Origin: Gammaproteobacteria bacterium
Lineage (GTDB): Bacteria > Pseudomonadota > Gammaproteobacteria > VBWC01
DNA length: 55,325 nucleotides
Direction: 5' to 3'
NCBI GenBank assembly: GCA_023266115.1
Contig: JAHFRU010000018.1
Coordinates: 1 to 55,325 of the forward strand
Part shown: positions 1 to 55,325 of the stretch, one piece after another
How the letters are laid out: every line of letters starts with the position of its first letter
How positions within the stretch are numbered: the stretch's first letter is position 1
Notes under the pieces: generated by a model
Told to the model about the DNA's origin: nothing
The model's input: the letters and a program-made list of their open reading frames with translations, nothing else
The model's database searches: none
Program-made: the position numbers and the translations under genes

Positions 1-40
1 TCTTGCTTTGCTTCGGATCATACGGAATGAACTTTGGCAT
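1..40 (-). CDS. Partial transposase N-terminus (IS1182-like)
   Basis: Reading leftwards from an ATG at 40, the 13 visible codons give MPKFIPYDPKQSK. This resembles the conserved N-terminus (FIPYDPKQS) of IS1182-type DDE transposases as I remember it. An AGGAG motif lies a few bases before the ATG. The rest of the gene is outside the window. The DNA at 41-112 would then be the terminal part of the insertion sequence, placing an IS directly against the last attC-like site of the cassette array. The identification rests on a short peptide. Confidence 0.45.
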   Translation of the reverse strand, partial: MPKFIPYDPKQSK

Positions 41-112
41 TTGTCATCACTCCTGCCGGAATGTTACGCCATTTTATCAGAGCGCTATGACAGCTATTAG
101 GTTTTTCTACAG

Positions 113-199
113 CCTCAACGCTCGCCATAACCGGCAGAAAAAAGTGGCTCGACGAAGGAGCGACGCTTTTTGCTGTCCGTGTTGATGGCGTGGTTAGGG
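113..199 (-). other. attC-like site, end of two-gene cassette
   Basis: On the minus strand the inverse core CCCTAAC (193-199) contains the stop codon of the upstream small gene. It is followed by CGCCATCAAC, a central imperfect palindrome, then GTTATGGCG and a weak right core GTTGAGG (113-119). The paired CGCCAT/ATGGCG blocks and AAAAAG/CTTTTT arms give the bulged hairpin expected of attC. The right core is off consensus and may have been replaced by the terminus of the neighbouring IS. Confidence 0.6.
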
Positions 200-400
200 C
201 TTGCGCCGGTTATACGGAGACTGGTTTGTGGGTTTAAGAGACACCCCAACTTCCGATGCCTTGGCTTGAACTGCTTCCGCCGTACGGCCAAGCTTCAAGC
301 CAGCCACTCGCGTTGGCGTATTTTGCTTCGCAAGCTCTTTTAGTTGCGCGACATCTTCTTTAGACCATTGCTTACCATGATTTTTAGGTTCTTTGGCCAT
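194..400 (-). CDS. Small basic SANT/Myb-like cassette protein
   Basis: A 68-residue, lysine-rich protein of unknown function. The central segment (KQWSKEDVAQLKELAKQNTPTRVAGLKLGRTAEAVQ, split here as KQWSKEDVAQLKELA and TRVAGLKLGRTAEAVQ) looks like a helix-turn-helix of SANT/Myb type. Similar short proteins ending in SLKPTNQSPY occur in many proteobacteria as hypotheticals, as far as I recall. GGAGTC precedes the ATG at 400. It is the second gene of its cassette, 37 bases after the Cys-rich gene, and its TAA is part of the attC inverse core. DNA binding is inferred from fold resemblance only. Confidence 0.65.
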   Translation of the reverse strand: MAKEPKNHGKQWSKEDVAQLKELAKQNTPTRVAGLKLGRTAEAVQAKASEVGVSLKPTNQSPYNRRKP

Positions 401-437
401 GAATATGACTCCATGAGAAAGTAGGAGAAGACTGCGT

Positions 438-737
438 TTACTTCACGCAGATGCCGTATATTTGCCCGCTACGTTTCATGCAAGAAAACCCAATGCCGCA
501 GTCAGTATCAAATGAACAATTGCCGACATTCTGTGGTTGTGACCGGGGCGTAGAGTAATCGTAGGTTTTGTTGCCGAATTGATCGCTTGGTGTGACACAA
601 ATGCCCGTGATGTTAATGTCACCAGATGCTTTAACACATTTGTTGCCGAAGCCACAGTCAAAATCGCTGTTACATGCGGCTGAGGCAACACCGTTTAACA
701 GGAACCAAATTCCAAACACTGCAATAACCTTAACCAT
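438..737 (-). CDS. Secreted protein with two Cys-rich repeats
   Basis: A 99-residue protein. The ATG at 737 is chosen over upstream codons because AAAAGGAGAAGAGC sits directly before it. Residues 1-20 form a signal peptide (VKVIAVFGIWFLLNGVASA), so export to the periplasm or beyond is likely. The mature part holds two copies of a four-cysteine unit, residues 22-47 and 74-97, with pattern C-x5-C-x5-C-x10/12-C and shared DCGxG and GICV. All eight cysteines fall in the repeats, suggesting disulfide-stabilised mini-domains. I do not recognise a named family. First gene of a two-gene cassette, 19 bases after the cassette start TTAGGGC. Confidence 0.7.
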   Translation of the reverse strand: MVKVIAVFGIWFLLNGVASAACNSDFDCGFGNKCVKASGDINITGICVTPSDQFGNKTYDYSTPRSQPQNVGNCSFDTDCGIGFSCMKRSGQIYGICVK

Positions 738-757
738 GCTCTTCTCCTTTTCTGTAG

Positions 758-845
758 CCCTAACGTAATGGAGTTGAGCGGCGCCGATGCAATGCGGCAT
801 GGATATCCGCATGCATGAGCATCGTGGTCACCGCTGTTGTTAAGG
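758..845 (-). other. attC-like site, end of the cassette without a clear gene
   Basis: Minus strand: left core CCTTAAC (839-845) and right core GTTAGGG (758-764). In between are paired AGCGG/CCGCT and CGATG/CATCG blocks around a GC-rich palindrome with GGATATCC at its centre. The right core forms the start of the next cassette (TTAGGG). The left core does not complement the ATAGGC at this cassette's own start, so the cassette may be rearranged. Confidence 0.6.
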
Positions 846-1140
846 CACCTCGTCGGCGTCCGCTCGAACGACGCGTTCGGCGTGAGAGGTCGTGAGTGCC
901 GGTCTCTTCTGGAGCGGTCAGCCAGCGAGTAGTCCCGCTATGCCGGGCCACAGGAGGATTCGGGTGGGTGATGCCCGAAGCGTTGATACGTCTGTGCGCA
1001 TCAACGCTCGCGTTATGCGACAGTGCGTTCAACGCTTCGCGCGCTAGCATATCCCCCCCCCTCTTCATGAAGTCCCCCCGTGTCGTGATAGGGCGCTTTT
1101 GGCTTTTGTCGTTGTCGTGCCTTTCTCTGCCACCGCCTAT
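764..1140 (-). other. Cassette with no confident gene
   Basis: This 377-base cassette lies between two attC-like right cores. The only sizeable minus-strand frame (760-1068, 102 codons) starts behind an unusual run of G, has low-complexity Arg/His-rich content, and stops inside the attC core, so I do not call it a gene. A perfect 8-base hairpin, GCGTTGAT/ATCAACGC with a 12-base loop, lies at about 993-1020. It could carry a structured RNA, a promoter or a decayed gene. Confidence 0.4.
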
Positions 1141-1200
1141 CGCGCTGAACGATTCGCTTGAAGCGCGCGGCCACGCGTCGCTTCGAAGCGATTGTTATAC
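1135..1200 (-). other. attC-like site after the GIY-YIG-like gene
   Basis: Minus strand: inverse core GTATAAC (1194-1200), including the TAA stop of the gene, followed by AATCGCTTCGAAGCG, a GC-rich centre, the partly complementary CTTCAAGCGAATCG, and the right core GATAGGC (1135-1141), one base off GTTAGGC. At 66 bases it has the size and the long imperfect palindrome of integron attC sites. Confidence 0.7.
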
Positions 1201-1791
1201 AGCATTCGAATTCTCCTCCGATAGCGGAGAGTTGGGGCTTAACGGAACGGTTTGAGATTCTGAAGGCATTCTTGCAAAAAATTCATCGCCTCTCTGCACG
1301 AATTTCTCAACATCACCCTCGTAGACTTCGTTTAGTACCAACGTGCAGTCACTTTTAGTGATACTGTCCATTGCAGCGCGATCCCAAGCCCGTTTACATT
1401 TCCACGATTTCACGAGACGCGCTGTTGGAGCAGAGGTCTGATGCTCTTTCAAGCGAACTTCTAGTGAGTCGGTGTAACCGATTTTCACCCGAGTCGGGAG
1501 AGCTTCGGGTACCAGCTGAATCACATAGAAATATCCGAAACCTCCGCTCGCGAATACATCCGCAGAACCATTCAGTAGGGTGGTCTCTCCCCGCTTGCTC
1601 TCGAAATAGGCAATAATCAAATTTGCGTGAGCGTCTGAGACGCATAACGCGCTCCGGGCTCTACCGGGGACCATTCCCTTCAGAATTTCGAGATCAGATT
1701 CGGATTGAATCCGTCGTACTGCACGACGGACGGAGGTAACTTCGACTCCTATCTTCTCTGCGACCTGATCTAAGGTGAGGTAGTCCGGCAT
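1195..1791 (-). CDS. HTH plus GIY-YIG (T5orf172-like) protein
   Basis: A 198-residue protein in its own cassette. Residues 1-55 look like a helix-turn-helix (LTLDQVAEKIGVEVTSVRRAV). Residues 86-175 resemble the T5orf172/MUG113 branch of the GIY-YIG nuclease superfamily: GYFYV (86-90) for the GIY strand, KIGYT (103-107) for the YIG strand, then R113 and an HQTSAPTA segment typical of that branch. A glutamate near residue 155 (NEVYEGD) could complete the active site. Nuclease activity is inferred from these motifs. The ATG at 1791 follows GAGGTTGATTG. The C-terminal 20 residues are Ser/Pro-rich and reach the attC core. Confidence 0.7.
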   Translation of the reverse strand: MPDYLTLDQVAEKIGVEVTSVRRAVRRIQSESDLEILKGMVPGRARSALCVSDAHANLIIAYFESKRGETTLLNGSADVFASGGFGYFYVIQLVPEALPTRVKIGYTDSLEVRLKEHQTSAPTARLVKSWKCKRAWDRAAMDSITKSDCTLVLNEVYEGDVEKFVQRGDEFFARMPSESQTVPLSPNSPLSEENSNAV

Positions 1792-1815
1792 TCAATCAAC
1801 CTCTGTGCTCATGCT

Positions 1816-1871
1816 GTATAACGTAGAAGTAACCGGCCTGCGCGGCTTTTCGCGCGACTGCTAGGTTAGAA
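1816..1871 (-). other. attC-like site after the TIR-like gene
   Basis: Minus strand: inverse core TTCTAAC (1865-1871), then a palindrome built on GCGCG/CGCGC with a short loop, then right core GTTATAC (1816-1822). Length 56 bases. TTCTAA complements the start TTAGAA of the same cassette, and TTATAC at the right complements the inverse core of the next cassette. Confidence 0.7.
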
Positions 1872-1874
1872 GTC

Positions 1875-2942
1875 TTAGCCACCTTTTATGGCGCTCTTGA
1901 ACACTGCCTCCTCGGGATTCTGAATGGCGGACAGGATGTTCTCGGCAACCTTTTCAATTAGTTTGTTTCCCCAGAAGGGGTCGCTCATATCGTAGTAAAT
2001 GACGCGGATGTGTTGAAGATCGAATGGAACATCTTCTTCTTTCGCGGAGACCAGGACTACTGGTTTCTTCATCGCGTGCGCTAACCCCAACTCATAGAAG
2101 ACGTTTGGATTGCGTGTCGTCAACTCAGCGACCAAGACCTTGGCCTCGTTAATGCCGTGCCACACTTGATCCATGATCTTGCCTGTAGCGAAAATTTCTG
2201 CGTCTGCACGAACTGGGCGCAGCCCCGCTTTTTCAATTGCGGGCCTATAGATTTTCTCGTAGTACTCACCGAGCGGCGCTGCGAACGGCTGCATCACAAA
2301 GCAAGAGTCATTCGCCCCAACGTTTGTGGCTTTCTCAAGTTTTTTCAACCGCTCAGATTGGGCGGGTGCAGCCGCGTCACTACTAGCTACGTCCGTAACG
2401 CGAACTTTTTCGCCGTGCCTTGAGATTAGCTCTGCGGTCTCGAGTGACTCAAGGAAGACCTGTTTGAACTCTCGGAAACTATCGGCCGGAACCTTGTATG
2501 TTTCGACAACTGTGTTCCGTAGGAACTGGTCGTCTGGAATATTTTCGCCACGGTAGTGTTGATACACCTCGGAGATGTCCGGCGCGCTCATAACGGCCTG
2601 CCGATAGCCATCGATGGTGTCGCTCGGTGACTGAGGTCGCAATATCTTCTTCGCCAACGCGGTGGGTTGAAGATGACCAGCCTCCGGTTGCTCCAGGAAT
2701 CCGTACTTGATGGCGGAACTAATTTCAACGCCAAACGGTCCTGCTGGACTGCCAAGACCAAGGAACTTGGCGGCGTCTGCTCGGCTGCACGATTTGCCTG
2801 CGTTCTGGTCGAGGATGGCTTGGGCGATTCGGATTGCCTTTCCTACCGCGTGCCGAGGAAACTTTGCTTTGCTGCTTGCTGGCGCTACCGACTTCACAGC
2901 GGAAGGCTTCTTCGCCGATTTGACTGTCTTCTTTGTAACCAT
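1875..2942 (-). CDS. Winged-helix plus TIR/NDT-like domain protein, candidate defence effector
   Basis: A 355-residue protein. Residues 1-30 are a Lys/Ala/Ser-rich basic tail. Residues about 32-185 resemble a winged-helix region (ADAAKFLGLGSPAGPFGVEIS, with YGFLEQ and LQPTALAKKIL) of the kind I associate with DUF5343. Residues about 212-345 match a TIR / nucleoside 2-deoxyribosyltransferase-like fold: CFVMQPF (214-220), RADAEIF, GKIMDQVW, and NPNVFYELGLAHA (278-290), whose Glu284 is in the position of the catalytic glutamate of those families. Such proteins often hydrolyse NAD or nucleotides in immunity; here that is inference. AAAGGAG lies 11 bases before the ATG at 2942. Confidence 0.7.
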   Translation of the reverse strand: MVTKKTVKSAKKPSAVKSVAPASSKAKFPRHAVGKAIRIAQAILDQNAGKSCSRADAAKFLGLGSPAGPFGVEISSAIKYGFLEQPEAGHLQPTALAKKILRPQSPSDTIDGYRQAVMSAPDISEVYQHYRGENIPDDQFLRNTVVETYKVPADSFREFKQVFLESLETAELISRHGEKVRVTDVASSDAAAPAQSERLKKLEKATNVGANDSCFVMQPFAAPLGEYYEKIYRPAIEKAGLRPVRADAEIFATGKIMDQVWHGINEAKVLVAELTTRNPNVFYELGLAHAMKKPVVLVSAKEEDVPFDLQHIRVIYYDMSDPFWGNKLIEKVAENILSAIQNPEEAVFKSAIKGG

Positions 2943-2967
2943 CGGTATGACGCTCCTTTGGTTGGAC

Positions 2968-3031
2968 TTCTAACGTTCAAATTGAGGGGCTGCGCGCTTT
3001 TGCGCAGTCCCTCTCGAATGTAGGGTTGGGC
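2968..3031 (-). other. attC-like site after the PIN-like gene
   Basis: The clearest site of the array. Minus strand: inverse core GCCCAAC (3025-3031, fits RYYYAAC fully), then GAGAGGGACTGCGC, a 4-base loop, and GCGCGCAGCCCCTC with an unpaired extra base, then right core GTTAGAA (2968-2974). The unpaired bases in an otherwise perfect hairpin are a hallmark of attC recognition on the folded bottom strand. Length 64 bases. Confidence 0.8.
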
Positions 3032-3037
3032 GTCGAT

Positions 3038-3595
3038 TTAGTCATGACCATTCCACGGTGGAAGCTCGCCACCGAATTCTTTGACGAACTGGACGTTGAA
3101 TTCGTCGCGCTCTTGAATTTTCTGTCGTACAAAATCTACCGCTTCATCAGGCGAGAGAATCTTCACAAAATCTTTCAGCTTGTGACGGTTGCCGAGGATT
3201 CCTCCCGGCTGTGTCTTTGAGCCGCCGTCGCCAGTAACAAGGATGGCTGCATACTTCGCAGCTTCGCAAACAATGCGCACATCGTTCAGTTGGTTTTCGT
3301 CGCGCGCACCATCAGGAAAAAGTGCGCTCTCCACCTGCCTAAACTGAGGATCGGTAGGCTCTACTGGTGGCGTTGCCGTAAAGATGTTTTGATTGGCCTT
3401 TCGCGTTCTCATGGCATTGCCATCCGCCTGCGCTTCGCCATGAGCAGTAGCGGACATGTTTATCAAAATCACCTCATCGTCGTACCACTTCTCCAGTTGG
3501 TTAACGGCAGCCAACTTCTGACGAGCATTGATGAGGTTGGTATCGATATGCAGTACCGGGATGTACAGCAATCTACGCTCCATGCGGATAGTCAT
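3038..3595 (-). CDS. PIN-like domain cassette protein
   Basis: A 185-residue protein, first in the array. The N-terminus LLYIPVLHIDTNLINAR has the strand plus aspartate (D18) that opens PIN-type nuclease domains. A middle MSATAHGEA supplies an acidic residue, and NDVRIVCEAAKYAAILVTGDGG resembles the second conserved acidic helix-strand. The C-terminal part (ILSPDEAVDFV) fits the final PIN helix. RNase or toxin activity is inferred; no antitoxin gene is adjacent. The frame is open from a TTG overlapping the cassette junction at 3613; I prefer the ATG at 3595. The next ATG, at 3583, is also possible. Confidence 0.55.
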   Translation of the reverse strand: MTIRMERRLLYIPVLHIDTNLINARQKLAAVNQLEKWYDDEVILINMSATAHGEAQADGNAMRTRKANQNIFTATPPVEPTDPQFRQVESALFPDGARDENQLNDVRIVCEAAKYAAILVTGDGGSKTQPGGILGNRHKLKDFVKILSPDEAVDFVRQKIQERDEFNVQFVKEFGGELPPWNGHD

Positions 3596-3607
3596 CGCGG
3601 ATTCCAC

Positions 3608-3729
3608 GCCCAACTAGGTTTCGACACCCTAATTGGTATCTTGTTTTACACCACTATGGTGTAAAACACTTTCCCGTCGTCTATTAATCAATCGCTTAAT
3701 CCGGATATTACTGGGAAATACACCCTAAT
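3608..3729 (-). promoter_or_regulatory. Array head: core site, 11-bp palindrome and flanking direct repeats
   Basis: A perfect core GTTGGGC (minus strand, 3608-3614) begins the first cassette. Upstream lies an uninterrupted inverted repeat with arms GTTTTACACCA (3643-3653) and TGGTGTAAAAC (3657-3667) around CTA. The decamer ACACCCTAAT occurs at 3624-3633 and again at 3720-3729. The region could be an attI-like site or the promoter/operator that drives the cassettes. I cannot assign a regulator to the palindrome. Confidence 0.45.
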
Positions 3730-3783
3730 GAAATCGGCAAGTACACCACGCACTGCCGACACCGCCCGCCAGCAATATCCGCA

Positions 3784-4659
3784 TCAACACCCCTCCCGCG
3801 CGTGGCTGCGCGCTGCGAACAGTGCCGCCGAGACGATCAGTGCGCCGCCGATCCATTCGGCCAGTTGCACGACCTCGTCGGTCAGGATTTGTGCCGACAC
3901 GGTGCCGACGACGATTTCGAACAGCAGGATCACGGCCGAGCGGTGCGCCGGCATGTGGGTGACGCCGTAGAGTACGGCCATGGTCATCGTGACGATACAG
4001 ATGGCGCCGAGTGCAAATGCCGACAGATACACGGCGCCGCTGACCTGCGGCAGCGACGGCGTGGTAATCAACAGCAATGCGACAGCGACAATGACGACGC
4101 CGCCCCATGCCACGGCGGCCTTGGTCCAGATCGATACGCCCTGCACCTTGCGCACCACGACGTTGGACAGCGCGAAGGCCATGCCGGAACTGATGGCCAG
4201 CCAGTCGGCGGTATCCTGCGGCCACGGCAGCCCGACCTCGGGATTCCATAACATGATCACGGCGCCGGTCATGGCCAGCAGCAGTGTCGCCTTCGCCTCA
4301 CGTGTCATGGACTCGTGCAGGATCAGTTTGCCGAACAGCACGGTCCACAACGGTGACAGATAGAACAGCAACAGTACGCGCACCACGTTGCCGTCGATGA
4401 CGGCGAGTATGAAGGCTACATTGCACCAGCCGCTGGCCAGTGCCAGCACGACGTAATGTCCAAGATGGTGAAACTCGACGCGATGCCTCCACAGCATCGG
4501 CAGGCCGACCAGCATCGCGGCGCAGTACAGGATCAGCGTCGACCACACCCCTTGCAGGCCGTTGTGTTCGAGCAGACGCAACGGATACCACAGCACGCCC
4601 CACATCGTTGAGCTGATCAGCAGGGCGACGACGGGCACAAATGTCGACAAAGGAGTCAC
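3784..4659 (-). CDS. EamA/DMT family transporter
   Basis: A 291-residue inner-membrane protein with about ten hydrophobic segments and the two-fold EamA repeat. The first half opens with STMWGVLWYPLRLLE and contains LFGKLILHE; the second half repeats the pattern and ends in TDEVVQLAEWIGGALIVSAAL. Family members export or import small metabolites; the substrate cannot be read from sequence. A GTG at 4659 is used as start; there is no good Shine-Dalgarno sequence. It is the first normal chromosomal gene to the right of the cassette array and occupies the place where an integron integrase would be expected. Confidence 0.85.
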   Translation of the reverse strand: MTPLSTFVPVVALLISSTMWGVLWYPLRLLEHNGLQGVWSTLILYCAAMLVGLPMLWRHRVEFHHLGHYVVLALASGWCNVAFILAVIDGNVVRVLLLFYLSPLWTVLFGKLILHESMTREAKATLLLAMTGAVIMLWNPEVGLPWPQDTADWLAISSGMAFALSNVVVRKVQGVSIWTKAAVAWGGVVIVAVALLLITTPSLPQVSGAVYLSAFALGAICIVTMTMAVLYGVTHMPAHRSAVILLFEIVVGTVSAQILTDEVVQLAEWIGGALIVSAALFAARSHAREGC

Positions 4660-4793
4660 GGGTGGTGAGGTGCCGCGTCGGATTGGTTAAGGTAGCGCCG
4701 AGTATACAGACTCTGTCACCGTGTCAGTCGCCGCGGGTACAGCAACGATCCCTGGATTCCGCTGCGCTGCATCCAGGCTACATTTGACTTGAT

Positions 4794-5495
4794 CTAGCAC
4801 CAGCTCGCCTGTCCCTTCGGCGATTCGAGCAATTCCAGTACATTCGCCTCGACGATGCGGTAACCGACATTCCCGTATAGCTTCTGGCGGCCGTCGTTCA
4901 ACAGATAGGTCGGGCTGCCTTCCAGCCGGCAGGATTCTTTCTTCTCGAAGTCATCGCACAGGGCGGCCATCGCCGCGCCGTTGTTGATCTGTTCCATCAG
5001 CTCGTCGACCGGCAGGCGCATTGTCTCGGCGATTTCCAGCAGCACTGCCAGCTGGCCGATATTCCTGGCCTCTTCAAAAAAGGCGCAGCGCACGCGCCAG
5101 ATCAGTTCTTCGAACACGGTTCTGTCGTCATACCCGGCCACAGGCTCGCCGGAGATCAGGCCGTTCTGTTCCAGCAATAACGCCGCTTTCAGAAACAGAT
5201 GGCCCATGGCCGACGACGCGGGACGGCAGACCTTCCAGGCATCCGGATTGATTTCCACATGCGGAAACGATCGACACACCTCGACGACGTGATCGCCGTA
5301 GCCGGCGTACCCGCCGCGCCCCTGCCAGCCCTGGCCGATACGCTTGTCGGTGTTGCCGAACACATTGATGAAGTGCTGGCGTATGGTAATTTCGTCACCG
5401 AGCTGTTCCTTCAACTCGGTGAGCCGGATCTGGGACACATAGGCCCAGACGCAGAGCACGTCGGAGAAATAGGCAAGCTGTACCGGTACGGCCAT
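4794..5495 (-). CDS. DsbA-family thioredoxin-fold protein (2-hydroxychromene isomerase/FrnE-like)
   Basis: A 233-residue protein with no signal peptide, so probably cytoplasmic. The N-terminus VQLAYFSDVLCVWAYVS corresponds to the DsbA active-site strand and helix, but the motif is CVWA: Cys15 is present and the second cysteine of CxxC is absent. A middle alpha-helical insertion (about 60-180) and EGSPTYLLNDGRQKLYGNVGY with the cis-proline loop (SPT) fit the DsbA fold. Such one-cysteine members act as isomerases or glutathione-dependent enzymes rather than oxidases. The 4660-4793 spacer before it holds only a short hairpin (CCTGGAT/ATCCAGG). Confidence 0.8.
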   Translation of the reverse strand: MAVPVQLAYFSDVLCVWAYVSQIRLTELKEQLGDEITIRQHFINVFGNTDKRIGQGWQGRGGYAGYGDHVVEVCRSFPHVEINPDAWKVCRPASSAMGHLFLKAALLLEQNGLISGEPVAGYDDRTVFEELIWRVRCAFFEEARNIGQLAVLLEIAETMRLPVDELMEQINNGAAMAALCDDFEKKESCRLEGSPTYLLNDGRQKLYGNVGYRIVEANVLELLESPKGQASWC

Positions 5496-5625
5496 GGTTT
5501 TGCTCTCGACAACGCGGCGTTGTAATCAAACTCGACCCCGATTGATTGTCGCCGGTATTCCGATGCGGGGCAAGCCGGCGGCGGCTATCGAAACGATATC
5601 AACCCATCAGCCGAAGATCGCGCGC

Positions 5626-6588
5626 TCAGTGGCCATGCCACGACACAGACAACAGCAGGCTGTTGTTGATTCCCTCATGGATGTAACGCTGATAGATCGG
5701 AAACAGCAGCGCCGCGCCGAGATCGAATTCCAGTCCTGTGACAGGATCCCTTAACCCCATGCCCAGCGATAGAAACGCATCGCCGATATGCCCGGGACTG
5801 GCGCCGCTCGATGCAGTCGTGACGTCGAATCCCGGCCCGGTCAGGCCGGTCGTGAACTCGCCCGGGCCCAGCGGCGCGCCAATCATCAGGTGCGGCGTCA
5901 GCGCAAGGCGCGGCGTCAGCGGCTGTTGCGCCTGCACGCCGAAAAATACCGTGACCAGATTGTTCGCACCGCTGTGATCGATATCCCCTTCGGCCCCGGC
6001 GTCCGCACCGGCCAGCAGGCGATAGTGAAACCGGTAGTCCGCCAGCACCAGACGCTCCAGCAGCAGACCGCCGACGTAACCCCAGCGGCGGCTGTCGTCG
6101 TCAAGGTGATCGCGCGTGACCACGACACCGACACCGCTGTGCCGTATGGCGCCCGCCGGCCGGGTAAATTGCGCGCGCTCCGGTATATCGAGCGGCACTC
6201 CCGTCAGGCTGCCCGGGGTCAACGCATTTTCGTAGGCGCTGCCATCGACATCAAAACGGTCATAAAAGCCAAGCACTCCCAGCGCCCCGTTGTTGCCCCA
6301 CGCGCGCGCCAGGCCGATCGCGAACATCTCGCCCGCCGCCTCGGCGAACTCGCCGTCGGGCCTGGCTATACCGAGCTGGACCGCCGGCTGCCAGCGGTCG
6401 GCCCGCAAACCCACATCGGGCAACGGCAACGTGGCGTAGCGCGCTTCCTGCGCCGCCTCGGCCAGGTGCTCGGCGCGAAAATGAATGTCCTCGACCGGCG
6501 GATCGGTGAGCGCGGCGACGGATGCCGCCGCAAAGAACAGCATCAGCAGCGCGGCAGGCAAAGTCCGAACAACGAGCATGTTAACCAT
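5626..6588 (-). CDS. Secreted or outer-membrane protein, possible beta-barrel
   Basis: About 320 residues. The start at 6588 gives a clean signal peptide (LPAALLMLFFAAASVAA), cleavage around residue 27. The mature protein is rich in alternating hydrophobic/polar strands, Gly and aromatic residues (WGYVGGLLLERL, YRFHYRLLAGA, TPRLALTPHLMIGAPLGPG), and ends near an aromatic residue (LLSVSWHGH), as many outer-membrane barrels do. I do not recognise the family. It is followed by the DsbA-like gene in the same orientation but separated by 130 bases, so co-transcription is uncertain. Confidence 0.65.
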   Translation of the reverse strand: MVNMLVVRTLPAALLMLFFAAASVAALTDPPVEDIHFRAEHLAEAAQEARYATLPLPDVGLRADRWQPAVQLGIARPDGEFAEAAGEMFAIGLARAWGNNGALGVLGFYDRFDVDGSAYENALTPGSLTGVPLDIPERAQFTRPAGAIRHSGVGVVVTRDHLDDDSRRWGYVGGLLLERLVLADYRFHYRLLAGADAGAEGDIDHSGANNLVTVFFGVQAQQPLTPRLALTPHLMIGAPLGPGEFTTGLTGPGFDVTTASSGASPGHIGDAFLSLGMGLRDPVTGLEFDLGAALLFPIYQRYIHEGINNSLLLSVSWHGH

Positions 6589-6613
6589 GGGCGGATCGTA
6601 CACGGCGTGTGGC

Positions 6614-7117
6614 CTAGCCTACAATCACCCGTTCCTCTTCCAGATACGCGATAACTTCCTTGCGCGCCACCCGGTACAGCGTCCATTGCTTCAACGGCTT
6701 GGCGCCCAGGTTTTTGTAGAAGCGCCTGGCATTGTGATTGTCGCGATAGACGATGCCGTCGACACGCGGGCAATCGCGCTCGACACTGATTTTCAACACC
6801 TCGTTGATCAGCTGCCTGCCCAGCCCGAGTCGCCGCCTCGCGGGCGTCACATAGATATCCTCAAGGTACAGGCACGGGCGCGCGTGATAGGTCGAATAGT
6901 TGTGATAGAACGCGGCGAACCCGGCCAGCTCGCCATCGACGTAACCGGCCAGAAACTCGATCGCCGGGCGAATGCCGAAGGCATGCTGCTTAAGCCGTTC
7001 GGCAGTCATCTCGAACTCGTCGAGCGCGTCGTCGGCCTCGGCGAGTTCGAGTAATAAAACAGCAATACCGCCGATGTCTCGTTCCGACGCCTTTTCTACG
7101 GTAATTCGACGAGTCAA
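6614..7117 (-). CDS. GNAT family N-acetyltransferase
   Basis: About 167 residues. The acetyl-CoA-binding motif is clear: DIYVTPARRRLGLGRQLINEV (R-x-x-G-x-G), preceded by YLEDIYV and followed by VYRDNHNARRFYKNLGAK, the usual motif B. This order is typical of diamine or amino-acid acetyltransferases (SpeG/ARD1-type). The TTG at 7117 is chosen because GAAGGGAAGAG precedes it and the domain begins right after; an ATG at 7174 is in frame but has a weak ribosome-binding site. The substrate is unknown. Confidence 0.85.
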   Translation of the reverse strand: MTRRITVEKASERDIGGIAVLLLELAEADDALDEFEMTAERLKQHAFGIRPAIEFLAGYVDGELAGFAAFYHNYSTYHARPCLYLEDIYVTPARRRLGLGRQLINEVLKISVERDCPRVDGIVYRDNHNARRFYKNLGAKPLKQWTLYRVARKEVIAYLEEERVIVG

Positions 7118-7471
7118 CTCTTCCCTTCTCCCTGCGACGCTCCGGCTTCCTTCCCGGGCAACTCCCGGCACCATTTCTTACGTTCCAACTATACCTTCAC
7201 GGCGGGACGGCGGGAACCGTTGCGCGACGGCGCGGTCGTCCCGGGGTTCTCCCGGTGTGATCGCCAGGCGGGTCGTCGAGGATGCGCCGGCAACCGCACG
7301 TTCGCAAGCCCGTCGCGCCCGGTAATTTCTCACATTTCCCGGGCAACATTTCTTACAGTCTTTCCTCCCGTTTCGTCGTTAACTCGATGACACAACAGAT
7401 TGGGCCGGCCGTTGCGTGTCGGCCCTGCCATTCACCGACGCCCGCGTCACCGACCACAGGAGAACCGTTCC

Positions 7472-10330
7472 ATGAAACCCGTCCGCCGCAATGTCGCCCA
7501 CCTCAGCCAGGCCGAGCGCGATGCGTTCGTCAACGCGATCGTACAACTCGATACATCGAAGGTTTTCCCGGACGGCGTCTCATACTGGGACAAACAGGAC
7601 CAGATCCACCAGGGCACGCACGTGCACGGCGGAGCGGCATTCCTGCCGTGGCACCGCGAGTTGCTGAACCGCTTCGAGGCAATGCTGCAGGAGGTCGACC
7701 CGAGTGTCGCGCTGCATTACTGGGACTGGACCGAGGACCCGCGTGTGGCGTCGAACGGTTCCGGCGGCACGGTCAACCTGTTCACCGCGACGAACTTCGG
7801 CAGCTCCACCGGCCGCGCCGGCGTGCCGTTCGACAGCTTCGACAATGGCGGAAACTTCGCCGGCAGCCGCAACGATACCGGCAACCCGGTCGATCCACCG
7901 CAGGAGATCAACCGCAACCTCAATGCCGGCGCACCGGGCGTCAACCCGGACAATTTCATTATCACATCGGCCGATGGATTGCCGCAGGCACAACAGTGGG
8001 CAGAGTTCCGCGACGTGCTGGAAAGCTCACCCAACCACAACTCGGTGCACGGCTACTTCGGCAACGGCAGCACCATCAAGGCGTCGCATTCGGCGTTCGA
8101 GGACCCGTTCGTGTTTCTGCTGCACGCCAACATCGACCGGCTGTGGGCGATGTGGCAGATGCAGCCCGGTTACGAATGGCGCCTCGACCCGAGCCAGACC
8201 TATGGCGACGAGACCGGCGACGCGGAAATCACCGAGTATCTCGAACCATGGTCCGGCACCGTGCATTTCGGCAGCCCGGTGCCGCCGTGGGACCCGGGCA
8301 ACCCGGACAACGAGATCGAACTGAAAAACTCGCGCCACCCCACCGTCGTGCAACCACCGTGCTATGACACGCTGCCGGTATCGGTCGAGCTGCAATCGCC
8401 ATCGTCCGGCGCGCCGCTGACCTTCAACGACATCCCCGAAGGCACCGAGACCGTACGCGCGGCGGTGTTTGCGATACGCGCCTGCGAGGACATCACCTTC
8501 GATATCATCGCCGGGCCGGGCGCCGGCTTCGGCACACCGCTGGGCACCGCCGTCACCGTTCACTATAACTCCGGCGCAGCGACCAACGGTTATGTGTGGA
8601 TTTCCTACCAGGGTACGACGGCCGGCGCGGCCGCAGCCGGCAGCGTGACGATACGTTGCAACGAGACCGGCGAGGAGTGGATCATTCCGATCACCGCGAA
8701 CACGATTACCAAGCCCAAGGTCGCGTCCATGCTGGTGCTCGACAAGTCCGGCAGCATGGCCTGGAGCTCGGGTATCCCCGGCGAGACGCGGCTCCAGGTG
8801 CTGAAGTGGGCCGCGCCGCACTTTGTGCATGCGATGGGTAACGACGACGGCATCGGCATCGTCACCTTCGACCATGACGCGTATCCGGTGATGCCGGTGA
8901 CGCCGGCCGGCTCGTTGATGTTCGGCGCCGGCCGCGCCCAGGCATTGAACGCGATCAACCTGCATGACGAGGACGGCGGCGCGACGTCGATCGGCGACGG
9001 CCTCGATCTTGCGCATGCGACGGTAGACCCGGTCGGCGGTTATGATCACAAGGCGCTGATCGTGTTTACCGACGGCCAGGAGAACACGCCACAATACATC
9101 GCCGACGTCGCGGCGATACTCAACGAACGCGTGTTTGCCATCGGCCTCGGCCGTGCCGATCAGCTGGACGTGTCCACCCTCGATACGCTGACCAGCGGTT
9201 CAGGCGGCTACATGGTCATGACCGGCGATCTCGACGTCAACGACCAGTTCCGCCTCAGCAAGTATTTCCTGCAGATACTCGCCGGCGTCACCAACACGGC
9301 CATCGTCGTCGATCCGGAAAGCACGGTGCGGCCCGGGACCAAACATCGCATCCCGTTCACGTTGACCGGCGCCGACACCGAGACCGATATCATTCTGCTG
9401 TCGCCCGACCCGTGGGCGATCGACTTTTATCTGGAAACCCCGGACGGCAAGATTATCACACCCGCCGATGCGGCCATGCTGCCTGCCGTAACCTACGCGA
9501 CCGCCGACACGCTGCATATGTACCGCACGACACTACCAATCCCGGTCGCCGGCGGCAAGGCACACGGCGGCACCTGGCATGCGCTGATTTCGGTCGATAG
9601 CGGAAACTTCAAGAAATATGTGTCGAAGCTGCGCGACAGCAACGTCAGCCGCTGGTCGGCCAGCACCGCGATCCACGGCATTCCGTACAACCTCGGCGTC
9701 TACGCCAAATCGAACCTGCGGTTACGCGCGTCGGTTATCGCCAACAGCCATGAGCCCGGTGCGACGGCGATGCTGCGCGCGGTGCTGACCGAGTCCGATC
9801 TGCCGGTGGATCATCGCGCCGTCGTGCGCGTCGTGATGCGCCGACCGGATGGCACGACCGTTACCGTACCACTGACCGAAGGCGCGGCGGGCGAATTCGA
9901 GCGGCCGGTCATGTTGTCACAGGCGGGCGTATACCAACTGCGTTACCTCGCCACCGGCACGACGCGACGCGGCCAGCCATTCACGCGCGAGGAGCTGCGC
10001 TCGATCGGCATTGCACAAGGCGCCGACACGCCGCGCCCGCGCAAGCCAGACGCACGCGACAACGAGCTGTGCCGGCTACTGTCATGCCTGCTGGCCGACG
10101 AAGGCGCGCTTAAACTGATCGAACGCCTCGGCCTCAACCCGAAACGGCTGCTGGAATGCCTGAAGGAACTGTGCCGCAAGATACAACACGGCGACTCGAC
10201 GTTTACCGGCCGTCCGACGGTGACGCATCCCGTCGCCGCAGGCACGGCATCGCTGGAAGAACTGCGCAAGCTGCTCGTACAACCCGAAGTGCGGGCGATG
10301 ATCAACCGCTTGTCGCGTACCGACAAGTGA
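7472..10330 (+). CDS. Tyrosinase-VWA domain fusion protein
   Basis: A 952-residue protein without an evident signal peptide. Residues 1-300 form a tyrosinase domain: CuA region HVHGGAAFLPWHRELL (His52, His61), YWDWTEDPR, and CuB region HNSVHGYFG (near 190) and FLLHANIDRLWAMW (near 215-228), with the usual D-P-x-x-F-L-x-H pattern. Residues about 420-600 form a von Willebrand A domain with MIDAS motif LDKSGSM, a GGATSIGDGL threonine loop and LIVFTDGQEN. The remainder looks like Ig-like beta domains and a helical tail. AGGAG precedes the ATG. The 297-base spacer upstream (7175-7471) has no gene; TTCCCGGGCAAC is repeated at 7151-7162 and 7336-7347. Confidence 0.9.
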   Translation: MKPVRRNVAHLSQAERDAFVNAIVQLDTSKVFPDGVSYWDKQDQIHQGTHVHGGAAFLPWHRELLNRFEAMLQEVDPSVALHYWDWTEDPRVASNGSGGTVNLFTATNFGSSTGRAGVPFDSFDNGGNFAGSRNDTGNPVDPPQEINRNLNAGAPGVNPDNFIITSADGLPQAQQWAEFRDVLESSPNHNSVHGYFGNGSTIKASHSAFEDPFVFLLHANIDRLWAMWQMQPGYEWRLDPSQTYGDETGDAEITEYLEPWSGTVHFGSPVPPWDPGNPDNEIELKNSRHPTVVQPPCYDTLPVSVELQSPSSGAPLTFNDIPEGTETVRAAVFAIRACEDITFDIIAGPGAGFGTPLGTAVTVHYNSGAATNGYVWISYQGTTAGAAAAGSVTIRCNETGEEWIIPITANTITKPKVASMLVLDKSGSMAWSSGIPGETRLQVLKWAAPHFVHAMGNDDGIGIVTFDHDAYPVMPVTPAGSLMFGAGRAQALNAINLHDEDGGATSIGDGLDLAHATVDPVGGYDHKALIVFTDGQENTPQYIADVAAILNERVFAIGLGRADQLDVSTLDTLTSGSGGYMVMTGDLDVNDQFRLSKYFLQILAGVTNTAIVVDPESTVRPGTKHRIPFTLTGADTETDIILLSPDPWAIDFYLETPDGKIITPADAAMLPAVTYATADTLHMYRTTLPIPVAGGKAHGGTWHALISVDSGNFKKYVSKLRDSNVSRWSASTAIHGIPYNLGVYAKSNLRLRASVIANSHEPGATAMLRAVLTESDLPVDHRAVVRVVMRRPDGTTVTVPLTEGAAGEFERPVMLSQAGVYQLRYLATGTTRRGQPFTREELRSIGIAQGADTPRPRKPDARDNELCRLLSCLLADEGALKLIERLGLNPKRLLECLKELCRKIQHGDSTFTGRPTVTHPVAAGTASLEELRKLLVQPEVRAMINRLSRTDK

Positions 10331-10391
10331 ACGCGAAGGTTGGATTCGTGACCCACGAGTAAATGACAAGTAGAGCGGAGGCACTCCGTCT

Positions 10392-10471
10392 CGTCATTCC
10401 GGCGAAGGCCGGAATCCAGTCCTGCCGATGACCACTGGATTCCGGCTCGCGCTCGCTTGGCCGGAACGACG
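10392..10471. repeat. Dispersed CGTCATTCC element, short copy
   Basis: An 80-base copy with ends CGTCATTCC and GGAACGACG and an internal pair GGAATCCAG / CTGGATTCC. Related copies lie at 37120-38425 (split), 45677-45844 and 53915-54045. It fills most of the gene-free stretch 10331-10650 between the tyrosinase-VWA gene and the motA-like gene; the rest shows nothing recognisable. Confidence 0.75.
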
Positions 10472-10650
10472 AATATACGATCCGGCAATTCTTGCCGCCG
10501 CCGTTGTGCACTCACGGAAAAACCTCGCCGCATTGCCGCGCGGCGTAACATCCACTGCCCGTCTGTGCGCGCCGCGCATATTCCAAACGCGCTTTCGCTG
10601 TTCCGGCACGGATATTGCCATCGTTATCAGGAAAGAGAGCGGTAAACACT

Positions 10651-11457
10651 ATGAAGAAATTCATCGACAGACAAAACTCGGCATTGATCGGGCTGCTTGG
10701 CGGCGTGCTGGTGCTGGCGACGATGGCAATGGCGTCGCACCAGGATCTGCTCGGACTGTTCAACCTGCCCGGCCTGGTGATGGTGCTCGGCGGCACACTC
10801 GCCGCGACGCTGGTCAGCCGGCCGATGAAGGACGTGATCACGGCGCTGCGCGCACTGCGCGCGCTGCTGCGCGATGAGAACCCTGAAGTGACCGGCGAGA
10901 TCGGTCATCTATTGAATATCGCGCACTGGTATCGCGACGGCAATCTGCGCGCCGCGGAACAGGCAATCGAGCAGGTCAGAAATCCGTTGCTGCGCGCCGG
11001 CGCGCAACTGGTGCTCGACCGCGAGCCTATCCAGGATATCGTCAAGTTACTGCAATGGCGCATCGCCGGCGCCCGTACCCGCGATCTGAACAACGCCCAG
11101 ATTCTGCGCACGATGGCGATGTTTGGCCCGGCGTTTGGCATGCTGGGCACGTTGTTCGGCCTCATTCAGATGCTCGCCAGCCTCGGCGCATCCGGACTGA
11201 GCGAGATTGGCGCGATGATGTCCTTTGCGCTGATCACGACGCTGTACGGTCTGCTGCTCGCCAATATGGTATTCAAGCCGCTGGCGATGAAAATGGAACA
11301 GCGCGTCGAACACCAGACGATGCTGATGAATTTTGTTATCGAAGGAATATTGCTGCTGCATGACCGCCGTCATCCGACGGTGATCAAGGAGGCACTCACC
11401 ACCTACATGCAGCAACATCACACGGTAGCGCCGGACGCTATCGTGAAGGCCGCCTGA
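10651..11457 (+). CDS. MotA/TolQ/ExbB family proton-channel protein (MotA-like)
   Basis: A 268-residue inner-membrane protein. Two N-terminal membrane helices (ALIGLLGGVLVLATMAMA and LPGLVMVLGGTLAATLV) and two C-terminal ones (MFGPAFGMLGTLFGLIQMLA and IGAMMSFALITTLYGLLLANMVF) enclose a cytoplasmic loop, as in MotA. The third helix carries the conserved proline (GPAFGMLGT). With its partner just downstream it should form an ion-driven stator unit. The ATG at 10651 follows GGAAAGAGAG. No other flagellar genes are in view, so it may be an accessory stator or power another envelope process. Confidence 0.88.
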   Translation: MKKFIDRQNSALIGLLGGVLVLATMAMASHQDLLGLFNLPGLVMVLGGTLAATLVSRPMKDVITALRALRALLRDENPEVTGEIGHLLNIAHWYRDGNLRAAEQAIEQVRNPLLRAGAQLVLDREPIQDIVKLLQWRIAGARTRDLNNAQILRTMAMFGPAFGMLGTLFGLIQMLASLGASGLSEIGAMMSFALITTLYGLLLANMVFKPLAMKMEQRVEHQTMLMNFVIEGILLLHDRRHPTVIKEALTTYMQQHHTVAPDAIVKAA

Positions 11458-11470
11458 TCCGGGCTTGCGC

Positions 11471-12184
11471 ATGAATCGCCCCGGCCTCAAGTCTTACCAG
11501 GACATGCATCATCGAAACAGCGCGTTTCATCCGGTCGCTGCGCCGCATGATGCACAGGAAAGCGACAGCTGGCTGATCAGCTTTGTCGACATACTGACAC
11601 TGCTCGTCACGCTGTTCGTCGTGTTGCTCGCGTTCAGTCACTACTCGGGACAGGTCAAGACGGCGTCTAAGATAAAGGCGGAAAAGCAAGTCATGGCCAG
11701 TGCGACAGCAACGCAGCAGAACGACACGCCACCGACCCGGGAACTGATCGACGACCTGACGATACCGCCGGACCTGCAGCACCAGCTGGAGATCACGCGC
11801 ACCGCGACATCGGTGAATTTCGAGATCAGGGACAGCGTGCTGTTCGATACCGCCAGCGCCGATCTGAAACCGGCCGGCCGCACGATACTCGAGCGCATCG
11901 CCGGTGTGCTCGACAAAAGCCGCTATCAGATCTCCGTGGAAGGCCATACCGACAACGCGCCGATACACACGGCACGCTTTCCGTCGAACTGGGAGCTGTC
12001 GACGCTACGCGCCACGACGGTCACCCGTTACCTGATCGAACAGGGCATAACAACCGAACGCCTGCGCGCCACCGGCTATGCGGATACGCAACCGTTGGAC
12101 GCCAATACCAACGACACCGGCCGGGCGCGCAACCGGCGCGTATCGCTGGTGGTAAATCTGAACGATCCGGTCAAGCAGTTCTGA
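11471..12184 (+). CDS. OmpA-family stator protein (MotB-like)
   Basis: A 237-residue protein. A short N-terminal tail leads into one membrane helix DSWLISFVDILTLLVTLFVVLL, whose aspartate (in SFVDIL) matches the proton-binding Asp of MotB. The C-terminal half is an OmpA-like peptidoglycan-binding domain: FDTASADLKPAG, VEGHTDNAP, NWELSTLRA, RLRATGYAD and NRRVSLVV. It starts 13 bases after the motA-like stop, so the two are translated together. A TTG two codons upstream (11465) is an alternative start. Together with the upstream gene it forms a peptidoglycan-anchored stator. Confidence 0.88.
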   Translation: MNRPGLKSYQDMHHRNSAFHPVAAPHDAQESDSWLISFVDILTLLVTLFVVLLAFSHYSGQVKTASKIKAEKQVMASATATQQNDTPPTRELIDDLTIPPDLQHQLEITRTATSVNFEIRDSVLFDTASADLKPAGRTILERIAGVLDKSRYQISVEGHTDNAPIHTARFPSNWELSTLRATTVTRYLIEQGITTERLRATGYADTQPLDANTNDTGRARNRRVSLVVNLNDPVKQF

Positions 12185-12231
12185 CAGGCTGCACGCCGGA
12201 CGGCACGCAGCAACGGTAATCCACGGCTGTC

Positions 12232-13890
12232 CTAGCCGGTCCGGCAGGTCGAGAACAGATCGCGCTCCGCCCGGTACGCCACGGTTTCGACAGCCATCAC
12301 GCCCAGCAGCGAGTGAAACAGATTGTCGTGCGAGTAAGCCGTGTCGCGGTTTTGCGCAAGGCAATCGCCATCGATACTGGACACCTTCGTCAACTCGTCC
12401 GACATCCACAAAACCATCGGCACCTTTTTCTGCTCATCGGGCGCAAATGCATAGGGCAGACCGTGCAAATAAACGCCGTGCTCACCCAGCGATTCGCCGT
12501 GATCGGACACATAGACCATGGCGGTATCGAAAGCGGCGCTGTTGCGTTTGAGCAGATGGATCACCTCGGCGAGGAAATGATCGGTATAGGCGATGGTGTT
12601 GTCGTAGGCGTTCACCAGCATTTCGCTGCTGCATTCCTCGACGTTTGCAATGGCGCATTCCGGCTGGAAGCGCGTATATGAGGCAGGGTGACGCAGATAA
12701 TAGGATGGACCGTGGCTGCCCATCTGATGCAGCACAACGACGGTATCGCCCTTGATGTTGTCGAGATACTCCTGCAGCCCTGTCAGCAACTCCTCGTCGT
12801 AACACTCACCGGCATGACAGAGTACCGGATTCACGTTGTCGGACACCTGTTCCGATGCGACGCGCGCGCATACGCCCTTGCAACCTGCGTTATTGTCGCG
12901 CCACAGCACATTAACACCGGCATGCGCAAGCACATCGAGAAGATTTTCGTAATGCTCTGCATCACCGTTAAAGCCGTCGCGCCCGAATTTTGAGAACATG
13001 CACGGCACCGAGATCGCTGTCGACGTGCCGCAGGAGGACACGTTACGAAAGTTGATTACGCGCTCCTTGCTCAGCTCCGGATTCGTCAAACGGCCGTAGC
13101 CGTTCAGCGAGAACGCGCTGGCCCGGGCGGTCTCACCGACCACGACAACGACCAGGGTGCTCCTGCCATCGGCCGCCGAAGACGCACTCTTGCGCGCGTC
13201 CGTTCCAACCGACACCAACCCGGTGCTACGGGTGCGGTTGACGACATACTTGACGACGGAGTGGATCGGATAGGTGGGATTGATATAGAACCGCAGATCC
13301 GAGTGCTCCCGGCCAATGAACGAAAAATCCTTGTAAAACGCCAGCAGCCCGCCAACCAGCAACACCGATGCCATCAGCATCGTCGCGCCGCGGACGAGGA
13401 CCTCGCGGAAAAACGGACGATATTTGATCCTGACGGCGGCCACGAACAACGCGGGAAGCAAGCCGGTGGCCAGGAAATACAATGCGGACTTCGCCGTCAG
13501 TAACTCCGACGCTTCGTTATAGTTCGTTTCCGCCATGTTGCGGATCATGACGCTGTCGATGACCACGCCGTTCTGACTCATGAAATAACCGGCCATGGAC
13601 GCGGTGACCAGCATTACGATGAGCACCGGTTTGAACAGGTACTTGATGCCGAACACCGAAAAGAACAGGGTCAGCCAGGCAACCAGCACCACGAAGACCG
13701 TGAACAGAAAGGCCACGTGGCGGAGCGTTGACGCATCGACCACCTGGAAAAGGTGGTTCCAGAATGCGTAACTATCGATGGTCGCGACGAACAGCGCGCA
13801 AACGACCGTGAGCGTGACAACGCCCAGACTGGGGCGGGACAGCCAGGCCGGCAATATCCGCTTGAACGATGCTGAAGACAGGTCTGTCAC
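12232..13890 (-). CDS. eptA: Lipid A phosphoethanolamine transferase
   Basis: A 552-residue protein of the EptA/sulfatase-fold family. Residues 1-215 hold about five membrane helices; the periplasmic catalytic domain follows. VVVVVGETARASAFSLNGYGR contains the first metal-site glutamate, SSCGTSTAISVPCMFS carries the nucleophilic threonine in its usual CGTxTAxSxPCMFS context, and VYVSDHGESLGEHGVYLHG supplies the C-terminal metal ligands. Cysteine pairs around NNAGCKGVC and CHAGECYDEEL match the disulfides of the family. It transfers phosphoethanolamine to lipid A, lowering surface charge and polymyxin sensitivity. Convergent with the motB-like gene; no adjacent two-component system is visible. 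Confidence 0.9.
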   Translation of the reverse strand: MTDLSSASFKRILPAWLSRPSLGVVTLTVVCALFVATIDSYAFWNHLFQVVDASTLRHVAFLFTVFVVLVAWLTLFFSVFGIKYLFKPVLIVMLVTASMAGYFMSQNGVVIDSVMIRNMAETNYNEASELLTAKSALYFLATGLLPALFVAAVRIKYRPFFREVLVRGATMLMASVLLVGGLLAFYKDFSFIGREHSDLRFYINPTYPIHSVVKYVVNRTRSTGLVSVGTDARKSASSAADGRSTLVVVVVGETARASAFSLNGYGRLTNPELSKERVINFRNVSSCGTSTAISVPCMFSKFGRDGFNGDAEHYENLLDVLAHAGVNVLWRDNNAGCKGVCARVASEQVSDNVNPVLCHAGECYDEELLTGLQEYLDNIKGDTVVVLHQMGSHGPSYYLRHPASYTRFQPECAIANVEECSSEMLVNAYDNTIAYTDHFLAEVIHLLKRNSAAFDTAMVYVSDHGESLGEHGVYLHGLPYAFAPDEQKKVPMVLWMSDELTKVSSIDGDCLAQNRDTAYSHDNLFHSLLGVMAVETVAYRAERDLFSTCRTG

Positions 13891-14064
13891 CTGGGTTTTC
13901 TCAGGGCAGATCGGCCCAGTGGGTACAAAAATCGGAACATCAACATTAATTTCGGCTGCTGCACCTGCGGGATTTGACCGGAAACACCGGCACAGACCCG
14001 GCGGTCCCGGTATAGCTTCTTAATAAGAAGGCCGCGGCCGAAGAAAGTTCCAATAAATGCGGGG

Positions 14065-14550
14065 TTACCGTTCATCCTGCGTCTCCGTCAACCGGCGGTA
14101 TACCGTCGCGAGGCCGTGTGCGTCACCGACGTTGCCGGGAAAGATCACCGCCGGTAGCCCGGGATAGCGTGGATGGTGATCGGGGCAGCGTACCACGGAA
14201 CAGCCGGTCAGGATTTGGCCAAGCGCGCGCGAGGTGGCGAGTGCCAGCCCCGAACTCAGGACATCGTTCGACGTGATATCGCCCTTGCTGATCAGATAGC
14301 CGATGTCGACCGGCAGGAGGTGCACCACATCCATCAAAAACGCCGAGACCTGTGCGCCGAACGCCAGGCGTTGCCGGTAGTCAGCGAACTGCTTCTCGAC
14401 GCGGCTGGTATGTATCACTGGCGTCTCGCCGGCAGCGTGCAGAGCCTCGACGCGCCCAACGGTTTCATCAAGCAACCGCCGCCGCCTGGCGACGAACTCG
14501 GCCGACGAATATATCTTCTCGACATCGCTGCTCGAAATTTTCCGCGCCAT
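14065..14550 (-). CDS. Orphan C-terminal domain of a four-carbon acid sugar kinase (DUF1537)
   Basis: About 161 residues, against more than 400 for the full kinase. VIHTSR, LPVDIGYLISKGDITSNDVLSSGLALATSRALGQILTGCSVVR (read as two motifs, YLISKGDITSNDV and GLALATSRALGQILTGC) and VIFPGNVGDAHGLATVYRRL match the nucleotide-binding C-terminal domain of D-threonate/erythronate-type kinases. The N-terminal substrate domain is missing. AGGAGTGG lies just before the ATG at 14550, so it is probably still translated. Either a stand-alone domain or a decaying fragment. The 174-base spacer to eptA shows no gene. Confidence 0.7.
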   Translation of the reverse strand: MARKISSSDVEKIYSSAEFVARRRRLLDETVGRVEALHAAGETPVIHTSRVEKQFADYRQRLAFGAQVSAFLMDVVHLLPVDIGYLISKGDITSNDVLSSGLALATSRALGQILTGCSVVRCPDHHPRYPGLPAVIFPGNVGDAHGLATVYRRLTETQDER

Positions 14551-14699
14551 CGATCCACTCCTGATCATCAGAAAGACGCAAATCCACAGCACAAAGCTCA
14601 ACTAATGCGATGCAAAAGCCCCGTTATGTTGCCACGCATTATTGGTTAGTATTAGGTCTGTATGCCGTGGCATGGATTCCACGTAGAACCGGTCCACCA

Positions 14700-15206
14700 A
14701 TGGACAGCATAGCCACGAAACCGACGCGTGCCCGATTGAATTGCCGCGATTTCGCGAACCAGCGCGACCCGATCTATCCACCGTGGGCGCTGGCGACCGA
14801 AAAATTTCTCGACGCCTGTTCGCGCTGCGGCGCCTGCATCACCGACTGCCCCGAACACATACTGGAAACCGGTGCCGGCGGCATACCCCGGGTCAGCTTC
14901 GTCAGCGGGGCCTGCACATTCTGCGGCGTCTGCGTCAATGTCTGCAAGGACCGCGCGCTGGTCAGGCATATCGACGGCGTCGAACAAGCGCCGTGGACGG
15001 TGGTCGCCAGCATTGGTGAGGACTGTCTCGCGACGCTGAACGTCGCCTGCCAGGAGTGCGCAGATCATTGCGAACAGCACGCCATCCGCTTTCGGCCGCT
15101 GATCGATGGCACCATTGAACCGTGGGTCGTCGCCGCGCGCTGCACCGGTTGCGGCGCATGCGTCCGTCCCTGTCCCGGCAATACGATTGGGATGAGGCCT
15201 GCTTGA
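14700..15206 (+). CDS. napF: NapF, ferredoxin-type maturation protein for nitrate reductase
   Basis: A 168-residue cytoplasmic iron-sulfur protein. Three 4Fe-4S motifs are visible: CSRCGACITDCP, CTFCGVCVNVCKD and CTGCGACVRPCP, plus an extra CQECADHCEQH before the last. NapF helps assemble the iron-sulfur cluster of NapA before export. Length fits the usual 160-170 residues when the ATG at 14700 is used; the frame extends upstream to 14610. It opens the napFDABC operon, divergent from the DUF1537 fragment. No obvious FNR or NarL site was found in the 149-base divergent spacer. Confidence 0.9.
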   Translation: MDSIATKPTRARLNCRDFANQRDPIYPPWALATEKFLDACSRCGACITDCPEHILETGAGGIPRVSFVSGACTFCGVCVNVCKDRALVRHIDGVEQAPWTVVASIGEDCLATLNVACQECADHCEQHAIRFRPLIDGTIEPWVVAARCTGCGACVRPCPGNTIGMRPA

Positions 15207-15466
15207 CCGTATCCGGCGTATTGATTCTTGTCCGACCCGCCGACACCGCGCGTGTCAGCGCTGCTCTTGTGACGCTCTCCGGCATTGAAGTACATACGCG
15301 CGGCGACGACGGCCGCCTGGTAGTGACGATCGAGGGCGACGACGACCGCGCCGTGTCGGACATGTTCGTCAGACTGCATGATATTGAAGGTGTGGTCGCG
15401 GTGACACTCGCCTGGCATCACAATAGTGAACTGTCAGAGGAAGCCGATGAAACTCACGCGTCGTGA
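15203..15466 (+). CDS. napD: NapD, chaperone for the NapA signal peptide
   Basis: An 87-residue protein with the NapD/ferredoxin-like fold: [15 protein letters not shown] at the N-terminus, the central [19 protein letters not shown] and C-terminal [13 protein letters not shown]. NapD binds the twin-arginine signal of NapA and holds back export until the cofactor is in place. The likely start is the TTG at 15203, overlapping the TGA of napF (TTGA), and its end overlaps napA by 20 bases. Upstream in-frame codons lie inside napF. A rare start plus overlaps suggest translational coupling with low initiation. Confidence 0.88.
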
Positions 15467-17960
15467 ATTTATCAAAACGAACGCGATCGCGGCCACGACC
15501 GCGGCCGCCGGCCTGTCGATCACCGGCATAGCCGGCGCGGCGACCGGCGCCAGCAAGATACGCTGGGACAAGGCGCCGTGCCGCTTTTGCGGTGTCGGTT
15601 GCGGTGTCATGGTCGGTACGAAGAACGGCCGTGTCGTCGCAACGCAGGCGGACGTGCTCGCGCCGGTCAATCGCGGCCTGAACTGCGTCAAGGGTTATTA
15701 CCTGTCGAAGATCATGTACGGCGCCGACCGGTTGACCACGCCGTTGCTGCGCATGACGGACGGCAAGTTCGACAAGAATGGCACGTTCACGCCGATCAGC
15801 TGGGACCAGGCGTTCGACATCATGGCCGAAAAGTACAAGGCGGCGCTGAAGACCAGCGGGCCATCGTCGGTCGGCATGTTCGGCTCCGGTCAATGGACGA
15901 TCTGGGAAGGTTACGCGGCGGTCAAGTTCATGAAGGCCGGCCTGCGCTCGAACAACCTCGACCCGAACGCACGGCACTGCATGGCCTCGGCGGCGGCCGG
16001 TTTCATGCGCACCTTCGGCATGGACGAGCCGATGGGCTGTTACGACGACTTCGAGCACGCCGACGCGTTCGTACTGTGGGGCTCGAACATGGCGGAGATG
16101 CACCCGGTGTTGTGGACACGCCTGACCGACCGCCGGCTGAGCAACGAGCACGTGCGCGTGGCGGTGCTGTCGACGTTTCGTCATCGCTGCTTCGATCTCG
16201 CCGATCTGGGCATGATATTCACGCCGCAGTCCGATATCGCGATACTGAACTACATCGCCAATTACATCATCCAGTCCGGCAGCGTCAACGACGACTTCGT
16301 CGGCAAGCATGTTAACTTCAAGCGCGGCGTGACGGATATCGGTTACGGCCTGCGACCGGATCATCCGTTGCAAAAGGCGGCGGCAAACGCCGAGCATGCG
16401 AATGACGCCGAGCCGATGACGTTCGAGGAATACAAGGCGTTTGTCGCCGAGTACACGCTGCAGAAGGCGCACGAGATCTCCGGTGTACCGAAGACCGACC
16501 TCGAAAAGCTCGCGCAGCTCTACGCCGACCCGAAGATCAAGGTGATGTCGCTGTGGACCATGGGTGTCAACCAGCACACGCGCGGCACCTGGGTGAATAA
16601 CCTGCTCTATAACATCCACCTGCTGACCGGCAAGATCGCCGAGCCCGGCAACAGTCCGTTCTCGCTGACCGGCCAGCCGTCGGCCTGCGGTACGGCGCGC
16701 GAGGTCGGCACGTTTTCGCATCGCCTGCCGGCGGACATGGTGGTGACAAAGAAAGAACACCGCGACCTCGCCGAGACGCACTGGCAATTACCCGAAGGCA
16801 CGATCCCGGACAAGCCCGGCTATCACGCCGTGCAGCAGAACCGCATGCTGCGCGACGGCAAACTGAATGTGTACTGGACGCAGTGCGTCAACAACATCCA
16901 GGCCGGCGCCAATCTGCTGGAAGAAGGACTGCCCGGCTATCGGCATCCCGATAATTTCATCATCGTATCGGACGCGTATCCGACGGTCTCGGCAATGGCC
17001 GCGGACCTCGTGCTGCCTACAGCGATGTGGGTCGAGAAGGAAGGCGCCTACGGCAATGCCGAGCGGCGCACACAGTTCTGGCGCCAGCAGGTGAAGGCGC
17101 CGGGCGACGCGCGCTCCGATGTGTGGCAGATCGTCGAGTTTTCCAAGCGCCTGAAGGTGGACGATGTCTGGCCGGAAGAGCTGATCGCGAAGAAACCGGA
17201 ATACAAAAACAAGACGCTCTACGACATCTTGTTCGCGAACGGTGTCGTGAACCGGTATCCGCTGGCGCAGGTCGCACAGGGCTATGACAACGACGAATCG
17301 CAGGCATTCGGTTTCTATTTACAGAAAGGCCTGTTTGAGGAATACGCGCAGTTCGGTCGCGGCCACGGTCACGACCTCGCCGACTTCGACCGGTATCACA
17401 GCGAGCGCGGCCTGCGCTGGCCGGTGGTTGATGGCAAGGAAACGCAATGGCGTTACCGCGAGGGCCTTGATCCCTACGTCGCGAAAGGCAAGGACGTCGA
17501 GTTCTACGGCCATGCCGACGGCCGTGCGATTATCTTTGCGTTGCCGTATGAGCCACCGCCCGAGGTGCCAGACGCCGAATTCGATCTGTGGCTGGTCACC
17601 GGCCGCGTGCTCGAACACTGGCACTCGGGCACGATGACACGCCGCGTGCCGGAACTGCATCGTGCGGTGACCGATGCCTATGTCTACATGCACCCGGATG
17701 ACGCGAAGGCGCGCGGCCTGAAACGCGGCATGGCAGCCATACTGCAATCACGGCGCGGCGAAATCACCACGCTGGTCGAGACCCGCGGCCGCAACCAGCC
17801 GCCGCCGGGCGTGGTGTTCGTGCCGTGGTTCGATGAAAGCCGGCTGATCAACAAGCTGACACTGGATGCCACCTGTCCGATCTCGAAACAGACGGATTAC
17901 AAGAAATGCGCGGTGCGCATCGTCAAGGCGCCGATACCGGCGCCGGGAGCGTCAGCATGA
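15447..17960 (+). CDS. napA: NapA, periplasmic nitrate reductase catalytic subunit
   Basis: An 837-residue molybdoenzyme, normal for NapA. Twin-arginine signal [12 protein letters not shown] at residues 5-16; 4Fe-4S cluster cysteines C45, C48, C52 and C80 (CRFCGVGC...NCVKG); Mo-ligand Cys178 in NARHCMASA. The C-terminus ([17 protein letters not shown] and [16 protein letters not shown]) is the molybdopterin-binding cap found in NapA. It reduces nitrate to nitrite in the periplasm with electrons from NapB. AGAGGAAG precedes the ATG at 15447. Its TGA overlaps the ATG of napB. Confidence 0.97.
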
Positions 17961-18415
17961 TGAAGCTTGATATTCATATGGGGTTGCAGCGCGGCCTGAT
18001 CGTGGCAAGCGCCGTGTTCGTCATGGCCGGCGCGGCGTTCGCCGAGGATGGCCTGACCTCGCTGCGCGGTAATGTGCCGATCGGGGACAGCAGCCCTGCG
18101 CCGGCGATCTCGCACTGGCAACGGGATGACCAGCTCATCGAGCGCAATTTTGCGGAGCAGCCGCCGCTGATACCGCACCATATCAAGAACTACAGGATCG
18201 ATCTGCATAGCAACAAATGCCTGACCTGCCATAACCGGGCGACCGCGCAGAAGACCGGCGCGCCCGAGATCGGACCGACGCATTTCTTCGATCGCGACGG
18301 CAACCCGACAACCGGCGTATCACCGCGGCGTTACTTCTGCCTGCAATGCCATGTGCCGCAGAAGTCGGTAAAACCGCTGGTCGAGAACACGTTCCGCAAT
18401 GCAAACACAGAATAA
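17957..18415 (+). CDS. napB: NapB, diheme cytochrome c subunit
   Basis: A 152-residue protein with an N-terminal signal peptide ([16 protein letters not shown]). Two heme-binding motifs, CLTCH and CLQCH, and the NapB-specific PPLIPHHI and NKCLTCHNR context are present. It passes electrons from NapC to NapA in the periplasm. The ATG overlaps the napA stop (ATGA at 17957-17960). An internal ATG two codons before the hydrophobic stretch is less likely. Confidence 0.95.
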
Positions 18416-18438
18416 CGAACAGAACAACAGGAACTCCG

Positions 18439-19038
18439 ATGACTGATAACACTTCCGCAGGTCCGTTGACGCGCTGCTGGCGCGCGCTCTGGAAACCCGG
18501 CACACGCTACGCGACCGGCACGCTGCTGATCGGCGGCTTTATCGCCGGCATTATCTTCTGGGGCGGCTTCAATACCGCGATGGAGATGACCAACAAGGAG
18601 AAATTCTGCATCGGCTGCCACGAGATGCGCGACTTCGTATACAAGGAGTATCAGGACTCCGTCCATTACAACAACCGCACCGGCGTGCGCGCCACCTGCC
18701 CGGACTGCCACGTACCGAAAGCATGGATACACAAGGTGGTGCGCAAGATCCAGGCGAGCAACGAGGTGCTGCATAAAGTGCTCGGCAGCATTGCTACCGA
18801 AGAGAAGTTTGAGGCAAAACGTCTCGAACTCGCAAAAAACGTCTGGCGCACGATGAAAGAAACCAATTCCCGCGAATGCCGCAACTGCCACGACTATCAG
18901 TCCATGGACTACATGGAACAGGCCACCCGCTCCTCCCGAAGCCATCAAAGCGGATTCGACCAGGGCCTCACCTGCATCGATTGCCACAAGGGTATCGCGC
19001 ACTCACTGCCGAAGGGATTCGAGGACGGGAAGTTGTAG
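18439..19038 (+). CDS. napC: NapC, tetraheme quinol-oxidising cytochrome
   Basis: A 199-residue NapC/NirT-type protein. One N-terminal membrane anchor (TGTLLIGGFIAGIIFWGGF) is followed by four heme motifs: CIGCHEM, CPDCH, CRNCH and CIDCHKGIAH. It oxidises quinol in the inner membrane and reduces NapB. AACAGGAACTCCG precedes the ATG at 18439, 23 bases after napB. With no napGH in the operon, this should be the only quinol route to NapAB visible here. Confidence 0.95.
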   Translation: MTDNTSAGPLTRCWRALWKPGTRYATGTLLIGGFIAGIIFWGGFNTAMEMTNKEKFCIGCHEMRDFVYKEYQDSVHYNNRTGVRATCPDCHVPKAWIHKVVRKIQASNEVLHKVLGSIATEEKFEAKRLELAKNVWRTMKETNSRECRNCHDYQSMDYMEQATRSSRSHQSGFDQGLTCIDCHKGIAHSLPKGFEDGKL

Positions 19039-19119
19039 TCTGTCGCGATAGCGGTCATTCAGCTAGCGATATTGAACTGCTGGTTACGGCCAGGAGCGGA
19101 CGTTGAGCATGCTCAATGA

Positions 19120-19433
19120 TACAGTGCCCTGAACCCGTTCCCGATTTCTTGCGTTTGCGTCGTCGGAATAGCGGTTTGGCTTGGGTATGGAGCCGCACGA
19201 TACACTTGTGATTGACCCTCTCTTTCCGCTGGTGTTGGCGCAGCTTCAGGTAGATCATGCAGGCGCTGTAACGCTCCGGTGGGCGCTGGTCCAGCACCAC
19301 AATCTGCTCTCGCAGGTTCACAATGTGCTTTTCCGTGTCGCCCCTTTCACACCGCGGTCAGCAGCTTCTTCAGCCGCCCCCTCTCCGTCTACAGAGCCTT
19401 TGATCGTTTAGCCTCCGACAACCTGTTCTTCAT
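19120..19433 (-). pseudogene. IS3-family transposase relic
   Basis: A decayed minus-strand fragment in the 595-base gap 19039-19633. From an ATG at 19433 a peptide MKNRLSEAKRSKAL, a stop, then TERGRLKKLLTAV resembles the end of IS3 OrfA. A shifted frame (19055-19321) with MIYLKLRQHQRKERVNHKCIVRLHTQ and RRRKRKK (two motifs, separated by a few residues) resembles an OrfB segment. Stops and frame changes show it is inactive. The remainder of the gap (19440-19633) shows nothing clear. Confidence 0.6.
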
Positions 19434-19633
19434 GTCTGATCTCCTTCGGACTCTAAACCAGTATGCTACTCAAATGCGGTGAGTCGTCGCTATTACTAAA
19501 ATATGAATGCTGTATTCAGGGAATACAGACCATCGAATACGTTCTTTTATCGTTCAAGATCCACGCGCCGGACCTCACTATCGAGCGTCATATTCAGGCA
19601 GTAGATAGCAGAGCTGGTAGGCCTCCAGAACGA

Positions 19634-21760
19634 TTATGAAGAGGCCGTTGAATCGTAATTCTGGCCGTCGTCGATTGGTGTCGTCTTTCTACCCTGATCA
19701 TGAGGTACACCAACAGTAACTGACCCTGTACAACTTCCGCCCCGGCCGTCATTCGCGGTAAAACCGATACGGTATACCCGGCCGTTACCCTTGCCAGAAC
19801 GTTCTGCACGCAGCTGCGCTTGCGCTTCGCCGATCCCGAATCCGTCAGGCGCTGTGTCTCCGTCACCCTTAGCGTTTACAGGTTCGTCTTGCGTGATAGC
19901 ATCCACGCGCATCGTTACTGGATCACTGTCAGGATCACTGACACCTCGAATAGCAACCGTCGCTGGTTTATGGTTCGGTGGCCACAACTTCCCGACGCCG
20001 GGCATGGCCCCAGAGCAATCCGGCGGGCTGTTACTTGGTGTTATTGCCGGAACCACCATAGATGCGATACCCTTCAATTGGCTGTACGAGCAGTTATTGC
20101 CCTCATCGAGCTCAACGACTAAATCCGTTGCATCGGCGCAAGCGGCTAGATAGTAAGTGGCTTCAGAAAGGCCGGCCGGTATCGTAAATTCTAGTGTTGA
20201 CCCATTATCCAGCTCCTCTGGAATGAGATCCTTGACGTTCCGCTCGCCTAGCACAATTGCTGTCGCGGGGTTGACCGGTTGCTGATCAGAAAGATAGTAG
20301 CGAGTCGTTGAGGATATTGACGGAAGATTTCCGATATTCGTGGTAACGTCGCTTATAAATACCGAATTACCGCCCTTTGATATAATCATCGGCGGCATGA
20401 AAAAAGGTACCGCCATATCTGGTCCGCCGTTCCAGGTTACCTTCGCCTCACCACCCAGACTTCCTGCATCTAGAAAAGCAATGACAGGTATTCGCAACGT
20501 TGAAAGGTCACCTGCAGCGGCAACCATGGTTTCCGGCCGTGGCATATATCGAGACGGTTCCTCGCCAAGTATCACGATGGTGTCAGTGCCAACGCGTTTA
20601 CCGACGTAACTAAATGTCGCCATGCCGTTGGGATCGGTGTTTACGGTGCGCCCTAATCCCGAGTGGGGCCCATCGATAATGTAAAAGGGGATTCTCTCGC
20701 CGACAATGGGTTCATTGTTATGGGCGACATTGGTCAGCGTCGCGGTCACACTGTGTTGAGTGCCTATCGGTAGCTCAGCTCGCTCTGGTGTCAAGGTCAG
20801 CTTTGGTTCAAACGGGATGGGTGTATCCGATGTATATTCAATGAGTTTTTGAGCATTCAACCGCACCAGATCAAATACTTCCTGTCGACGCTGTGCAGAA
20901 ATACTCTGGGTGATGGTCGTCAACAACGTATGCAGGCGGTTCTTGGCCAACGTGCCGTCTTCCGCGTTTAGCGCATCTCTTGCCGAGGCCAGTTGCGCCA
21001 CCAATGCGTCCGCCAGAATGGTATCCATGATCCACCCTTTCTGGATAGACCTATCAATGTCGTTCCGCACCTGATCCCAGTGGGTAAACGACCCTAACCG
21101 AACGGCGGCGGGGCCGAGTGTCTCCGAGGTATATCGAATCTGGGCGCTGATTTCGCGGGCCCGCTCGCCTTCTTCATCACTGGTCCCCTCTGTATCCGTT
21201 GATATATAAATCCAATCCGGAATAAACACTATCTTACGAAAGGTCGGTGGAGCAACGGTAAAGAGTTCGAATCCGCCTGTCGTTTCACCAGGAAGAATTT
21301 TATCGTTCTGCCCAACAGCGGTGAGAATATCGCTGCTTGAAATAAACGCTGTACCACGAGCAGCGATACTACCTCGCCAGCCAGCAGGTACAGTGAGGCC
21401 GAACGGAATCACCGGCACACTATCAAATCCGGCCAGCGTTTCCAATGCTTCGGTAAAGGTGATATTGGTGATGCCATACGGTATGACAAAATCAACATCA
21501 CTAAAGGTAAGATTTCCCGGCGAGGGATTCGACACATCAATGTGTATCCCGTCGATCTCGCCGGTGTTGCTGGCCGGATTAGTCACCGTATATTCGTAGG
21601 TATACCGGTCGGTCACCGCATTGTAAGATACCGTCGCGCTGACTCCCACATTGTCCAGCACCGGAATCGGGAGCGCGCCATCCAGCTGGCTCCACGAAGA
21701 TGCGTGGAAGCTGAAAAGCAATACAGTCCCGATCAACTGAGCCCGGCGCATTCGAAACAT
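19634..21760 (-). CDS. Secreted protein with Ig-like/CARDB-type domains
   Basis: A 708-residue exported protein. The ATG at 21760 is chosen because CGGAGATC precedes it and it gives a signal peptide (AQLIGTVLLFSFHASSWS). After a beta-rich N-terminal part, a segment beginning LTLTPERAELPIGTQHSVTATL resembles a bacterial Ig-like domain. VFISDVTTNIGN to LVVELDEGNNC looks like CARDB, and the C-terminal part (LWPPNHKPATVAI, GVSDPDSDPV, GFTANDGRGGSC) resembles another extracellular repeat domain. I cannot name its function. It follows the M15-like gene by 25 bases, so the two are probably one operon. Confidence 0.8.
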   Translation of the reverse strand: MFRMRRAQLIGTVLLFSFHASSWSQLDGALPIPVLDNVGVSATVSYNAVTDRYTYEYTVTNPASNTGEIDGIHIDVSNPSPGNLTFSDVDFVIPYGITNITFTEALETLAGFDSVPVIPFGLTVPAGWRGSIAARGTAFISSSDILTAVGQNDKILPGETTGGFELFTVAPPTFRKIVFIPDWIYISTDTEGTSDEEGERAREISAQIRYTSETLGPAAVRLGSFTHWDQVRNDIDRSIQKGWIMDTILADALVAQLASARDALNAEDGTLAKNRLHTLLTTITQSISAQRRQEVFDLVRLNAQKLIEYTSDTPIPFEPKLTLTPERAELPIGTQHSVTATLTNVAHNNEPIVGERIPFYIIDGPHSGLGRTVNTDPNGMATFSYVGKRVGTDTIVILGEEPSRYMPRPETMVAAAGDLSTLRIPVIAFLDAGSLGGEAKVTWNGGPDMAVPFFMPPMIISKGGNSVFISDVTTNIGNLPSISSTTRYYLSDQQPVNPATAIVLGERNVKDLIPEELDNGSTLEFTIPAGLSEATYYLAACADATDLVVELDEGNNCSYSQLKGIASMVVPAITPSNSPPDCSGAMPGVGKLWPPNHKPATVAIRGVSDPDSDPVTMRVDAITQDEPVNAKGDGDTAPDGFGIGEAQAQLRAERSGKGNGRVYRIGFTANDGRGGSCTGSVTVGVPHDQGRKTTPIDDGQNYDSTASS

Positions 21761-21785
21761 GTCACTGATCTCCGTTGTATCGTGA

Positions 21786-22754
21786 TTAGAATTGGGTATG
21801 GTAGTAGATACCCGTGGGATCGTCAGGGGGCACAAATTGACCACTCTTGTTTTCACAGCGCAACAGCGGGCGCGCGGCGCCGCCGGCAACCTCCTCGACA
21901 ATGCCACGAAGAACCGTGTTTTGAAAGCACGCAATCGGCACGCCGCCGCCGTCGGTTGGATTAATATCCACGTCAAACCCTCGCCTGTGACTATGATGGG
22001 GCGGAATCCAATTTGCCTCGAAATCCATCAGACCACCTTTAATCAAACTGATGTCGTTGACACTAAGTTGTCTCTCCGTTTTTCTTTGATAGTTAGCGGC
22101 AATCCGCTGTAATTTCGTTAACGTAGACGGCGTGCCGTACACGCCGTCTGGATGCGTCGCTTCGTCTCCCCGCACCACGATATAGTTGCTCATGGGCGGT
22201 ACAGTCAGTTTTTCCAGGCCACCGACACCAACGTCGAAAACAATATCAAAACGCCAGCTAATTTCATCAAAACAACTGCTTACACAGTGCCAACCGAAGG
22301 GCAGTGTCATACTGCCATATGCCTTCAAGTTTCCTGAAACTTCCGGAAGCGGATGATAGACAGCGGCGCCCCTAAAGGGGACACCAGCGCCCAAAGTCAA
22401 ACCGGAAACCCCTAGCGGAGTCGGATCCTGGTCAGCCGTGTATTCCACCTGACGCCCGCCTAACAGATTCGGACGGACACCGCTATAATGATTGTGACCG
22501 CCGTTATTGTTTAAGTCTGTGACCGGAGCGGCAATCCCGATCAGTAGATGTGTAAAAGTACAGTTTATAGGCGCGCCGCTACGTACATCGTAGCAAGAGT
22601 AAAACGCGATCGCATTGCTTACAGATAAGGCCATTGAGGGCTCTTTTTGAGCCGGGTGTTGAATAATTGTTATCCCCCAAGCTAAGCCAGGACTGGCAAG
22701 TGTCACTAGCACGGCCAAACTTAAGCCAATAACTCGAATTTGTCTGTTTCGCAT
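21786..22754 (-). CDS. Secreted protein with M15-like metallopeptidase motif
   Basis: A 322-residue protein with a signal peptide (IGLSLAVLVTLASPGLAWG). The middle part is unfamiliar. The C-terminal quarter has HHSHRRGFDVDINPTDGG, which fits the H-x-x-G-x-x-x-D zinc motif of D,D-carboxypeptidase-like (M15/MepA) enzymes, and the last residues GIYYHTQF could supply a further His ligand. Peptidoglycan or peptide hydrolysis is an inference from this motif only. TCAGGAG lies before the ATG at 22754. It leads the two-gene unit and lies downstream of the tandem CRP-type sites. Confidence 0.7.
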   Translation of the reverse strand: MRNRQIRVIGLSLAVLVTLASPGLAWGITIIQHPAQKEPSMALSVSNAIAFYSCYDVRSGAPINCTFTHLLIGIAAPVTDLNNNGGHNHYSGVRPNLLGGRQVEYTADQDPTPLGVSGLTLGAGVPFRGAAVYHPLPEVSGNLKAYGSMTLPFGWHCVSSCFDEISWRFDIVFDVGVGGLEKLTVPPMSNYIVVRGDEATHPDGVYGTPSTLTKLQRIAANYQRKTERQLSVNDISLIKGGLMDFEANWIPPHHSHRRGFDVDINPTDGGGVPIACFQNTVLRGIVEEVAGGAARPLLRCENKSGQFVPPDDPTGIYYHTQF

Positions 22755-22856
22755 AATCGCTCCTGAAGGACCCGACCAGCTTCCGCGCGACGCCAGTACC
22801 CTGCCTAACGACTCACATACCTGCGTTTATTTATCCGCTAATAGCTTCCGATATTT

Positions 22857-22902
22857 TGTGAACTGCGTCACAGTTTCGAGTGATAGTGTGATGCGAATCA
22901 CA
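22857..22902 (-). promoter_or_regulatory. Tandem CRP-type operator sites
   Basis: Two perfect matches to TGTGA-N6-TCACA: TGTGAACTGCGTCACA (22857-22872) and TGTGATGCGAATCACA (22887-22902), centres 30 bases apart, about three helix turns. They lie 103-148 bases before the start of the M15-like gene. A GATAAA hexamer (minus strand, 22830-22835) could be a -10; a start near 22823 would place the proximal site at about -41.5, the class II position. Control by a CRP/Vfr-like protein is inferred. Confidence 0.65.
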
Positions 22903-23298
22903 ATCTCTACTAGCACACCCTTTTGATGCCATGCGTCGGAGATCCATCCTGACCCCACACTTGGTTCTTAGCACTGGACGACGCACGCGAGAAGACCGAG
23001 CACTGGCGGCGGGAATAGAATCGATTCTGGCCACACGGTTCGCTGAATGCCACAACGCTAGAACAGTTTCGGTAGGAGCAATCTGAAGTCGGATATCTCT
23101 AATTCCTGATGGTAAGTTATTCGGACGGACCTCACCATGTTAGATCTCATCATTTTAGAATTTAGTATCAGGATTTTATGGTGCCTCCCGTACCTGTACA
23201 ATCACGCCGCGCTCAATCCACATGTCTGTAATGGGGCCACCCAGCGCCTATTCGCTACGGCGCATAATTTTCTCCTACCCACGCATGGAGGAACGATC
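22903..23298. other. Gene-free stretch upstream of the recombinase
   Basis: No supported gene on either strand. Composition is more AT-rich than the neighbouring core genes. The right end carries GGAGGAACGATC, the ribosome-binding site of the recombinase. An in-frame extension of the recombinase to 23137 exists but lacks a ribosome-binding site and family resemblance. Confidence 0.5.
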
Positions 23299-23925
23299 AT
23301 GGACCTGCTTACCTATTCGCCTCAACGTCGTGTCCCCTGGAACAAGGGGAACCTGATCGGGCAGAAGCCGCCGCTGAAACTCAAGGAGATATGGGCGATC
23401 CGGATACGGTTACAGCTCGCCAAACATATGCGTGATCTCGCGCTTTTTAATCTGGCAATTGACAGCAAATTGCGCGCCTGTGATCTGGTCAGGCTCAAGC
23501 TCCGGGATATCGCTCACGGCAAACGCATTGCCCCGCGCGCGATCGTCATGCAGCAGAAGACTCAACAACCGGTTCAGTTCGAAATCACCGAACAAACCCG
23601 CGAGGCGGTTGCCAATTGGATTCAGCATGCGAACCTCGGCAGTGAGGATTATCTTTTTAAGAGTCGATTTCATCATTCCTCTCATCTATCGACGCGGCAA
23701 TACGCGAGGATCGTGGCATCGTGGGTTTCCCAGATAGGTCTTGATCCAACGAGGTACGGCACCCACTCGCTGCGGCGCACCAAGGTGTCGCTAATCTATC
23801 GACGAACCAAGAACCTGCGGGCTATCCAGTTGCTCCTCGGGCACACCAAGCTGGAAAGTACCGTTCGATATCTGGGAATCGAGGTGGATGACGCGCTGGA
23901 AATGGCCGAGCAGACCGAAGTCTAG
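23299..23925 (+). CDS. Small tyrosine recombinase, catalytic domain only
   Basis: A 208-residue protein consisting almost only of the phage-integrase catalytic domain. All catalytic residues are seen: Arg59 (SKLRACDL), Lys87 (QQKTQ), His156/Arg159 (THSLRR), His182 (LLGHTK) and the nucleophile Tyr191 (VRYLG). The N-terminal arm/SAM-like domain of XerC/D or IntI is missing. A strong GGAGGA precedes the ATG at 23299. Similar short recombinases are widespread on plasmids and islands in proteobacteria, as I recall. It may have mobilised the neighbouring low-GC secreted gene pair; no attachment-site pair was found. Confidence 0.9.
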   Translation: MDLLTYSPQRRVPWNKGNLIGQKPPLKLKEIWAIRIRLQLAKHMRDLALFNLAIDSKLRACDLVRLKLRDIAHGKRIAPRAIVMQQKTQQPVQFEITEQTREAVANWIQHANLGSEDYLFKSRFHHSSHLSTRQYARIVASWVSQIGLDPTRYGTHSLRRTKVSLIYRRTKNLRAIQLLLGHTKLESTVRYLGIEVDDALEMAEQTEV

Positions 23926-24077
23926 TGCCAATAAGGCCGGTAGGCGCCGTGACTAACGTTCAGGGTAGATTGTTAGTTTCTAGCCGGCTGATGACTGCTA
24001 TGGGTCGAATGTACTCGTCGGCAATCCATGCGCAAGCGTCGGCGGATTGCCTGAACGATAACACAACAGGTTCAACA

Positions 24078-24542
24078 TCACCCCGCACGGGACTCAAACC
24101 CGCGCCGAATGTTTTCCATGCGCCGGCGGTTGGTGCCGAAATCCGAATAGCCTTCGCGCGATGCGGAGCGGATATGGATCACGTGGTTTGCGGCATCCAG
24201 CCGCGCCTCGACGTCATCGACGAAGCGGAACAACGGCGTGCGGAATGTCGCCCACAGATAGCCGTCACTGTCGGTCTCGATGTTGCCACCCGCGTCCTGA
24301 ACATCTGCCCTGAACCGGCGCCAGGCGTCGTCCGGGTCACCGGCATAGCGAACGGGTGATATCGCAGCATTACCGCCTGACGATTCACTGCATACACAGT
24401 TCGGGGAAGCGGGACAGGCCGCGAGTCTGCCGTCGGTCAATCCCGGTGGCGTACCGCGGCGCGAACGGATCGCCAGCATGGTGAAACGCGCCAGCACGAT
24501 CGCGACGAGAATGACGGGTATCGCATAGAGCAGGGTCTGCAT
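24078..24542 (-). CDS. DUF1499 family protein
   Basis: A 154-residue protein. One N-terminal membrane helix (LLYAIPVILVAIVLARFTML) anchors it. The rest matches DUF1499: LAACPASPNCVCSES, the middle VRYAGDPDDAWRRF, GYLWATFRTPLFRFVDDVEARLD (a strongly conserved stretch) and a C-terminal SREGYSDFGTNRRRMENIR. The function is unknown; the family is widespread in proteobacteria and plants. It starts 23 bases after the VanZ-like gene and ends the long minus-strand run. The 150-base spacer to the recombinase shows no gene. Confidence 0.85.
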   Translation of the reverse strand: MQTLLYAIPVILVAIVLARFTMLAIRSRRGTPPGLTDGRLAACPASPNCVCSESSGGNAAISPVRYAGDPDDAWRRFRADVQDAGGNIETDSDGYLWATFRTPLFRFVDDVEARLDAANHVIHIRSASREGYSDFGTNRRRMENIRRGFESRAG

Positions 24543-24565
24543 AACAACCTCGGTTTTGAATACGG

Positions 24566-25564
24566 CTACGCCCGTTGCGACTGCCGGACATCTCGATGCG
24601 CCATCAGCCACGCACCAAGAAACCCGCCGGCAGTATTCAGCAGCAAATCATCCATGCCCGGATAACGCCATGGCAGGACAAACTGGATCGATTCTATCGT
24701 CAGGCTCAATAGAAACGCGCAGGCAGTTGCACGGCCGACGCCAATGCGCGCCGGAAACTGCCACACCAGCAAGGCACCAAGCGGTGCGAAACCAAGCAGA
24801 TTCACGGCCCAGTCGATGAACGTCTCCATCGTGTAATGCTCGTGAACAAACGGCATGATCTGGTAGATCCGGTCCTTGAATGATTCCGGATAATAGTTTG
24901 CCGGCGTCCCCAGTCGGCCGCGTTCCAGATAGTCGATCCACTCGCCATTCACGCCGATGCGCGCCGCGTGGATGACGCCCAGCCACGGGCGGTCGAATGT
25001 CACTTCGTTACCCAGTGTCAGCCAGTATTCGGGCGTCCAGGTCTTGAACGCGTGTTCCGGTAATGGTTCGTCCAGCCGCACGACATCATCGACCAATACC
25101 GTCAGGGCTTTCCGGTCCGCGACGACATGGATGCGGTGCCGCTGCTGGTCCGTAAATACATTCTTGATTACAAACTCCGGTGTACCGTTCCACATCGCCG
25201 CGGTGCGCCGCCAGCGCACGACAAGATCGGCGTTGTCCTGCCCGAGTGTGAAGTTACGGAAGTTGACGTCGCCCGACAGCGAGAGGATGCGCGCTGGTCC
25301 GTGCTGTGACAGTGACAGCGGCCTGGCATCAACGACGATCTCCAGATTCTCATGTTCGATCGCCCTGCCCAGCCAGTCGCCGACATCACGTGTTAGGGCG
25401 ATGCCCGGCGCCGCGAAGCTCAACGTACCGTCGGCGCTGCGCACGACCGCATTATCATGGGTGGTCACAGATTCCGTGGTATAGAAACCGAACCACAGAT
25501 AGACAAGAATCACCGTCACGAGCAGCGCCCATCGCGCCGGGCCGCTGCGGAGCAGGTTCAACAT
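24566..25564 (-). CDS. VanZ-like membrane protein with LamG-like domain
   Basis: A 332-residue protein. An N-terminal membrane helix (WALLVTVILVYLWFGFY) is followed by a roughly 180-residue beta-rich region (LSLSGDVNFRNFTLGQDNADLVVRW, split as LSLSGDVNFRNFTLG and NADLVVRWRR) that looks like a concanavalin/LamG-type lectin fold. The C-terminal 120 residues are VanZ-like: NLLGFAPLGALLVW, SLTIESIQFVLPWRYPGMDDLLLNTAGG. VanZ-family proteins are linked to envelope or teicoplanin phenotypes; the role here is unknown. It lies between the methyltransferase and DUF1499 genes with short gaps. Confidence 0.82.
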   Translation of the reverse strand: MLNLLRSGPARWALLVTVILVYLWFGFYTTESVTTHDNAVVRSADGTLSFAAPGIALTRDVGDWLGRAIEHENLEIVVDARPLSLSQHGPARILSLSGDVNFRNFTLGQDNADLVVRWRRTAAMWNGTPEFVIKNVFTDQQRHRIHVVADRKALTVLVDDVVRLDEPLPEHAFKTWTPEYWLTLGNEVTFDRPWLGVIHAARIGVNGEWIDYLERGRLGTPANYYPESFKDRIYQIMPFVHEHYTMETFIDWAVNLLGFAPLGALLVWQFPARIGVGRATACAFLLSLTIESIQFVLPWRYPGMDDLLLNTAGGFLGAWLMAHRDVRQSQRA

Positions 25565-25603
25565 GCAATATTTACCGCAAGCAACTGCTGCTCCATGCCC
25601 CGG

Positions 25604-26467
25604 CTACTTTCGCGCCATGATGGCCCAGGTACTCGATGGCAGCCAGACCGTACCGTCGGCACGCACGTGGCGCCGCATGTAATCGGCCATTTCCTTGCGT
25701 ATCAACGGCAGCTTGCGCTGCCCCTCGTCGCCGGCCTCGCGGATGATCTCGCCGGACGGCCCGACCAGTATCTGGTAATCGACGGCCTCGTCGACACTTG
25801 TGCCCACGCGCACATCGGCATCGATACGTTTGAACAGCTCGATGTTGGTGAAGCCGGCGGACTTCAGCATCGCGCGGTCGGTCTCCTCGTCGGCCCACGA
25901 GAACGGACCGGGTCCGCAGGAGCGCGCCGCGTCACCGGGCGGTGGCAGATGTTTGAGCGCAATGGCCTTGGCAGCGCCCCAGCACGGGTTGTCGCCGATG
26001 GTGCGCCAGACGATCAGACACAGCTTGCCGCCGGGCTTGAGCGCCCTGTGCGCGTTACGCATCGCCATGACGGCGCTTTGAAAAAACATCACGCCGAAGC
26101 GCGCGAACGCCGCGTCGTAATATCCGCCGGGAAGATCGCAGCGCTGCGCATCGGCGACCTCGAAACGCACGTGGTCCATGCCGGCGAGATCGCGTTCGGC
26201 ATTCGCGATATCGAGAAATGCGTCGGTGCAGTCGATACCGAGCACCTCGCCGCTGGCAGTCACCATATCGCCGATCTCAAGACAGGTCTCGCCGTAGCCG
26301 CAGCCGATATCGAGCACCTTGTCCCCGGGGCGAAAGCCGAAATCCTTGTAGGCTATCGTGCTGTGTATCGCGCCATTGCCGGACAGCAAATGACGGAAGC
26401 GATTCCATTTCGGCACCAGTATTTCGTTCCAGCAACTGATGAAGTCGTCATTGGTGGAAGCATGCAT
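25604..26467 (-). CDS. SAM-dependent methyltransferase (class I)
   Basis: A 287-residue protein. Motif I is VLDIGCGYGETCLEIGD; motif II/post-I includes GIDCTDAFLDIA; FEVADAQRCDLPGGYYDAAFARFGVMFF covers motifs for SAM binding and catalysis (read as ADAQRCDLPGGYYDAAFARF). RALKPGGKLCLIVW is motif III. The order fits UbiE/Methyltransf_11-type enzymes. The start at 26467 follows GGGAGGACC. The substrate is unknown. It sits 50 bases after the nitrobindin-like gene in one orientation, so joint transcription is likely. Confidence 0.88.
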   Translation of the reverse strand: MHASTNDDFISCWNEILVPKWNRFRHLLSGNGAIHSTIAYKDFGFRPGDKVLDIGCGYGETCLEIGDMVTASGEVLGIDCTDAFLDIANAERDLAGMDHVRFEVADAQRCDLPGGYYDAAFARFGVMFFQSAVMAMRNAHRALKPGGKLCLIVWRTIGDNPCWGAAKAIALKHLPPPGDAARSCGPGPFSWADEETDRAMLKSAGFTNIELFKRIDADVRVGTSVDEAVDYQILVGPSGEIIREAGDEGQRKLPLIRKEMADYMRRHVRADGTVWLPSSTWAIMARK

Positions 26468-26517
26468 GGCTGGTCCTCCCGCTACAGTTGAAATATCGCG
26501 CCAGGAAATACCTGCGG

Positions 26518-27105
26518 TCAACGCGCCCGGCGCAGCGTGTTCTTGTCGGTGTGATGAAATATCCCGGTCTGGCCGGCGACTTTCAGCTGGGTGTCTTCCT
26601 GATAACTGAAACTGCCATCGTCGTTCAGCGTCACGGTCAGTTCATACCGCACGGTCTTGAATGCCTTGTCGAGAAACGGGTTCGACAGCACGCCATAGGT
26701 CTCCGAACCGGCACGCGCCGACAGCGTGAGCACGCGAGCATGCGGGTCGGCGCTGCCGCCGGCCAGCACGGTCACGCCGCGCGGGACCATGAAGCAACGC
26801 ATCACCTGGCGATCCTTCGGGTCCCACAACCAGTAACCGGTCTCTTCATGAAACGCCTCGTCCTGCCCGACCGGCCAGGCGGTGGTTGCATAGCGCAGAC
26901 CGTAAAGCACTTGCGGGCCATTCACCACCGGGCCGAGCGGATCGAAAGTCAGGCGTTCGCGGTAACGGGTTTCCGCAGGTCCCTTGCGCGCCGGCGCGAC
27001 GTCGACACCCTGATCGCCCTCCCACACACCGACCAGCGGCGCCAGCGGTCCGAGATTCTTGACAATGTCTTTATCCGGGCTCGCCGGTTTGTTGAATACA
27101 TCCAT
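26518..27105 (-). CDS. Nitrobindin-like heme-binding beta-barrel protein
   Basis: A 195-residue protein of the THAP4/nitrobindin-like (FABP-type) family. The opening LGPLAPLVGVWEGDQGVDVAP is the family signature, followed by YRERLTFDPLGPVVNGPQVLYGLRY (in two parts) and HEETGYWLWDPKDRQVMRCF. These barrels bind heme or small hydrophobic ligands. Whether the histidine ligand of true nitrobindins is retained cannot be judged here. It follows def by 33 bases. Confidence 0.82.
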   Translation of the reverse strand: MDVFNKPASPDKDIVKNLGPLAPLVGVWEGDQGVDVAPARKGPAETRYRERLTFDPLGPVVNGPQVLYGLRYATTAWPVGQDEAFHEETGYWLWDPKDRQVMRCFMVPRGVTVLAGGSADPHARVLTLSARAGSETYGVLSNPFLDKAFKTVRYELTVTLNDDGSFSYQEDTQLKVAGQTGIFHHTDKNTLRRAR

Positions 27106-27138
27106 GGTGCATCCCCGTTCGTTATTGCCGTGCAGAAA

Positions 27139-27639
27139 TTATTTATACACTTTCCGCCGGAACAAATCATTTCTCCGGCTGACGAGGCGGTCGAGAAACA
27201 GCAGTCCGTTCAGATGATCGATCTCGTGCTGCACGGCACGCGCCTCGAATCCCTCGAACGCGTAGATCATTTCGCTGCCATACTCATCCAGCGCCGTGAC
27301 CTCGACGCGTCCGGCGCGCATGACATTTCCCGTGTAATCGGGCACTGAAAGACAGCCCTCGCGGCCGACGACACTACCCTCGGCGTGCAGAATTTCGGGA
27401 TTGATCAACACCAGCCGGCCGTGATGGGCGATATTCGGTTTGACCGACACGTCGACAATCGCAATGCGCAGGCTGCGCCCGACCTGCGGCGCCGCGATAC
27501 CGACACTCGGCGGCCCGCCGCGCATGGTCGCCTCAAGATCGCGCACGAACGCGCGCAGCTCATCGTCGAACTGCGCCACTGCGATCGCCTTCTGCGTCAG
27601 GCGCGGATCGGGGTAGGTAACAACGTCCAGCAACGACAC
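27139..27639 (-). CDS. def: Peptide deformylase
   Basis: A 166-residue enzyme that removes the formyl group from new N-termini. All three motifs are present: SVGIAAPQVG (GxGxAAxQ), EGCLSVPDY (EGCLS) and QHEIDHLNGLLF (HExDH), giving the metal ligands Cys and two His. Length is normal. The GTG start at 27639 is four bases after the TGA of the ACT-domain gene, so translation is probably coupled. Def is more often found next to fmt; here it is a probable paralog in a different setting. Confidence 0.93.
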   Translation of the reverse strand: MSLLDVVTYPDPRLTQKAIAVAQFDDELRAFVRDLEATMRGGPPSVGIAAPQVGRSLRIAIVDVSVKPNIAHHGRLVLINPEILHAEGSVVGREGCLSVPDYTGNVMRAGRVEVTALDEYGSEMIYAFEGFEARAVQHEIDHLNGLLFLDRLVSRRNDLFRRKVYK

Positions 27640-27643
27640 CGCA

Positions 27644-28165
27644 CTAGCCGATCATGGTATCAATCGGCACGAGCCTGACCTCGACACCCTCGCGCCTGAC
27701 CTTCTCCAGTGCCTGCTCCAGCGCATCAACACCGCGCGCAGCGCAGCCTTCGATATGCATGACGTAGATCGGCTGCCGCTCAGTGCCTGCGACATCGGAT
27801 TCCAGATCGAGGACATTAAATCCAGCGCCGGCCAGCGCCGTCGTCACCTGCGCGACGATACCGGCGCGGTCGGCGCCGAACACCGATATACGGGTGTCCG
27901 GGACGACGTGCGCATGCAAGTGCCCGTCGATCCCGTCTATATGCAGATGCAGATTCAGCGCGGCCACGTCCGGCGCCAGCAAACGCCGCAGTGCATCGAT
28001 GCTGCCATCGTATTGCGCCATCAGCATGATGGTGAAATTGCCGCCGAGACGCGCCATCGACGCCTCGCCGAGATTGCAGCCGCCGTCAAACAAACGCGTC
28101 GTGACGCGCGCAACAATGCCGGGCTGATCCTTGCCCACGACCGTCAGCATAAACCACTGCTGCAT
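27644..28165 (-). CDS. gcvR: Two-ACT-domain protein, GcvR-like
   Basis: A 173-residue protein with two ACT domains: residues about 5-80 (WFMLTVVGKDQPGIVARVT, GGCNLGEASMARLGGNFTIMLM in parts) and about 92-165 (ISVFGADRAGIVAQVTTALAGAGFNVLDLESD). This is the structure of GcvR, which binds glycine and controls the gcv operon through GcvA. The DNA-binding partner is not in view, so the regulatory role is by family resemblance. It lies directly upstream of def. Confidence 0.8.
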   Translation of the reverse strand: MQQWFMLTVVGKDQPGIVARVTTRLFDGGCNLGEASMARLGGNFTIMLMAQYDGSIDALRRLLAPDVAALNLHLHIDGIDGHLHAHVVPDTRISVFGADRAGIVAQVTTALAGAGFNVLDLESDVAGTERQPIYVMHIEGCAARGVDALEQALEKVRREGVEVRLVPIDTMIG

Positions 28166-28281
28166 AACTCAGTCTCCCGTGACCGATGGCGGTGCCACCC
28201 TGCACGGATCGTAACGTAACTTGCATTCGTCTGGATACACCCGACAGACGAACTATGCCGGCGCTGATATCGCGCCGGTTT

Positions 28282-28551
28282 TTATCCCGGCACCAGTTGC
28301 AGATCGAATACACGTTGCGTCAGCCATATCCCGGCGACGGCGGCAATCGACCACGATCCTGCCGCCACGACCTTATGAGCATAAAACCGCGTATGGCGGG
28401 CCCACAGCGCCAGCGGCAGAAAAGCGCCGACGATCACCAGCTGCCCCGCCTCCACGCCCAGACTGAATGCAGCGAGTGATAATGCGCGCGTACCGCGCTC
28501 CAGGCCCAGGTCGAGCAATACGGCGGCAAATCCGAAGCCGTGCATCAGTTC
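28282..28551 (-). pseudogene. HupE/UreJ-family C-terminal fragment
   Basis: About 89 codons encode the end of a HupE/UreJ-type membrane protein: ELMHGFGFAAVLLDLGL, ALSLAAFSLGVEAGQLVIVGAFLPL, then a final helix. The N-terminal half is missing. Homology stops at 28551, three bases from a 31-base REP that begins at 28554, and beyond the RAYT unit no HupE N-terminus is found. The frame runs on into the repeat, so a short hybrid could be made, but it is unlikely to work. HupE proteins are linked to nickel or cobalt uptake. Confidence 0.75.
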
Positions 28552-28553
28552 AC

Positions 28554-28584
28554 GTAGGGCGGAAGCCCGCAGGGCGTTCCGCCG
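28554..28584. repeat. REP-like repeat, left copy
   Basis: Starts GTAGGGCGGAAGCCCGCAGG and contains the imperfect palindrome GGCGGAAGCCC/GGGCGTTCCGCC. It is a perfect 31-base inverted copy of 29157-29187, bracketing the RAYT gene, as REP/BIME sequences do around their own transposase. Confidence 0.85.
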
Positions 28585-28594
28585 CATGCATTCA

Positions 28595-29128
28595 TCATCG
28601 GCGCTCACCCGCCGCCACATCCGTCGCGCCATCACCGCCCCAGCCCGTTGGATAGGCGCCGACGGCTACCCAGCGATGAAACGTCGAATAGGGCCATGCT
28701 ACCACCGCCGAGGCGCACCCATGTTTGACGGGATTGTAATGAATGTAGTCAATGTGCCGCGCATAGTCTTCGTCATCCCTTACAACATGCTCCCAGAAAC
28801 GGCGTTGCCAGATTCCCCGCTCCCCTTTGGTGACACGCACCGCAGAACGTCGTTCGTGGGGCGGCATGGCGCGCACAAAACGTATCTTGATGGCCTTGAT
28901 GCGATTCGAACAGTCGTCATCGCCGGGCGGTAGCGTGATAATACAGTGCATATGATCCGGCAGGACCACCCAGGCATCGATGTGAAACGGCCGATCTTCC
29001 CCCGTTCGCTTAACCGCCGCACGCAAGGCGTCTACATGACGCACGAGGAAATCCGAGCGCCTTTCCAGTAAGTTAATCGTGAAGAAGTACGTGCCTCCCG
29101 GCACGCGATGGCGGCGATAGTCGGGCAT
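28595..29128 (-). CDS. REP-associated tyrosine transposase (RAYT, Y1 family)
   Basis: A 177-residue protein of the IS200/IS605-related Y1 superfamily. GGTYFFTINLLERRSDFLV opens the fold; PDHMHCIITLP contains the HxH metal motif; the C-terminal DDEDYARHIDYIHYNPVKHG carries the tyrosine helix (Tyr in RHIDYIHYNPVKHG, where RAYTs have the nucleophile). The gene is flanked by inverted 31-base REPs. RAYTs nick REP hairpins and are thought to spread them. The unit sits exactly at the break in the hupE relic. Confidence 0.92.
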   Translation of the reverse strand: MPDYRRHRVPGGTYFFTINLLERRSDFLVRHVDALRAAVKRTGEDRPFHIDAWVVLPDHMHCIITLPPGDDDCSNRIKAIKIRFVRAMPPHERRSAVRVTKGERGIWQRRFWEHVVRDDEDYARHIDYIHYNPVKHGCASAVVAWPYSTFHRWVAVGAYPTGWGGDGATDVAAGERR

Positions 29129-29156
29129 GGGTGCATCGTATCATCGCCGCGTCATT

Positions 29157-29187
29157 CGGCGGAACGCCCTGCGGGCTTCCGCCCTAC
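29157..29187. repeat. REP-like repeat, right copy
   Basis: The exact inverted complement of 28554-28584, ending in GCCCTAC. The stretch from here to the ZIP gene at 29264 contains nothing recognisable. Confidence 0.85.
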
Positions 29188-29263
29188 GCCAAGCCGCTAT
29201 TTTGCAGGGGGTTCTGCCGCCTATGTCGGCCGGACAGCCGGAACATCGCCGTGTATCAACGCG

Positions 29264-30043
29264 TCAATGCAAGGTCGAATGGGCGAAGTGGATGACACCG
29301 ACGCCGGAGACGATCAGCAGCATCTGCTGCAAGGTCGCGCGCAACTCGGTGCGCTTGTGCAGGGTGGGGATCAGATCCGCCACGGCGACATAGATAAAGC
29401 TCGCCGCCGCCACCGCCAGCACATACGGCAGATACCCCTCCAGTCCCGCCAGGCCATACCACGCGAGTACCCCGCCGACCACGGTACCCATACCCGACAA
29501 CAGATTGTAAAGCAGTGCCTTGCTGCGCGAGTAACCGCTGTGCAGCAGCACGACGAAATCGCCCAGCTCCTGGGGAATCTCGTGCGCTGCAACCGCGAGC
29601 GCGGTAACCACGCCAAGATCGAAGTCGACGAGAAATGCCGCGGCAATCAGCACGCCGTCGATGAAGTTATGCAAGCCATCGCCGATGAGAATGATCGCTC
29701 CGGCAGCCTTCTGCCGGTTTGCCTCGTGCACATCGACATGCACGTCGCAGTCGTGCGTATGACAATGGCGCCACAGCACCATTTTTTCTAGCAAAAAAAA
29801 TCCGAGCACGCCGAACAACACGGCCATCATCAATTTATGCGCGTCGACGGCCGGCCCGGCGATTGCGTGCGGCAGCAGTGCGAGGAAAGCCGCGCCCAGC
29901 AACGCGCCGATTGCAAAGCTCAACAAGTGCGGCAACAAGCGCTGGCGCAGATCGTTCCGGACAAGCAAAAACGCCGCCGCGACAATCACGCTCAATGCGC
30001 CGCCAACGATGCAGAACAGAATGATCCAGCCCAGTGTGTTCAT
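29264..30043 (-). CDS. ZIP family metal transporter
   Basis: A 259-residue inner-membrane protein with about eight helices. The two binding-site helices carry GDGLHNFIDGVLIAAAF (HNxxDG) and AVAAHEIPQELGDFVVL (HEIPQE), the core of the ZIP metal path. A His-rich loop (HCHTHDCDVHVDVHE) lies between helices 3 and 4 as in many zinc importers. Zinc or iron uptake is likely. It starts 20 bases after pgeF in the same direction. The decayed hupE fragment nearby is also metal-related. Confidence 0.92.
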   Translation of the reverse strand: MNTLGWIILFCIVGGALSVIVAAAFLLVRNDLRQRLLPHLLSFAIGALLGAAFLALLPHAIAGPAVDAHKLMMAVLFGVLGFFLLEKMVLWRHCHTHDCDVHVDVHEANRQKAAGAIILIGDGLHNFIDGVLIAAAFLVDFDLGVVTALAVAAHEIPQELGDFVVLLHSGYSRSKALLYNLLSGMGTVVGGVLAWYGLAGLEGYLPYVLAVAAASFIYVAVADLIPTLHKRTELRATLQQMLLIVSGVGVIHFAHSTLH

Positions 30044-30063
30044 CGATCAGCCCGCCTCTCTCG

Positions 30064-30846
30064 TCAGCGATTCCCGGTCATCCAGATCAGTGTCGCCATG
30101 CGACCGGTGACGCCGTCGCGGCGATAGGAATAAAACCGGTCCGCCTCGGACACCGTGCAGAAACCGCCACCGTACACCGAGGTCACCGCCGCCTCGCCGA
30201 GGCGTTGCCTGGCAAGCTCATAGATATCCGCCAGCCACCGCCCCGCAGTTGCTGACGGCATAAACGCCGCCGCGCTGCGTGGATCATGGGCGAGAAATTG
30301 CGCGCGCACCTCGGCGCCCACCTCGAACCGGCCCGGCCCGATCGCCGGTCCCAGCCAGGCGAGCAGGTCGTCACCGCGGCTGTTCATGCGCGCTATCGTT
30401 GCCGCGATGACTCCCGCCGCCAGGCCGCGCCAGCCGGCATGGACTGCGGCAATCCGCTGGTTGCGCCGGTCGTACAGCAACACCGGCAGGCAGTCCGCTG
30501 TCAAAACGGCACATACTACCTGATCGCTCCCGGTAAAACTGGCATCCGCAACGCTGCCGCGCGCGGCGCTGCGGGCATCGACCACGCCAACGCCATGCAC
30601 CTGGTTCAGCCAGAACGGCATCGCTGGTAAATCCGCGAGCCGGAACAGCCGTTCACGGTTGTCATTCACCACGCGTTCGCTGTCACCAACGTGATCGGCG
30701 AGATTCAGGCTGCGATACGGGCCCGTGCTGACGCCGCCGCGCCGCGTTGTCGTCAGCGCCTGCACGAACGACGGCACCGGCCAGTCGGGCACCAGCCAGT
30801 CGCAGGCCCGGGCCGCCGCAGGGGCATGAATGCGATCTGAACTCAT
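30064..30846 (-). CDS. pgeF: PgeF (YfiH), peptidoglycan editing factor / multicopper laccase-domain protein
   Basis: A 260-residue protein. NQVHG, DGxx-like TGSDQVVCAVLTADCLPVLL (Cys in TADC), AAVHAGWRGLAAGV and the C-terminal SVYGGGFCTVSEADRFYSYRRDG are the signature of the YfiH family, giving the Cys/His zinc site. The enzyme removes wrongly incorporated L-Ser muropeptide precursors. The ATG at 30846 fits the family N-terminus (WLVPDWPVPSFVQALTTTRRGGVS, in part). rluD lies 69 bases upstream, the common gammaproteobacterial order. Confidence 0.92.
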   Translation of the reverse strand: MSSDRIHAPAAARACDWLVPDWPVPSFVQALTTTRRGGVSTGPYRSLNLADHVGDSERVVNDNRERLFRLADLPAMPFWLNQVHGVGVVDARSAARGSVADASFTGSDQVVCAVLTADCLPVLLYDRRNQRIAAVHAGWRGLAAGVIAATIARMNSRGDDLLAWLGPAIGPGRFEVGAEVRAQFLAHDPRSAAAFMPSATAGRWLADIYELARQRLGEAAVTSVYGGGFCTVSEADRFYSYRRDGVTGRMATLIWMTGNR

Positions 30847-30915
30847 CGGGTATTTGTACCATGAAGTACCTGGCAGTGGCTCACACTCCGCCTGCACGGT
30901 CTTCGTGGTGAATGC

Positions 30916-31881
30916 CTACTTGGCCTTGTCTGACGCGACATCGGCGCGTAACACGGCGATCAGCGCCATCATGTCCGGTGGCAACGGCGCACTCCATTCC
31001 ATAGGCGTACCGAGGCGCGGATGCGTTACCGTCAATCGCACCGCATGCAAGGCCTGCCGCTTGAAACCGTGCAGCGCATCGCGCAATGCCTCGGTCGCCC
31101 CCTTGGGCATGTGCAACCGGCCACCGTATTCGGGGTCACCGACGATGGGAAACTGGATGTGCGCCATATGCACACGTATCTGGTGCGTGCGTCCCGTTTC
31201 CAGCTGCACCGACGCCAGCGTGTGGGCGCGGAACCGCTCGACCACCCGAAAATGACTGATAGCCTCGCGACCCTCATCGACCACGGCCATGCGCTTGCGA
31301 TTCAACGGATGCCGCGCGAGTGGTGCGTCGACCTTGCCGCCGGCAATCATCACACCGTTCACAACGGCCTGATATTCGCGTTTACACAGCCGCGCCTGTA
31401 GCTGGTCGACGAGATGTTTGTGCGCCGACAACGTGCGCGCGACGATCAGCAGGCCGCTGGTGTTCTTGTCGAGACGATGCACGATACCCGCGCGCGGCAG
31501 CGCATTGAGCTCCGGCGCGTGATGCAGCAGCGCGTTGACCAGCGTACCGGCCTGATTGCCGGCGGCCGGATGCACCACCAGTCCGGCGGGCTTGTTGATG
31601 ACGATGACATCGTCGTCTTCGTAAACAATGTCGAGCGCGATGTTTTCCCCGGTCCACGCGGTCTGCTCGACCAGCGTCGCCGCGATTTCAATGGCCTCGC
31701 CGCCGCGCAGCTTGTCCTTCGGTCGTAACGGCCGGCCGTTGACGGTCACCTGACCATCGACTATCCATTGCTTGAGGCGGGATCGGGAATAATCGGGAAA
31801 CAGCCCGGCGAGCGCCTGATCGAGGCGCAAGCCAGCCATATCGTCCGGAATGGTTGCAGAAAGCTGCACGGTATCTGACAT
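30916..31881 (-). CDS. rluD: 23S rRNA pseudouridine synthase RluD
   Basis: A 321-residue enzyme. An S4-type RNA-binding domain (RLDQALAGLFPDYSRSRLKQWI) precedes the catalytic domain with GIVHRLDKNTSGLLIVART, whose aspartate is the catalytic nucleophile. RTHQIRVHMAH and GDPEYGG complete the family pattern. RluD modifies helix 69 uridines of 23S rRNA. It is divergent from the lipoprotein gene at 32036, as rluD is from bamD in related bacteria; the 154-base divergent spacer carries a TATAAT at 31923-31928 on the plus strand. Confidence 0.94.
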   Translation of the reverse strand: MSDTVQLSATIPDDMAGLRLDQALAGLFPDYSRSRLKQWIVDGQVTVNGRPLRPKDKLRGGEAIEIAATLVEQTAWTGENIALDIVYEDDDVIVINKPAGLVVHPAAGNQAGTLVNALLHHAPELNALPRAGIVHRLDKNTSGLLIVARTLSAHKHLVDQLQARLCKREYQAVVNGVMIAGGKVDAPLARHPLNRKRMAVVDEGREAISHFRVVERFRAHTLASVQLETGRTHQIRVHMAHIQFPIVGDPEYGGRLHMPKGATEALRDALHGFKRQALHAVRLTVTHPRLGTPMEWSAPLPPDMMALIAVLRADVASDKAK

Positions 31882-32035
31882 GCTCGGTAATTAGTCGTTT
31901 CAGGATGGGCGGGGCAGCACAGTATAATGGTTCGCCGGTCAAAACATCTGACAACCGGCGCCGGCTCATAATAATATAAGTGGCGCGCCGACCGTAAACG
32001 GATAATTCCGGCGTAGCGAACCACGGACACTGCTC

Positions 32036-33370
32036 ATGACAAAAATCGTCGCAACCGGTCTCGCCGGACTATTAATACTCCTCGCCGGCGGCTGCGCCAC
32101 CACGTCACGGACCAACGACCCGACGCGTGACTGGGCCGCACAACGCTTCTATACGGAAGGCCAGGACGCCCTGCGGGCGGAGAATTACCCGCAGGCCATC
32201 GATTATTTCAAACAGATGCAGCGCCGCTATCCGGGCGACGAACGCGCCTTGCCGTCGCAACTGGAGATCGCCTATGCATGGTACAAGCTCGACAACACCG
32301 ACGAAGCGGTCGACGCGGCCAACCACTATATCGATGCCCCCGGCAGTCAGCCGCACGTCGACTACGCCTTTTATCTGAAGGGCCTGGCGCGCTATCAGGC
32401 GGCCATGCATCCGGCGGATACCGGCACGGCAGCCGGCCAGGTACAGCAAACCACCGGCCTGCGCGACGCGTTTCACGAGTTCGCCAATCTGACGCGCGCC
32501 CACCCGAACAGCAAGTACACCGAGGATGCGCTGCAACGCATGGTCGACATCCGCAACAAACTCGGTGAACTTGAGGTAAAAGCAGCGCGCCAGGCACTTG
32601 CCGAAGGTCAGGCCGAGGCCGCCGCGAAACGTGCCGAGCATGTCGTTGAACATTACGAGAATGCACCGGCGGCGCCGGATGCCTACGTGGTGATGATAGA
32701 CGCGTATACCGCCCTCGGGCTCACCGAACAGGCGCTCGATGCACGGCGGATGCTGCGGCAAAAACACCCGGACTATCATTACACATCGCTGACCGACAGT
32801 GTGCCGCCGGAACCGGCGCCCGCGGCGGTAGCAATCGAGAAACGGTCTGCCGCCAGGCGTCCGCCGACGGTGGTCGCAGCGCCCGCGCCGTCCCGTGCCG
32901 ACGCGCCGGCCGAGCGAGCGGCCACACCGGTAATCGGCAGCATGCCGCAAGCACGTCCCACCGTGCCAGCGGTCCGCGCGGAGATGCGTACCGAGGACTG
33001 GCTGCTGGCGCAGCGTCCCGAACAATACACCTTGCAGGTACTGGCGACCGGCAACCAGCGAGCGTTGTCCGGCTTCGTATCCCGGCATCACATCGAGAAC
33101 GACAGCGCGTATTTCTCCAGCATGAAGGGTGCGCAGCAGTGGTATTCGCTGCTGTATGGCAGCTACGACACGCAGGCCGACGCCCGGCAAGCGATCGACG
33201 CCCTGCCGGCAGCACTGCGCCACGCCCGGCCGTGGATCCGCCGTTACAGTGACATTCAGGCCACCATACGCAAGGAACGCGATCAACAGCCATCGGCCAC
33301 GCCAGCCACCGTGCCGACACAGCAGATGCCACCGTTGCCGCAACCGGATGCAGCAGACACCGGCGACTGA
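32036..33370 (+). CDS. BamD-like TPR lipoprotein with C-terminal SPOR domain
   Basis: A 444-residue lipoprotein: signal and lipobox end at Cys20 (LLAGGC). Residues about 35-250 resemble BamD (RFYTEGQDALRAENYPQAIDYFKQMQRRYPG in parts; VDYAFYLKGLARY; FANLTRAHPNSKYTEDALQRMV). After an Ala/Pro-rich linker, residues about 325-405 look like a SPOR domain of DamX type (YTLQVLATGNQRALSGF, WYSLLYGSYDTQADARQAI, RPWIRRYSDIQ), which binds denuded glycan at division sites. It precedes true bamD by 332 bases and appears to be a fused paralog. A role linking outer-membrane assembly with the septum is inference. Confidence 0.82.
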   Translation: MTKIVATGLAGLLILLAGGCATTSRTNDPTRDWAAQRFYTEGQDALRAENYPQAIDYFKQMQRRYPGDERALPSQLEIAYAWYKLDNTDEAVDAANHYIDAPGSQPHVDYAFYLKGLARYQAAMHPADTGTAAGQVQQTTGLRDAFHEFANLTRAHPNSKYTEDALQRMVDIRNKLGELEVKAARQALAEGQAEAAAKRAEHVVEHYENAPAAPDAYVVMIDAYTALGLTEQALDARRMLRQKHPDYHYTSLTDSVPPEPAPAAVAIEKRSAARRPPTVVAAPAPSRADAPAERAATPVIGSMPQARPTVPAVRAEMRTEDWLLAQRPEQYTLQVLATGNQRALSGFVSRHHIENDSAYFSSMKGAQQWYSLLYGSYDTQADARQAIDALPAALRHARPWIRRYSDIQATIRKERDQQPSATPATVPTQQMPPLPQPDAADTGD

Positions 33371-33702
33371 TGTCGCGCCAGGAACCCGGACCCGAGCCGC
33401 GATGGCCGACACTAACCCGTGATGGGTTCCTTGTTCCTGTCCCCCGCCTGCGCGGGTGCAGAATTCGCGTAGCGTACGTGCCCGCGGACCGGCGAGGCCG
33501 GCCATGTCGGGAACCGATGGTCGGGAGCCGGAGTCCAGCGCAACGAAACGACCCGGCATCCGGATTGCTGCAGCGTTTATACCCGGAGGGTGCGGCAACG
33601 ACTGACAGGAATTTTTTACCGCAGCGACACCGCGCGTGTCACCGCGTTATAATGAGCGCCCGCCCGCTGGCGTAAAATTCGGTTATTTGTCCCGACCAAC
33701 CC
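33371..33702 (+). promoter_or_regulatory. Gene-free spacer with bamD promoter
   Basis: No gene is supported in this 332-base spacer. It contains several short GC-rich inverted sequences (for example TGGCCGACA near 33401 and TGTCGGGA near 33505). A TATAAT box at 33648-33653, with GCGACA about 18 bases before it, is a plausible sigma-70 promoter 50 bases before bamD. Confidence 0.5.
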
Positions 33703-34464
33703 ATGTCACGCATTCCGCTGATCGTACTCATCGTTTTGATGACAGCCTGCTCGTCCACCAAGGAAAAGGACGAAACGCGCAGCGCCGAGGAATTTTATAC
33801 GTCGGGCAAGAAGGCGCTGGATATCGGCGACTACGAGACCGCTATCAAGGAATTCGAATCGCTGGAGGCACGCTATCCGTTCGGCAACTACTCGCAGCAG
33901 GCGCAGCTCGACATTGCCTACGCCTATTATCGCAACGACGACCCGGACGAGGCGGTAGCTGCCGCCGACCGCTTTATCAAGCTCTACCCCCGGCACAAGC
34001 ACGTGGACTACCTGTATTACCTGCGCGGTCTGGCGCGTTTCAACCAGGGCTACGGTTACTTCGAGTACAAATTCTCGCTGGACATAAGCAAACGCGATCC
34101 ACGCACGACGCGCGAGGCGTTCCAGTATTTCTCGGAGCTGATCACCCGCTTTCCCGACAGCAAATATGCGGTGGACGCGCGTCAACGCATGATCGCACTG
34201 CGTAACCAGCTGGCCGTGTACGAAATGCACGTCGCTGATTACTATATGCGGCGTGGCGCTTATCTTGCAGCGGCTAAACGCGCCAAATACGTCATTGAGG
34301 AATTGCCGCAAACACCGGCCACTGCCGACGCACTGGCGCTGATGGCATCGGCCTATCGCCACCTCGGCATCGATGATCTGGCCGACGATGCGCTGCGCGT
34401 TCTGGAACAGAATAACGAGGAACATCCGGCGCTCACCGGCGCGGAATCACGGGCCATACGGTAG
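33703..34464 (+). CDS. bamD: BamD, outer-membrane assembly lipoprotein
   Basis: A 253-residue lipoprotein, normal length. The signal ends in the lipobox LMTAC (Cys16). TPR-type helices follow: AEEFYTSGKKALDIGDYETAIKEFESLEARYP (in parts), DIAYAYYRNDDPDEAVAAADRFIKLYP, VDYLYYLRGLARFNQGYGYF, FSELITRFPDSKYAVDARQRM. BamD is the essential partner of BamA in inserting beta-barrel proteins. The gene lies in the usual place, divergent from rluD, but with the SPOR-bearing paralog in between. Confidence 0.95.
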   Translation: MSRIPLIVLIVLMTACSSTKEKDETRSAEEFYTSGKKALDIGDYETAIKEFESLEARYPFGNYSQQAQLDIAYAYYRNDDPDEAVAAADRFIKLYPRHKHVDYLYYLRGLARFNQGYGYFEYKFSLDISKRDPRTTREAFQYFSELITRFPDSKYAVDARQRMIALRNQLAVYEMHVADYYMRRGAYLAAAKRAKYVIEELPQTPATADALALMASAYRHLGIDDLADDALRVLEQNNEEHPALTGAESRAIR

Positions 34465-34498
34465 CGCATCCGCGACGTGGCGAAACGGGAGACACACC

Positions 34499-35020
34499 AT
34501 GTGGGATTTCTTTGAAACGGTCCGCCACCGGCATTCGGTGCGGAAATTTCTGCCGGACGCACCGGTCGAGGCGGAAAAGCTGCACGCCGTGCTTGAAACC
34601 GCCTGCACCGCGCCGTCCGCCGGCGATCTGCAGGCCTACCACATTGTCGTCGTCGCTCAGCCCGACATGCGCGAACGACTGAGCCGGGCAGCGCAGGATC
34701 AGGCGTTTATCCGCGAGGCGCCGGCCAGTCTGGTGTTTTTCTGCGACACAAAACGATCGGCAGACCGGTTTGGCAAGCGGGGAAAAAAGCTCTATGCGAT
34801 TCAGGATGCGACCATCGCTGCAGCCTACACGCAACTCGCCGCGGTTGCGGCGGGCCTCGGTTCAATCTGGGTAGGCGAATTCGATGAAAAGGCCGTGACG
34901 AAACTCTGCGGCGTTGGCGATGACTTGCGACCGGTGGCGATTCTGAGTGTCGGCTATCCGGCCGAGTTGCCCGAGCCGACGCGGCGTCGGCCGCTGGAAG
35001 ACGTGGTCACGATGCGCTGA
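34499..35020 (+). CDS. Nitroreductase family protein
   Basis: A 173-residue flavoprotein. FFETVRHRHSVRKFLPDAPV is the FMN-phosphate-binding N-terminus, TACTAPSAGDLQAYHIVVV the second conserved strand, and GLGSIWVGEFDEKAV the glycine-rich C-terminal motif. These enzymes reduce nitro compounds, quinones or similar acceptors with NAD(P)H. The ATG at 34499 follows ACGGGAGAC, 34 bases after bamD. Convergent with glnB. The substrate is unknown. Confidence 0.9.
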   Translation: MWDFFETVRHRHSVRKFLPDAPVEAEKLHAVLETACTAPSAGDLQAYHIVVVAQPDMRERLSRAAQDQAFIREAPASLVFFCDTKRSADRFGKRGKKLYAIQDATIAAAYTQLAAVAAGLGSIWVGEFDEKAVTKLCGVGDDLRPVAILSVGYPAELPEPTRRRPLEDVVTMR

Positions 35021-35063
35021 AGACGGGCTTGCCGCTTGCGGCAAGCCGGGGCGGGTCAACGGC

Positions 35064-37084
<2,021 letters not shown>

Positions 37085-37204
37085 TGAGAATGCCCGGTAT
37101 GGCTGACATGCCTGAAGGTCGTCATTCCCGCGAAAGCGCGACGGCACGGATGCAGGAGGTAGGGTTGCGTCGGGAACAGCAACCGAGGAATCCAGTCATA
37201 CTAA

Positions 37205-38375
37205 GGAACATCTGATTAAGTCCCAACATCTGCGATAATACGCAGATTATCCATAACGCGGATATTTCGATGAAGCAACAAACCTTTGCTGCGGGGGATT
37301 TTGAACGCTACCGCAAGTCGACGCGCCGGGAACAGTTTTTGGCCGAGATGGACAAGGTGGTCCCATGGACGCAACGGTGTGCGCTGATCGAGCCGTACTA
37401 TCCCAAGGCGGGTAATGGACGCCCGCCGGTTGGACTGGAGCGAATGCTGCGTATCTATTTTCTCCGGCACTGGTTCAACCTGTCGGATCCGGGTGCGGAA
37501 GAAGCGCTGTATGAGTCCCGCCCGATGTGCCGTTTTGCCGGTATTGATCCGGGTCGAGAGCCGGTGCCGGACGAGAGCACGATCCTCAACTTTCGCCATA
37601 TGTTGGAACGGCATGAGCTGGGTGAGCCGCTGTTTCAAGCGGTTGGTGAGTATCTTCAGGAACGGGGCCTGCGGATTGCCGGCGGCACCATCGTCGATGC
37701 CAGTATTATCAGCGCGCCCGGTTCCACCCAAAACAAGGACAAGGCGCGCGATCCGGAGATGCATCAGACGAAGAAAGGAAACCCGTGGTACTTTGGCATG
37801 AAGGCCCCTATTGGGGTGGACAGCAAAACCAAACCGATCCGCCCGGTGGCGGCAACAGCGGCCAATGTGCATGATTCGCAGGTGCCGGAAGACCTGCTGC
37901 ATGGAGAGGAGACGCGGGTGTGGGGTGATTCGGCTTATACCGGACAGACGGATGTGATGCGCAGCGCTGCGCCTTGCGCGAAAGATTTTACCCATGAGAA
38001 GGGCCGCGGGAACCGCCCGCCGGACGAAGCAGCCGGAGCGCGCAACCGCACCAAGTCGAAAGTTCGGGCCAAGGTCGAGCCTGTGTTCGGCGTGATCAAA
38101 CGGGTGTTTGGCTTTACCAAAGTCCGCTATCGCGGACTGGACAGGAATGCCCACGCCCTGTTCGTGCTGTGTGCCTTGAGCAATCTGTATCCGGCCCGAC
38201 GGCAATTGCGATGCCAAACGTAGGTGTAGTGTGTCCGAAATAGCAGAAACCGCGCAACAAGATGTCAAATCCGGGGAAAACCGGGCAACACTATGGCGCA
38301 CAAAACAGATTCCTGCGAAAAACATCAGTGGCACCCAGTTGTATCTGTCTTTTTCATGACTTGTTCAGACGTTCC
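37205..38375 (+). mobile_element. IS5-family insertion sequence, complete
   Basis: About 1171 bases with imperfect terminal inverted repeats: left GGAACATCTGATTAAGTC, right (inverted) GGAACGTCTGAACAAGTC. The flanks are CTAA on the left and TTAA on the right. The intact repeat copy elsewhere reads CTAAC at the same point, which supports a TA or TAA target duplication. One transposase gene is inside; the element looks complete and recent. Confidence 0.88.
37270..38223 (+). CDS. IS5-family transposase
   Basis: A 317-residue DDE transposase. FERYRKSTRREQFLAEMDKVVPW and GRPPVGLERMLRIYFLRHWFNLSD (in parts) are the IS5-type N-terminus. The catalytic acids are in GGTIVDASIISAP (first Asp), VWGDSAYTG (second Asp) and KVEPVFGVIKRVFGF (Glu, in the Y-1/R-K-E context). 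The frame is intact, full length and free of stops. It lies within matched inverted repeats, so it may be active. Confidence 0.95.
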   Translation: MKQQTFAAGDFERYRKSTRREQFLAEMDKVVPWTQRCALIEPYYPKAGNGRPPVGLERMLRIYFLRHWFNLSDPGAEEALYESRPMCRFAGIDPGREPVPDESTILNFRHMLERHELGEPLFQAVGEYLQERGLRIAGGTIVDASIISAPGSTQNKDKARDPEMHQTKKGNPWYFGMKAPIGVDSKTKPIRPVAATAANVHDSQVPEDLLHGEETRVWGDSAYTGQTDVMRSAAPCAKDFTHEKGRGNRPPDEAAGARNRTKSKVRAKVEPVFGVIKRVFGFTKVRYRGLDRNAHALFVLCALSNLYPARRQLRCQT

Positions 38376-38516
38376 TTAACAACCACTGGATTCCGGGTCT
38401 ACGCTTCGCTCCGCCCGGAATGACGAACGATTCAGCGTCTCATGCCTGACAACACGAGACGCCATTATCGAAGCCCCCGGTCCGACATCCACCGTGATAC
38501 CCGCCCCACCGCCGTA

Positions 38517-39389
38517 TCACTTGCGCAACACCCTCGCCATCGCCGCGCCGATCTCCGCCGGTGAACGCACGACCGTCACTCCGGCCGCTTCCAGCGCTGC
38601 GATCTTGTCGGCTGCGGTGCCCTTGCCCCCCGAAATAATCGCGCCGGCATGACCCATGCGCTTGCCGGCGGGCGCGGTAACGCCGGCGATATACGCAACC
38701 ACCGGCTTGCTGACATTCTTTTTGATAAATTCGGCGGCGGCCTCTTCCGCGGCACCGCCGATCTCGCCAACCATCACGATGCCTTTGGTCTGCGCGTCTT
38801 GTTCAAACAGCGCGAGACAATCGATGAAATTCGTGCCCTGCAACGGATCGCCACCGATGCCAACGCAGGTGCTCTGCCCAAGACCGTTCAGCGTCGTCTG
38901 GTGCACCGCCTCATAGGTCAGCGTACCGGAACGCGACACAATGCCGATCGCACCGGGCTTGTGTATGCTGCCGGGCATGATGCCGATCTTGCATGCGCCG
39001 GGCGTGATGATACCGGGGCAGTTTGGCCCGATCATCCGTGACTTCGTCGACTTCAGCGCGGCCTTGACGCGCAGCATGTCGAGTACCGGGATGCCTTCAG
39101 TGATGCAGACGATGATCGCGATGCCGGCGTCGGCCGCTTCCAGTATCGAATCCGCCGCGAATGGCGCCGGTACATAGATCACCGTCGCGTTCGCACCAGT
39201 CTCGCGGACCGCGTCGCGCACTGTATCGAACACCGGCAGGTCGAGATGCTTCTGCCCGCCCTTGCCCGGCGTGACGCCGCCGACCATGTTGGTACCGTAG
39301 GCAATCGCCTGCTCGGAGTGGAACGTCCCCTGCTTGCCGGTAAAGCCCTGACATATGACGCGCGTGTCCTTGCCGACCAGTATCGCCAT
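38517..39389 (-). CDS. sucD: Succinyl-CoA synthetase alpha subunit
   Basis: A 290-residue subunit. The CoA-binding Rossmann part has [19 protein letters not shown] and [14 protein letters not shown]; the active-site phosphohistidine lies in [17 protein letters not shown]. Together with SucC it converts succinyl-CoA to succinate with formation of ATP or GTP in the TCA cycle. Its ATG overlaps the sucC stop by one base (TGATG), so synthesis is coupled. After it come about 90 bases of spacer, then the split repeat with the IS. Confidence 0.97.
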
Positions 39390-40561
39390 CAGCGTTTGCC
39401 TGCTTTCGCGAACGCGACGGCCTTCTGCGCCGCATCGGTCAGGCTCTCCGCGGCGGTGATAGCCAGCCCGCTGTCGCGCAGCAATTTCTTGCCCTCGTCG
39501 ACGCGCGTGCCTTCGAGACGCACGACGACCGGGATGGTCATATGCGTTTCCTCGACCGCCTTGATGATGCCCTCGGCAATCAGATCACAACGCACGATGC
39601 CGCCGAAGATATTGACGAGTATCGCCCGGACCTTGGTATCGGAAAGTATCAGCTTGAACGCCTCGGTGACGCGCTCGGCGGTTGCCGTGCCACCAACATC
39701 GAGAAAATTGGCCGGCTCGCCGCCGTGCAGCTTGATCAGATCCATCGTCGCCATCGCCAGCCCGGCACCGTTGACCATGCAGGCGATGTCGCCCTCGAGC
39801 GTGATGTAGTTCAGACCATGCTGCGCCGCGGCGTGCTCTTTTGCGTCTTCCTGCGTCGCATCGCGCAGCGCAGCCAACGCGGCCTGCCGGTACTCGGCGT
39901 TGTCATCGACGTTGACCTTCGCATCGAGCGCGAGCAGCGCGCCATCGCCGCCGACGATCAACGGATTGATCTCGACCAGGCTCAGGTCCTTGTCGACGAA
40001 TAATTGATACAGCGCCAGCGCGAGTTTCGTGAACGGGTTCACCTGCGCCGCGTCCAGCTTAAGCCCGAACGCCAGCTGCCGGCATTGAAACGGCTGCAGG
40101 TCGGTGACTGGATTGGCGTAAACGGTGAAGATCTTTTCCGGTTGGGTCGCGGCCACTTCCTCGATCGCCATGCCGCCGGCGCTGGACGCCATCATCACGA
40201 TGCGCTCGCGCGCCCGGTCGACGAGCACGCCGAGATACAACTCGCGCGCGATCCGCTGTGCGGGTTCAATCAGGACGGTATTAACGGGCAGACCGGCGGC
40301 GCCGGTCTGATGCGTGACGAGGCGCGAACCGAGCATCGCCTTCGTCACTGATTTCAGTTCATCGAGACCGCTGACTTTCTTGATACCGCCGGCCTTGCCG
40401 CGCGCACCGGCGTGTACCTGCGCCTTCACCATCCAGGTATCGCCGCCGAGTTCATGGGCACGAGCGAGCGCCTCGTCAACGGAGCGCGCCGAGCCGCCCG
40501 GCGGCACCGGAATACCATGTTCAGCGAACAGTTGCTTGGCCTGATACTCGTGCAGGTTCAT
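39389..40561 (-). CDS. sucC: Succinyl-CoA synthetase beta subunit
   Basis: A 390-residue subunit with an ATP-grasp fold. [22 protein letters not shown] is typical for the N-terminus (first motif [18 protein letters not shown]). [17 protein letters not shown] forms the nucleotide-binding loop, LVEINPLIV and [25 protein letters not shown] (in parts) the catalytic and contact region. It provides nucleotide specificity to the SucCD heterodimer. The region to ssb (40562-40738) contains a long hairpin repeat. Confidence 0.97.
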
Positions 40562-40633
40562 CCGCCGCTATGCAACCCTTCGCTCGTGTGTTGCCCCATA
40601 AATAATTTGAATCATGTCTTGCCAGCAATGATT

Positions 40634-40680
40634 CCCTCATCCCCGCCCTTCTCGCACAGGGAGAAGGGCGGGGATGAGGG
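40634..40680. repeat. Long GC-rich hairpin repeat
   Basis: A perfect 20-base inverted repeat, CCCTCATCCCCGCCCTTCTC at 40634-40653 and its complement at 40661-40680, with a 7-base loop. There is no T-run, so it is not a standard terminator. A related hairpin occurs at 46026-46090. Confidence 0.8.
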
Positions 40681-40738
40681 GGCGTATCGGTAAAGTTACC
40701 TGTAGGACGAAGCACTGGGGCTTATGCTCTGCAAAACC

Positions 40739-41179
40739 TCAGAATGGGATATCGTCGTCGAAATCGTCGGCCCCGGCCGTTTGCGCCACCGGCTTCGACG
40801 CCGGCTCCTGATCGTATTGGGCGCTGCTGCTGCCACCACCGCCGCGGCTGTCGAGCATCTGCATTTCGTTGACGATGATCTTGGTCGTGTAACGGTCCTT
40901 CCCCTCTTTGTCCTGCCACTTCTCGGTGCGAATACTCCCTTCCACATAAACCTTGGAACCCTTTTTCAGATATTCCCCGGCGACCTCCGCCAGACGTCCA
41001 AAGAAGGTGAGGTTATGCCACTCGGTGTGTTCCTTCTTCTCACCCGTCTGTTTATCTTTCCACGATTCGCTGGTCGCCAGCGTGGCGCCGGTCACCGCCC
41101 CGCCGCTCGGCATGTAGCGCACCTCCGGGTCCTTGCCCAGATTGCCGATCAATATGACCTTGTTTACGCCTCTCGCCAT
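40739..41179 (-). CDS. ssb: Single-stranded DNA-binding protein
   Basis: A 146-residue SSB. The OB-fold covers about residues 1-110 ([22 protein letters not shown], in part; [29 protein letters not shown], in part). A Gly/Ser-rich linker leads to the acidic tip DDFDDDIPF, which recruits repair and replication partners. TTAAGGAGAATCGCG before the ATG is a strong ribosome-binding site. Placement beside uvrA and the MFS gene is the common ssb-MFS-uvrA arrangement of proteobacteria. Confidence 0.97.
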
Positions 41180-41266
41180 CGCGATTCTCCTTAAATTTGT
41201 CGACTATTCAGAACAGGTTGCGGCAACCGCGAAACACGCTGTCATTTGATCCCACCACCTGCCGCA

Positions 41267-42685
41267 TCAGCCGGATTGCGGCTGATTGGCGGTGGCGCTG
41301 TTGCCGTCCACCGAAAAACGAAAAACGGCCTCTCTGTCCAATATCCTGTTATCCACCTTGAGGTAGGCCACCCCGTCCTCGACGATCACGACCGCCTCCT
41401 CGACGCCGCGCACCTGCAACAGCTCGGTCGCCAGCTGCCGGGCCCGGGCCTCGTTGACCTGACCAACATTCAACATCAGGCTCGCGACATAACGCGGCGG
41501 CGCCATCGTCATCGCCACCGCTGCCCAGGCCGTCGCGGCGACCGCACAGAAAACGAACACGGCCGCGACGCCAAACGTACCATACAATGCCCCGCCGGCG
41601 ACACCGCCGCAAAAGGCGCCCAGAAACTGCGAGCTGGAATATATACCCATCGCGGTACCCTTCATGGTTCCCGGCGCGGTTTTGGCCACCAGCGACGGCA
41701 ACGTCGCTTCCAGAACGTTGAAAGCAGTAAAGAATATGAACAGGCCGGCGACCATGCCGACGAACGAATGGTCGAAAAACGCCAGCCCCAGTTCCGACGC
41801 AGCAATAACCAGGATGGCGGCGACGAACACCTGTTTCATCCGGCGCATCTTCTCGGCGATGATGACAAACGGCACCATCGCGACCAGACCGATCAGCAGC
41901 ACCGGCGCATAGACCATCCAGTGGTGTGCGGCGTCCAGCCCGCCCTGGTCACGCAGCATCAACGGGAACGCGACGAAGGTCGCCGTCAACAACATGTGCA
42001 GCACGAAGATCCCGAAGTCCAGCCGCAACAGTTCCGGATTGACCAGCGCAGTCTTCAACTGCGCCGGCATGGTTTGGGCATCGCGATGAAAGGTGGTGCG
42101 CACCGGCTGCGGCACCGCATAATGCACCACGGCAATGCCCCCCAGCGCCAGCACGGCCGTCAGCCAGAAGATACCGGGCACGCCGAACCAGTGGTTGAAC
42201 ACCGGCCCGAGGATCATCGACACGGCGAACGACACGCCGATGCTCGCGCCTATCATGGCCATCGCCTTGGTACGGTGTTCCTCGCGCGTCAGATCGGCGG
42301 CCAGCGCCATGACCGCCGCGGCAATCGCGCCGCTGCCCTGCAGCGCACGGCCGATAATGACGCCGATGATGGTGTCCGACATCGCGGCAACCACGCTGCC
42401 GATCGCGAACACGATCAGCCCGAAGACAATAACCGGCTTGCGGCCGATGCGGTCCGACAGCATGCCGAACGGGATCTGCAATATCGCCTGCGTCAGCCCG
42501 TAGGCGCCGATCGCGACGCCGATCAGCGTCGGGGTCGCGTCACTCAGATGATCGCTCGCATACAGCGCAAACACCGGCAGGATCATGAACAGGCCGAGCA
42601 TGCGCAGCGAGAAGATACCGGCAAGCGAAATCGCCGCACGCCGCTCGCGCGGTGTCATTTGTTGTTTAACCACAGAAATTCCCAT
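41267..42685 (-). CDS. MFS transporter with C-terminal ferredoxin-like domain (YajR-like)
   Basis: About 472 residues. Twelve membrane helices with the MFS motif A in loop 2-3 (GMLSDRIGRKPVIVFG) and a proline/glycine-rich GRALQGSGAIAAAVMALAADL in helix 4-5 (in parts). After helix 12 a soluble domain of about 70 residues (VASLMLNVGQVNEARARQL, LQVRGVEEAVVIVEDGVAYLKVD) resembles the YAM domain of E. coli YajR. The substrate is unknown. I use the ATG at 42685; the ATG at 42658 (MTPRERR) is also possible. Divergent from uvrA with 63 bases between. Confidence 0.88.
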   Translation of the reverse strand: MGISVVKQQMTPRERRAAISLAGIFSLRMLGLFMILPVFALYASDHLSDATPTLIGVAIGAYGLTQAILQIPFGMLSDRIGRKPVIVFGLIVFAIGSVVAAMSDTIIGVIIGRALQGSGAIAAAVMALAADLTREEHRTKAMAMIGASIGVSFAVSMILGPVFNHWFGVPGIFWLTAVLALGGIAVVHYAVPQPVRTTFHRDAQTMPAQLKTALVNPELLRLDFGIFVLHMLLTATFVAFPLMLRDQGGLDAAHHWMVYAPVLLIGLVAMVPFVIIAEKMRRMKQVFVAAILVIAASELGLAFFDHSFVGMVAGLFIFFTAFNVLEATLPSLVAKTAPGTMKGTAMGIYSSSQFLGAFCGGVAGGALYGTFGVAAVFVFCAVAATAWAAVAMTMAPPRYVASLMLNVGQVNEARARQLATELLQVRGVEEAVVIVEDGVAYLKVDNRILDREAVFRFSVDGNSATANQPQSG

Positions 42686-42748
42686 GCCTTTGCCTAGCCC
42701 GCGAAGAAGCGCGTATATTAGCAGGTTGACCTGTCGCAGAAAATCAGC

Positions 42749-45628
<2,880 letters not shown>

Positions 45629-45676
45629 TGACACTTTCACACTGTAACTGAATAGTGATGGAGAACTCTGACTGTC

Positions 45677-45844
45677 CGTCATTCCGGGCGGAGCGAAGCG
45701 ACGACCCGGAATCCAGCCGTCGTCAAAGCCACTGAATTCGCTTACATGGGCCAGTGATTGTCGGATGGGCTGGATTCCTCGGTTGCCGTTCCCGACGCAA
45801 CCCTACCTCCTGCATCCATGCAGTCGTGCTTTCGCAGGAATGAC
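45677..45844. repeat. Dispersed CGTCATTCC element, inverted and longer copy
   Basis: A 168-base copy in the opposite orientation to those at 37120 and 53915. It opens CGTCATTCCGGGCGGAGCGA and closes with CTGCATCCATGCAGTCGTGC followed by GGAATGAC. The centre differs from the other copies. Together with the hairpin at 46026 it fills much of the 45629-46154 gene-free stretch; no gene is seen there. Confidence 0.78.
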
Positions 45845-46025
45845 AATGAGGGAACCAGAAACAGTGCGGCAGGATGCGGTGAGGAACGAACCGCGTCGTT
45901 CGCGACCGATGCGGTTCACTGCATTCACCGCATCCTACGCTTCTATTAGCGTACAAAAGTACTCCCTCTCCCTCCGGGACGCCTCCAGGGATGGAGGCGG
46001 TAGGACGAAGTCGGGAACACGAGTC

Positions 46026-46090
46026 GAGAGGGGCTGGGGTGAGGGGATGAAATTAGCGCAGGGTAAATCCTCCCTCACCCTGCCCCTCTC
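46026..46090. repeat. Hairpin repeat upstream of pyrE
   Basis: Arms GAGAGGGGCTGGGGTGAGGG (46026-46045) and CCCTCACCCTGCCCCTCTC (46072-46090) pair with one mismatch around a 26-base loop. It is similar in kind to the hairpin at 40634. It lies 65 bases before pyrE. A role as a leader structure is possible but unsupported; no poly-T follows. Confidence 0.6.
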
Positions 46091-46154
46091 CCAAAGAGAG
46101 AGGGGACGTACTAACCTGAGCTCTGCTATCCCATACATACAACGGAAACCACTC

Positions 46155-46796
46155 ATGTACGACTACCAACGTGAATTCCTCGACTTCGCGATCCGCACCG
46201 GCGTGCTGTGCTTCGGCGAATTCAAACTGAAATCGGGGCGTATCAGCCCGTACTTCTTCAACAGCGGCCTGTTCAATTCGGGCGACAGCATCGCGCGGCT
46301 CGGGCGTTATTACGCCGCGGCGATCAACGGCTCCGGCATCGAATTCGACATGCTGTTCGGCCCCGCCTATAAAGGCATACCGCTCGCAGTAGCGACGGCG
46401 ATCGCACTCGCCGATCATCACCACCGTGACGTGCCGTATGCGTTCAACCGCAAGGAAGCGAAGACCCACGGAGAAGGCGGCACCGTTGTCGGCGCGCCGT
46501 TGAAAGGCAAGGTACTGATCATCGATGACGTGATCTCGGCCGGCACCTCGGTGCGCGAATCGGTGGCAATCATCGACGCCCAGGGAGCAACGCCCGCCGG
46601 CGTCGTCATCGCGCTCGATCGTCAGGAACGCGGTCAACAGGAAACCAGCGCGATACAGGAGGTTGAAAAAATCTTCGGACTAATGGTTGCAAGTATCGTC
46701 AACCTCGACAACCTGGTCGCTTACCTGAAAGAACAGGCGAACATGCAATCGTCGTTGCACAGCGTGCGTGCGTACCGGGAGACGTACGGTGCCTGA
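46155..46796 (+). CDS. pyrE: Orotate phosphoribosyltransferase
   Basis: A 213-residue enzyme of pyrimidine synthesis that joins orotate to [23 protein letters not shown] is the substrate loop; [15 protein letters not shown] carries the flexible catalytic loop ([11 protein letters not shown]); [13 protein letters not shown] is the PRPP-binding motif. Length is normal. The ATG at 46155 fits the family start ([12 protein letters not shown]). The frame is open for about 390 bases upstream, but that part is repeat DNA and not family sequence. Confidence 0.97.
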
Positions 46797-46855
46797 CGGC
46801 CTCACGATAATGCGTCCGCCCGCAAAGCCGGCGGGCCCGTTCGAGAGGAACGCCC

Positions 46856-47395
46856 GTGCACTCCATATCCGTCCTCCGGATTGATTTGACCAGGCGTGAT
46901 GCTCCTTCGGCGCCGGTGAAAGAACTCCAGCATGACTATGCTGTCCGATGGCTGAATAATGACAAACGTCTAACCGCGGCGCTTTGCGCGCAGTCGCCAT
47001 ACATCATCTGCTTTGATTACCACGTTCCGGATGCACCCGGACTTCAGCCGCTGCAACATACCCGGGCGCACTGGCCCCATATTCCGGCGCCGATGCCGAC
47101 GCAGAAACACTCGGAACGAGTCGCGATATGGTCACTTCGCAGCCGGGTATGGGACTATCCGGTCAAACCGTTTTCAACGGAAGAATTGCACACGAAACTC
47201 GATATTCTGGCCGGGATGTCCCGCTCCAGCGACATCCAGCATGTGCGTCGCAATCCAATGCCCGCCCCCGCCTGCGGCGATCAGCAACGCACCCGCGATA
47301 CACCGTGCAGAACCGGGCCGGCGTCGCACTATATTGAGAAGCACCTCGACGGGAAACCGGCATGTTGTCCGCCTTCCGCCGAAGGCGCATCATAG
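46856..47395 (+). CDS. Receiver-like regulator with truncated AraC-type end
   Basis: A 179-residue protein. The first about 110 residues resemble a response-regulator receiver: YIICFDYHVPDAPGLQPL for the phosphoacceptor strand, then HSERVAIWSLRSRVWDYPVKPFSTEEL with the conserved Lys-Pro. The usual second acidic cluster is not obvious. The end, GPASHYIEKHLDGKPACCPP, resembles the start of an AraC-type DNA-binding domain that then breaks off. GAGAGGAACGCCC precedes the GTG start. Probably a truncated regulator; it could be a decaying gene. It stands 33 bases before the PatZ-like gene and might regulate it. Confidence 0.55.
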   Translation: MHSISVLRIDLTRRDAPSAPVKELQHDYAVRWLNNDKRLTAALCAQSPYIICFDYHVPDAPGLQPLQHTRAHWPHIPAPMPTQKHSERVAIWSLRSRVWDYPVKPFSTEELHTKLDILAGMSRSSDIQHVRRNPMPAPACGDQQRTRDTPCRTGPASHYIEKHLDGKPACCPPSAEGAS

Positions 47396-47428
47396 AAACG
47401 TAGTCGATACACACGAGCGCAAACAACG

Positions 47429-50107
47429 ATGGGGCGGCATTACCTCGAACATCTGTTTTCTCCGCAAGCGATTGCGGTGTTTGGCGCCAGTGATAATCCG
47501 GAGTCAGTCGGCACGTGCGTGTACCGGAATCTGTTGCACGGTGGCTTCAAAGGCCCCGTCTATCCGATCAATCCGAAGTACAAAGCGCTGGGCGAGACGC
47601 GATGTTTTGCAGATATTCACGCCGTCAATGCACCGGTGGACATGGTGGTGGTTGCCACGCCGGCGGCCACGGTGCCGGACATTCTGCGCCAGTGCGGTGA
47701 GCACAATGTGCGCGCGGCGATCGTTCTCTCCGCCGGTTTTACCAACAGTAACGGAGAGCCCTGTCCGCTGCAGCAGGAGCTGTTGCAACAGGCGCGGCAG
47801 CACAATATTCGTCTCATCGGCCCCAACTGCCTCGGTCTTATCAGGCCCAGGGCGGGTCTGAACGCGACCTTCAGCCACAACACCGCGCTGCGCGGCAACC
47901 TGGCGCTGATCTCGCAATCCGGCGCGTTGTGCACCGCTATTCTCGACTGGGCCGCCAATCGCAATATCGGCTTTTCCGCCGTCGTCTCGCTGGGCGACGC
48001 GACGGATATCGACTTCGGCAGCATACTCGATTATTTCGCACTCGATGACGAGACCAACGGCATTATTCTGTATATCGAAGGCATTCGCGATGCGCGCGGC
48101 TTCATGAGCGGCCTGCGCAGTGCCGCGCGCATAAAGCCCGTCGTCGCGCTGAAAGTCGGGCGGCACTCCGCCAGCGCACGCGCGGCGCTGTCACATACCG
48201 GGGCCCTGGTCGGGGCCGACGATGTGTTCGATGCCGCGCTGCAACGCGCAGGCGTCGTGCGTGTGCACAACATCAACCAGTTGTTCGCTACCGTGCAGTT
48301 ACTCGCCAATCAACACCGCGTCAGCGGCAACCGGCTGGTAATTGTTACCAATGGCGGCGGCCCCGGCATCATGGCCACGGATCGCGCGCTTGATCTCGGC
48401 ATTGAACTCGCGCAACTCACGCCCGACACGCTCAAGCAACTGGACGCTGGCATGCCGGCGCACTGGTCACACGGCAATCCGGTGGACGTGCTCGGCGATG
48501 CGCCGCCGGAACGTTATGAACACGCCGTCGCGATCTGCCTGAAAGACCCCGGTGTCGACGGCGTACTGGTATTGCTGACACCGCAGGCCATGACGCATCC
48601 GCACGCCGTCGCCGAACGCATTGTCAAACTGCAACAATCCGCGCGTAAAAGCATTCTCACCTGCTGGATGGGCCACGAACAGATCGACTCATCGCGCCAA
48701 TTGTTTGCGCAACACAAGATCCCCACGTTCACCACGCCCGAGAACGCGGTCGAGGCGTTCGGATATCTGGTCGAGTATTACCACAATCAACAACTTCTGC
48801 TGCAAGTGCCCGGGCCGGTCAAGAAAACCAGTGAGCCGGACGTGGACGGCGCGCGCATGATCGTTGACGCGGCGCTGGGTGAACAGCGCAATCTGCTCAG
48901 CCGGCGCGAGGCCAACGCGATCCTGTCGGCCTTTGGTATTCCGGTTATGCCGGTGGCCGACTGCCGCACGCCGAACGAGGCGCTCATCGCCGCCGAGTCA
49001 GCGCGCTTTCCGGTGGCGATGAAGATCAACTCGCCGGACATCTCGCACAAGACCGACGTCGATGGCGTGCGTTTGAATATCAACAATGCACAGGCCGTGC
49101 GCACTACATTCCGCGAACTGATCGACAACGTGCAGGCCGCGCGTCCGCAAGCCCGTATCGACGGCGTCACCGTCGAGCCCATGTACCGCAAACCGCATGG
49201 CCGCGAACTGATGGCCGGGGTGATTCGCGATCCGGTGTTCGGCCCGGTCATTACGTTCGGCGCCGGCGGCACGATGCTCGAGTTCATTCGCGATCGCGCC
49301 ACCGCGCTGCCGCCGCTCAATACGCTGATCATCGATAACCTGATCAGCCGCACGCGCGTCGCGAAATTGCTCGGACAGTTTCGCAATCAGCCGCCGGTGA
49401 ACAAGGGCGCCATCATCCAGATCCTGCGCCACCTGTCGGAACTGGTGTGCGAACTGCCGCAGATCCGCGAGCTCGATATCAACCCGTTCGTCGTCAATGA
49501 AGAAGGCGCCATCGTGCTCGATGCGCGCATCGTCATCGACCATCCCCGCGGCGGTCTCGATCGTTATGCGCATATGGCCATCCACCCTTATCCCGCGCAT
49601 CTGTCCACGAACTGGCAGTTAGCCGACGGCACCGACATCCTGATACGCCCGATCCGTCCCGAGGATGCCGGCATCGAAACGGCCTTTATCGCGCGGCTCT
49701 CGGCAGAGTCGAAATACTTTCGCTTCATGCAGGCGCTGCATGAACTCACGCCGCAGATGCTGGTGCGTTTCACGCAGATCGACTACGACCGTGAAATGGC
49801 CCTCATTGCGGTCACGCAGGAAACCGCCGAAGAAAAGGAAATCGCGGTCGCTCGCTATATCATCAACCCCGACGGTACGAGTTGCGAATTTGCCATCGTC
49901 GTCGCCGACGAATGGACCAAAAAAGGCATCGGCTCGCAACTGCTGCGGCAGCTGATGCACATTGCCAAAATCCGCAGCCTGCGTACGATAGAAGGAGAGG
50001 TGCTCGCCAGCAACCGGCCCATGCTGGAAATGGCCGGAAATCTCGGCTTCACTATACTGCCGCGCAGCACCGACCCAAATGTGTTGCTGGTAAGCAAGGA
50101 GTTGTGA
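47429..50107 (+). CDS. Acyl-CoA ligase (NDP-forming)/GNAT fusion, PatZ-like protein acetyltransferase
   Basis: An 892-residue protein close in length and layout to PatZ/Pat (about 886). The N-terminal CoA-binding part has AIAVFGASDNPESVGTCVYRNLL (in part) and IGPNCLGLIRP; VTNGGGPGIMATDRA follows; the ATP-grasp region runs near residues 490-690 (VAMKINSPDISHKTDVDGVRL, in part). A GNAT domain occupies about 725-890 (LIRPIRPEDAGIETAFIARL, VVADEWTKKGIGSQLLRQLMH). In relatives such as PatZ the ligase half is regulatory and the GNAT half acetylates lysines of metabolic enzymes. Confidence 0.9.
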   Translation: MGRHYLEHLFSPQAIAVFGASDNPESVGTCVYRNLLHGGFKGPVYPINPKYKALGETRCFADIHAVNAPVDMVVVATPAATVPDILRQCGEHNVRAAIVLSAGFTNSNGEPCPLQQELLQQARQHNIRLIGPNCLGLIRPRAGLNATFSHNTALRGNLALISQSGALCTAILDWAANRNIGFSAVVSLGDATDIDFGSILDYFALDDETNGIILYIEGIRDARGFMSGLRSAARIKPVVALKVGRHSASARAALSHTGALVGADDVFDAALQRAGVVRVHNINQLFATVQLLANQHRVSGNRLVIVTNGGGPGIMATDRALDLGIELAQLTPDTLKQLDAGMPAHWSHGNPVDVLGDAPPERYEHAVAICLKDPGVDGVLVLLTPQAMTHPHAVAERIVKLQQSARKSILTCWMGHEQIDSSRQLFAQHKIPTFTTPENAVEAFGYLVEYYHNQQLLLQVPGPVKKTSEPDVDGARMIVDAALGEQRNLLSRREANAILSAFGIPVMPVADCRTPNEALIAAESARFPVAMKINSPDISHKTDVDGVRLNINNAQAVRTTFRELIDNVQAARPQARIDGVTVEPMYRKPHGRELMAGVIRDPVFGPVITFGAGGTMLEFIRDRATALPPLNTLIIDNLISRTRVAKLLGQFRNQPPVNKGAIIQILRHLSELVCELPQIRELDINPFVVNEEGAIVLDARIVIDHPRGGLDRYAHMAIHPYPAHLSTNWQLADGTDILIRPIRPEDAGIETAFIARLSAESKYFRFMQALHELTPQMLVRFTQIDYDREMALIAVTQETAEEKEIAVARYIINPDGTSCEFAIVVADEWTKKGIGSQLLRQLMHIAKIRSLRTIEGEVLASNRPMLEMAGNLGFTILPRSTDPNVLLVSKEL

Positions 50108-50207
50108 GGGGATCCGATGTCGCGTCACGGGACGCGCAATTGCGCCATGTCTACCGACATCGTTTTCCGGTAATCTATCCGGTATCTATTGCAGGCGGAC
50201 AGCGACG

Positions 50208-51278
50208 ATGACCTACTTCAACAAGGATTATCACCCGCCCGGCACCGAACCCGGCACGCTGGTCGAGCGCGACGGTGCGGCAACGGCAGCGACACTGCGC
50301 ATCACCGGCATTGGCTCCGGGAAGACCATCGACAAGCAAATTGCCACGCCGGAAGAATGCCGCGAATATCTGCAACCCCCCGGGATCTGGATACAGGTAC
50401 ACGGCAAACCCGACCCGGCGTTACTGCAACGCCTGGGCGAAGTACTGGAACTGCATCCGCTGGCGATGGAGGACGTATTGAATGCCGGTCAGCGTCCCAA
50501 AATCGATGTGTTTGACGACCATTTGTTCGTGATCATGAACCTTCCCGTGATGAACGACGGCCGGATATCGGTATATCAGGTCAGCCTGTTTTGCGGTCAG
50601 CACTACCTTGTCAGCCTCCACGAGGCGCCCGGGGATTTGTTTTCCCGGGTTCACAAACGCCTGCTGGAGTCCAACGGGCGCTTTGGTGCGCGCGGCACGG
50701 ACTATCTGTTGTATGCGCTGATCGACGTGGTCATCGATACCGCCTTTCCGGTGCTGGAGCGCTTCGGTGAGGAACTGGAGGAACTGGAAACGGAACTGCT
50801 CGACGCGCCCAGCCGCAAAACGCTCGTCACGATACACCGCACCCGCCGGGAGCTGGTCATGCTACGACGCATGCTCTGGCCACAGCGCGAGGTCGTCAAT
50901 TCCCTGCTTCGGGACGAACACCCGTTGATCGATGCCGGCACCTACATCTACCTGCGCGACTGTTACGATCACGCCGTGCAGATCATTGAACTGCTCGAGA
51001 CCTATCGCGACACGCTCACCAGCATGCTGGATGTGTATATTTCCAGTATCAGCAACCGCACCAACGATATCATGCGGGTGCTGACCATTATCGCGACCAT
51101 CTTCATCCCGCTGACCTTCGTCGTCGGCGTTTACGGCATGAACTTCGGCAACAACTCCCATAGTCCGTGGGCAATGCCGGAACTCAACTGGTATTACGGC
51201 TATCCGCTCATCTGGGCCGTGATGATCGCCGTTGCGATCGGTCTGCTGTGGTACTTCAGGCGCAAAAAGTGGCTGTAG
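50208..51278 (+). CDS. corA: CorA-family magnesium/cobalt transporter
   Basis: A 356-residue inner-membrane channel. A long cytoplasmic domain (EVLELHPLAMEDVLNAGQRPKIDVFDDHLFVIM, in parts) leads into two C-terminal membrane helices. The first ends with the signature YGMNF (VVGVYGMNFGNN), the selectivity filter, and a short loop to the second (YPLIWAVMIAVAIGLLWYF) and a basic tail. Pentameric Mg2+ uptake is expected. The ATG at 50208 lies 100 bases after the PatZ-like gene. Confidence 0.94.
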   Translation: MTYFNKDYHPPGTEPGTLVERDGAATAATLRITGIGSGKTIDKQIATPEECREYLQPPGIWIQVHGKPDPALLQRLGEVLELHPLAMEDVLNAGQRPKIDVFDDHLFVIMNLPVMNDGRISVYQVSLFCGQHYLVSLHEAPGDLFSRVHKRLLESNGRFGARGTDYLLYALIDVVIDTAFPVLERFGEELEELETELLDAPSRKTLVTIHRTRRELVMLRRMLWPQREVVNSLLRDEHPLIDAGTYIYLRDCYDHAVQIIELLETYRDTLTSMLDVYISSISNRTNDIMRVLTIIATIFIPLTFVVGVYGMNFGNNSHSPWAMPELNWYYGYPLIWAVMIAVAIGLLWYFRRKKWL

Positions 51279-51415
51279 CCGGTCATGCGCCGAGCCAATT
51301 CGGACGCTGGCCCAGGCTGAGCGATCGCTGATTATTCTCCACGCACGTATTGATTCTCCAGTATCGCTCTCTGCACGATAATCGATGACAGATTCCTAAG
51401 GCCGCCCGCAACATT

Positions 51416-51973
51416 ATGAATTTTGAAACGCTGATCGAACAATATGGCTATATCGCCATACTGATCGGCACTTTTCTCGAAGGCGAGACTGTCCTGATAC
51501 TGGGCGGGTTCCTGGCGCACCGCGGCTTTCTGCAGCTCGACGGCGTGATTCTCGCCGCCTTCGTCGGCAGTGTTTGCGGTGATCAGTTGTACTTTCTGCT
51601 GGGCCGGCGTTTCGGCACCCGGATGCTGGAACGCCGGCCACACTGGCAGGCGCGCGTTGCGCGTAGCCGGAATTTTCTTGAGCGCCACCCTGTTCCGCTG
51701 ATCGTCGGTTTCCGTTTCGTTTATGGCATCCGTGCCGTCGCACCGTTTGTCATCGGCATGAGCCGTATCCCGATATGGAAATTCGCGGTTCTTAACATCA
51801 TCGGTGCGGCCGTATGGTCGGCCGCTTTCGGTACGGCCGGCTATCTGTTCGGCACGGCACTGCAACTCGCCCTCACCGGGATCAAACATTACGAACTGCC
51901 GATTGTGCTTGCCATACTGGCCGTGGGCCTGGTGGTTCGTCTGGTCTACCGTTTAAAGAACCGGCCCCGGTAA
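51416..51973 (+). CDS. DedA family membrane protein
   Basis: A 185-residue SNARE-associated/DedA protein. IEQYGYIAILIGTFLEGETVLILGGF, FVGSVCGDQLYFLLGRRFG and FRFVYGIRAVAPFVIGMSRIPIWKF (in parts) are the three family signatures, with the conserved acidic residue in FLEGE and the conserved Arg in GFRFVYGIR. The family takes part in lipid-carrier recycling and envelope homeostasis. It follows corA with 137 bases between. The following 165 bases to the cupin gene show no gene. Confidence 0.92.
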   Translation: MNFETLIEQYGYIAILIGTFLEGETVLILGGFLAHRGFLQLDGVILAAFVGSVCGDQLYFLLGRRFGTRMLERRPHWQARVARSRNFLERHPVPLIVGFRFVYGIRAVAPFVIGMSRIPIWKFAVLNIIGAAVWSAAFGTAGYLFGTALQLALTGIKHYELPIVLAILAVGLVVRLVYRLKNRPR

Positions 51974-52138
51974 TACCCGCCAGCCGCCGAAGGTTTCGGC
52001 ACCATCGGTCGGCAGGTCGGCTATCTCGACGAACGGGCGAGAGATTCCGAAATATGCCCGGACTAAACAGTAAAGCAGGCGATGCGCGGCGCGCGTCAGG
52101 TCGCGGCCACCGCGCATTCCGCAACGCGTGCGACCGGC

Positions 52139-52498
52139 CTACAGTGTCTTCGCGTAATCGATCATTCCCTGAAAATCCACGACGACCGCCGGTTCTTTTC
52201 CCTCCACCCAGGCGTCATGTCCTGACGGAAGCAACGAGACATCGCCCGGCCGGCACACAATCTCGGTGCCATCGTCCATCAGGATTTTCAGCACCCCCGA
52301 CACGTGGTACTGGAAGTGAGGCGCCTCGCAACTCGTGGTTTTCGCCAGCGGCTGAACCGACGTCGCCCAGCGCCAGCCGGGCTCAAACACGGCGCGGCCG
52401 ATGGTCGCGCCGCCGATCTTGACCAGCTCCAGCCGGCCTTTGGGAAATTCCCGGATCTCGTCGGGCTTGCCGAAACTTTTTAACTCTGCCAGTTCCAT
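52139..52498 (-). CDS. Cupin-domain protein
   Basis: A 119-residue single-domain cupin. APHFQYHVSGVLKILMDDGTEIVCRPGDVSLLP holds motif 1 (H-x-x-Y-H-x-x-G) and RPGDVSLLPSGHDAWVEG motif 2 (PGD...H). A metal site is therefore likely. ATGAGGAGTAACGCG before the ATG at 52498 is a strong ribosome-binding site, which is why I did not use the longer frame to 52543. It follows the PAS gene by 51 bases in one direction and is divergent from the HxlR regulator, so it may belong to a small regulated unit. The ligand is unknown. Confidence 0.82.
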   Translation of the reverse strand: MELAELKSFGKPDEIREFPKGRLELVKIGGATIGRAVFEPGWRWATSVQPLAKTTSCEAPHFQYHVSGVLKILMDDGTEIVCRPGDVSLLPSGHDAWVEGKEPAVVVDFQGMIDYAKTL

Positions 52499-52549
52499 CG
52501 CGTTACTCCTCATCAGTTTTTCGGTTTGTTCGAATACTCCCAAGCAACG

Positions 52550-52933
52550 TTACGTCGTGGTCAGAAAGTGCAGCGCAAGCAGTTCATTCTGGTAACTGAA
52601 CGGCACCAGGATCACGTTTGTCGCCACCTGCCCGCCGCTTTTCTTCTTCCAGGTCACCTCCACCACCGATCCGGCCCGTTGGGTCATGGCACTTTGGTAG
52701 GTGGAAACCAGCGCGTGCTGGCTGGCCGGGGCGACAAAGGTATCGGCAAACGGCCGTTTGACGTTCTCCCACTCGCCGGTGGACCCGTAACCGAGCATGG
52801 CGGCGAATTTTGGGTTACAAATCTTGTGAGTATCATCAAGATAGACGTAGATCGCCTGTTGTGAGCCGTCGAGGATGTCCTTGAGCTGGTTCCGGACTCC
52901 CTCTATTATCTGTTCAGGATTGGTGTTTTTCAT
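52550..52933 (-). CDS. Single PAS-domain protein
   Basis: A 127-residue protein, essentially one PAS domain: ILDGSQQAIYVYLDDTHKICNPKFAAMLGYGS for the core strand-helix region (in parts), then AMTQRAGSVVEVTWKKKSGGQVATNVILVPF for the late strands (in parts). No output domain is attached, so it could sense a ligand and pass the signal by protein contact. It is divergent from hxlR with 110 bases between. The cofactor is not apparent. Confidence 0.8.
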   Translation of the reverse strand: MKNTNPEQIIEGVRNQLKDILDGSQQAIYVYLDDTHKICNPKFAAMLGYGSTGEWENVKRPFADTFVAPASQHALVSTYQSAMTQRAGSVVEVTWKKKSGGQVATNVILVPFSYQNELLALHFLTTT

Positions 52934-52998
52934 CGCTACCCCGCACGTTCATCCGATATCGATAGTCTCGTAACGTAATGTGCCGGTAGCTATCTGAC

Positions 52999-53020
52999 AA
53001 GTACGCACCGAAAAGTACGC
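52999..53020 (+). promoter_or_regulatory. Direct repeat AAGTACGC in the hxlR/PAS spacer
   Basis: AAGTACGC occurs at 52999-53006 and 53013-53020, centres 14 bases apart, with GTAC at the core of each. It lies 24 bases before the hxlR start and about 70 from the divergent PAS gene. HxlR-type regulators bind such repeats near their own gene. Assignment is inferred. Confidence 0.45.
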
Positions 53021-53043
53021 TAGTATCGAAAAGGAAACCTGCG

Positions 53044-53427
53044 ATGATCATGCTGGAAGGAAAGCACTACAACTGTCCGATCGAGGTGACGATAGGCGTG
53101 ATCGGCGGCAAATGGAAAATGTTGATCCTGTGGAATTTGCGCGACGGAGTGAAACGCTTTAATGAATTGAAGCGGCTTATTCCGGGCAGCACGCAAAAGA
53201 TGTTAACCGCGCAGTTACGGGAACTCGAGCAGAACGGGATCGTGTCCAGAACGGTTTATCCGGAGATCCCGCCGAAGGTGGAATACGCGCTGACCGGACA
53301 CGGCCAAAGCCTGATACCGATCATCGAATTTTCCTGCGAATGGGGCCGGGTGCACGTCAGCCACATCGAGCAACGGCTGAAGGCGATATCGTCGAGCGGC
53401 AGCCTGCCGGAGCGCAACGCCAAATAG
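53044..53427 (+). CDS. HxlR-family transcriptional regulator
   Basis: A 127-residue winged-helix protein. [39 protein letters not shown] (in parts) is the HxlR signature, with the conserved cysteine near the N-terminus that senses electrophiles or thiol stress in relatives such as Hyp[37 protein letters not shown] gives the recognition helix and wing (in parts). It is divergent from the PAS-cupin pair, its probable targets. A second ATG at 53050 is possible. Confidence 0.92.
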
Positions 53428-53561
53428 CGCCACGCTCCGGCCGCCGGCGCAGCCCGGAACGTGATGAGAATGATCATGCATGACGTGTGACCGGCGCAAT
53501 CACCCTCTGCAACGGCTACGCGATAAACCCGCCTCGCCGTGGCGCCGGACATCGCGCAGCG

Positions 53562-53834
53562 CTACGGCTCATTCACTCGACGCATTTTCTGCTTTCGGTG
53601 CGCGACGTAAAGTCCGCCGCAGGCGCCGGCCAGAATCAACGGCAAACCGAACACGAGCCCGGCCGGCCACGACGACACAGCGCTGTTCGGGCCCTGCACC
53701 AGATAGACATCGAACAACAGCACCGCTACAAATGCTGCCACCGGCACCACCAGCGCCAGCCACGCCAGGCGCAGCGTCGTCTGTATGACAAAGGCCACGA
53801 TGAATCCGAAGACCATTGCCAGGATCAACCCCAT
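53562..53834 (-). CDS. Small membrane protein
   Basis: A 90-residue hydrophobic protein with three probable membrane helices (LILAMVFGFIVAFVIQTTL, LALVVPVAAFVAVLLFDVYL, AGLVFGLPLILAGACGGLYVA) and a short basic C-terminus. I do not recognise a family. It is convergent with hxlR. The start at 53834 is the only reasonable one; support comes from the coherent hydrophobic pattern. Confidence 0.5.
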   Translation of the reverse strand: MGLILAMVFGFIVAFVIQTTLRLAWLALVVPVAAFVAVLLFDVYLVQGPNSAVSSWPAGLVFGLPLILAGACGGLYVAHRKQKMRRVNEP

Positions 53835-53914
53835 GTCAGCACCCCGCCTAATAGTGTGGTGTTCCCGTCGCCTGACTATTGAGCATTACCTGTCAGCATG
53901 ACACGTCCAAAGTC

Positions 53915-54045
53915 CGTCATTCCCGCGAAAGCGCGACTGCATGGATGCAGGAGGTAGGGCAGCGTCGGGAACAGCCGCCGAGGAATCCAGTCACACTAAC
54001 GACCACTGGATTCCGGGTCTCCGCTACGCTACGCCCGGAATGACG
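53915..54045. repeat. Dispersed CGTCATTCC element, intact reference copy
   Basis: A 131-base copy with terminal inverted repeats CGTCATTCC and GGAATGACG and an internal pair GGAATCCAGT / ACTGGATTCC. At the centre CACTAACGAC is the uninterrupted form of the site occupied by the IS5-family element at 37205. The element has no coding capacity and looks like a non-autonomous repeat. Confidence 0.85.
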
Positions 54046-54089
54046 ATCGCCATGTGTTGTCACGTCATTTGGTAATTCTCAATATATCA

Positions 54090-54302
54090 TCACTTATGGC
54101 GTATACGGATCTTCTCGTCCCGATACTCGATGATATCGCCTGAAACAATCTGTTTTCGTTTCCGGGTTTCGACCTCGCCATTCACCAACACCTGACCGGC
54201 TGCGATGACAGCCTTTGCTTCCGCTCCGCTGGAGACCATGCCTTCGAACTTCAGGATTTTATAGAGCTCGACAGGCTCGTTTAACACGTCAACGTCTCTC
54301 AT
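54090..54302 (-). CDS. S4-domain RNA-binding protein (YbcJ-like)
   Basis: A 70-residue single S4 domain: ELYKILKFEGMVSSGAEAKAVIAAGQVLVNGEVETRKRKQIVSGDIIEY (in parts). This is the size and sequence type of YbcJ, which is thought to bind RNA. Target unknown. It lies after the dispersed repeat and is the last normal core gene before the mobile-element end of the window. Confidence 0.88.
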   Translation of the reverse strand: MRDVDVLNEPVELYKILKFEGMVSSGAEAKAVIAAGQVLVNGEVETRKRKQIVSGDIIEYRDEKIRIRHK

Positions 54303-54368
54303 TTTATCGAAGGCTCATTCTCGATGTTGCTCGCCTGCACAACCAGACTCACTGCCATAGATACCGAT

Positions 54369-54539
54369 TTATGCTCCGGGCGGCCGATAGGCGATCGCTC
54401 GCGCACGACCAAGGGCGTCCAGGGTCTCCTCAACGGCGAGTAGCGGCGTCGTCTCGAATTTCGACAATGCGCCACCGCTGCCGATCGCGACTGCGGCCAT
54501 CGAGACGTTGTCAGGCGCTTCCCAGAGGGTGTAGCTCAC
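54369..54539 (-). pseudogene. C-terminal fragment of a GYD-domain protein
   Basis: A 56-codon frame starts with GTG at 54539 inside the DHFR-like stop (GTGA overlap) and runs to TAA at 54369: SYTLWEAPDNVSMAAVAIGS, then LSKFETTPLLAVEETLDAL. This matches the second half of GYD-domain proteins; the first half (the GYD part) is missing. It may be translated by coupling, but it is probably a remnant joined to the DHFR-like gene by recombination. It fills most of the 54303-54535 interval. Confidence 0.6.
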
Positions 54540-55174
54540 TGACGCACATAGCGCAAGTGCGTAGCAGATGGACTATCAATAATCTTGTCAATCCGAAACT
54601 GCTGCCCAGGCTCGTTTAGGTTCTCGAAGAGGCGCCGCCCACCGCAGAACAATACTGGTGCTAAGGCAATTTCCAATTCGTCAATGACACTCATGTTCAA
54701 GTATTGCTGGATCACATTCGCTCCACCCGCAATGCGAATATCGCGATTGCCCGCAGACTCCCGAGCCAGCTCAAGAGCACGCTCCGGCCCTTCATTGATG
54801 AAGTAGAAAGTCGTCCCACCAGGGCGAACCCAAGGATCGCGCTTCTCGTGGGTAAGAACGTATACCGGAGTGTGAAATGGAGCCTCTTCTGGCCAGGCGC
54901 GCTCACCATGGTCGAACATACGCTTGCCCATGATGTTGGCACCGATGCGCTCCGTGGTGTAGCGAAGCATGTCATTGATCGGGCCGGTCTCTCCCCCTGG
55001 TCCGAGCTTGAGGTTCTCGCGTAAATACTGCAGATTGAGTATCCAGGCCATTAGCGCGCCCCACTTAGCGCCCCAGTTCTTGTACTCCGGTCTATCCCAG
55101 TTCTCCATGGCCATACCTTCCGGTGCCATGTAGCCATCAAGGCTAAGTCCAATATTTACAAATACCTTGCTCAT
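54536..55174 (-). CDS. Dihydrofolate reductase-like (RibD C-terminal family) protein
   Basis: A 212-residue protein. VFVNIGLSLDGYMAPEGM is the N-terminal strand and substrate loop; MGKRMFDHGERAWPEEAPFHTPVYVLTHEKRDPW (in parts) and DIRIAGGANVIQQYLNMSVIDELEIALAPVLFCGGRRLF (in parts) form the nucleotide-binding core with IAGGA. These proteins reduce folate-like or other substrates with NAD(P)H; many have unknown substrates. GAGAGGATAATC precedes the ATG at 55174. It is flanked by a group II intron end and a GYD remnant, so it may have been transferred. Confidence 0.88.
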   Translation of the reverse strand: MSKVFVNIGLSLDGYMAPEGMAMENWDRPEYKNWGAKWGALMAWILNLQYLRENLKLGPGGETGPINDMLRYTTERIGANIMGKRMFDHGERAWPEEAPFHTPVYVLTHEKRDPWVRPGGTTFYFINEGPERALELARESAGNRDIRIAGGANVIQQYLNMSVIDELEIALAPVLFCGGRRLFENLNEPGQQFRIDKIIDSPSATHLRYVRQ

Positions 55175-55207
55175 GATTATCCTCTCGCGACTTTAATTGT
55201 CGGCCTA

Positions 55208-55325
55208 ATCGGGATAGGAAGAAACCTCACGGCCCCTCCCTCCCACACCACCGTGCGTACGGATCACGTACACGGCGGTTCGACAAATTGAATTCCTACC
55301 GTGACACAAGCGTTGGTAGTCCCAG
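55208..55325 (-). mobile_element. 3' end of a group II intron (domains V-VI)
   Basis: On the minus strand ACCGCCGTG pairs with CACGGTGGT around an inner TACG/CGTA stem with a 5-base loop and a two-base CG bulge (55247-55279). That is the shape of group II domain V. A short GAGGGGCCGTGAGGTTTCTTCC segment (in two parts, about 55216-55240) could be domain VI, followed by TATCCCGAT near the 3' end. The maturase would lie beyond the window. Boundaries are approximate. Confidence 0.65.

Follow-up and report, generated by a model that had tools for sequence, protein, structure and literature searches.

A row of gene cassettes at the left end of a gammaproteobacterial contig, with no integrase gene at its head, raises the question of whether it is a genuine integron array and, if so, how it came to stand apart from an integrase. 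The window, by which we mean the whole stretch of 55,325 nucleotides that was analysed, carries five proposed cassettes, of which four were described in an earlier note as starting with a core exactly complementary to the inverse core of their own attC. This claim was confirmed (GTTGGGC/GCCCAAC, GTTAGAA/TTCTAAC, GTTATAC/GTATAAC and GTTAGGG/CCCTAAC), while the cassette at 839-1150 failed the test, with agreement at two of four variable bases (GTTCAGC/CCTTAAC). Elsewhere in the window, 26 of the 1242 core pairs with similar spacing were exact by chance (p=0.021), a background rate at which at least four exact cassettes out of five would be expected with a probability of about 9e-7.

The attC sites were searched for with a covariance model, R1, built from nine attC sites that all lie outside the window. 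Run with filters off over both strands of the 55,325 bases, R1 returned 21 matches, and the top four were four of the five proposed attC sites, all on the same strand: attC1 at 2968-3031 (43.0 bits, E 1.8e-8), attC4 at 758-845 (matched over 758-881; 21.0 bits, E 0.005), attC5 at 113-199 (20.2 bits, E 0.008) and attC3 at 1144-1200 (16.9 bits, E 0.055). The fifth-ranked match reached 13.4 bits (E 0.39). The remaining site, attC2 at 1816-1871, was absent from the 21 matches and is backed by exact cassette ends on either side. The bottom-strand folding proposed in the earlier note bore out part of the set: folding was strong at three sites (attC5, z -4.5; attC3, -4.4; attC1, -3.2) but unexceptional at attC2 (-1.3) and attC4 (-0.7). 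An Rfam scan of the window at gathering thresholds gave a single match, a group II intron at 55208-55280. With attC sites that fit the fold and the covariance model and cores complementary to their own inverse cores, features that identify integron cassette arrays, this is a genuine row of mobile integron cassettes.

All five cassettes and their attC sites lie on the reverse strand. Cassette 1 (3025-3614, exact ends) contains a 181-aa ORF (3038-3583) that had no family match in Pfam, NCBIfam or PADLOC searches and whose predicted structure has a mean pLDDT of 48. The 355-aa ORF (1875-2942) of cassette 2 (1865-2974) has a C-terminal TIR or nucleoside deoxyribosyltransferase-like domain (PADLOC TIR effector, E 7e-9; PF05014, E 1.1e-4, under the cut-off), and cassette 3 (1194-1822, exact ends) encodes a 198-aa protein (1195-1791) with a T5orf172 (GIY-YIG-type) domain (PF10544, 21.5 bits against a cut-off of 20). 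Cassette 4 (839-1150) is degenerate, with mismatched ends and no convincing gene. Cassette 5 (193-764) has an exact core and inverse core and two small ORFs, at 194-400 (68 aa) and 438-740 (100 aa, Cys-rich), neither with a Pfam or NCBIfam family over its cut-off. Beyond attC5 the array is truncated by the left contig end within a repeat (1-120, reverse strand) that also terminates contigs C2 and C4. This repeat is either the end of an IS or the start of a shared cassette, which would begin GTTGAGGC at the crossover with an ORF starting MPKFIPYDPKQSK.

At the other end of the array, the absence of intI and the presence of an ordinary EamA gene had been claimed. The EamA transporter gene is there (3784-4659, reverse strand; PF00892, E 2.4e-17), a conserved chromosomal neighbour co-directional with the cassettes, but it does not directly adjoin the array. 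An attI with the intI leader (3608-3727, reverse strand; crossover G|TTGGGC at 3608-3614) and, on the forward strand at 3728-3760, a stub of the integrase gene (MKSASTPRTAD) occupy the interval between cassette 1 and EamA. Window positions 3612-3750 align without gaps over 139 bp, at 86% identity, to the attI, leader and first intI codons of an integron on contig C6 (C6:1751-1889; score 183, whereas 200 shuffles gave at most 26). The homology begins at the crossover GTT and takes in the first 23 coding bases of intI; on the cassette side the two arrays have only one further match, between attC1 and the third C6 attC (91% identity over 58 bp). Eight of the 11 stub residues are as in IntI 1-11, a match too short for significance alone (E 8.8), and the leader, the start codon and about 8-11 codons of intI remain, which together with attI span window 3612 to ~3760. 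Changes relative to C6 number 7 of 52 in the attI region beside the crossover and 12 of 84 in the leader, so the former is no better conserved. A sigma-70 promoter scan of 3500-3900 found none. The window array is thus headed by an attI, a putative recombination site, with no intact intI beside it as a complete integron would have; having at least two attC sites and no intI nearby, it fits the earlier label of a CALIN.

The genome was searched with an integron-integrase model. Only one of 11 matches passed the cut-off of 265 bits, an intact intI at C6:1942-2883 (477.4 bits); none adjoins the window array, in agreement with the earlier note. Two 320-aa recombinases on C3 and C10 were rejected as integron integrases, having been matched piecewise with best scores of 95.1 and 91.7 bits. 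Alongside its single intI gene, the genome has six attI-like places, five of them without intI. A genome search with the C2 stretch found five further places: C6, which has intI (96% over 134 bp), the window (88%), C22:124492-124635 (C22-end; 90%), C22:15810-15873 (C22-internal; 64 bp, 80%) and C28:42853-42885 (33 bp, 91%, as after a deletion between two TTAGGGTGT repeats). Two of the four intI-less places besides the window, namely C2, the two on C22 and the one on C28, are partial or degenerate. Comparison of IntI with the stretches around these four found no integrase and only a 30-residue remnant at C22-end (E 0.042). The C2 attI lies behind cobA. The covariance model found no attC at C22-internal, the contig stops before the first attC at C22-end, and the cassette adjoining the C28 attI has no intact core site. 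Only in the comparison of C22-end with C2 is the attI region beside the crossover better conserved than the remainder (1 of 52 against 14 of 81 changed, p=0.005). The earlier reading of an integrase-less cassette array is partly supported; it missed the attI and intI stub at the head and the multiple attI copies.

A pattern scan of the genome contigs for attI gave no match. A class-wide attI search found copies in 2 of 369 genomes, an undercount in that two candidates were scored per genome and the search missed the C6 and C22 copies of the source genome itself. A second attI without intI is also present in a MAG of another family.

Our preferred explanation, which we consider probable, is decapitation in place: integrons would have lost intI where they stood, and the attI-headed arrays left behind could be used in trans by the surviving IntI. 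A complete integron (intI, attI and cassettes) would formerly have stood downstream of EamA, and a deletion would have left only the leader and some ten codons of intI, joining attI and the cassettes to the 3' end of EamA. The same would have happened at C2, behind cobA, and at C22-end, and probably at C22-internal and C28. The intI remnants vary in length, as separate deletions would produce: C2 ends at codon 8, and C22-end reads, in a shifted frame, KPRLMDQARD. In all six orphan loci considered (the window, C2, C22-end, C22-internal, C28 and G309, where attI lies behind atpC) the gene upstream of attI is co-directional with the cassettes, and at C6 TauE occupies the equivalent upstream position, behind intI; this is the pattern that removal of intI from between gene and attI would leave. 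IntI is a recombinase that can diffuse, and the crossover and adjoining repeats are retained at the better-kept of the orphan attI sites; the C6 enzyme therefore probably still acts in trans, inserting cassettes at some of these sites. Transcription of the upstream gene may run on into the cassettes and express them. A hairpin with a T run, situated between atpC and attI in G309, argues against such read-through at that locus.

The EamA locus in relatives bears on this history. The congener G001 keeps the EamA block (G001 contig 166-45288 against window 3779-54535, with gaps), but of the array side of its EamA only 165 bp is visible, with no match to the window array or to the attI of C6. The left flank of G001 EamA has no specific counterpart in the source genome, giving 6 short matches of 22-44 bp. 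Conservation of this gene order in relatives, in the manner of an ordinary operon, which the earlier note had named as evidence against an integron array, was not found, the array-side flank of EamA being different in G001. No IntI match (E up to 0.01) was found within flanks of up to 1.5 kb at 15 EamA loci, 14 from relatives and the window's own. In the relatives, a complete integron was found at neither the EamA nor the cobA site, and we infer the former completeness of the integrons there.

Alternatively, intI may never have been present at these sites: a short unit of attI and leader, as an attI-type cassette or by some other mechanism, would have entered the chromosome at the ends of several genes, and cassettes would later have accumulated there by the action of IntI in trans. 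We regard this as a possible but rather unlikely history. In its favour, the homology of the window, C2 and C28 all stops within a few bases of intI codon 8, C2 being 96% identical to C6 up to about that codon and unrelated past it, and attI-type cassettes with up to 244 nt of attI have been reported, those tested having been moved by IntI1 (PMC12901181). However, the intI linker past codon 8 diverges even between copies with longer intI, so that a common end point is partly expected, and C22-end and probably C22-internal retain more of intI. EamA, the ORF upstream of the attI, lies within a 45-kb block syntenic with the congener, which speaks against EamA being a cassette.

Decapitation also accounts for the head better than two recognized ways in which CALINs arise (PMC8618304): insertion of cassettes at an off-target chromosomal site, and a rearrangement, which here would have split the C6 array. 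The window and C6 arrays have an attC type in common, and contig C9 together with the start of C6 corresponds to one G001 contig, but neither insertion nor splitting supplies the attI and intI start that the window array has of its own, and four more orphan attI places exist in the genome, making this account improbable. Splitting from C6 by contig breaks was rejected because the array head lies inside the contig. Least probable of all is an artefact of assembly or binning, in which contigs from different strains, each with its own integron, would produce the missing intI and the multiple attI. Several arrays do stop at contig ends, with breaks caused by repeats, but the window head is followed by ~51 kb syntenic (with gaps) with G001, the genome has a completeness of 98.27 and a contamination of 0.95, and each attI copy is flanked by different genes.

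Second attI sites have precedents. One is described for a prophage which, like this genome, combines an array that has intI with a second, attI-headed array that lacks it (PMC9892861); there both arrays lie in a single prophage, whereas here one intI and five intI-less attI-like sites occupy separate chromosomal loci, with an intI stub. The complex class 1 integron of SGI1 is likewise described with two attI sites, each with its own cassettes, but within one 15-kb mobile resistance region rather than at scattered chromosomal loci (PMC7056807). The account of Xanthomonas resembles the present case in describing a single intI locus, downstream of a gene, together with CALINs at several other fixed positions and a progressive loss of the integrase (PMC12444791). 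In the attI-type cassettes of class 1 and 2 integrons, attI is also found away from its intI, still usable by it, but replaces attC at the cassette 3' end rather than heading arrays behind chromosomal genes (PMC12901181). A complete sedentary chromosomal integron, such as that on C6, shares attI, attC, cassette ends and attC type with the window and differs in having the intI that would have been deleted here. A CALIN shares with the window several attC sites and no adjoining intI, but is defined by attC alone. In the literature searched we found no precedent for several scattered attI sites served by one integrase.

One survey counted 2961 CALINs and 2760 complete integrons, so that the two are about equally common (PMC9024848), and loss of intI, off-target insertion and rearrangement have been proposed as their origins (PMC8618304). 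The head of the window array would record that origin for one case, with several more in the same genome. IntegronFinder is described as detecting no attI outside class 1, and version 2.0 by default calls a CALIN from at least two attC sites (PMC9024848), so heads such as this one go unseen and arrays with an attI at the head may be widespread. Should the surviving IntI use the orphan attI sites, a single enzyme may serve many scattered gene-capture sites, an integron would be a network rather than one platform, and a CALIN need not be a dead end. More tentatively, the arrangement could be a distributed integron, in which one integrase serves at least four attI platforms round the chromosome, each behind a host gene of the same orientation. 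This would allow cassettes, of which several are putatively anti-phage, to be captured and expressed at many addresses, and the attI unit itself might spread.

Two more observations fit the preferred explanation. One cassette start, identical over 120 bp, occurs both after the C22-end orphan attI and after the third C6 attC, and begins exactly at the crossover in each; 120 bp is also the overlap at the other contig break (120-121 bp), probably the assembler's, so identity is visible only to that length. Cassettes behind cobA differ between species, with a methylase-NgoMIV-Vsr unit in G000 and a TIR gene in G001. The G001 cobA attI is weakly similar, with 18 of 45 bases identical against a maximum of 17 in 77 background sites, in an anchored test whose pattern left out the intI-linked G001 site (GTTAGAA). 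The TIR gene itself is accompanied by an attC (28.1 bits, E 1.3e-4), and its cassette ends are exact.

The cassette array of the window (contig C9, 55,325 bp, from a 3.1-Mb genome, G000, in 46 contigs that is 98.27% complete and 0.95% contaminated) runs on the minus strand, with its head at 3614 and its tail leaving the contig at position 1. It is a genuine array, degenerate in part. As an earlier note had claimed, the cassette ends are exactly complementary in four of five cassettes. Outside the array, 26 out of 1242 core pairs with similar spacing are exact in the window, so that at least four of five would arise by chance with a probability of ~9e-7. The exception, the cassette at 839-1150, has ends that do not pair and lacks a convincing gene. 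An attC covariance model was trained on nine sites, all outside the window: three on contig C6, one on C2 and one on C28 of the same genome, two in the congener G001 and two in G309, a metagenome-assembled genome of another family. Within the window it placed 2968-3031, 758-881, 113-199 and 1144-1200 at ranks 1-4, bearing out these proposed sites, and did not recover the proposed attC at 1816-1871. Across the whole genome, seven places fell within E 1, namely the five training sites, 2968-3031 and one weak candidate, on C33 (22.2 bits, E 0.14); the other three window sites, all weaker, lay above E 1.

The head of the array was compared with the sole integron integrase gene of the genome, C6:1867-2883, whose TIGR02249 match (477.4 bits vs a cut-off of 265) was the only one of 11 in the genome search to pass. 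Window 3612-3750 aligned without gaps to C6:1751-1889, a stretch spanning attI and the leader as well as the opening 23 coding bases of intI, with a score of 183 vs at best 26 in 200 shuffles, and the homology starts at the crossover GTT. The intI start itself is an 11-residue match of 72.7% identity, too short for significance alone (E 8.8). The array is integrase-less, as had been proposed. The attI and intI start at its head argue strongly against a simple off-target CALIN (an attC cluster lacking an integron integrase), and these two features mark the window locus as an integron whose integrase gene was probably lost. Inside the intI leader/attI, window 3644-3666 forms a perfect palindrome, TTTTACACCACTATGGTGTAAAA, imperfect on C6, C2 and the copy at one end of C22; it may be an operator belonging to the integrase promoter.

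With the C2 attI stretch as query, the genome yielded six places: C2 itself, C6, the window, C22:124492-124635, C22:15810-15873 and C28:42853-42885. On C2, cobA and attI precede a ~2.3-kb unit (L023:924-3243) whose far end is an attC with matching ends. The unit encodes a C5 cytosine methylase, then an NgoMIV-type endonuclease (E 5.1e-126), then Vsr; together these make up a complete type II restriction-modification set, a three-gene cassette between attI and attC (L023:924-3299). On C28, an attI shortened between its two TTAGGGTGT repeats, with the adjoining core site not intact, is followed by a cassette gene, an attC and an AlbA_2 gene. The C22 end copy carries a longer, frame-broken intI remnant and then a cassette start that is identical over 120 bp to the cassette following attC number three in the C6 array; in both, the identity begins exactly at GTT. 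The internal C22 copy is degenerate; its first cassette begins GTTAGGC, with GCCTAAC 364 bp further, and no attC was found at this locus. About 3 kb from it lies a protein start (L172:1-837) that we take to resemble the Cas9 N-terminus. In G309, contig C50 holds attI together with intI, and contig C60 has another attI, located behind atpC. Three attC sites come after this second attI, two of which had served to train the model, and the 7 kb examined there contained no integrase. Among 369 genomes of the class, with two candidates scored per genome, this attI type was found in G000 and G309.

Separate deletions at several integrons would account for these intI remnants of unequal length; the main rival is that an attI unit was dispersed to several places. 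At all six orphan loci, where attI has no intI beside it (five in G000, one in G309), the ORF lists show the gene upstream of attI to be co-directional with the cassettes (chance 1 in 64), just the arrangement that removal of intI would leave; on C6, a TauE gene stands in the equivalent relation behind intI. Given this shared orientation, transcription of the cassettes could start at the promoter of the host gene; the stretch between atpC and attI of G309 contains a hairpin with a T run, which disfavors read-through at that locus. Comparison of the loci supports a model in which the C6 integrase would act in trans on orphan attI sites, because the C22 end copy and C6 have a cassette start in common and because the cassettes at cobA differ between two species, G000 and G001. 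Arguing against trans use, the window attI is no better conserved beside the crossover (7/52 changes vs C6) than in the leader (12/84). The C22 end copy is better conserved beside the crossover relative to C2 (1/52 vs 14/81).

The closest precedents are a prophage with two attI-headed arrays (PMC9892861) and the SGI1 complex class 1 integron with a second attI site (PMC7056807). Related work covers routes by which CALINs arise (PMC8618304), Xanthomonas integrons (PMC12444791), attI-type cassettes (PMC12901181) and attI x attI recombination (PMC8946536), and describes attI outside class 1 as going undetected and CALIN numbers as inflated in draft genomes (PMC9024848). Searches of the open PMC library, a scope that leaves out most subscription papers and bioRxiv preprints, turned up no account of a single integrase with several dispersed attI arrays.

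Anti-phage genes are prominent among the cargo, as counted over only a handful of cassettes. Window cassettes encode a GIY-YIG-like protein, whose PF10544 match exceeds the cut-off, a second protein that is TIR-like at its C-terminus (PADLOC E 7e-9), and small unknowns; the C2 cargo is the restriction-modification unit described above, the first cassette behind the intact C6 integron (L017:981-1688) encodes a ThsB-type TIR protein (PADLOC E 1.6e-124), and the cobA locus of G001 also carries a TIR protein. The C6 protein has a low-complexity Ser/Gly/Tyr-rich N-terminal stretch.

Beyond the array, G001 (166-45288) and the window (3779-54535) share the EamA block in collinear order, with gaps. 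The homology starts on the array side at 3779, five bases past the EamA stop codon, and the 165 bp of G001 visible there have no match in the window array or in the C6 stretch. The integron integrase of G001 (L066:6288-7272) is broken, its frame from ATG ending after 51 residues and the remainder lying in another frame, and integrase loss is therefore under way in the genus by another route too.

Several observations concern contig ends and small contigs. An identical repeat of 120-121 bp beginning CGTTGAGGC occupies window 1-120 and the ends of C2 and C4, following attC5 in the window and an attC on C2. It holds an ORF start, MPKFIPYDPKQSK, which we take to resemble IS1182-type transposases; the ORF gave no match in the database or in plasmids, and the repeat is either an attC-targeting IS or a shared cassette. 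At the right contig end, outside the G001-syntenic region, a group II intron domain (RF00029, 42 bits, 55208-55280) follows a presumably RibD/DHFR-like gene, and the contig probably breaks within a repeated intron. Two small contigs, C3 (L018) and C10 (L019), each carry a tyrosine recombinase (320-aa open frame) beside a 405-aa protein, presumably an IS91-like transposase, and C3 also has what we take to be the start of a group II intron reverse transcriptase.

Follow-up and report, generated by a model that had tools for sequence, protein, structure and literature searches.

The described proteins nearest in design to the one reported here are the CLCA proteins (calcium-activated chloride channel regulators), which are very patchy in prokaryotes and share with it a plan in which an N-terminal enzyme is followed by a VWA domain with a MIDAS and by beta-sandwiches. 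Lenart et al. (2013) described the CLCA architecture with its head replaced by an M10 or a CHAP peptidase, in Teredinibacter and Methanosarcina (PMC3650047), and the VWA domains of CLCA1 and CLCA4 use the MIDAS to act on their target channels (PMC11231702). In addition, a LodA-like protein joined to a VWA domain was noted in 2015 in Amycolatopsis vancoresmycina and Cryptosporangium arvum, where it was left unexplained and its tail was not linked to other enzymes (PMC4417212). The bacterial tyrosinases compared here are MelC2, which comes with a caddie protein, and the Verrucomicrobium/Burkholderia type, which carries a C-terminal blocker. In the open-licence literature, we found no earlier report of a tyrosinase-VWA fusion or of one tail common to several enzymes; the enzyme-VWA-sandwich plan itself is known from CLCA.

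The protein is encoded in the window, a stretch of 55,325 nucleotides from a Gammaproteobacteria bacterium (GenBank assembly GCA_023266115.1, contig JAHFRU010000018.1), and its features are collected in Table 1. An earlier note, made from the sequence alone, had read it as a tyrosinase and a VWA domain with an intact MIDAS in one 952-residue frame, and this reading holds. Pfam places Tyrosinase (PF00264) at residues 39-230 (E 2.6e-27, 97.1 bits against a cut-off of 22.6) and VWA_2 at residues 420-536 (E 1.7e-13), with no further domain type; the six histidines and the five MIDAS residues are present; and a same-genus genome encodes an uninterrupted protein of identical length with 95% identity. 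The start of the ORF is backed by the AGGAGA that lies just upstream of it. Comparison with the same-genus copy gives a dN/dS of 0.117 overall, 0.069 for the head and 0.094 for the tail; both halves of the protein are under purifying selection. A misread frame is ruled out by the same ORF in the second genome (95%), by the dN/dS of 0.12 and by full-length relatives in other phyla, while a singleton or an assembly artefact is ruled out by the fusion's presence in the named isolates Lentzea terrae, Tessaracoccus bendigoensis, Cellulomonas cellasea, Haloarcula and Microvirga. Chance or frame error is thus excluded as the source of the fusion.

Table 1. Features of the tyrosinase-VWA gene and its product, in window coordinates.
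Feature	Residues	Position	Strand	Basis
Shine-Dalgarno-like AGGAGA		7458..7463	+	8 nt 5' of the ATG
Whole gene, 952-aa tyrosinase-VWA fusion		7472..10330	+	one uninterrupted frame, 952 codons
Tyrosinase head	1-298	7472..8365	+	Pfam PF00264; PDB tyrosinase and hemocyanin matches
CuA site	H46, H52, H61 (H50 = alternative first ligand)	7607..7654	+	alignment of 17 heads
CuB site	H189 (then Asn), H193, H218	8036..8125	+	alignment of 17 heads
Predicted pre-VWA beta-sandwich	~302-414	8375..8713	+	AlphaFold strands, mostly pLDDT 80-90; homologous in S8, M14 and LodA fusions
VWA domain	415-606	8714..9289	+	Pfam; structural match to CLCA1 VWA
MIDAS	D424, S426, S428, T505, D534	8741..9073	+	DxSxS, distal T and distal D, all intact
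Two predicted post-VWA beta-sandwiches	~607-850	9290..10021	+	AlphaFold; matches to 4kh9 and 6wpx; homologous on S8, M14, LodA and M64 fusions
Predicted helical hairpin, twin CX4C (C867, C872, C896, C901)	~860-905	10049..10186	+	AlphaFold and cysteine inspection
C-terminal extension, fast-evolving/variable	909-952	10196..10327	+	dN/dS 0.25, dS >1 vs same-genus copy

Judged from the alignment of the window head with 16 others, the N-terminal part is a type-3 copper tyrosinase domain with all six copper-ligand-type histidines. In one of the relatives (L064), a changed loop leaves the second CuA histidine unaligned. In the tyrosinase family, an asparagine after the first CuB histidine is compatible with monophenolase activity. 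The copper core and its six histidines are shared with MelC2 and with the Verrucomicrobium/Burkholderia type; unlike these, the window protein has no Tat signal and no adjacent caddie, and a VWA tail of 600 residues takes the place of the short blocker. Its score against the MelC2 tyrosinase model NF047834 is 86.4 bits, below the equivalog cut-off of 450, and a search of the window sequence for an upstream caddie gene found no small ORF ending at the start codon. AlphaFold models the head poorly (mostly pLDDT 35-75), with the tyrosinase at residues 1-230 followed by a low-confidence linker to 300. The same head clade includes leaderless proteins of a Variovorax plasmid (L027:6983-9052, FG-GAP-like repeats) and a Rhodococcus plasmid (L028:6983-8728, ricin-type repeats), whose C-terminal binding-type modules are unrelated to the VWA tail of the window protein. 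At three other loci (L021, L022 and L023), the head occurs alone, with no tail.

For the tail, an AlphaFold model built with 16 sequences is good over residues ~302-850. The mostly high values there (pLDDT 80-92) bear out the Ig-like C-terminal domains proposed in the earlier note, which had missed both the beta-sandwich ahead of the VWA and the helical four-cysteine hairpin. The VWA of CLCA1 (6pyo) matches that of the window protein with a Z of 20.8 over 151 residues and an rmsd of 1.7. The two predicted beta-sandwiches lie behind the VWA, where CLCA has a beta-sandwich (DUF1973) and an FnIII domain, and they match no Pfam or NCBIfam model in the set searched, which was without PF09315 (DUF1973). 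Folded alone, this part finds its best PDB matches in 4kh9 (Z 13.8, rmsd 3.9, 197 residues), which is Legionella NttD, a type II-secreted protein (PMC6617341), and in the C-terminal part of the lipase BlEst2 (6wpx; Z 13.5, rmsd 3.4, 175 residues). Similarity of fold does not by itself prove function. The fold search is dominated by VWA matches, the CLCA sandwich is absent from the PDB chains found, and for CLCA the PDB search turned up structures of the VWA only. As for the hairpin, its cysteines would fit two antiparallel disulfides or a metal site; the outer pair, 867 and 901, is missing as a whole from Haloarcula and from the Caballeronia M14 protein, both of which keep 872 and 896.

Set against CLCA, the window protein has an extra beta-sandwich ahead of the VWA, and N-terminally Pfam finds only Tyrosinase where CLCA has the CLCA_N zincin head. 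It reaches 33.8 bits with the CLCA full-length model TIGR00868 (cut-off 900.85), through the VWA part only, and outside the VWA it matches no CLCA model. On three counts, namely its head, its TIGR00868 score and the absence of a signal peptide by hydropathy, the window protein falls short of CLCA membership. It is also below the cut-off of the marine sortase-target VWA model TIGR03788 (13.1 bits against 551.65).

The full tyrosinase-VWA architecture was found at 12 further loci, in gamma-, beta- and alphaproteobacteria, Actinomycetota and one haloarchaeon. The carriers are a gammaproteobacterial MAG, a Rhodocyclaceae MAG, Lentzea, Tessaracoccus, Cellulomonas, the genome G035, plasmids of Haloarcula and Microvirga, two more Lentzea-family genomes, one Burkholderiales-order genome and one Tessaracoccus-family genome; the set examined thus numbers 13 with the window, one more locus (L070) being left out. 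The earlier note had called the fusion unusual, and no relative with a described function was found. The tail is rare. Among sampled genomes, it occurs in at least 1 of 398 in the window's phylum, namely that of the window itself, in at least 1 of 296 in the Tessaracoccus phylum, again the genome of the query, in at least 5 of 249 in the Lentzea family and in at least 4 of 147 in the Tessaracoccus family. These counts are minima, since the large searches scored only a few candidates in each genome. Phage records hold no match to the window protein, and viral contigs give only distant VWAs. Lentzea terrae has a second, headless tail piece that starts within the VWA (L052 ~6538-7911, minus strand), probably a decayed copy.

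The tail is found on other enzymes as well. Residues ~299-850 of the window protein (beta-sandwich, VWA, two beta-sandwiches), often followed by the helical twin-CX4C hairpin, recur on an M14 carboxypeptidase, an S8 subtilase, an M64 zincin and a LodA-type oxidase, several of these fusion partners being known from single genomes. The match in Caballeronia insecticola, which covers residues 314-899 only, is the tail on an M14 carboxypeptidase. In Tessaracoccus bendigoensis, an S8-tail and an M14-tail gene lie side by side on the same strand (L051:6673-12469), with the tyrosinase-tail gene elsewhere; its M14-tail protein ends after the VWA, and an S8-tail gene is also present in a second Tessaracoccus-family genome. 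The LodA-type oxidase-tail gene (L059) adjoins a gene for a LodB-like flavoprotein. Its product, a protein of the kind noted in 2015, has the same tail as the window protein; the LodA-type fusion has a quinoprotein head, a LodB-type partner and a degenerate MIDAS, whereas the window protein has a tyrosinase head and an intact MIDAS.

Given that the common VWA alone could explain such matches, a separate model of each domain was made using tyrosinase-linked proteins alone and then searched against the other-head proteins and 300 shuffled sequences. The pre-VWA model matches the S8 (E 3e-24), M14 (5e-22), LodA (1.6e-5) and M64 (0.04) proteins, and is weak only for the last; the VWA model gives E values of 4e-72 to 1e-20; and the post-VWA model gives 1.8e-69 for S8, 4.4e-54 for M14, 2.2e-50 for LodA and 1.7e-25 for M64. 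The tyrosinase head model has no match among the other-head proteins, and none of the shuffled sequences scored. These matches show the tail to be one homologous unit on five enzyme classes (tyrosinase, M14, S8, M64 and LodA). Despite the changes of head, the MIDAS is intact in 17 of the 18 tails examined; it is degenerate on the LodA-linked tail, and hence metal binding is not universal among the tails.

The histories of heads and tails also differ. Relative to the window protein, the heads of Lentzea, Tessaracoccus and Cellulomonas are 57-62% identical and their tails 39-40%, while G035 has a head of 32% and a tail of 43% identity. The head tree splits deeply into a 'VRRN' clade, which includes the window, and a 'CRK' clade; the groups tested on the tail tree were named from this head tree. 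In AU tests, a single clade of all tyrosinase-linked tails is rejected (p 0.006), as is one clade of the VRRN-linked (clade-A) tails including L064 (p 0.007); the CRK-linked tails together (p 0.16) and the VRRN tails without L064 (p 0.125) are not rejected. Outside its own close relatives, the window tail groups nearest with the Caballeronia M14-linked tail, with 87-91% bootstrap. As judged from these trees, which disagree, the tail is shown to have swapped heads during evolution.

Three CRK-clade tyrosinase-VWA genes, those of Haloarcula, Microvirga and G035, are each preceded by a leaderless ORF of 66-84 aa that ends at the tyrosinase start (L024:6794-6994, L025:6741-6995 and L004 ~958-1185). 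All three align with one another (GHEIV...L.IDG...Y) and match no Pfam family; they may possibly represent a new caddie or copper-loading family.

We favour, at roughly even chances, the view that the window protein joins a head that oxidises phenols or tyrosine to a portable tail for docking. The VWA would bind a partner protein in the manner of CLCA1 and CLCA4, via a metal ion held by its MIDAS, and docking would hold the copper centre beside a protein or peptide substrate, the tyrosines of which would be turned into DOPA or quinone. Since it sits on unrelated enzymes, the tail looks like an interchangeable docking part and not a tyrosinase-specific one. We count in favour of docking the one tail on five classes, the conserved MIDAS and the purifying selection on both halves, and against it the lack of a recurring partner gene, the degenerate MIDAS linked to LodA and the poorly modelled head. 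All five head classes act on amino-acid side chains or peptide bonds. A broader version, in which the tail is a head-agnostic chassis that aims unrelated protein-modifying enzymes at one kind of partner or structure, perhaps extracellularly by way of a leaderless route, is put forward tentatively and seems doubtful to us.

The main rival to docking, and one that is not mutually exclusive with it, makes the tail a latency or folding pro-domain that covers the active site or aids copper loading until proteolysis, as in the tyrosinases of Verrucomicrobium, plants and fungi. Consistent with this, window-type genes have no upstream caddie, like tyrosinases with C-terminal blockers (PMC10526336), and the post-VWA sandwiches resemble the C-terminal part of BlEst2. 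However, the blocker of Verrucomicrobium consists of just one small beta domain, and a 600-residue tail with a conserved MIDAS exceeds what a blocker needs; moreover, a specific blocker is expected to co-evolve with its head, yet one tail serves five folds. We consider a pro-domain role unlikely.

Hydropathy reveals no signal peptide, transmembrane stretch or hydrophobic N-terminus in the window protein, in agreement with the earlier note. As a signal peptide is recognisable in none of the members examined, the protein would work inside the cell, or leave it by lysis or by a route other than Sec or Tat. This bears on that note's idea of matrix cross-linking, taken here as an adhesin-oxidase that is exported and cross-links proteins of the matrix or the surface. 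VWA domains of pilus adhesins and of the mussel byssus protein PTMP1 are indeed among the structural and sequence neighbours, and the paired tail cysteines hint at disulfides. Nevertheless, many of the VWA neighbours are non-adhesive, no membrane anchor is seen and cross-linking is hard to reconcile with heads that are peptidases, so that we hold an adhesin-oxidase to be improbable. The protein-binding half of the note's interpretation stands, with the MIDAS conservation, as the best reading of the VWA; matrix cross-linking is left unsupported, there being no export signal and no matrix protein found co-encoded with the window gene. Evidently, a tail that is also carried by peptidases is specific to neither oxidase nor matrix.

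What looked like a one-off oddity becomes a testable family of five unrelated enzyme classes with one tail, and the ligand of any one tail would help to explain all of them. The CLCA-type architecture, with its peptidase heads and chloride-channel regulation, now takes in copper and quinone oxidases from both bacteria and archaea, and the five-class tail suggests enzyme-VWA tethering as a general solution. Should the chassis version be true, the tyrosinase form would be a targeted protein-tyrosine oxidase; in any event, natural tyrosinase fusions are on offer for targeted protein oxidation.

The genomic surroundings name no ligand for the tail, as no partner gene recurs beside fusions of different lineages. 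The window gene is on its own, with a divergently oriented GNAT gene beside it and MotA/MotB-type genes downstream, and an operon with a substrate gene was accordingly dropped; its other neighbours are EptA, DsbA-like and EamA genes. A promoter scan at the gene found nothing, and a terminator scan was at background. One could also see heads and tail as an inter-bacterial or anti-host effector, with the tail serving in delivery or target recognition. The patchy distribution, the several copies on large plasmids, the leaderless proteins and the adjoining S8-tail and M14-tail genes of Tessaracoccus would agree with this, but the neighbours examined include no recognisable gene for secretion systems, immunity or defence, and PADLOC gave no defence match for the window protein and was silent save for a generic subtilase model on the S8 head. 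An effector role is thus very improbable in our view.

Individual loci have neighbours of their own. A MoxR-type AAA+ ATPase gene (L016:6595-7617, minus strand) is divergent from and adjoins the Rhodocyclaceae tyrosinase-VWA gene; because it is absent from the other loci inspected, a MoxR-VWA chaperone pair was dropped. In two Lentzea-family genomes, a glyoxalase-like (PF13468) gene lies directly 5' of the tyrosinase-VWA gene (L061:6353-7213 and L062:2340-3017). The Caballeronia M14-tail gene adjoins one for a leaderless 706-aa protein with the zincin motif HEIGHAMGLVH, weakly Reprolysin/M10-like (L053:6480-8600, minus strand), and the start of the M64-tail gene is overlapped by 14 nt by a 150-aa ORF with no Pfam match (L060:7193-7645). 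Finally, a divergent tyrosinase-VWA protein (L072:6316-9480) has a His-rich C-terminal stretch (HDHG..HDEHGHEHHDHD..HDHDGGGHEH) that possibly binds metal.
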